This document shows, piece after piece, positions 1-27,603 of a stretch of DNA of 27,603 bases; the stretch's first letter is position 1; each line of letters starts with the position of its first letter. This DNA comes from a virus, in the IMG/VR virus record IMGVR_UViG_3300029893_000058, positions 1-27,603 of that record; one strand, given 5' to 3'. Both the position numbers and the translations under genes were made by a program. Under the pieces are notes generated by a model. The model saw only the letters and a program-made list of their open reading frames with translations, did no database searches and was not told the DNA's origin.

Positions 1-77
1 ATAGGAGAGGATCTATGGATAGTGTCGTTGGTACCTAGTTGACCAAAGTTATTAATTCCCCATAGCCAGAGGGAACC
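1..77. repeat. 77-bp direct repeat, copy 1 (within RCC1 gene)
   Basis: Bases 1-77 are identical to bases 154-230. The spacing of 153 bases equals 51 codons, so this is an in-frame tandem coding repeat of the RCC1-type protein. The copy may extend left of the window. Confidence 0.9.
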
Positions 78-314
78 ATCGGTCTTGATAGCCATGGAGT
101 ATTGATCACCACTAGATATCTGAGCCCAGTTGGTCCCACCACTGATGGTCTGGATAGGAGAGGATCTATGGATAGTGTCGTTGGTACCTAGTTGACCAAA
201 GTTATTAATTCCCCATAGCCAGAGGGAACCTGGTGCTTGATACCCCGGAATATCTGTCCATTTGAGGAATGTTTCATCAAAATCAATACCATTTACTTGG
301 TATCCAGAAGTCAT
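1..314 (-). CDS. RCC1-repeat tail fibre-like protein (5' part, runs off left edge)
   Basis: Only the first 104 codons are in the window; the gene continues beyond the left edge. The start ATG at 312-314 follows a GGAGC SD about six bases upstream. After about 30 N-terminal residues the protein enters RCC1-type repeats, seen as SLWLWGINNFGQLGTND followed by TNWAQISSGDQYSMAIKTDGSLWLWG. Such repeats build beta-propellers. In phages they are found in tail fibres and other adsorption proteins, so a receptor-binding or fibre role is inferred. The repeat unit is 51 codons. Two copies share a 77-base stretch that is identical at nucleotide level, so the repeat array expanded or was homogenised recently. 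It lies downstream of another RCC1 gene on the same strand, and the two may be paralogous fibres. Repeat family call is firm; exact virion role is inferred. Confidence 0.7.
   Translation of the reverse strand, partial: MTSGYQVNGIDFDETFLKWTDIPGYQAPGSLWLWGINNFGQLGTNDTIHRSSPIQTISGGTNWAQISSGDQYSMAIKTDGSLWLWGINNFGQLGTNDTIHRSSP
154..230. repeat. 77-bp direct repeat, copy 2 (within RCC1 gene)
   Basis: This is the second copy, identical over 77 bases to positions 1-77. Complete identity at third codon positions points to recent duplication or gene conversion rather than selection on protein alone. Confidence 0.9.
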
Positions 315-358
315 GTCGCTGCTCCTTTTAAGAATCTTTTAGCCACAGGATGGCTTGG

Positions 359-398
359 TATCTACACCATGGAAGCTTTTGGCTCCATGGTGTAGATA
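359..398. terminator. Hairpin after the small gene 401-577
   Basis: A 14-bp perfect stem (ATCTACACCATGGA and its complement) flanks a short AT-rich loop. It sits immediately downstream, on the minus strand, of the stop codon at 401-403 and upstream of the next RCC1 gene. No clear T-run follows, so it could be an RNA-stability or processing hairpin rather than a classical intrinsic terminator. Confidence 0.6.
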
Positions 399-400
399 TG

Positions 401-577
401 TTAAGCTTTCTGAGGTTGTCGATTATATTTTTTGTCTAACTGGTTTAGGTTTGTTAGCCCTAACATTAGCCAAAGTTTTTCTGCGTTGGTCAAGTAGTGC
501 ACAGTACCATCGCTACAGATCAACATGGAATTAACAACACGTGGATTAGTGGTAGAATGTACATCCATGGTTAACAT
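401..577 (-). CDS. Small unrecognised protein (58 aa)
   Basis: This small reading frame begins MLTMDVHSTTNPRVVNSM and ends at TAA 401-403, just before a hairpin. It overlaps the stop codon of the upstream RCC1 gene, so it is probably translationally coupled to it. The start is uncertain. ATG at 575-577 lies only about three bases from an AAGGA, whereas the in-frame ATG at 566-568 has about twelve bases of spacing. No domain is recognised. The segment NAEKLWLMLGLTNLNQLDKK is amphipathic. Position between two fibre genes suggests a small virion or fibre-assembly factor, but nothing in the sequence proves it. Confidence 0.5.
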   Translation of the reverse strand: MLTMDVHSTTNPRVVNSMLICSDGTVHYLTNAEKLWLMLGLTNLNQLDKKYNRQPQKA

Positions 578-2049
578 CGTTCCTTCTTAATAGCAACAAT
601 ACTAAATAGATCACCAATAGCATAACCCCATTTATCACTATCGTTAACTTTATCTAATCCACTATCAATAGGGTTGTAGTCTAAGCGATAAATATCACCA
701 AGTCTGTCTGTTAGGTAGAACACATCGGTAGGTAAGCTTCTAGATGCATATAGACTTACCCAGTCACTCTTATCACCAAACTGTTCTAGACAAGAACCAT
801 CATCAATACCAGATAGCCAGAAAGTACCGTTTTGTTTGATACAGGCATAAGTAAAGTTTCCAATAACTATCTTATCCCAATCAGTACAATCGCATAGTTG
901 TCGTGGTTTACGATAGCCCTCATCCCAAACCCAGATACTACCATCTGTCTTCAAGGCGATGATGTCGTTATTTTCATTGATAGCAACATCTTTCCATCTA
1001 CGATCTTCACTAATGGTAACTGGACAGTTTACCTCATCATCACCGCGATTGTTAAGATTACCCCAACCATAGATCAGACCATTGAACTTAATAGCTACCG
1101 TAGCAGATCCACCACAAGCTACTTTACTCCAGTCATTACCAACGATTTGTGTGGGTGAAGATTGCGTTTCTTTATTGACATTGCCTAACTGGTAATCGTC
1201 ATTACAACCCCATAACCAAAGAGTGTTATCATTCTTTATGGCTGCTGTATGGAATAAACCAACAGAAACATCACTCCAGTTATTACCTGGTATCTGTACT
1301 GGCGTGGTATATTCAATAGCGCCACTTATGCCGATCTTTGAATAGGTATTACTACCCCACATCCAAAGTGTGCCGTTATCTTTGATGGCGGCTGTTGTAA
1401 GCATATTGAAGCTATCTACTTTAACCCACCTAGAGTCAGTAGTGGAAATTCTGATTGGTTCATTGGTTTCAATAACATCACCAATACCTAATTGACAGTC
1501 TGAATTATCACCAATAGCCCAAAGAGAACCAATCATTCCTTTGTTATACTTGGGTTTGAGTTTATAGTATTGAACAACGCCCTTATCCAGGCTATGGAAT
1601 AACCATGGCCTAAAAAATAGACCTTGATTAGTCTTGAGCTCGATGTTGACTACAGCATCGCCCCATTCGAATGGGTTTCTATAACCAAATTGAAATCCCT
1701 GTAAAGCACTCTCAGCACCAGAGATGTGATGAAACACATTGAACGTAGTAGGTTCGAGCGCGATAACGAAACACCATTCATCTGGATCTGTGAATGATTC
1801 AAAATGAATCCCAAACATGGGTTTCCTGAATAACCCAGATTTCTCTACTTCCAGTACAACTTGTTCTCCAACAGCTTTTGAGAACATGTTCTCAATACCA
1901 GGAAATAGCAAGTTAAAGTCTTTTACTTCACTGCCATATTCAGATGGTTGATATTGAAGCATGCATACAGCATTGAATAGTTTTTGGATCTCATCTGGAT
2001 GAAAAAACTTATCTGCGTGGATAAGAGTAACCATAGAACGATCTGACAT
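571..2049 (-). CDS. RCC1-type seven-bladed propeller tail fibre-like protein
   Basis: The start chosen is ATG at 2047-2049, preceded by AGGAG with eight bases of spacing. A longer GTG-initiated frame to 2115 would begin inside a hairpin and is rejected. The protein is 492 residues. Residues 1 to about 170 form a unique N-terminal domain, probably for virion attachment. From about residue 174 to the end there are seven RCC1-like units, marked by SLWAIG, TLWMWG, TLWLWG, LIYGWG, SIWVWD, TFWLSG and DIYRLD. Seven units is the number needed for a closed propeller. Known phage proteins with RCC1 repeats are fibres or adsorption proteins, so receptor binding is inferred. The last three blades are degenerate. 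It sits directly downstream of the portal-like gene on the same strand, separated by a terminator-like hairpin. Confidence 0.7.
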   Translation of the reverse strand: MSDRSMVTLIHADKFFHPDEIQKLFNAVCMLQYQPSEYGSEVKDFNLLFPGIENMFSKAVGEQVVLEVEKSGLFRKPMFGIHFESFTDPDEWCFVIALEPTTFNVFHHISGAESALQGFQFGYRNPFEWGDAVVNIELKTNQGLFFRPWLFHSLDKGVVQYYKLKPKYNKGMIGSLWAIGDNSDCQLGIGDVIETNEPIRISTTDSRWVKVDSFNMLTTAAIKDNGTLWMWGSNTYSKIGISGAIEYTTPVQIPGNNWSDVSVGLFHTAAIKNDNTLWLWGCNDDYQLGNVNKETQSSPTQIVGNDWSKVACGGSATVAIKFNGLIYGWGNLNNRGDDEVNCPVTISEDRRWKDVAINENNDIIALKTDGSIWVWDEGYRKPRQLCDCTDWDKIVIGNFTYACIKQNGTFWLSGIDDGSCLEQFGDKSDWVSLYASRSLPTDVFYLTDRLGDIYRLDYNPIDSGLDKVNDSDKWGYAIGDLFSIVAIKKERC

Positions 2050-2102
2050 TTTACTGATCTCCTGTTTTGAATCTAACCACTTTATGTTGTCTAACTGGAA
2101 AT

Positions 2103-2142
2103 ATCTACCTACCACCAGGCTAAGTCCTAGTGGTAGGTAGAT
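2103..2142 (-). terminator. Hairpin downstream of the portal-like gene
   Basis: The 13-bp perfect stem ATCTACCTACCAC pairs with its complement at 2130-2142. After one mismatch three further pairs close a six-base loop. It lies nine bases past the stop codon of the portal-like gene, which ends at 2151, and before the SD of the next minus-strand gene. It probably separates or attenuates transcription between portal and fibre. Confidence 0.65.
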
Positions 2143-2150
2143 GTTATATG

Positions 2151-4799
2151 TTAGATACTGATATCATCGCCTAGATCAAAGTCACCACCTCCCTCACCGC
2201 CACCTTCTTCACCACCTTCAGATGGTTGAGATTCGGTTTCTGAGGAGCTAGATGGAGTAGATGGTTCGATACTACCAGAACCTTCTACGTTCATTTTCTG
2301 GACGTCTTTATTACCAGCAGAACGAGCATTCTCAAGAGTTTTGAGGAATTCCAATACACCCCTCATCACACCTTGGATGTGTTCTTTATTGATTTCATTC
2401 AAATCTAGGACTGGTTTATCTTCTTCATTAGTAGACACGATATCTGCTAGCTCTGTCATGAAGCCATTCTCTGACATCCACTGACGCATAAAGTAAGCTT
2501 TCAGAGCCACCTTAACAGCGTCTATTGACTGGCTAACTTCACCGACCAGTTCTTCAGTCATGAAGGAAGACGATACCCAGAACTCCAGTGCTTTATCCAG
2601 TGCTTCTGATTGTTGATCAAATGCACTAGATAGTGTTTCAACTGACGTAACATTAGGTCTAGGTAAGGTTATTTCCAGATAGGTGGAATAATAGTCTATC
2701 AGGTAATTGATGAATTTCTTCTGATCGTGATCACGTAGCGTTTTCTGATCAGCATCGAGGTATCTATCTACACTAGCCAGTTCATTTTCAATGAGTGTAT
2801 AGAGACGTTCTCTGACAGTGAAGTCATTCCTGATGACTTGTTTGACATATCCAGTCATACATGGAGTGAGTTTATCTTGCCATTGAAGCACGCGTTTTGA
2901 TAGGAGAATGTTATTAGCAAGTACGGTAGTAGCAAACTCGGAAGCGAATCCATTATCAACGGTTTCTGGACTAAGTCCAAATGCCATGATGGTTTGTTTA
3001 CGCAAGAGTTCGTCTAGCTCGTTATCAGGAAGCTGATGTTGGAAATTCTTGGATTCAAAATCAAACTTAGTTTGAGGAATACCTGGATGACCTTCAAAGG
3101 TAAATTCCAAACCAGCACGTTGTACCCAATCGACTAAATCAAGAGGAGTGTTGATACCCAATGGAAAGTATTGTTGACGCATCTTGATGACTTCATTGAT
3201 ACCAGTCTCAATGGTTTTCATGGGATCTGGATCATCAGGATCGATGGTCATGTTGACGTGAGTTACGGCGATTGAGTTCTTAGCCATAGCCATGACTTTA
3301 GCGAATAGCAAAATAGCTCTCAACGACGTCAGAACTTTTAGATCGTCGAGCAATGATTTACCTATACCATCTGTAGTGAAGTTCAGAGCAAAATAAGTCA
3401 CCATCTCAGCTGGTACATATAGAAGTCTAGTATACTGACCAGCAAGAGTTCTGGCCATCATCATCTGATAAACTTGATCAGACGCACCTAATTCAAGGCG
3501 CTGTCCATAGATACCGTTTTTCAGTCGATAAATCAAATCGCCTTCAATGATACCTTTATAAGCTTTGGTATAATCATTGACAAATAGATTTCTATCACTA
3601 TTACCAATCAGGTTTCTTTTTGCTCTCTGGGTAAGTAGTGTAGTTACCTGGTTGGTATTATCGGTAAGGCTTGCATTCATACTACCGATAACCTGCAACA
3701 TCCTGGTATAGACTAATGGATTGCCTTCTTCATCTAGAAGAATGAAGTAACCAACATGTGTCTTAGGATCACCAGGGATATACACAGGTATGGTAGCCTC
3801 GGTTGGGATCTTCATATCCATCGGTCTACCTACAGATGGCCTAGATGTCTGATCCCTAGTCTTAACAGCTACGAATGGAACTTCCTTAGGATCAACTTTC
3901 CTAAAGAACATATCTGTGATTTCTTTGTCACTGAACCTAACTGCTGCCGATTCTGTACTGACAGACCTTACTGTGTTCCTGATGCTATTCTCAGATAGAG
4001 TCTTAAGAGCATGAGGCAACTTAAGATATTTAAAGTTATCCGTTATCTGTACCAACTCCATCATCTTACTAGCGCCAGGACTTGGGTTACTATTAGACTC
4101 TGTAGCTATATGGAGGTTCTGATTGTAACCAGCAACAGCTCCACCTTTATATTTAGCTCTGATAGACTCCATGGAGAGTTTATTGGAGCTAGATTGAACG
4201 ACTGGATTACCCAAGATACCTATAGATGGGCTGTCAAGTATTTCAGCTATGGATTCTGTAGATACATTAAACTGGCTATTGATTACATCATCAACGGCTG
4301 ATTCTGGGATAACAGCCTTAACATAGGCCCCAGATATAAACATGGCTTCTCTAAGGATATCTGGAAGCTGTTTCTTGAAGCCGTAGTGCTTCTCCATCTC
4401 CTCACTTATAGCCGAGATGAATTGTGCGGATAAAGAAGCCGGCATAACACTTTCACTGAACTTATAGATAACTTCAGTGCTGACCATATCTTTTGGCGAT
4501 AGGATGGAGCTGATGAGGATCTGGGCTGCCAGCTCCAGGTCCGGAAATAGCTGCATGATGTTCTCAGCAGCACGCATCTTTTCAGCTACTTCATCCGAAA
4601 CAAGTTTAAACCCAGAAGTATCTAGGTTGTAGAAACTGTTCTTATCATGGATGTTAAAGGGCTGTACGTTACGGTCTTTAACTAGCTTACTGATAATAGC
4701 AGCGCTTTTTAGCTGACCACCAACCAGTTTCATAGCAGGATATTTTTTTCCTGTATTCGCCATCTCGGCAAGTTTTCTAAGTGGCGTGATGTCAGCCAT
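2151..4799 (-). CDS. Portal vertex protein (probable)
   Basis: The start at 4797-4799 (MADITPLRK) has GGAGA about seven bases upstream; a longer frame to 4823 lacks a good SD. The protein is 882 residues. Features fitting a large myoviral portal include MQLFPDLELAAQILISSIL near residue 90, an FTTDGIGKSLLDDL helix near 476, and GLSPETVDNG near 607 followed by FATTVLANNILLSKR. The C-terminus is a disordered Ser, Glu and Gly rich tail ending DFDLGDDISI. The portal is the dodecameric ring through which DNA enters and leaves the capsid. About 880-890 residues matches what I recall for phiKZ-type portals and is much longer than T4 gp20. The gene is divergent from a virion-type gene with only 26 bases between starts. 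The call rests on motif impression rather than an alignment. Confidence 0.65.
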   Translation of the reverse strand: MADITPLRKLAEMANTGKKYPAMKLVGGQLKSAAIISKLVKDRNVQPFNIHDKNSFYNLDTSGFKLVSDEVAEKMRAAENIMQLFPDLELAAQILISSILSPKDMVSTEVIYKFSESVMPASLSAQFISAISEEMEKHYGFKKQLPDILREAMFISGAYVKAVIPESAVDDVINSQFNVSTESIAEILDSPSIGILGNPVVQSSSNKLSMESIRAKYKGGAVAGYNQNLHIATESNSNPSPGASKMMELVQITDNFKYLKLPHALKTLSENSIRNTVRSVSTESAAVRFSDKEITDMFFRKVDPKEVPFVAVKTRDQTSRPSVGRPMDMKIPTEATIPVYIPGDPKTHVGYFILLDEEGNPLVYTRMLQVIGSMNASLTDNTNQVTTLLTQRAKRNLIGNSDRNLFVNDYTKAYKGIIEGDLIYRLKNGIYGQRLELGASDQVYQMMMARTLAGQYTRLLYVPAEMVTYFALNFTTDGIGKSLLDDLKVLTSLRAILLFAKVMAMAKNSIAVTHVNMTIDPDDPDPMKTIETGINEVIKMRQQYFPLGINTPLDLVDWVQRAGLEFTFEGHPGIPQTKFDFESKNFQHQLPDNELDELLRKQTIMAFGLSPETVDNGFASEFATTVLANNILLSKRVLQWQDKLTPCMTGYVKQVIRNDFTVRERLYTLIENELASVDRYLDADQKTLRDHDQKKFINYLIDYYSTYLEITLPRPNVTSVETLSSAFDQQSEALDKALEFWVSSSFMTEELVGEVSQSIDAVKVALKAYFMRQWMSENGFMTELADIVSTNEEDKPVLDLNEINKEHIQGVMRGVLEFLKTLENARSAGNKDVQKMNVEGSGSIEPSTPSSSSETESQPSEGGEEGGGEGGGDFDLGDDISI

Positions 4800-4825
4800 A
4801 GTGCTTCTCCAAAGAGGGTTCAAGA

Positions 4826-6985
4826 ATGCTTGAGGATTTCAAACGCAAATACGAAGCCGATACGATACGATTGGCTAAATTGATCACTATCAAGTTCAGT
4901 GATACAGCTAGTTTGATTAACGAATACATGATCATCAGGTATGGTCAGGATGCCGTTGATTACAATGATCCTACCACATGGAAGTATTATCTCCATTTAG
5001 CTGGAGAATACCATCCTAAAGATGAGATCATGACTATATACTCATTAGATACCGCTGAGTCTATCGTTTTTTCAAAGGAACTTCTTGCTCTTCATGATAA
5101 TACACGTCTTACATACCAGAAACTCGGTGTGGAGTATTATCAACTAGTAGATAGATATCCAGAGCAAGAGTCTCTTATAAGAGGCATACTCTTCCCATGC
5201 GATATCGAGGAAGCTATCGCTGCTGAAAATGGAACCATCTTAACCTATCCAGAAGACCTAGTAGAGGAAAGAGAAGTAACCCTCATAGAAGAGCTAGGTA
5301 AATGGATCAAAGGCTATTTAGTCAGGTGGAATGTTCAGTCATTCATGACTACAGATACCTACTACGTAGCTGCTTATCAAGCTGTGTTATATCTCAATAT
5401 AGTCCAAAGACTATTCAATTTACGTAATCGTAGAATACATACCAATGAGGTTCATAGTTTCCATGTTAGGGCTTTCCTAGCTTCTCATGGCCATCTGGAT
5501 ATCTTCTATGATTACCTTACTGAAAGACAACGGTTATTCCTCTATAGGAACTTAAGGTATATCGAGAGACATAATGGTATTAAGCCAGTATTCAAACTAC
5601 TGGTAGATAGGTTGTTGACAGAACGCCAGATTCCTATCGCTGAATATACAGCCAGACAATATCAGGGGTTTGATAATTACGGATATCCTAACTATAGGTA
5701 TCGTAAATCCCCACTCAATACCCAATACAACGTACCAGAGAAAGACTACTATAGCCTTAAGGAACTCAGCGATAAAGAACGCCCGTTGGCTGTAGGTAAC
5801 TCAGATGAGTGGGATGATAAGTTCAGTAGCATGGAAAAGAAATTCCAAAATTCAGGTCATGCTGTTATGATGACCAAGGATTTAGAATCCTTCATGTATG
5901 ATTACAGCGATGCTGTTCCACATACACTAGAAGAAATCATGGTCAATGAATGGCTTTATACTGCGTACACACAGCAATATAAGTCAGTCATCAATGTAAA
6001 CAATCCAACCAAAACAGCTGTCATCACTATGACTACTGATGAGGCTATTATCTATTACATGTATCTAGCTTGTCATGAGTTAGGTATAGAAACACCACGT
6101 ATACCTAAGATCATGGCATATAGTATCAGTAGGCTACATGATCAAAACTGGACGGGTATAGCAGACATAGCTCAACATAGTGGTTTATATGAACGACAAG
6201 ACATAGCTACTATGTTATATCGATCATTACCCATCGTACCTGATAGATTCTATTCAACACAGCAATTCAATGAATATACCAGGTCTCTATATGAGGCTAG
6301 AGTATCGCATTGGATCTTCTTAGCTAATGTCGGTGATATATCTGACCATGGTTCTGTTGCTGTGATGATCAATAGAATGTTCTTTGATGTGCTAGTCGAT
6401 TTTGACACACATCCGATTATCAACCCAGATGGTCTTGATATGGAAGCTTGGTTGTCTAAATGCAATCTTCCTACCGATGACTTTAGTTCTGCTGATAGAA
6501 AGATCTTGATGCAGGATATCTTCGAACAAGCTACTGGTTACTTTATTGATCCTACTAAGGTTTTGGCTTTCATACAAAGAGCTATGATAGCCATCATGAA
6601 ACAACTGAGTAGTTATTCAGTTCAATTCATCACGGATATCAATGCATCTAAGATCAGACTGATAAACTGGCAACCAATCAGACCTGGTGATCTTCATGGT
6701 GAAAACAACCATAACGTAATAGCTAGACCGTCTGTTAATGTCTATGACTATCATAACACCACATCCAGAGAAGAAACTATCTCTCTGCTAGATGTATCTG
6801 AAGTCTATGTAGATACCATCTCCGAAGATATGTTGGTTAACTATGACGTAAGTATCGATAACACCATGGAAATATTAAGCTCTGGTACTGAAGTTATCAG
6901 ACTAAAACCTCCATATGTCAAGGTATCATCTGGTGCCTTAATGCAGTATCTATCTGCTGAGCAAATCAATTCCCTGAGGATCTAG
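4826..6985 (+). CDS. Probable virion structural protein, unrecognised (719 aa)
   Basis: The ATG at 4826 follows AGAGGG about seven bases upstream. The product is a 719-residue, mostly helical, Tyr-rich soluble protein with no signal peptide and no membrane segment. I recognise no catalytic motif. The first 300 residues are acidic and helical, the middle (about 290-340) is Tyr and Pro rich, and the C-terminus is beta-like. It is divergent from the portal-like gene and is followed nine bases after its stop by another virion-like gene, forming a two-gene block ending at the hairpin at 7843. Position beside the portal suggests a head, neck or baseplate component, but this is inference from context only. 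Confidence 0.55.
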   Translation: MLEDFKRKYEADTIRLAKLITIKFSDTASLINEYMIIRYGQDAVDYNDPTTWKYYLHLAGEYHPKDEIMTIYSLDTAESIVFSKELLALHDNTRLTYQKLGVEYYQLVDRYPEQESLIRGILFPCDIEEAIAAENGTILTYPEDLVEEREVTLIEELGKWIKGYLVRWNVQSFMTTDTYYVAAYQAVLYLNIVQRLFNLRNRRIHTNEVHSFHVRAFLASHGHLDIFYDYLTERQRLFLYRNLRYIERHNGIKPVFKLLVDRLLTERQIPIAEYTARQYQGFDNYGYPNYRYRKSPLNTQYNVPEKDYYSLKELSDKERPLAVGNSDEWDDKFSSMEKKFQNSGHAVMMTKDLESFMYDYSDAVPHTLEEIMVNEWLYTAYTQQYKSVINVNNPTKTAVITMTTDEAIIYYMYLACHELGIETPRIPKIMAYSISRLHDQNWTGIADIAQHSGLYERQDIATMLYRSLPIVPDRFYSTQQFNEYTRSLYEARVSHWIFLANVGDISDHGSVAVMINRMFFDVLVDFDTHPIINPDGLDMEAWLSKCNLPTDDFSSADRKILMQDIFEQATGYFIDPTKVLAFIQRAMIAIMKQLSSYSVQFITDINASKIRLINWQPIRPGDLHGENNHNVIARPSVNVYDYHNTTSREETISLLDVSEVYVDTISEDMLVNYDVSIDNTMEILSSGTEVIRLKPPYVKVSSGALMQYLSAEQINSLRI

Positions 6986-6994
6986 GAGAACATC

Positions 6995-7831
6995 TTGGAA
7001 CAGATCGTCCCGACTATTTATGGTTCATATCTGCAAACCTGTCAGTATATGAACCTGCCGTTCGTAGCGGCAGAACACACTACACTGAACGAAAAGTTTG
7101 GTTCCAATGAAGGTATTGTTCTGGCTAGCGACGATATGCCTTTCATGCAATACGTAGCTATTGGTAATAGAGGTCATCGTTTCACTACAGGTGCTGATGG
7201 TGTTCCACTCATCAACATCGTTCAACATCAACCCACCGATGCTGCACTATACGGCCATCTGCCATTTATATTGCGTCCGTTGGATAACGACCTAACGCCA
7301 GCTGAACGTGCTAACTATCGCATGCGTGTGATTGAAACCTATGATGGTGTTTTATACGCTGCTTATTATCTCAAGAGACTGAACTTCACCAACACCACTC
7401 CTCAGATGGAGCTGCGTGAGATCAATAATGGAGTCATCACAACGACACCATTCGTTCCTGGTGTTGGTAATCTCAATCCAACTCCTCCTGCTATCGATCC
7501 TGGTGTTGTTCTTACATCTAGCGGTAATGCAGTTGCCGTGACTTCCAAAGTTCCATTTACTATGGATGAATGGGAGATCAATGAACTGCTGGCTGCCTGC
7601 ATGATCAAGTACAATGACGATCGCTACGCCATGATCACTGAGATCGCTCTTTGCTCTGGTATTGATAAGACAGTTACTGGTGAATTCAACGGCATTGTAA
7701 CTGGCTATACTGATGCTATCGCTGCTCAAGTCTGTGCATTCATATCTGCTAGCTATGCTGCTAAATATAGTAACGCCGGTATCAATGTTCTGCTTGATGT
7801 TGGTGCAGTTAATCCGTTGTTGTTTAGTTAA
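6995..7831 (+). CDS. Probable virion structural protein, unrecognised (278 aa)
   Basis: Translation starts at TTG 6995-6997, supported by AGGAG eight bases upstream; no nearer ATG is plausible. The 278-residue product has no membrane segment. It contains a Pro, Thr and Gly rich linker near residues 150-180 (TTTPFVPGVGNLNPTPPA) separating two domains, a pattern common in tail and baseplate parts. The GC content and codon use are slightly higher than in the upstream gene, as often seen for abundant virion proteins. It is the second and last gene of the 4826-7831 block and precedes a strong hairpin. The function is not identified. Confidence 0.55.
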   Translation: MEQIVPTIYGSYLQTCQYMNLPFVAAEHTTLNEKFGSNEGIVLASDDMPFMQYVAIGNRGHRFTTGADGVPLINIVQHQPTDAALYGHLPFILRPLDNDLTPAERANYRMRVIETYDGVLYAAYYLKRLNFTNTTPQMELREINNGVITTTPFVPGVGNLNPTPPAIDPGVVLTSSGNAVAVTSKVPFTMDEWEINELLAACMIKYNDDRYAMITEIALCSGIDKTVTGEFNGIVTGYTDAIAAQVCAFISASYAAKYSNAGINVLLDVGAVNPLLFS

Positions 7832-7842
7832 TCTCTAGATGT

Positions 7843-7872
7843 GGTCTGGGTGGCTTTTTAGCCACTCAGACC
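7843..7872 (+). terminator. Terminator hairpin after the 278-aa gene
   Basis: GGTCTGGGTGGC pairs with GCCACTCAGACC (one non-canonical position) around a TTTTTA loop, twelve bases after the stop codon. A T-rich run follows at 7888-7893. It separates the virion block from the RuvC block. Confidence 0.65.
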
Positions 7873-7904
7873 ATCTTCTGGATATAGTTTTTTAGGATAT
7901 TGGA

Positions 7905-8477
7905 ATGATAACTAACCGTTTGGTCGGTATCGACCCTGGTACAGAGTACTGCGGTGTAACACTGGTAGAGTACTCTATGGACGGTGATGTCATCTCGATA
8001 TCACCAAGAACTATCAACACCAATCATGTTCATTTACCATATGCTGATGATAGGGTGTTATTACATGGTGAAAGATACGCTAGACTGAAAAAACTCTCAC
8101 ATGCTTTTGAGAAAATACTTGGCTCATTTAGGCCAGACACCATAGCGTGTGAAGCTCCATTTTACCATAGACTACATCCAACAGCTTTTGCTCCTTTGGT
8201 AGAAACCGTTTTCGTTCTTAGAAATACTTCTATGGAATTTGATCCAGGCATTCCATTTTTACTTTATCCACCGAGATTGGTTAAGAAAACTAGCGCTGGT
8301 GATTCATATGCCGATAAACCAGCTATGAAAAGAGCCATGCAAGCCAGAAAGGATGTTATCGATCATATCGACACAGCTATCGACTCTCTTAGTGAACATG
8401 CTATCGATTCGATAGCAGTTGCCATGACTCATTTGGATTTGCTTAGAAAGGAACACAATCATGCTACTGGCAATTAG
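7905..8477 (+). CDS. RuvC-like Holliday junction resolvase
   Basis: The 190-residue protein has the RuvC fold signature. VGIDPGTEYCGV gives catalytic Asp10, IACEAPF gives Glu83, and SEHAIDSIAVAM near residues 163-172 gives His165 and Asp168. A Lys and Ala rich segment around 138-148 matches the position of the RuvC DNA-binding loop. The enzyme would cut four-way junctions during recombination-dependent replication or before packaging. Length is close to bacterial RuvC (about 170 residues). It begins a new plus-strand block after the terminator at 7843 and its end overlaps the next gene by 17 bases. An ATCTTCTGG element at 7873-7881, 32 bases before the start, may be its promoter element. Confidence 0.85.
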   Translation: MITNRLVGIDPGTEYCGVTLVEYSMDGDVISISPRTINTNHVHLPYADDRVLLHGERYARLKKLSHAFEKILGSFRPDTIACEAPFYHRLHPTAFAPLVETVFVLRNTSMEFDPGIPFLLYPPRLVKKTSAGDSYADKPAMKRAMQARKDVIDHIDTAIDSLSEHAIDSIAVAMTHLDLLRKEHNHATGN

Positions 8478-8943
8478 AGCTTTTTTTGGATCGTTGTTTG
8501 GCAATAGCAGTTTTATCTTCATTGCTATTATCGTTGCTATTGCTGCTCTGATCATCATTCCTAATAGCGATGCTGTGTTAGAACGGTTTGGTTTCGAAAC
8601 ACGTGCGTCTCTCAAAGCTGATAAAGAGAATCTTAAGAACGCTGTGGAGGATGTAATCAAGGTCAATGAAGGTAATGTAACTGCGCTCAAGACAGCTGAT
8701 GAAATTAAAGACATCTCCAAAGCTGGTGGTGATGCTGTTAGTAACCATATTACTAAAGTGGAAACCAAGGTAAGTGCTAGTGAGACCAAACATCAGCAAT
8801 CCATTAAGAAAGCCCAATCTACCAAAATCAAATCAGGAACTCAGCACAACCCAACTCTTCCTGCACCAGAAGTTGTGGAGCAAGTTTCACAAGCCAATAT
8901 CACGCTTATCTGGGATATTTACAACGACGTTAAGGCTAGTTAA
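8461..8943 (+). CDS. Inner-membrane protein with coiled coil, possible i-spanin (Rz-like)
   Basis: The start ATG at 8461 follows AAAGGAA and overlaps the RuvC gene by 17 bases. The 160-residue product has one N-terminal transmembrane segment at about residues 17-35 (FIFIAIIVAIAALIIIP). It is followed by a charged, helical periplasmic-type region from 50 to 125 and a short C-terminal domain. This N-in, C-out layout with coiled coil is the usual plan of an inner-membrane spanin. The following gene encodes a lipoprotein, the expected partner. A spanin pair would fuse inner and outer membranes at lysis. No sequence-specific Rz motif is recognised, so the function is inferred from topology and neighbourhood. 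Confidence 0.5.
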   Translation: MLLAIRAFFGSLFGNSSFIFIAIIVAIAALIIIPNSDAVLERFGFETRASLKADKENLKNAVEDVIKVNEGNVTALKTADEIKDISKAGGDAVSNHITKVETKVSASETKHQQSIKKAQSTKIKSGTQHNPTLPAPEVVEQVSQANITLIWDIYNDVKAS

Positions 8944-8976
8944 AGTCATTTTCAACCATATCAAGGAGATAAATCT

Positions 8977-9291
8977 ATGCTGCGTATTTTCATTACGATG
9001 TTTATAGCTCTTTCTTTAACTGCTTGTGCCGGCACTCGTAGCGATGTTCGAGTGGTAGAAAAGATTCGCAATGTTCCTGTCGAACTGGATGCTCGTTTGC
9101 TTGAGCCATGCGTCATTCCTACTCCTCCTGAGAAAGACTATTACATGAGCTTGAATGTTTCAGAACGAGAGACTGTTCTGGCTAAATATTCAGCTTCTCT
9201 CATGAAGTCACTGAGCAAATGTGGCAAGCAAATTGATGAGATTAAGGAAGTTCAGGAAAAAGCTATTAAGAAGCTTAAGGAGGGATCTTGA
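8977..9291 (+). CDS. Outer-membrane lipoprotein, possible o-spanin (Rz1-like)
   Basis: The start at 8977 has AAGGAG nine bases upstream. The 104-residue protein opens with a short signal peptide and the lipobox LTAC, giving lipidated Cys17. Two further cysteines (45 and 82) could form a disulfide. The region CVIPTPPEKDYY is Pro rich, and residues 62-100 are helical and charged. A small lipoprotein directly after a single-span inner-membrane protein is the arrangement of two-component spanins, here as separate rather than nested genes. The lipoprotein signal is firm; the spanin role is inferred. Confidence 0.6.
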   Translation: MLRIFITMFIALSLTACAGTRSDVRVVEKIRNVPVELDARLLEPCVIPTPPEKDYYMSLNVSERETVLAKYSASLMKSLSKCGKQIDEIKEVQEKAIKKLKEGS

Positions 9292-9689
9292 CTGAAGGTG
9301 TAAGCGAATACTTAAAACATATAATACATAAGAAAGTAGACTATTCTGACGAACATTATATTGAACAGATTCGTATATTCACGTCATTAAGTCAAGCAGA
9401 GCAAATATCTGTTCTCAGACTCATAGATCACGACATCGTGAACTCTAGAGAACATGCTCATAATCCAGCCATCATAGAAACAAGACCGATAACTGAATCT
9501 GAAAAGATAACAGATACTGAGGAGGGAAGGGCTCTTTATATCTGGCTGTTTAAGCTCATTAGCATAGTTATAACACTGTCTCTTGGTATCATTATAGTTG
9601 CAGCTACAGTAACTGATGTTAATAAAGGCGATGAAAGCTCAATGAAGAGTATTTGGACTATATTCAAGATCATCCTTGGTATTGACTAA
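9288..9689 (+). CDS. Single-span membrane protein, unrecognised
   Basis: The gene starts with TTG at 9288, overlapping the previous stop as TTGA, with AGGAGG just upstream, so it is translationally coupled to the lipoprotein gene. The first 80 residues of the 133-residue product are soluble and charged. A transmembrane segment spans about 85-108 (FKLISIVITLSLGIIIVAAT), and a short tail follows. The place at the end of a probable spanin block makes a lysis function (holin or antiholin) possible, but one central-to-late span without other features is not diagnostic. The block ends at the hairpin 9692-9734. Confidence 0.5.
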   Translation: MTEGVSEYLKHIIHKKVDYSDEHYIEQIRIFTSLSQAEQISVLRLIDHDIVNSREHAHNPAIIETRPITESEKITDTEEGRALYIWLFKLISIVITLSLGIIIVAATVTDVNKGDESSMKSIWTIFKIILGID

Positions 9690-9691
9690 AG

Positions 9692-9734
9692 ATATATCTA
9701 CTACGGAACCTACATGGCTCCGTAGTAGATATAT
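9692..9734. terminator. Bidirectional terminator between convergent genes
   Basis: The 16-bp perfect stem ATATATCTACTACGGA pairs with its complement at 9719-9734, with two more pairs beyond one mismatch. It fills the gap between the plus-strand gene ending at 9689 and the minus-strand gene ending at 9742, so it can serve both transcripts. Confidence 0.8.
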
Positions 9735-9741
9735 GTATTGA

Positions 9742-10062
9742 TTAAGTCTGTTCGATACCACGCACATTGAAGACCACACCAGGATCACTAGTGTATACAA
9801 CAATCTTCTCACCTGGCTGGCATATCATAGCCGGATATTCGTAAGTACCACCACCGGCTTCAAGAACCAGATCACCTTGGATATGGTCATAGATAGCAGG
9901 ATCGTTCATGGTTGAAATAGCCGCACGAATCGTGACCTCACCAGCAGTGCGGTTCACAGCATAGATGAAGCAGGTAGTAAACTGGACACCAGCTGCCGGG
10001 ACTTCATAAACCTTCTCATAGACACCACCAGCACTAACGAGCTTACCGAGATTTCCGTTCAT
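9742..10062 (-). CDS. Small beta-rich protein, paralogue of the neighbour (106 aa)
   Basis: The ATG at 10062 follows AGGAG. The product is 106 residues, mostly beta, without membrane segment or signal peptide. Several features recur in the same order in the adjacent 106-residue protein: VYEVPAAGV near the N-terminus, ICQPGEKIVVYTSDPGVVFNVRGIEQ at the C-terminus, and a central Gly-rich strand region. The two genes are tandem duplicates, 15 bases apart, in one block downstream of the propeller fibre gene. Small beta sandwiches of this size are often capsid decoration or fibre-accessory proteins; that role is only inferred. Confidence 0.55.
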   Translation of the reverse strand: MNGNLGKLVSAGGVYEKVYEVPAAGVQFTTCFIYAVNRTAGEVTIRAAISTMNDPAIYDHIQGDLVLEAGGGTYEYPAMICQPGEKIVVYTSDPGVVFNVRGIEQT

Positions 10063-10077
10063 GTTGTTGGTCTCCTA

Positions 10078-10398
10078 TTATTGCTGCTCAAGGCCATAGA
10101 CACGAACAGCCAAGTTACCACTAGTTGACTGAACAATCATCTTCTCGCCAGGTGCCATGATGACATTAGTACGGCGCAATGCTCCATTGCGAGGAGACAG
10201 AGTGACACCATCTTCAAGCAAATCGACATCACTAAGAGTACCAGCATTAGTAACACCAAGTTTAACCGGTGCTGCAACGCTATCCATATTAGCGATGATC
10301 ACGCTAACGTTGGCAAGTACTTTAGTGGCAGGAACCTCATACACCACCACTTCAGCGTTAGGTGCTGAAGACACCTTTGCTACAATCGAATTGAGCAT
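10078..10398 (-). CDS. Small beta-rich protein, paralogue of the neighbour (106 aa)
   Basis: The start ATG at 10396-10398 has CGGAG upstream. It has the same length as the neighbour and shares VYEVPAT, a beta-rich middle, and the C-terminal pattern MAPGEKMIVQSTSGNLAVRV followed by GLEQQ. Sequence drift between the copies is substantial outside these motifs, so the duplication is old. It is transcribed after the propeller fibre gene (10464-12521) with a 65-base gap that contains an ATCCTTTGG element (10439-10447, minus) that could start a separate transcript for the two small genes. High GC for this genome suggests strong expression. Confidence 0.55.
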   Translation of the reverse strand: MLNSIVAKVSSAPNAEVVVYEVPATKVLANVSVIIANMDSVAAPVKLGVTNAGTLSDVDLLEDGVTLSPRNGALRRTNVIMAPGEKMIVQSTSGNLAVRVYGLEQQ

Positions 10399-10463
10399 TG
10401 TTTATACTCCGTGAAAAATAACCAGAAAACCGCTAGTCCCAAAGGATGGCAGCGAGTTGAAAA

Positions 10464-12521
10464 TTAGACCTGCTTGAGGGCATAGATAACGCCAGAGTTG
10501 TTCTGTCCATCTATATCACGATGAGGTGCTGAAACAAGCATATACGTCTGTCCTACGTTCATGGCAATATGTTCACCATATCCATCCTCACTAACACCAT
10601 CCTGAGGAATAATCTTAGCATGGATGACCCATTCACCATCAATGAGTTTTATGACATACACACCACCAGCATCTACATCGTTAACTGGCAAACGTTTCTG
10701 ATGACCAGGACACCCTACATAAATGCTTTCATTATCTAGACCAAATACAACAGATGAACCAAGTCTATCACCAGTGTATTGTCCTTGGAATGATTTAGTC
10801 ATATCCCAACTAGAACCAGTCCATGTATAGATGTGAACACTATCGTTGTCTGGATATCCGATAGCTATCTTTTGCCCATCTGGACTGATAGATAAACTAG
10901 CACCAAAACCGGGACTAGATGAGATTAGTGATGTGTATATGGTTTGACCGACACGCCGCCAGTTACCAACCGATATTTCCACATAGACATCCACACACCC
11001 GATTTGTGTGTTGGCTATAGCTAATATCTTACCAGTAGTGTTGAGGGATATAGACCAACCAAATCCATCATCACTTGAACTAATGTCTGTTATATGGGTT
11101 AAGACACCATTGCTATAGGCATATAGATCTACCCTTCTATACCCAGGTGAACTAATGGCAATGATACTACCGTCAGCATTAGCTGATATCCTAGATCCGA
11201 ACAAATCATCAGGATTAAAGCCATCTACGTTATTCAACAACACCCATGCCCCGGATATGTTTCTATATGAATAAACTTTACCTGGAGTGTTGTTGTTAGA
11301 AACAGGGCAACCAACCAGCATGTATTGGTTATTTGGAGTTATGTAAACAGCCTGACCAAAGTCACTATGGGTAACATCTGGCGCTAAAAGTGTTTGGGTT
11401 TCATTAGCAACATCCATTTGGATGTTATATGCATGAACCTTATTGGTTTCTGGACATCCAACAGCTGTGAAGTATAAATCACTACCCATGGCTATGGAGT
11501 AACCAAACTGCTCATCAGCAGCAGGAGCCAATGCTTGTATGTTAAACCTATCTTCAAACAGATAGTTCGACACATTCAAGGAAAACTCACGACCATTGAC
11601 AGTAAGTGTCGAAGTATTTGGAACATCAGCCATGCAGAAAGATATCTTATCTTTGATCCTGCTAGCTAGCATGTTGTTTGCTACTAGTGTATAGTTGGTA
11701 TTCTCATCGTAGTCGGTGATTTGATACTCACCTTCTGCACCAACATATGCGTGTGTGATTTTACTGATCTTCGGTGTGACATGATCACTCAGAAGGCTAT
11801 TGTTGATGGTTTCAATAGCCTGATTGAGATTCTCAAGGAATGGCAATAAGGTAGGAACATTGATCAACAACCCATCACCATTACCACCTATCACATCTTG
11901 AACAGTAGCTAAGCTATATCCAAGCTGAGCTAAAGTTACGTTATGTGGATTGCTCTCATTACCAAGATGTTGAATGATTGGAGCTTCATTGCGTTCAGCA
12001 ATAATAAAGTCACGGATATTGTTGATAGCTGCTACCAACTGTTCCATGCCATAGAAATTCTCGAAATCCTGATAATGCGGAATAGGTGGGAATACATTTG
12101 GTTTATCAGTAACAGTATCCCAAATAGTCATGCGTGGGTTATATGCCTTCTCTGCCAACATCGTTAGAACATGCAAGCGATTAACAACCCACTCACCACC
12201 TACGGTTTGATATGTAATCTTAAGAACACCAGTGAGATCTAGGTTGTTAAGAGTAACAGCGCCATAGATCGTCTTACCGGTTGAACGAATGCCAGCTACA
12301 TAAGGTAGTGCGAAATTGTAATGCACGCCTTCTTGGAGTGGTGATTCGATGTGATTGACAATAATCGACATTTGAAAATTGTCAACATAGAACGGAGCAT
12401 AGTTAGGGACGATGAAAAAATAATCCCTGTAATTGGCTTCCGTTACTGTATGAAGCTCGTCCTGAACGAGGTTAGTCGCTGCATTACCCGTTAGATCCAA
12501 CGGGTAGGTCACATCAGGCAT
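10464..12521 (-). CDS. Tail fibre-like protein with seven FG-GAP-type propeller repeats
   Basis: The ATG at 12519-12521 follows GAGGGG. The product is 685 residues. Residues 1 to about 110 look like a beta-rich virion-attachment domain, followed by helical segments around 150-240 (a likely trimeric stalk). From about residue 330 there are seven repeats beginning FGYSIAM, FGQAVYI, FGSRISA, FGWSISL, FGASLSI, LGSSVVF and YGEHIAM. Each continues to a hydrophobic strand with a Gly or Ala then Pro, and ends in V-x-x-Y. This spacing is that of FG-GAP/integrin-alpha type repeats, and seven units would close a propeller. A receptor-binding fibre is inferred. It heads a minus-strand block with the two 106-residue genes. 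Confidence 0.65.
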   Translation of the reverse strand: MPDVTYPLDLTGNAATNLVQDELHTVTEANYRDYFFIVPNYAPFYVDNFQMSIIVNHIESPLQEGVHYNFALPYVAGIRSTGKTIYGAVTLNNLDLTGVLKITYQTVGGEWVVNRLHVLTMLAEKAYNPRMTIWDTVTDKPNVFPPIPHYQDFENFYGMEQLVAAINNIRDFIIAERNEAPIIQHLGNESNPHNVTLAQLGYSLATVQDVIGGNGDGLLINVPTLLPFLENLNQAIETINNSLLSDHVTPKISKITHAYVGAEGEYQITDYDENTNYTLVANNMLASRIKDKISFCMADVPNTSTLTVNGREFSLNVSNYLFEDRFNIQALAPAADEQFGYSIAMGSDLYFTAVGCPETNKVHAYNIQMDVANETQTLLAPDVTHSDFGQAVYITPNNQYMLVGCPVSNNNTPGKVYSYRNISGAWVLLNNVDGFNPDDLFGSRISANADGSIIAISSPGYRRVDLYAYSNGVLTHITDISSSDDGFGWSISLNTTGKILAIANTQIGCVDVYVEISVGNWRRVGQTIYTSLISSSPGFGASLSISPDGQKIAIGYPDNDSVHIYTWTGSSWDMTKSFQGQYTGDRLGSSVVFGLDNESIYVGCPGHQKRLPVNDVDAGGVYVIKLIDGEWVIHAKIIPQDGVSEDGYGEHIAMNVGQTYMLVSAPHRDIDGQNNSGVIYALKQV

Positions 12522-12554
12522 GGTTTAACCCCTCGCGAAATCGTATAGATGAAG

Positions 12555-12571
12555 CCTCCTATGGTAGGAGG
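12555..12571 (+). promoter_or_regulatory. Candidate promoter element / small hairpin upstream of 12608 gene
   Basis: CCTCCTATGGTAGGAGG forms a 7-bp stem with a 3-base loop and also contains TCCTATGG. A similar ATCCnTGG sequence precedes other block-leading genes. It lies 50 bases before the ATG at 12608. Either a promoter element or a leader hairpin is possible. Confidence 0.35.
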
Positions 12572-12607
12572 TTGCCACGTGATTACCAAGTTGAAGGAGT
12601 GTTTTTC

Positions 12608-13849
12608 ATGTACACATATGTGAAATCTTTAGTGCTTGCTCGTAAAGTAGCAGCACAATGGGAAGAAGCCCAATTAGGCGACACTCCTGTTGTTGATATT
12701 TTTCAACAGTTCAGTGAGATCATTCATGTAGTCACTAACCCTCTTTATCCTGATGAGGTTTATGTTGACTTTACTGAGCTTAAACAAAGCTATGCTAATG
12801 TAACTGATACCTTACTTGATTGGTTCGTTAGTATCGATGACATGGCTCTGCCATTGTTACCTGAACTACCTACATCTAATGTTAGGTATATTCAATACAT
12901 GGATGCTAACCAAGCCGGATATGTTGCTAAACTAGCCAAGATAGGTTCTTCATACCCAGAACAATACCCGCGTAATGAATTACCAGATATTGCCCTAACT
13001 AGGCTTCAGAGTACAACCGATGTTACTGAGATCCATACCAAAGCTCTAGTAACAGTAAATGGATTCTTACATATCACGAATACTGATGCTACCAATCTCT
13101 TTGTCAAGGATGCTGCTAAGTCATCTAGAGTAGCTCAGGAAGTTTGTCTTGGTTTGATTAGTTTTGCTAATCTGGCTACTATAGAGAAAATGGTTATCAC
13201 AGATGCCATGATCTTTCCAGAGGTAGCTGGAAGACCTCTCTATGAACGAGCAGACATCAAGCTCAATTCACTGATAGGAAATAAGACTATACTGCTTTCT
13301 ATTGGCGGATATCTATTCTTGCCAGAAGAAGGAGTATGCTGGCAAACAGGTGATGACACCATCAGCATCTGTCTAGAAAGAACGCCTTTCATCGATAGGT
13401 TCTATGAAAGCAAGCGTTACATAAACATGGATAGTCTGGAACTAACACCAGACCAAGATAATCCAGATGCTGTATCTCTAGATGAGCTTAAGAGCGATGT
13501 TGTTCTTAGGAAGTATTTGACTCTATCGCAGAGTTTTATTATTCTGGTGGATACGCCTAACTTATTCCATCGTAAACTCTACATAGAACGCATGGCCGTT
13601 CCTAGTGTCTTCACAACACAGCAAGAACCCACTTACCCTCTCATCACCGGTTATGGAAAGATGAGTGAATATTGGAAACGCTATGAAGATGGCTATTGGG
13701 CTATGAATGTAACAGATGGTCATATGAACAATCATTTGTTGGATTATAGATCTCAACTAGATATCGATGTCATTAATGCACAAAGATTCCCTAATAGAAC
13801 CTACACAAGGTCTAAAGGTTATTTGCTTGAGATAGGTTCATACATCTAA
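12608..13849 (+). CDS. Unrecognised protein, possibly virion (413 aa)
   Basis: The chosen ATG at 12608 has AAGGAG nine bases upstream. An upstream in-frame TTG at 12572 would add 12 residues but has no SD. The 413-residue product is soluble, with no signal peptide or transmembrane helix, and no motif I recognise. The first 200 residues are largely helical and the rest mixed alpha/beta. It is transcribed alone, divergent from the propeller fibre gene and ended by the 19-bp hairpin at 13852. Surrounding genes are fibres, spike and other virion-type proteins, which is the only hint at a structural role. Confidence 0.5.
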   Translation: MYTYVKSLVLARKVAAQWEEAQLGDTPVVDIFQQFSEIIHVVTNPLYPDEVYVDFTELKQSYANVTDTLLDWFVSIDDMALPLLPELPTSNVRYIQYMDANQAGYVAKLAKIGSSYPEQYPRNELPDIALTRLQSTTDVTEIHTKALVTVNGFLHITNTDATNLFVKDAAKSSRVAQEVCLGLISFANLATIEKMVITDAMIFPEVAGRPLYERADIKLNSLIGNKTILLSIGGYLFLPEEGVCWQTGDDTISICLERTPFIDRFYESKRYINMDSLELTPDQDNPDAVSLDELKSDVVLRKYLTLSQSFIILVDTPNLFHRKLYIERMAVPSVFTTQQEPTYPLITGYGKMSEYWKRYEDGYWAMNVTDGHMNNHLLDYRSQLDIDVINAQRFPNRTYTRSKGYLLEIGSYI

Positions 13850-13851
13850 TC

Positions 13852-13893
13852 ACACCACCACACGCCAGGTCTATACCTGGCGTGTGGTGGTGT
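13852..13893. terminator. Bidirectional terminator, 19-bp perfect stem
   Basis: ACACCACCACACGCCAGGT pairs perfectly with its complement around a CTAT loop. It occupies the gap between the plus-strand gene ending at 13849 and the minus-strand gene ending at 13899, and is the longest stem in the window. Confidence 0.8.
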
Positions 13894-13898
13894 ATGTC

Positions 13899-14639
13899 TT
13901 AGCAACAATCAGCCGTAACTGACCGTTCGATTATCCCATGAATCATCTTCTCAACTGTGAGCTCTCCTAGTATGTATGTGTGTTGTGCGTTAATATTTAC
14001 AATAGGAGAGCTCAGTGTGATATTTTTAGTAGTATTGATATTAGCCTCACCAGTAACAGAATTTAATGAAATATAATTACCGTTACTGTCCTTAATATCC
14101 ACACCACCATTCTTAGTGTCTATACGAAATGTATATTCTACAGGCTCACCACGGTACGTAGATGTACGTAATTCTACATAACCATCTTTAGTACTCACAG
14201 TGACCCTATATTGTTTTTTAGGATCATCATTGCTATTATGATCGGTAGAGTCATTAAAAGCCCAGACAACATGTTCTAGTTTTCTGAGTTTCTCGTCTCT
14301 ACGGCATTTATCCCAATAGTATTTTTCACTATCGGAATAGCGATAAATATCAACCATCTCTCCAGCTACTACATCTGGAGCAGTGATTCTGTTTGGATGG
14401 TGCAGAGCTAACCACTCTGCATCTATATGTGCTTTACTTTCAGCTGTAGCGATGTGTTTATTACCCTGTGCGTCTGGTAACTCGACATCATACTTAACAC
14501 CCCATTCACGAAATGGTTCTTCGAAGTAAGGAAGATCTTCTATGGGTGTTACTTGAATGATATGTGTGTCGAATGGTTTGTCATTGACGACCACGCCTTT
14601 TGAATAAAGTCTGAATTTAGACTCGCGCTCTTGTGTCAC
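13899..14639 (-). CDS. Baseplate central spike-like protein (probable)
   Basis: Translation starts at GTG 14637-14639, overlapping the stop of the SbcC-like gene as GTGA, with AGGAG nine bases upstream. The 246-residue product has an N-terminal mixed domain. From about residue 140 it is a run of short alternating beta strands (VELRTSTYRGEP, GGVDIKDSNGNYISLNS, EANINTTKNITLSSPIVNIN) typical of the triple-stranded beta-helix of gp5, gpV and Mu gp45-type membrane-piercing spikes. It ends with a short helix and two cysteines. No lysozyme domain is present, unlike T4 gp5. The beta-helix pattern is visible; assignment as the baseplate spike is inferred. Confidence 0.5.
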   Translation of the reverse strand: MTQERESKFRLYSKGVVVNDKPFDTHIIQVTPIEDLPYFEEPFREWGVKYDVELPDAQGNKHIATAESKAHIDAEWLALHHPNRITAPDVVAGEMVDIYRYSDSEKYYWDKCRRDEKLRKLEHVVWAFNDSTDHNSNDDPKKQYRVTVSTKDGYVELRTSTYRGEPVEYTFRIDTKNGGVDIKDSNGNYISLNSVTGEANINTTKNITLSSPIVNINAQHTYILGELTVEKMIHGIIERSVTADCC

Positions 14640-17140
14640 TGTAATGACTCCTGATCGAATTTAACCACTCGATTGACGATAGTACCTGGTGGTATGACTA
14701 TGTTATCTGGATTTAGCACAACTACATCAGTATTAGCTATACCACCATAGGCTTGTTCATAGTGGGAAACAATGAATACCTGACTGTAATGACTGTGTGT
14801 GATGAGCTTTGTAATGGCATCAAACGCCTTGATTCTGTGCGCTGAATCCATGCTCTTACCAAACTCATCTAGATAGATAGGAGCTGTATCTAAACCAAGA
14901 TACTGCATAGAGACTATCCTGAACACTAAATCAATAGCTTCCTGCATACCTGCAGAACATTTTCCTATATCTGGTATGATCTTCCTGCTTTTAACCTGAA
15001 CAACGAAACGATAACTAAGATCTAGTTCATCATCGCTATCATTGATAGGAAGTAGTTCAAATGGATATAACCATATCTGAGAGATGATGTTATTCATCTG
15101 CTCAACAAAATGGTTAATAAACCCACTCATGGCTTTGGCTATCAGACCATCCTTAGGTGACATAGCATCAACCATAGCTGTTAAGGATTCTTTCTCTATA
15201 GTGAGATCCTGGATGGTCTGTTTAAGCTGAGCTACGATGGCATCTTGGGCTTCTGCATTATTAATGCGTTGCTTATGCTCACCTAGAGCTATATTGAACT
15301 GACGAATTAGATCCTGAAGATAACTATGACGGAGTTTTTGAACTTCGTTATTAGCCAAGTTATCTTTTTGCTGAATAAGATTGTTTAGGCTTATTTGAAT
15401 CTCTTTAAGCCTGTTGTGTATTTCTAATTTACGTTTGATGGATTCTAGTTTCTCATGGAGAATACGATTCGATGCATATAGTTGGGAATATTCAACCAAT
15501 TCTGCATCTACTTGTTCTTGTAACTTACGAACATCAGTTTCAATCGACTGTTCGTTGAGAGTTATAAGCTTCTGCATCTCGTCAGATCGATGTCTAAGCG
15601 ATTTAATTTCCATCAGTGATGGTATGTCATACCTAGCGTTCTGAAGATGCGTCAAAACTTGTTTTGGATCAACCATGACGATGTCTTCATTCTCTATACG
15701 CTGCCATATAGGCTGAAGAGCAGTTAATTGATCTCTGGTCCTTAGATAAATTCTGTATTGATCAAAATACTGAACGATAGCTTGGCATTTTGATTGGTTA
15801 TCTTCCAGCTTTTTACTAAGGGTTTCCAGTATGACTACTAAGGTAGCTAGTTCTTTCTTAGCTGCCTGATATTTATTCTCATCAAAATCACGTATCCAAA
15901 CATGCTGGCACTGAGGACATGTTGTTTGCTGATGTTCTTTAGCATGTTCAAAGTCTTTGATGATTTGACTGAGTTTGTCATGTCGCTCTTTTGCTATAGC
16001 TATAGATGACTGAGTTTCCTTTTGTTCATCTAGAAGAACCTGATAGCTTGTTTTGCTATATTTTCTATCTTGATTACTGGGCAATGATTGCATGACTTCA
16101 AAAAGACCATCATACGCCAGTTCTATAGCAGGACTTACCTCTTCTGCAGATGTATCTGGAGTGAAATATCTAAGTCCAGATTCTATGTTTTTTAGTTTAG
16201 TAAGTAGGGCTTGATGATCTGCTAGGAGATTGCCTGTTTCTTGTGTACCTAGCTCTGTTAAAGTTTTTATAACAGACTGCTGTTGTTCGATACGTTTACC
16301 TAGTTCCTCATATTTGGTCTGTTGAGCTATTAGTCTGTGATCTAAGTCATGGGCTATAGCTACCAAATCTTCAGGATTATCTGTAAAACCATATCCAGCC
16401 AGTTCTTTTACTAAGCGACGATGTTCCTTGATATGGGATGATATATTTGACTCCAGAACGCTATCGGGTTCTGTGATATATCCCATCGATGTCGTATCCC
16501 TAGATTCTATCAATAGATCAATGATTGATTCATATTGGGATATTTCTTCTTGCAGTTTAGTTCTGGTGTCTGGATCAACAATCTTAGCCATCTCTGTAAG
16601 AAGAGTGGATTGTTGGAACTTAAGGATCTGTTCTACTGAGCGTAATTTGTTCTTGAAATTCTGATAGACCTCAACAGCGTAATCGAAATCTATCTTAGAC
16701 ATTTTAGTGAACCATTCACGACGCTTAGCTACAGACATGGTTGTAAACCTTTCCATACCTGTCATGACATCATGAATCTCTGGTGTTATACCAAATATCT
16801 GAGCTACTAGAGATTTCTGAACCTGAGCAGTCCCACCTTGGTTAAGTTCTACAGGTTCTTCTTCATGAACTATACAACTATGTTTACCAGTAGTTCCGAA
16901 TGAACTAGTTAAGGTATATAGTTTACCGTTGTGCTCTATGTTGACAACCTTAGATCCACCTGCCTTAAAATCTGACTTCTCAGCTGGTAGTGGAGATAGT
17001 TCCTGCATCAAACTAGATTTACCACAACCATTACTACCTAAGAGCAGTTGTATTTTTTGCTGTGGTGTGTATATAAAACTCGGATAATGGTTCAGTGCAA
17101 ATCTGTCATATCCATGTAGCTCGATGGATTTGATCTTCAC
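14636..17140 (-). CDS. SbcC/Rad50/gp46-like recombination ATPase subunit
   Basis: The 834-residue protein has the complete Rad50-type layout. Walker A GSNGCGKSS is at 35-43. Long coiled coil arms run from about 165 to 640, interrupted by a zinc hook CPQC at 408-411. The signature region SAGMQEAIDL is followed by Walker B IYLDEFG (Asp758, Glu759) and the H-loop VSHYEQ (His793). Such proteins pair with an Mre11/gp47-type nuclease to process DNA ends for recombination-dependent replication; no gp47-like gene is visible here. The signature has SAGMQE rather than the classic LSGGE. It lies after the terminator at 17190-17230 and its stop overlaps the start of the spike-like gene, an unusual coupling of repair and virion genes. 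Confidence 0.85.
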   Translation of the reverse strand: MKIKSIELHGYDRFALNHYPSFIYTPQQKIQLLLGSNGCGKSSLMQELSPLPAEKSDFKAGGSKVVNIEHNGKLYTLTSSFGTTGKHSCIVHEEEPVELNQGGTAQVQKSLVAQIFGITPEIHDVMTGMERFTTMSVAKRREWFTKMSKIDFDYAVEVYQNFKNKLRSVEQILKFQQSTLLTEMAKIVDPDTRTKLQEEISQYESIIDLLIESRDTTSMGYITEPDSVLESNISSHIKEHRRLVKELAGYGFTDNPEDLVAIAHDLDHRLIAQQTKYEELGKRIEQQQSVIKTLTELGTQETGNLLADHQALLTKLKNIESGLRYFTPDTSAEEVSPAIELAYDGLFEVMQSLPSNQDRKYSKTSYQVLLDEQKETQSSIAIAKERHDKLSQIIKDFEHAKEHQQTTCPQCQHVWIRDFDENKYQAAKKELATLVVILETLSKKLEDNQSKCQAIVQYFDQYRIYLRTRDQLTALQPIWQRIENEDIVMVDPKQVLTHLQNARYDIPSLMEIKSLRHRSDEMQKLITLNEQSIETDVRKLQEQVDAELVEYSQLYASNRILHEKLESIKRKLEIHNRLKEIQISLNNLIQQKDNLANNEVQKLRHSYLQDLIRQFNIALGEHKQRINNAEAQDAIVAQLKQTIQDLTIEKESLTAMVDAMSPKDGLIAKAMSGFINHFVEQMNNIISQIWLYPFELLPINDSDDELDLSYRFVVQVKSRKIIPDIGKCSAGMQEAIDLVFRIVSMQYLGLDTAPIYLDEFGKSMDSAHRIKAFDAITKLITHSHYSQVFIVSHYEQAYGGIANTDVVVLNPDNIVIPPGTIVNRVVKFDQESLQ

Positions 17141-17189
17141 GATACGATCCTTAATTCTTGTCAGTCAATGGATGTAAATATGCTTGAAA

Positions 17190-17230
17190 ATATCATACCA
17201 CTCCCTGTGATATCGGGAGTGGTATGATAT
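17190..17230 (-). terminator. Intrinsic terminator after the 379-aa gene
   Basis: The 16-bp perfect stem ATATCATACCACTCCC pairs with its complement at 17215-17230 around a nine-base loop. On the minus strand it is followed by TTTTC. It sits three bases after the stop codon at 17233 and separates this gene from the SbcC-like gene. Confidence 0.75.
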
Positions 17231-17232
17231 GT

Positions 17233-18372
17233 TTAATAATGGGATTCGATGTTCTTGAAGCTAAGATCACCAGCGGTCGTAGCTCTATTCTGATACGATG
17301 CTGTGAATTTAACGATGGTGTCAACAGTTCCAGTATTAACCTCTGGGTTAGTGATACTACCACTAACAAAATGAGAACGTCTGAGATAACGACCAGAACT
17401 ATGCTCATCCCAGTTTATGGCTAATATCTCCATGTTGCTTGGTTTCTCAACAAGAAGATCACCAGCAGTTACAGGGAAGATTACACTCGGGTTTGTCTCA
17501 TCAGGATAGCTTGGTAGTCTACCAAGTTCAATATCCGTAGGAGTAGGAGTAAATGGTTTACTACGTCTAGCATATCTATACGTTTCCTTAGGTCTCTTAC
17601 CAAATGGTAGATAGCATTGTCCGTATAGATAAAGATCATAGGCGTTATCAGAGATAATTACATCGGTGGGATAACACCATTTAGCATCAGCACCATCGAT
17701 ATACCCAGTATGACCAGGTGTATCTTCATTGAATGTTGGGAAGCACATGCCATTACCAGAACGACATTTATTCTCAACACAACCGACGATATTGCTGATA
17801 AGTCTCTTAAGAGCAGCGTTTTCTGTCTCTAATACCTGTATCTGTACTCGACTACTAACCATCGACTGCATGAACTGCTGTCTGATGTTATAGTCAAGTT
17901 CAGCCTCTTCAGGAGTCATTATGTATTGATGACCTATGTGGACTATATTGGTCTCAATATCAACACCAAATACTTCTGTAGCAAGTATTTTAACTTGATC
18001 TACGAACGTCTGATAATCACTGTCGCTAGGTAAGGCTGGGAAGACAACCGTAACGCCCTTACGCTCATATAGAACACCAGAAGTGTTTGGAAAGGATTCG
18101 ATATAACTGACTGGGATATATTCCCAAGTACCATCCATAGCCTGTAACGAAACTATATATTCGTTATTAGCATAATCTACGTCATAGATAGCTTGCGTTA
18201 GACTAAGAGGCTTATAGACGGTTTCAAATGGATCTATGTTCTGTGCTATGTATTCATTTATTGAGCGTATGGCTCTACAAGTATAAATAGCTTCTTCTGC
18301 TAGATATACGTCCAATGGTGGTTTAAGAGGCCATACACCCGTCATTCCGATAGACGGGATAACATTAGGCAT
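17233..18372 (-). CDS. Unrecognised protein, possibly virion (379 aa)
   Basis: The start ATG shares its first base with the TAA stop of the upstream gene (TAATG), so the two are translationally coupled. The 379-residue product is soluble. A helix-forming segment at about 170-195 (RQQFMQSMVSSRVQIQVLE onward) looks like a short coiled coil. It is followed by a cysteine-containing stretch (VGCVENKCRSGNGMCF) near 197-215 that could bind metal or form disulfides. The C-terminal 100 residues are beta-rich. No known domain is recognised. Pairing with the 424-residue gene suggests that the products act together, perhaps in the tail or baseplate. Confidence 0.5.
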   Translation of the reverse strand: MPNVIPSIGMTGVWPLKPPLDVYLAEEAIYTCRAIRSINEYIAQNIDPFETVYKPLSLTQAIYDVDYANNEYIVSLQAMDGTWEYIPVSYIESFPNTSGVLYERKGVTVVFPALPSDSDYQTFVDQVKILATEVFGVDIETNIVHIGHQYIMTPEEAELDYNIRQQFMQSMVSSRVQIQVLETENAALKRLISNIVGCVENKCRSGNGMCFPTFNEDTPGHTGYIDGADAKWCYPTDVIISDNAYDLYLYGQCYLPFGKRPKETYRYARRSKPFTPTPTDIELGRLPSYPDETNPSVIFPVTAGDLLVEKPSNMEILAINWDEHSSGRYLRRSHFVSGSITNPEVNTGTVDTIVKFTASYQNRATTAGDLSFKNIESHY

Positions 18373-19646
18373 TAGGACTCAGCCTTAGGTAACATGACAA
18401 AATTGATGTCATGAATAAGTTTGGCAAGGTAATATTTATCACCACGCCAGATCCTCTTCATGCCAGCTGGTAGGAAACTATATCTATTCATCTGTTCAGC
18501 ATAGACAGTCATGTCATATAACCATCTACTCATCTCTTGAGTTTTTAAACTCATGCGGTTAAAATCCAGAGATGTACTAGGAACAGGAATGTAGTCAGGA
18601 TAGACTTCTCTAAAGTCTTTAAGTCCATCAACGTTATTCTGTCCATTAGTAAGAGCAAGTAAGAGACTCTTATAGATGGATGGAAGCCCATAGGTGTTTA
18701 ACTGAACATATGCTTGAGGATAAAATGCTATCTTACTAATCGCATAATTGATAAATTCACTTGGCTTCAGCAGCTGACTATACATGCCTGTATTAGTAAG
18801 CATGTTGGGTATAGCTATGTTATTCCATTGAGGAATGATAATGAATTCGGTACGTTTGAAAATATCAGGAAATATAACTTGCCATTCTTGTAAGGTATGA
18901 CTGGAGTTATTTTCCATGTAGTCAATGATGGCGTCTTTGACAGCATCGATGTGGTCACCAGCACCACCGTAGATAATTACTGGCCAATTTACATCAAAGG
19001 TAAGATCTGGATTATTAGGATCTATGTAAGAAAACCTAAAAACCCTAACCATAGTCTCTGGATAACCTTCTTTAGCTAATTCTATTCTAACCATGAGTTT
19101 ATCCATGGTTTCTTCTGCTAAGGCTGTAGCGATGGCGTTAGTAGATTGGAAGAACGCATCCAAAGACGGTAATGGAGACACTACCTTAATTTCATATTCA
19201 TCATACTGATTCCTGAATGCTTCATCATGAAACCAAATCATGGTGTTACCAGTACTACCTGGTTTCTTCCAGGAAATCCAATGGGGGAGTACTGAACTCA
19301 ATTCCCCCATCTCAAATGTTTCTATTTCTGCTGGGAAATGTGCATACATAGCCATCCGTATATCATCACTACTATACGGAGGAACTCTTGAATTTATATA
19401 CGTGCGAAGATATGCACAAACATCGACAATTTCATCAACCAACGCCTGACCGAGCACCATCGGAGTTCCATTGTCAAAAGTTGACAGGAATGTGATGAGA
19501 TCATACTCGGTTGAATCAGAAGGTTGATAGAACCCTTTCTCTCGTGCAAATGTATAGGAGATGGGTGATAGCTCTCCGATCTGAGAGACAGATCCATTGC
19601 TATTCGAAAGCAATGAATTAATTTTCAAGAAACCCTTGATATGCAT
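18372..19646 (-). CDS. Unrecognised protein, possibly virion (424 aa)
   Basis: The start at 19644-19646 has AAGGAG six bases upstream. The product is 424 residues, mixed alpha/beta, Tyr and Pro rich, with no signal peptide, transmembrane segment or catalytic motif that I recognise. It heads the minus-strand block and is coupled to the 379-residue gene by TAATG. A GATCCTATGGTTTGAG element at 19684-19699 (minus) lies about 40-50 bases before the start and is a candidate promoter. Virion role is a guess based on neighbours and on the absence of enzyme motifs. Confidence 0.5.
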   Translation of the reverse strand: MHIKGFLKINSLLSNSNGSVSQIGELSPISYTFAREKGFYQPSDSTEYDLITFLSTFDNGTPMVLGQALVDEIVDVCAYLRTYINSRVPPYSSDDIRMAMYAHFPAEIETFEMGELSSVLPHWISWKKPGSTGNTMIWFHDEAFRNQYDEYEIKVVSPLPSLDAFFQSTNAIATALAEETMDKLMVRIELAKEGYPETMVRVFRFSYIDPNNPDLTFDVNWPVIIYGGAGDHIDAVKDAIIDYMENNSSHTLQEWQVIFPDIFKRTEFIIIPQWNNIAIPNMLTNTGMYSQLLKPSEFINYAISKIAFYPQAYVQLNTYGLPSIYKSLLLALTNGQNNVDGLKDFREVYPDYIPVPSTSLDFNRMSLKTQEMSRWLYDMTVYAEQMNRYSFLPAGMKRIWRGDKYYLAKLIHDINFVMLPKAES

Positions 19647-19689
19647 AACAACTCCTTAGCCTCTCAGCTGAATAGGATGAATACTCAAA

Positions 19690-19698
19690 CCATAGGAT
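19690..19698 (-). promoter_or_regulatory. Candidate promoter element ATCCTATGG
   Basis: On the minus strand this reads GATCCTATGGTTTGAGTA. Nearly the same sequence, GATCCTTTGGTTGAGTA, precedes the minus-strand gene starting at 22929. Both lie in divergent intergenic gaps about 30-50 bases before the start codon. Confidence 0.4.
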
Positions 19699-19761
19699 CG
19701 ATCATTGATATAGTATTTAACCAAAATAGAGAGAATCCCGCTAACTAAAAAGGAGAAAACC

Positions 19762-20046
19762 GTGGGAAATATGTTTCAAATTTTAGTCTGGTTTTTTAAG
19801 TTCCTAAGAGAACTATTCTTCGATAGGAAAGAAGAAGCTGACTTTACTAGCGAGCACTTCAAACCAAAAAGATGGATCGCATTCATCGTGACGGTACTGA
19901 CTTTTACAGTATCTGTCTTCATGGGAACGAGATTGGTGACTTTGGCTCAGGACTATGCAGATTTACAAAAGAAAAATAATAACTGCGGATCAAAATCAAT
20001 TGAGGTAAAACCACCGAAGCCGCCAACAACAACATTTAACAAGTGA
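19762..20046 (+). CDS. Small membrane protein, unrecognised (94 aa)
   Basis: The gene starts with GTG at 19762, with AAGGAG seven bases upstream. The 94-residue product has a hydrophobic, aromatic N-terminal stretch (MFQILVWFFKFLRELFF) that may lie in or on the membrane. A clear transmembrane segment spans about 38-60 (RWIAFIVTVLTFTVSVFMG), followed by a short polar tail with PPKPPTTT. It is divergent from the 424-residue gene and precedes the RNase H gene by seven bases. A holin-like or other membrane role is possible but not supported by more than topology. Confidence 0.5.
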   Translation: MGNMFQILVWFFKFLRELFFDRKEEADFTSEHFKPKRWIAFIVTVLTFTVSVFMGTRLVTLAQDYADLQKKNNNCGSKSIEVKPPKPPTTTFNK

Positions 20047-20053
20047 GTTTAGC

Positions 20054-21532
20054 ATGCATGCGATCATCTATACGGACGGATCCTCTAAGCCTAATCCTGG
20101 TAAAACAGGCTGGGGTGCACACGGGTATAGGTACGAGCCTACTAATAATAGAACTCGTAAGCTAGATGACTACTTCATCACCAATAAAGGCTATCTACTT
20201 AAGTCAGAAATGACCGATGGTGCTGAGTTGGTATGGCCTATTGAGTTCTATGATTTTTCTGTTTATGAAACTAACCATGGCAGCAACAACTCTGGTGAGT
20301 TGGCTGCTGTGGTTGGTGTTTTGAAATTCTTCAGAGGTCATGATATAGCTTCATTAACCATATATACAGATAGTGAATATGTTCGCAAGGGTATATATGA
20401 CAGTCTTGAGACATGGAAATCTCGTGACTGGAAAAATGGAGATGGTAATAAGGTCCATCTGGCTGATACATGGGCAGAGTTATCCGAGCTAGTCGATCAT
20501 TATAAATCCATCAATGTTCCAATAAACGTAGAGCGGGTAAAAGGCCATCAGCACTACGGTAATGTGCTAGCTGATCAATTAGCTAAGATCGCAGTTAATT
20601 CTACAGATGAAACCAAAGATAGAATAGAGGATAGATTCCAAGACTTCACGGTATCACCTGCAGATGGATATGGTAAAGCTCTGTTTGATAAACACCCATT
20701 CATGTGTTTTAAAAGGATGTTCTTTACCAACCAAATGGCTATAGATGGTGGTAAGTATTATCTAGCCGAACCAGGAGATGGTGTCGAGTCACTGGGTAAA
20801 CGCCATAACGAAGCTGCTTATGGTGTTATTTATCTAGATAGACCAGATGCTGTTGTTGAACATGTAAAAGCCAATCACAGAATGGCTAGCCAGGATCATG
20901 CATGTACTGTCGTAGCTAGACTAGATAGGATCTTCGATAAGTCAGTATATCCGTATATTTATAAATACGGTAAAGGTAGCTTGATACCATCTAGTAATAA
21001 ATACAAGTTTGGTATAACAGATATAGACTTTATCGACGGTAGGAATATCACGACAGAACTCATACCGACTGGACTATCGTTCTTAGGTATGGAAGTACTC
21101 GGTCTATTGGACGGCATGTTGACTACTTATAGTAGGAATCTTGTAGAAGGAGTCAATACTCCGGATAACCTACTTGGTCCTGACTATTGCATAGTGGATA
21201 TCACTGATAAACTATATGACGTAGTCAGTAAGAAAGATGGTGTTTCATATTCACTCAAGAGCATTTATGGCGTTGGAACTAAGAGCGCAAGCTTAACGAT
21301 TCCAATTAAACTAAATGGTATTGAGAAGAATATTGAGATACTATTGACCTTTGGAGGTGATTTGCCTTTTAGAAATAACCTGAAGCAAATGGAATCTCTC
21401 CAACCTCAGGTTAAGGTGGTAGTTTGGGCTGAATCTAAAATACTCTATCGATATGCTTGTATCGTCACTGTCGAAGGAGCTATGAGTATTTGGTCTAACT
21501 ACTATTCCAATAGAGTTCTTTCTTTAGCATAG
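20054..21532 (+). CDS. RNase H type I domain protein with 300-residue C-terminal extension
   Basis: Residues 1 to about 185 form an RNase HI domain. IIYTDGSSKPNPG gives Asp8, NNSGELAAV gives Glu82, LTIYTDSEYV gives Asp106, and VKGHQHYGNVLADQLAK gives the His loop (165-167) and Asp174. All four catalytic acids are present. The enzyme cuts RNA in RNA-DNA hybrids and would remove primers during phage DNA replication. A loop of about 35 residues between the first strands (30-70) is longer than in bacterial RNase HI. Residues 190-492 form an additional domain that I do not recognise. Ordinary RNase HI is about 155 residues, so two thirds of this protein is extra. The SD is weak, suggesting coupling to the small membrane gene upstream. 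Confidence 0.85.
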   Translation: MHAIIYTDGSSKPNPGKTGWGAHGYRYEPTNNRTRKLDDYFITNKGYLLKSEMTDGAELVWPIEFYDFSVYETNHGSNNSGELAAVVGVLKFFRGHDIASLTIYTDSEYVRKGIYDSLETWKSRDWKNGDGNKVHLADTWAELSELVDHYKSINVPINVERVKGHQHYGNVLADQLAKIAVNSTDETKDRIEDRFQDFTVSPADGYGKALFDKHPFMCFKRMFFTNQMAIDGGKYYLAEPGDGVESLGKRHNEAAYGVIYLDRPDAVVEHVKANHRMASQDHACTVVARLDRIFDKSVYPYIYKYGKGSLIPSSNKYKFGITDIDFIDGRNITTELIPTGLSFLGMEVLGLLDGMLTTYSRNLVEGVNTPDNLLGPDYCIVDITDKLYDVVSKKDGVSYSLKSIYGVGTKSASLTIPIKLNGIEKNIEILLTFGGDLPFRNNLKQMESLQPQVKVVVWAESKILYRYACIVTVEGAMSIWSNYYSNRVLSLA

Positions 21533-21543
21533 GAGTATTTCTG

Positions 21544-22002
21544 ATGAATGGCTGTGAAAGATGCCAAGTAATTGGCCATACTGAAGCTACATCTTGGTAT
21601 GGAAAATTATGGTATCGCTTCCTTAACAACTTCCTTCCTGTCAAGATCAAGCGCATGATCTTTTTGACGTGTGTGTTTGCCTATGTGTCGGATATCGATA
21701 CTCCGACAGACGAGACCATTCGCAAACTCAATGAAGTATTGCATCTTGCCAATGACGATGATGCTATCAAACTTCCGATAGTCATCAGGCACGCCATATG
21801 GAAAACCCTAGAAGAACCGATCCAGCTTGACGATGGTACCAAGTGTATCAATGCTAGAGATATCGTCCGTGAAAAGAAACCATCTATCTTTGATCAATTC
21901 CTCAAGGTCTTGATTAAGCGAGCCCCATCGTGGATGGTGTATGGTTCAGATAAGACATTAGAAAACGATCTTCGTGTACTATTCGATCGCTTTGCATATT
22001 GA
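21544..22002 (+). CDS. Unrecognised protein (152 aa)
   Basis: The ATG at 21544 has AGGAG nine bases upstream and lies 11 bases after the RNase H stop. The 152-residue product begins MNGCERC, a CxxC pair that could bind metal only with other ligands. A segment around residues 24-48 (FLNNFLPVKIKRMIFLTCVFAYV) is hydrophobic but interrupted by basic residues. The remainder is helical and charged. No domain is recognised. It is the last gene of the 19762-22002 block, which ends at the hairpin 22012-22047. Confidence 0.5.
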   Translation: MNGCERCQVIGHTEATSWYGKLWYRFLNNFLPVKIKRMIFLTCVFAYVSDIDTPTDETIRKLNEVLHLANDDDAIKLPIVIRHAIWKTLEEPIQLDDGTKCINARDIVREKKPSIFDQFLKVLIKRAPSWMVYGSDKTLENDLRVLFDRFAY

Positions 22003-22011
22003 TCGATATTT

Positions 22012-22047
22012 TCACCCATCTAGCCTGTTCAAGGGCTAGATGGGTGA
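22012..22047. terminator. Bidirectional terminator between convergent genes
   Basis: The 14-bp perfect stem TCACCCATCTAGCC pairs with its complement at 22034-22047 around an eight-base loop. It lies between the plus-strand stop at 22002 and the minus-strand stop at 22063. Confidence 0.75.
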
Positions 22048-22062
22048 TTAACATTTTACGTT

Positions 22063-22929
22063 TTAAGCTTGGAGTATGCGGTCGTATAGGTCATTACACG
22101 ACTTCATATAAACAACCACGTCATAGTAGAACGCTACAACGAACTCAATATACCTAGCTGTTTCATACAGTCCACCAGAGATGGATTTAGCCACAGCAGG
22201 AGCAACTGTAGGAATATCATTGCTAGCCATAGATTTCTTAAGAAGATCAGCCAGATCGATGGTCTCTTGAACGCGTTTTTGAAGATCATCAAGGTTGAAC
22301 TTCCTGAACTTCTTGTCAAGTTCCACCATCAGTTCTTTGATATCTGCAATGTCACCCATGCGTTGAAGAACATGGTTAATTTGAGCTTTAGAAACCGTGG
22401 TCTTTTCTTTAGAGAAATACCTAGCCAAATCCTCAATCATGGTTTCACGTTCTTTAGCCACTGATTGATAATATTTGGTCAGATCATTCATGGACAACTG
22501 ACGATCTTTATTGGTAATGATGGTAGACATATAGGTATTGATGCTAGCTACCAGAGAACCAATGCGATTAAGCACAATTTCCATATTACTCAGAAGCGAT
22601 TGGCCATATGGAACTAACAAGCCGTCGAAGCCTTCTGGAACACTAGTCAGGTTCAGACCAAACGTCATGTAATCAAGATGTTTAGCCTTGTAAACAGCAC
22701 GACCGTCTTTACTGAGAAATTCTTTCAGGTAATCAGTATGTTCATGGTCACTAATATTCTTGACCATTTGAACTAGATCAGCTGTAAACGAAGGAAGATA
22801 ACCTTGAACCAATTCCTTAAGGTTATTAATAACACTGGCTTCTAATGCTATGTGTTCCAGAGCACGAGAAGCAGGTGTGTTGATTTCGATTTGACCATGA
22901 TTGAAGCGATCAAAGATTGCAGTGTGCAT
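22063..22929 (-). CDS. Helical protein, unrecognised (288 aa)
   Basis: The start ATG at 22927-22929 begins MHTAIFDRFNHG, with an AAGGAC-type SD upstream. The 288-residue product is predicted to be almost wholly helical. Coiled coil-like stretches occur at about 145-175 and 195-235 (KELMVELDKKFRKFNLDDL onward), and the C-terminus is aromatic. There is no signal peptide and no motif that I recognise. It is a single-gene minus block between the RNase H and UvsX-like blocks, with its own upstream GATCCTTTGG element. An internal-head or scaffolding role would fit the helical make-up, but this is speculation. Confidence 0.5.
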   Translation of the reverse strand: MHTAIFDRFNHGQIEINTPASRALEHIALEASVINNLKELVQGYLPSFTADLVQMVKNISDHEHTDYLKEFLSKDGRAVYKAKHLDYMTFGLNLTSVPEGFDGLLVPYGQSLLSNMEIVLNRIGSLVASINTYMSTIITNKDRQLSMNDLTKYYQSVAKERETMIEDLARYFSKEKTTVSKAQINHVLQRMGDIADIKELMVELDKKFRKFNLDDLQKRVQETIDLADLLKKSMASNDIPTVAPAVAKSISGGLYETARYIEFVVAFYYDVVVYMKSCNDLYDRILQA

Positions 22930-22960
22930 GTTATTTGTCCTTGAGATATTAAGTACTCAA

Positions 22961-22969
22961 CCAAAGGAT
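22961..22969 (-). promoter_or_regulatory. Candidate promoter element ATCCTTTGG
   Basis: The minus strand reads GATCCTTTGGTTGAGTA, 25-40 bases before the start at 22929. It closely matches the element upstream of the 19646 gene, with one base inserted in that copy. Confidence 0.4.
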
Positions 22970-23045
22970 CTAATTAATTTTCAAGACTATTACGATAGTT
23001 TGGTAGCTAAACCGGCTAAGTGAAATATCAATATAGAGGTGATGT

Positions 23046-24524
23046 ATGCTGGCTCCTTCTTTTGCTGAAGCACCCGATCTAAAAATTCTTCTCAATATCG
23101 GGTGTTTGTTCGATATCCCAACAGGCACTTACTATCGTGGTAAGTATGGTGAATCATTGCTCAACGGTGGCTTGGGTATGCTCACAGCCATCACTGGTAT
23201 TGGTAACAATTTCAAGTCAACTCTCATGCACTACATGACTCTCTCGGCTGCCGAGAAAGTCTATGTCTCTACACCCACTTATATCTCTACATACGACACT
23301 GAGGTTAACATCCATCGCGGTCGTTTGTATGGATTTACACAGATGTTCAGATCATTTAATGGCATCAATATCCTGGATGACGGACATTGGTTGGTATCCG
23401 ATAAGACAGTCTCTCATGGTAATGAATGGTGGGCGCAGTATAGGAAGTATTTGCAAGACGTGCATAAAGAGGCACCTAAGCTTATGCGTGAAACACCATT
23501 CTTGACAAGGGATAAGGTTACACGTCATAAAGTCGTTATTCCGTCATTCACTCAGATTGACTCTTTTACTGAGTTTGATACGGAAGAAATCGCTAAGATC
23601 CAGGATGAACATGAGCTTGGTGAGAGTGGTGGTAATACCATCCATATGCGTCAAGGTTTAGCCAAACTGCGTTTCTTAAATGAGATCCCTACTTTATGTG
23701 GGCGCAGTAACAACTACATGTTGTTCACAGCACACCTTGGTCAAGCAATGAACATCCAGTCTGGTCCTTATTCAGTACCGCCTCCTAAGAAGCTCAGCTC
23801 AATGAAGGCTAATGACAAGATCAAGGGAGTGACTGATAAGTTCTTTTTCTTCATGAGTAACCTTTGGCAAGTTTATGATGCTAGGCCATTCCAGAACAAA
23901 GATACCAAAGGTCCTGAGTATCCAGTAGAACCAGGTAACCCACAGCCCAATGATACAGATCTCAACATCGTCACTGTTAAGTTGCTTCGTAGTAAGTCTG
24001 GAGCTACTGGTACGACGTTTGAAATCCTAGTATCTCAATCAGCTGGAGTCCTTCCGGCTCTGTCTGAATTCCATTTCATCAAGACCAATGATAGGTTTGG
24101 ATTATCTGGTAATAACGTAAACTATCATCTGGATTTACTGCCTGAAGTTAATCTGACTCGTACGAGTGTTCGCATGAAGATCGCCACTGAGCCTTTATTG
24201 GCTCGGGCGCTTAACATTACTGCTGAATTATGTCAGATAGCTCTCATGCATCGTAACATAGATCCTGATCTGATCTGTACTCCTAAACAACTCTATGAAG
24301 ATCTTAGAGATATGGGGTATGATTGGAACATATTGTTGAACACACGTGGATATTGGATGCTTGAGAATGAATCACAACCAATTCCATTTTTGTCAACTAT
24401 GGATTTGTTACGCATGCGGGCACAGAAATTAGTTGGGTCTGGTAGACTATCTGCTCAAGATACATATCATCCGTATTGGCTTGCTGAGGATAAGAAAACT
24501 ATTATTGCCCCTGTTGTGGGTTAG
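23046..24524 (+). CDS. UvsX/RecA-superfamily recombinase-like ATPase
   Basis: The ATG at 23046 follows GAGGTGAT. The 492-residue protein has a RecA-type ATPase core. The Walker A region AITGIGNNFKSTL (residues 48-60) has Phe where most P-loops have Gly before Lys57, as in T4 UvsX (GPSKSFKS). About 25 residues later ISTYDTEVNI matches the conserved acidic strand after the P-loop, and YMLFTAHLGQ near 230 fits the Walker B or motif 4 strand. Together these favour a UvsX-like strand-exchange protein. T4 UvsX has about 390 residues, so this one is extended at the C-terminus. A DnaB-like helicase is the main alternative. It leads the plus-strand block 23046-26287. Confidence 0.65.
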   Translation: MLAPSFAEAPDLKILLNIGCLFDIPTGTYYRGKYGESLLNGGLGMLTAITGIGNNFKSTLMHYMTLSAAEKVYVSTPTYISTYDTEVNIHRGRLYGFTQMFRSFNGINILDDGHWLVSDKTVSHGNEWWAQYRKYLQDVHKEAPKLMRETPFLTRDKVTRHKVVIPSFTQIDSFTEFDTEEIAKIQDEHELGESGGNTIHMRQGLAKLRFLNEIPTLCGRSNNYMLFTAHLGQAMNIQSGPYSVPPPKKLSSMKANDKIKGVTDKFFFFMSNLWQVYDARPFQNKDTKGPEYPVEPGNPQPNDTDLNIVTVKLLRSKSGATGTTFEILVSQSAGVLPALSEFHFIKTNDRFGLSGNNVNYHLDLLPEVNLTRTSVRMKIATEPLLARALNITAELCQIALMHRNIDPDLICTPKQLYEDLRDMGYDWNILLNTRGYWMLENESQPIPFLSTMDLLRMRAQKLVGSGRLSAQDTYHPYWLAEDKKTIIAPVVG

Positions 24525-24536
24525 GAGAGATTTAAC

Positions 24537-24902
24537 GTGGATCCTATTAATATTTACCATCAGCTACCCGACGCTGGTGATGTTGATTTAGTGAGTGTTG
24601 TTCGTGTTGAGCTTATCAGTAATGGTCTTGGTAATAACATAGATCATGCATTTGACCAAGATCAACATATCATCGATGCTCGTAATAAGAAACCAGAGGT
24701 TCAGAGACATTTATTGAACCTCTATCTCAATCTTCAACTTATGAAAGCCATGGTTGATTCATCTAGCGTCAGGTATTGTTTATTGCCTGATGGTGAGATT
24801 TCCGATTGGCTGACATACTTCAAGTCATATGTTCTTCCTTTCCTTAAGGAACATAACTTGATCCAAACACCTGTAAGTAGGCCGATTCAATATGCCGCCT
24901 AA
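24537..24902 (+). CDS. Unrecognised small protein (121 aa)
   Basis: It starts at GTG 24537 with GGAGAG seven or eight bases upstream, 12 bases after the UvsX-like stop. The 121-residue product is acidic and helical, with no membrane segment or known motif. Its end overlaps the next gene by 11 bases, so both are probably translated together. Being sandwiched between a recombinase-like gene and a protein with faint RNA polymerase resemblance, it may act in replication or transcription, but the sequence gives no direct support. Confidence 0.5.
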   Translation: MDPINIYHQLPDAGDVDLVSVVRVELISNGLGNNIDHAFDQDQHIIDARNKKPEVQRHLLNLYLNLQLMKAMVDSSSVRYCLLPDGEISDWLTYFKSYVLPFLKEHNLIQTPVSRPIQYAA

Positions 24903-25560
24903 TAGAAAGAAAGCTCAGGATTTTATTCTGAGCTACATCGACAAGATATTCCCAGGAGGAGATAATCTTAAGCAGTATCAAGATCTCTTTGCTGGGATGT
25001 CTGATGTAGAGTTTGATAACTTCATGCTAGATTTAGAGTCTGGTAAGCGCTTCCTGGTTGGAACAGTGCCCAATCTTGGTAGAGTAAAAGTTTCCATAGA
25101 GAACAATATCAAGATAGCTAAAGAGCTTGGGTATGATTTCTTTCAGAGGCTTTGGATTGGTCCTAAGGATGATGAACCAGCATACTTGACTCCTGTCGAA
25201 TATATGGTCATTGATTTACCTATTCGTAGACAGTCTCAGCATCTTCAAAAGAAACGTTCCATACCTGAGAACAACCGAGTTATCGATCAATTATCAGGGC
25301 AACCAACCGGACCATCTAAGGGAGCTAAGATATCATACCCTGAGTTACAAGTCCTAGCTGGTATGAACATGGATAGTTCATTGGTAGAGCTTATCAAATA
25401 TCGCGGTGGTGACAAGGGCGGTTATAATGCCCTCAACGCCATGGTAGGTAGATATGGTGCCGCCAATCTAAAAACACTGAGCAACTATGCTACAGGTGTT
25501 CAGTCAACTCAGACATTAAAAATATTTCTGACGGCATCTCATCTCAAGAGCACTCTCTGA
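24892..25560 (+). CDS. Unrecognised protein with faint RNA polymerase beta C-terminal resemblance
   Basis: The ATG at 24892 lies inside the preceding gene (11-base overlap). The product is 222 residues. Residues 102-170 read like a degenerate copy of the bacterial beta-subunit segment with MY-x-L-K-L, the RSTGPYS loop, TQQPLGGK and the GEMEVWAL helix. Here these appear as VEYMVIDLP, KKRSIPENN, SGQPTGPSKGAK and SYPELQVLAGM, in the same order and with similar spacing. phiKZ-type phages encode multi-subunit RNA polymerases as split proteins, one beta fragment (gp149) lying near the UvsX-like gene as I recall. The resemblance is by eye and could be fortuitous; a whole catalytic subunit is not present. 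Confidence 0.4.
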   Translation: MPPNRKKAQDFILSYIDKIFPGGDNLKQYQDLFAGMSDVEFDNFMLDLESGKRFLVGTVPNLGRVKVSIENNIKIAKELGYDFFQRLWIGPKDDEPAYLTPVEYMVIDLPIRRQSQHLQKKRSIPENNRVIDQLSGQPTGPSKGAKISYPELQVLAGMNMDSSLVELIKYRGGDKGGYNALNAMVGRYGAANLKTLSNYATGVQSTQTLKIFLTASHLKSTL

Positions 25561-25561
25561 C

Positions 25562-26287
25562 ATGTCTGAAAATGTACAAGTCTCAGCTGTACTTATAGAG
25601 ATGGACTGCTTGATGGATACCAGGATGGGAACATTGGTTACTCATTATAGCGATGAGCAAGTTCTAGATGTTCTCAAGAATGGTTATCATGATAGAGAGT
25701 TTGACAATTTCCATGGAATAGATTATGATGAATTTCATAGTCTATATCGCAACAGGGATAAGGTAGTTCTGAAGAACAGTCTCAGAACCAACATCATGCC
25801 GGTGATTGATGATTTCGTTAGGGAAACCATTCGAAACAACATCAGCACACCACATGTCTTTATCCCTAAGGTTATTGTCAATATATATCCATACGACTTA
25901 ACTATGGATGAGCAATCTCTGATAAGAGATGTGATGGTTCAGGCTACTAGGAATCACGCTGATATTGAAATAGTTAGTCTTTCTTACGACCAATTAACAC
26001 CCAGTTATTTGCGTCAGGAAGTCTCATTGATGGTATTGTATGATTACGACCAATGGTTAGAAGCACAGACTATCAACGGTTCATTCAAGAAACAAGCATG
26101 TCCTGAAATAGGGATGTTTTCTCCAGCTATCTATAAGAAGCCGGAGCTAACTGACAATGACAAACGTATCCATGCTCAGTTTAAGATGCCTCCATTTGAG
26201 TTTTTGGCTAAACAAATTGAGCCGTTTGTAAGAGCTATATTTCTACCAGCTCATATGTTCAGTATCCCTGTGCGCGTAAAGACCTGA
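25562..26287 (+). CDS. Unrecognised protein (241 aa)
   Basis: The ATG at 25562 lies one base after the upstream TGA and has only a weak SD (AAGAGC), so re-initiation after the previous gene is likely. The 241-residue product is acidic and mixed alpha/beta (strands such as HVFIPKVIVNIYP and EVSLMVLYDYD), without signal peptide or transmembrane helix. I recognise no domain. It is the last gene of the UvsX-led block, and its stop codon lies within the terminator stem at 26285. Confidence 0.5.
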   Translation: MSENVQVSAVLIEMDCLMDTRMGTLVTHYSDEQVLDVLKNGYHDREFDNFHGIDYDEFHSLYRNRDKVVLKNSLRTNIMPVIDDFVRETIRNNISTPHVFIPKVIVNIYPYDLTMDEQSLIRDVMVQATRNHADIEIVSLSYDQLTPSYLRQEVSLMVLYDYDQWLEAQTINGSFKKQACPEIGMFSPAIYKKPELTDNDKRIHAQFKMPPFEFLAKQIEPFVRAIFLPAHMFSIPVRVKT

Positions 26288-26317
26288 TACTCTCTCGGTA
26301 TATCCGAGAGAGTATCA
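26285..26317. terminator. Bidirectional terminator between convergent genes
   Basis: The 14-bp perfect stem TGATACTCTCTCGG pairs with its complement at 26304-26317 around a five-base loop, followed by AGTTTTG. The first three bases are the TGA stop of the upstream gene. It separates plus and minus blocks. Confidence 0.8.
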
Positions 26318-26329
26318 AGTTTTGCTTCC

Positions 26330-26728
26330 TTAAGCTGGAGATCCAACTATACTGTCCATAAAGGTATTATAGTTGGTTTTGACAATACCTTGTTCGAGCT
26401 CACCATCGACAGGATTTTCTCTAACTATACTATCTGATAGCTCTGGTGATGTTGTATGTGAAATAGCTGTATGTCGTTTGGCCTTATGTTCAAGGATGAT
26501 AGATGCGATCATGTCCTTAACATCTGCAGCTGTACGATTAGCTTCATCATCAACACGCAATCTAGCAACAGTCATCACATTCTTGTCTAATGAGCCTAAA
26601 GCCTTCACTAGAACATGCTGAGTATCAATATCGCTAGGGACACCATCTTTGGTAAGATGGTCTAATAGTTGTTCATGAGTGCGCCTAGATTTCTCAATGA
26701 GGCGAACTTCTTCATCAGTCAGCTTCAT
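26330..26728 (-). CDS. Small helical protein, unrecognised (132 aa)
   Basis: The ATG at 26726-26728 has GAGGAGG about five bases upstream. The 132-residue product is strongly helical in its first 90 residues (LTDEEVRLIEKSRRTHEQLL, then LVKALGSLDKNVMTVARLR). A polar, probably disordered C-terminal 40 residues follow. Small helical proteins of this type in phages include terminase small subunits and DNA- or RNA-binding accessories, but no diagnostic motif is visible. It is a single-gene block divergent from the 26802 gene. Confidence 0.5.
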   Translation of the reverse strand: MKLTDEEVRLIEKSRRTHEQLLDHLTKDGVPSDIDTQHVLVKALGSLDKNVMTVARLRVDDEANRTAADVKDMIASIILEHKAKRHTAISHTTSPELSDSIVRENPVDGELEQGIVKTNYNTFMDSIVGSPA

Positions 26729-26801
26729 CTGTCCTCCTCAATAATGGATATGAATTTAACACCATATTTAGTACATGGTGCAACAATTGAAAGGAGCTCC
26801 A

Positions 26802-27293
26802 TTGGGATTTCTAGCTACCTTCTTTGAGCGTTTTAAAAAACACCCTTCTCCAGTAGATATATGTATAAATTCACTAGGAGATCTGGATAGGTACCAATTT
26901 CAGCAGCTATATTCAGCTGAATACTCCACAGAACGACTACCTGTGATGTTCGATAATATCGAAATATACATCGCTAGGATGCGTTCATTTATAGAAAGCA
27001 GTGAAAGGAAATCATCTCTTCAGGCATATCAATTCAATCAAGAGATAAGAGTAATACACTTGCAAGACTTCCTAGTTAGTGAAAAAGGATTGTCATTGCA
27101 CTTAGGAGAGACATTTGACTTATTTAGATCAACTAGTCTTGAGTTCTTCAAAAGTCTAGATGGTCCCAATGATGAAGTAACTGAACGAAATCGACAAATA
27201 GTTGGCAGGTTTACGAGCTCCCTAATGACTATAATCGAATTCATACATGCACTTCAAATGTCAAAGCGTCTAGTAATTAAACCTAGAGGATAG
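26802..27293 (+). CDS. Unrecognised protein (163 aa)
   Basis: The preferred start is TTG 26802-26804, five bases after AAGGAG. An in-frame ATG at 26775 would add nine residues but has no SD. The product, MGFLATFFERFKKHPSP onward, is 163 residues, helical and charged, with no membrane segment or known domain. Several genes in this phage start with TTG, which supports the choice. The gene lies just before the start at 27302 that is interrupted by the TnpB element, and was probably cotranscribed with that gene before the insertion. Confidence 0.5.
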   Translation: MGFLATFFERFKKHPSPVDICINSLGDLDRYQFQQLYSAEYSTERLPVMFDNIEIYIARMRSFIESSERKSSLQAYQFNQEIRVIHLQDFLVSEKGLSLHLGETFDLFRSTSLEFFKSLDGPNDEVTERNRQIVGRFTSSLMTIIEFIHALQMSKRLVIKPRG

Positions 27294-27301
27294 CTATATC
27301 T

Positions 27302-27346
27302 ATGGCTCCTCTACTTAGTAACGAGGAAGCTATTGACATATTTCCC
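27302..27346 (+). pseudogene. 5' end of a phage gene interrupted by the TnpB element
   Basis: An ATG at 27302, nine bases after the previous stop and preceded by AGAGGA, opens a frame MAPLLSNEEAIDIFPG that looks like a genuine phage N-terminus with AT-rich composition. At about codon 10-17 the sequence changes to the GC-rich, structured right end of a TnpB element. The open frame then continues only to a stop at 27443-27445 through non-coding structured DNA. The rest of the gene should lie beyond the element, outside the window. Its identity is unknown. Whether the gene is dead, rescued by re-initiation or restored by excision cannot be seen. Confidence 0.6.
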
Positions 27347-27506
27347 GGTCTGAACCACAAGTTTCGCAGTAGACCAGGAGTTCTTGGGCCTCACGGTCCA
27401 AGGGTCCCACTTCATCGAGATGCTTACCCTTCTATCGCTAGTTAGGCAGAGGCAAGAGCTCTCCATGGGCTGATACCCGTAGTCATCACGGGCGATAGAT
27501 ACCTTC
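27347..27506 (-). ncRNA. Omega RNA (reRNA) scaffold of TnpB, candidate
   Basis: Reading on the minus strand from the tnpB stop towards the element end there are several helices. An outer stem TCTATCGC/GCGATAGA pairs 27492-27499 with 27431-27438. CCCGT/ACGGG lies inside (27488-27492 with 27476-27480, sharing one base with the outer stem). A hairpin CUUGGACC-GUGA-GGCCCAAG lies at 27383-27402, with one A-C mismatch and a GNRA-type tetraloop. A terminal GGTCT/AGACC pairing lies at 27347-27375, with GGTTCA near the end. Known omega RNAs overlap the tnpB 3' end and run through the right end into flanking DNA, which supplies the guide. The position and structure fit; the fold was made by eye. Confidence 0.65.
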
Positions 27507-27602
27507 CTAGTGCAGGGTAGCTAGGACCGTGACGCCAGGCTCAGAGTGGAAGTTGGTCATGGTTCTGAGGGCTTCATCCCTGATGTTCTGAGCGGCGTTC
27601 AG
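27507..27602 (-). CDS. tnpB: TnpB RNA-guided nuclease, C-terminal 31 residues (partial)
   Basis: Only the last 31 codons and the TAG stop (27507-27509) are in the window; the gene enters from the right edge. The first visible residues, LNAAQNIRDEALR, match the conserved end of the TnpB RuvC-III region (D-x-N-A-A-x-N-I, then E-A/G-L). The catalytic Asp should be the codon or two just beyond the edge. The tail continues TMTNFHSEPGVTVLATLH. TnpB proteins, ancestors of Cas12, use the omega RNA from their own right end to cut DNA matching the flank next to a transposon-adjacent motif. Whether the nuclease core is intact cannot be judged from this window. Confidence 0.8.
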   Translation of the reverse strand: MNAAQNIRDEALRTMTNFHSEPGVTVLATLH

Positions 27603-27603
27603 G

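Follow-up and report, generated by a model that had tools for sequence, protein, structure and literature searches.

A probable IS200/IS605-family right end with a TnpB tail at the edge of a phiKZ-like jumbo phage contig

Genes and features at the right edge of the window

The window is the entire virus record IMGVR_UViG_3300029893_000058, with a length of 27,603 bases, and the finding described here concerns its last 257 bases. The features assigned in and beside this segment are given below; G001 is a further IMG/VR contig, IMGVR_UViG_3300029893_000059.

27507..27602, minus strand: last 31 codons and stop codon of tnpB, assigned from the translation, from 56 bases common with G001 and from PF07282 and IS200_TnpB matches there
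27333..27530, minus strand: putative omega-RNA scaffold and transposon right end overlapping the tnpB 3′ end, assigned from a second, diverged copy on G001, from the fold and from a right-end template; the 5′ limit is a guess
27383..27402, minus strand: internal hairpin CUUGGACC-GUGA-GGCCCAAG, predicted in both copies, with all five substitutions keeping or improving the pairing
27343..27379, minus strand: subterminal right-end hairpin, assigned from the fold and the template scan, with a hairpin of different sequence at the equivalent place in G001
27333..27337, minus strand: GTCAA terminus, where the homology of the two copies stops; bacterial relatives end in GTCAA
27313..27332, minus strand: predicted guide TAGCTTCCTCGTTACTAAGT in the phage flank, proposed from the ISDra2 reRNA (PMC8612924)
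27302..27332, plus strand: start of a probably interrupted phage gene (MAPLLSNEEA.., ATG at 27302), assigned from position only

The minus strand of positions 27602-27510 translates to LNAAQNIRDEALRTMTNFHSEPGVTVLATLH, which comprises 31 codons and is followed by a stop codon at 27509-27507. The tail contains the D.NAA.NI motif of the C-terminal zinc-ribbon/RuvC-III region. With 31 residues it was too short a query to give a match in Pfam or by tblastn, and its exact codon pattern had no match in bacterial genomes. In IMG/VR, the codon pattern of NAAxNIRDEA was found at 18 loci, among them the locus L020 on G001. The left end of this contig is identical to window positions 27547-27602 over 56 bases, and the longer G001 frame that extends the tail matches PF07282 (E 7e-12 and E 4e-10). 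A 58-residue composite of the window tail and G001 matches the NCBIfam family IS200_TnpB (E 1.6e-10). The zinc ribbon is only half kept in G001, with Thr at the second Cys of the first pair. The copy in the window ends with the record after 31 TnpB codons, and the RuvC core of Asp, Glu and Asp falls beyond it. An earlier note made from the window alone had recognized a minus-strand TnpB C-terminus of 31 codons; the translation and, through G001, the PF07282 and IS200_TnpB matches bear this out. As to the complete RuvC nuclease that the note expected further to the right, profile searches recovered PF07282 on the overlapping G001 frame, and the window and G001 contained neither a complete nuclease nor PF01385. 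The sharp shift in base composition that it described at the border is real, the GC content rising from about 0.37 to 0.54-0.56 near the right edge of the window.

The omega-RNA-like region and the right terminus

Compared with shuffled sequences, the 274-nt segment on the minus strand and its 94-nt core fold moderately better (z = -2.0 and z = -2.2, respectively), in line with the structured segment that the earlier note had placed next to the TnpB tail. The border exists as well; its position at 27347 did not hold, since the element ends with GTCAA at 27333, 14 bases further left. A right-end template consisting of GAA, an 8-bp hairpin, a short spacer and GTCAA matches the window at a single place, 27333. 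It is expected at 0.175 sites per window, with P = 0.00025 for the segment, although these values belong to a template that was composed with the site already in view. The right end of the window reads ...GAACTCCTGGTC...GACCGGGAAATATGTCAA and passes into phage DNA, with the subterminal hairpin and TCAA that are characteristic of IS200/IS605 elements. Several bacterial relatives also terminate in GTCAA and differ in their flanks.

With the segment as a DNA query, the second copy was recovered from the right end of G001; this copy is 89% identical over window positions 27426-27373. It reads ...GAATCCTCGTACTTCAGTGCGAGGAGTAAGTCAA before other phage DNA begins; the hairpin is kept, and the GTCAA end is followed by unrelated DNA. 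The two copies were compared by eye, as automatic alignment misplaces the end of the shorter one. In G001 the internal hairpin has the form CUUGGGUC-GUGA-GGCUCAGG, and RNAfold predicts the hairpin in both the window and G001. Substitutions that preserve pairing in two sequences are suggestive of a conserved RNA and fall short of proof. The omega-RNAs of relatives look too divergent for a good alignment. An omega-RNA family hit, which the earlier note had anticipated for this region, was not obtained: strict and permissive searches of Rfam 15 with the window and the segment gave no match, and Rfam may not contain a TnpB omega-RNA model. Of the omega-RNA pattern scans of IMG/VR, the first returned nothing and the final one returned G001 only; two pattern matches were rejected as chance, lacking TnpB. 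A 16-base match in G003, a related phage contig, was likewise judged from its context to be chance.

The predicted guide of the right copy on G001 is ACAAGTCCTGTTGTTCTGTG. Neither this guide nor that of the window matched the fetched sequences outside its own site. At the right end of G001 (L068:2868-3227), this second omega-RNA copy is directed towards the region upstream of a same-strand 119-aa gene, into which its transcript could run.

Taken together, the segment 27333-27603 on the minus strand is supported as the right end of an IS200/IS605-type element with a TnpB tail and an omega-RNA-like region. The tnpA gene that the earlier note had suggested looking for nearby was not detected: TnpA (PF01797) is absent from the window and G001, both of which are fragments, and from the contigs G002-G005 and the phages FLC9, SNUABM_54, SA002, LucasX and PCH45. 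Many members of the IS200/IS605 family lack TnpA, and its absence does not exclude membership.

The phage and the insertion site

The 890-aa protein encoded at 2151-4823 matches 271 phage records, phiKZ included. The genes for an RNase H, a minus-strand protein, a UvsX-like protein, structural proteins, a minus-strand protein of ~130 aa and a protein of ~170 aa follow one another in the window, and this order is common to FLC9, SNUABM_54, SA002, LucasX, PCH45 and the IMG/VR contig L008/G003, whose UvsX-like protein is 61% identical to that of the window. Core proteins and gene order are those of phiKZ-like phages. The assignment of the host to the phiKZ-like jumbo phages is supported, and the earlier note was right to place the element inside the DNA of such a large phage. 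A RuvC-family Holliday junction resolvase is encoded at 7905-8477 on the plus strand (Pfam RuvC, E 3.8e-9).

In the five named phages and L008, a gene of ~140-200 aa follows soon after the ~170-aa gene. The N-terminus of the frame at 27302 could not be aligned with these relatives; judged by position only, the element likely interrupts this ~140-200-aa gene, which falls short of proof. At the left end of the window (3-2115, minus strand), proteins with GSLWLWGINNFGQLGTNDTIHRSSP-type repeats are encoded, which look RCC1-like by eye; these repeats may cause the contig break there. At least four related repeat proteins (DVSxVTDMSxMFxxSxFxGDISxWDVS) are encoded at L069:2688-7013 on G003, near the polymerase gene of this relative.

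The left end of G001

About 50 TnpB codons upstream in G001, the homology to TnpB stops near the hairpin AAAACCACGTCCTTCAGGGCGTGGATATAAG, which is preceded by TTAT|CACAATGAGCGT. The hairpin adjoins TTAT, the putative target motif; the 31-codon piece in the window contains no left end. The cyanobacterial TnpB elements L039 and L040, which occupy different sites, begin in a similar way with TTAT|CAGAAGA...AAAACC-hairpin. The stability of the hairpin region at the left end of G001 is not unusual, so the identification of this end relies on the resemblance in sequence. The copy there looks like a left end joined to the 3′ end of tnpB, with the nuclease core and most of the gene lost. Between the left end of the element and the DNA polymerase gene of G001 (L020:205-788), about 580 bases carry no convincing gene or detected relative.

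The window and G001 probably belong to one phiKZ-like phage, as judged from their separate stretches on G003, their similar identity, their GC content and the 56-base overlap. The proteins of the window map to G003 at about 140-104 kb and those of G001 at about 48-70 kb, with a few genes elsewhere. The median protein identity to G003 is 46% for the window and 48% for G001, two short or overlapping frames included. The GC content of the window and that of the first 5 kb of G001 are both about 40-41%. A direct junction of the two contigs finds no support: the left flank of G001 has no homology to the interrupted gene, as the joined flanks showed, and the places of the two contigs in G003 lie some 55 kb apart. 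The mapping and the end overlap suggest a single phage whose assembly broke at repeated copies of the element, of which the lineage apparently carries at least two diverged ones.

Proposed origin of the element and alternatives

We propose that a phiKZ-like jumbo phage carries an IS200/IS605-family element of which this locus is the right end, and that the element is now short and non-autonomous; we regard this as the probable explanation. The contigs contain the tail, the right end, the second copy and the left-end-like hairpin beside a TnpB remnant. The short form is considered the most likely because the only copy with a readable body is deleted; on this reading, the copy in the window would also have lost most of its tnpB. 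The ISDra2 element is mobilized by TnpA in the form of single-stranded DNA. Its TnpB acts with a right-end RNA that takes its final ~16 bases from the flank; it cuts the empty site, which is proposed to favour restoration of the element (PMC8612924). By analogy, the right end described here would combine the TnpB C-terminus, the overlapping omega-RNA scaffold, the subterminal hairpin and the TCAA cleavage site. An RNA reaching from it into the flank would carry TAGCTTCCTCGTTACTAAGT as a guide of ~16-20 bases and would direct TnpB to the empty site, where repair from the filled copy would restore the element; its movement would be due to a TnpA transposase. In its present state the element would be mobile only with TnpA and cutting only with TnpB, each supplied from elsewhere.

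Several observations count against this explanation. The copy in the window runs off the record, and its own tnpB is possibly complete. At the base following the 56-base overlap, the window has G and G001 has A, which is a synonymous change from GAC in the window to GAT in G001 if the window codon starts with GA. Together with the non-homologous left flank, this difference means that the deleted copy is maybe another one. The unremarkable stability of the left hairpin, the missing Rfam match and the lack of a known empty site also weigh here. It is possible, though rather doubtful, that the TnpB element whose right end the window shows is complete and active but hidden by the contig break, with TnpB and the omega-RNA keeping the element at its site and the deleted copy on G001 being a separate derivative. 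The synonymous change speaks for this, as it implies two alleles or copies, and an intact TnpB of 402 aa exists in another phiKZ-like contig, G002; against it, neither the two contigs nor the relative G003 yielded a complete tnpB, and the sole readable body is the deleted one.

The earlier note had suggested a homing or competition function for the TnpB system, in which TnpB with its guide would cut co-infecting phages that lack the insertion. By analogy with HNH gp210 of phage PhiPA3, an endonuclease with such a role in related phages (PMC11620839), the competition idea is reasonable, and an element within a conserved gene block implies that related phages would have empty sites. Since the window and G001 contain no intact nuclease gene and the related phages among the fetched sequences have no match to the guide, we consider this function highly improbable at the present locus. 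A wider variant, in which several omega-RNA elements with different guides set by their sites would share one TnpB supplied in trans by phage or host and form a dispersed guide set against phages without the insertions, is very unlikely. Nor do we expect an assembly artefact, in which the end of the contig joins a bacterial TnpB element to phage sequence, to be the explanation; its probability appears minimal. The GC jump at the border and the extreme position of the element in the contig would fit such a fusion, but on G001 the diverged copies at either end adjoin phage genes, and the junction falls exactly on the expected terminus. The DNA of the segment had no match in phages and plasmids or in 784 sampled genomes of Pseudomonadota and Cyanobacteriota, which also speaks against such a fusion, although these searches were run without a positive control.

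Comparison with known systems

The intact tnpB gene of G002 is located at L070:2648-3859 (G002:C1, about 67147-68358), and its 402-aa product displays GIDAG, GLEAL and DRDVNAA motifs and matches the solved ISDra2 TnpB chains 8h1j and 8bf8 (E about 1e-61). G002 is a phiKZ-like IMG/VR contig whose portal-like protein shares 39% identity with that of the window. The right end of the G002 element has no clear GTCAA, and the element may be immobile. Two phiKZ-like lineages thus have TnpB elements, the phage of the window with a deleted copy and G002 with an intact gene. A literature search found no paper linking TnpB and Chimalliviridae, and TnpB is unmentioned in a 2025 review on nucleus-forming phages. 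If the TnpB of G002 works inside the phage nucleus, a natural RNA-guided nuclease would be active in a place from which the DNA-targeting defences of the host are excluded. The window itself is of modest value, as a case of IS200/IS605 ends that are present in several copies and probably caused a jumbo phage assembly to break.

As in ISDra2, the RNA region overlaps the 3′ end of tnpB and the right end of the element, with the flank as the guide (PMC8612924). The window differs in having 31 TnpB residues only and an RNA predicted from sequence, and its target motif is TTAT, deduced from G001, instead of the TTGAT of ISDra2. The right end of IS608 has the cleavage site TCAA and the guide box GAAT (PMC5934647). 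The element described here shares with IS608 the right-end hairpin and TCAA as well as the guide box GAAT in G001, and its left motif TTAT resembles the TTAC of IS608; in contrast, the guide box in the window is GAAC, one base off, and neither the window nor G001 yielded a tnpA. The phages phiKp_32 and BUCTxx100 likewise carry an IS200/IS605 TnpB in genomes of ~250 kb. They are only remotely related to the phage of the window (portal identity 24-25%), and their tnpB genes are long open frames. Among the phage records searched, 394 have a relative of TnpB, phages of ~250 kb included. A TnpB in a large phage thus has precedents, and phages commonly carry such elements; the phiKZ-like host is the less usual part.
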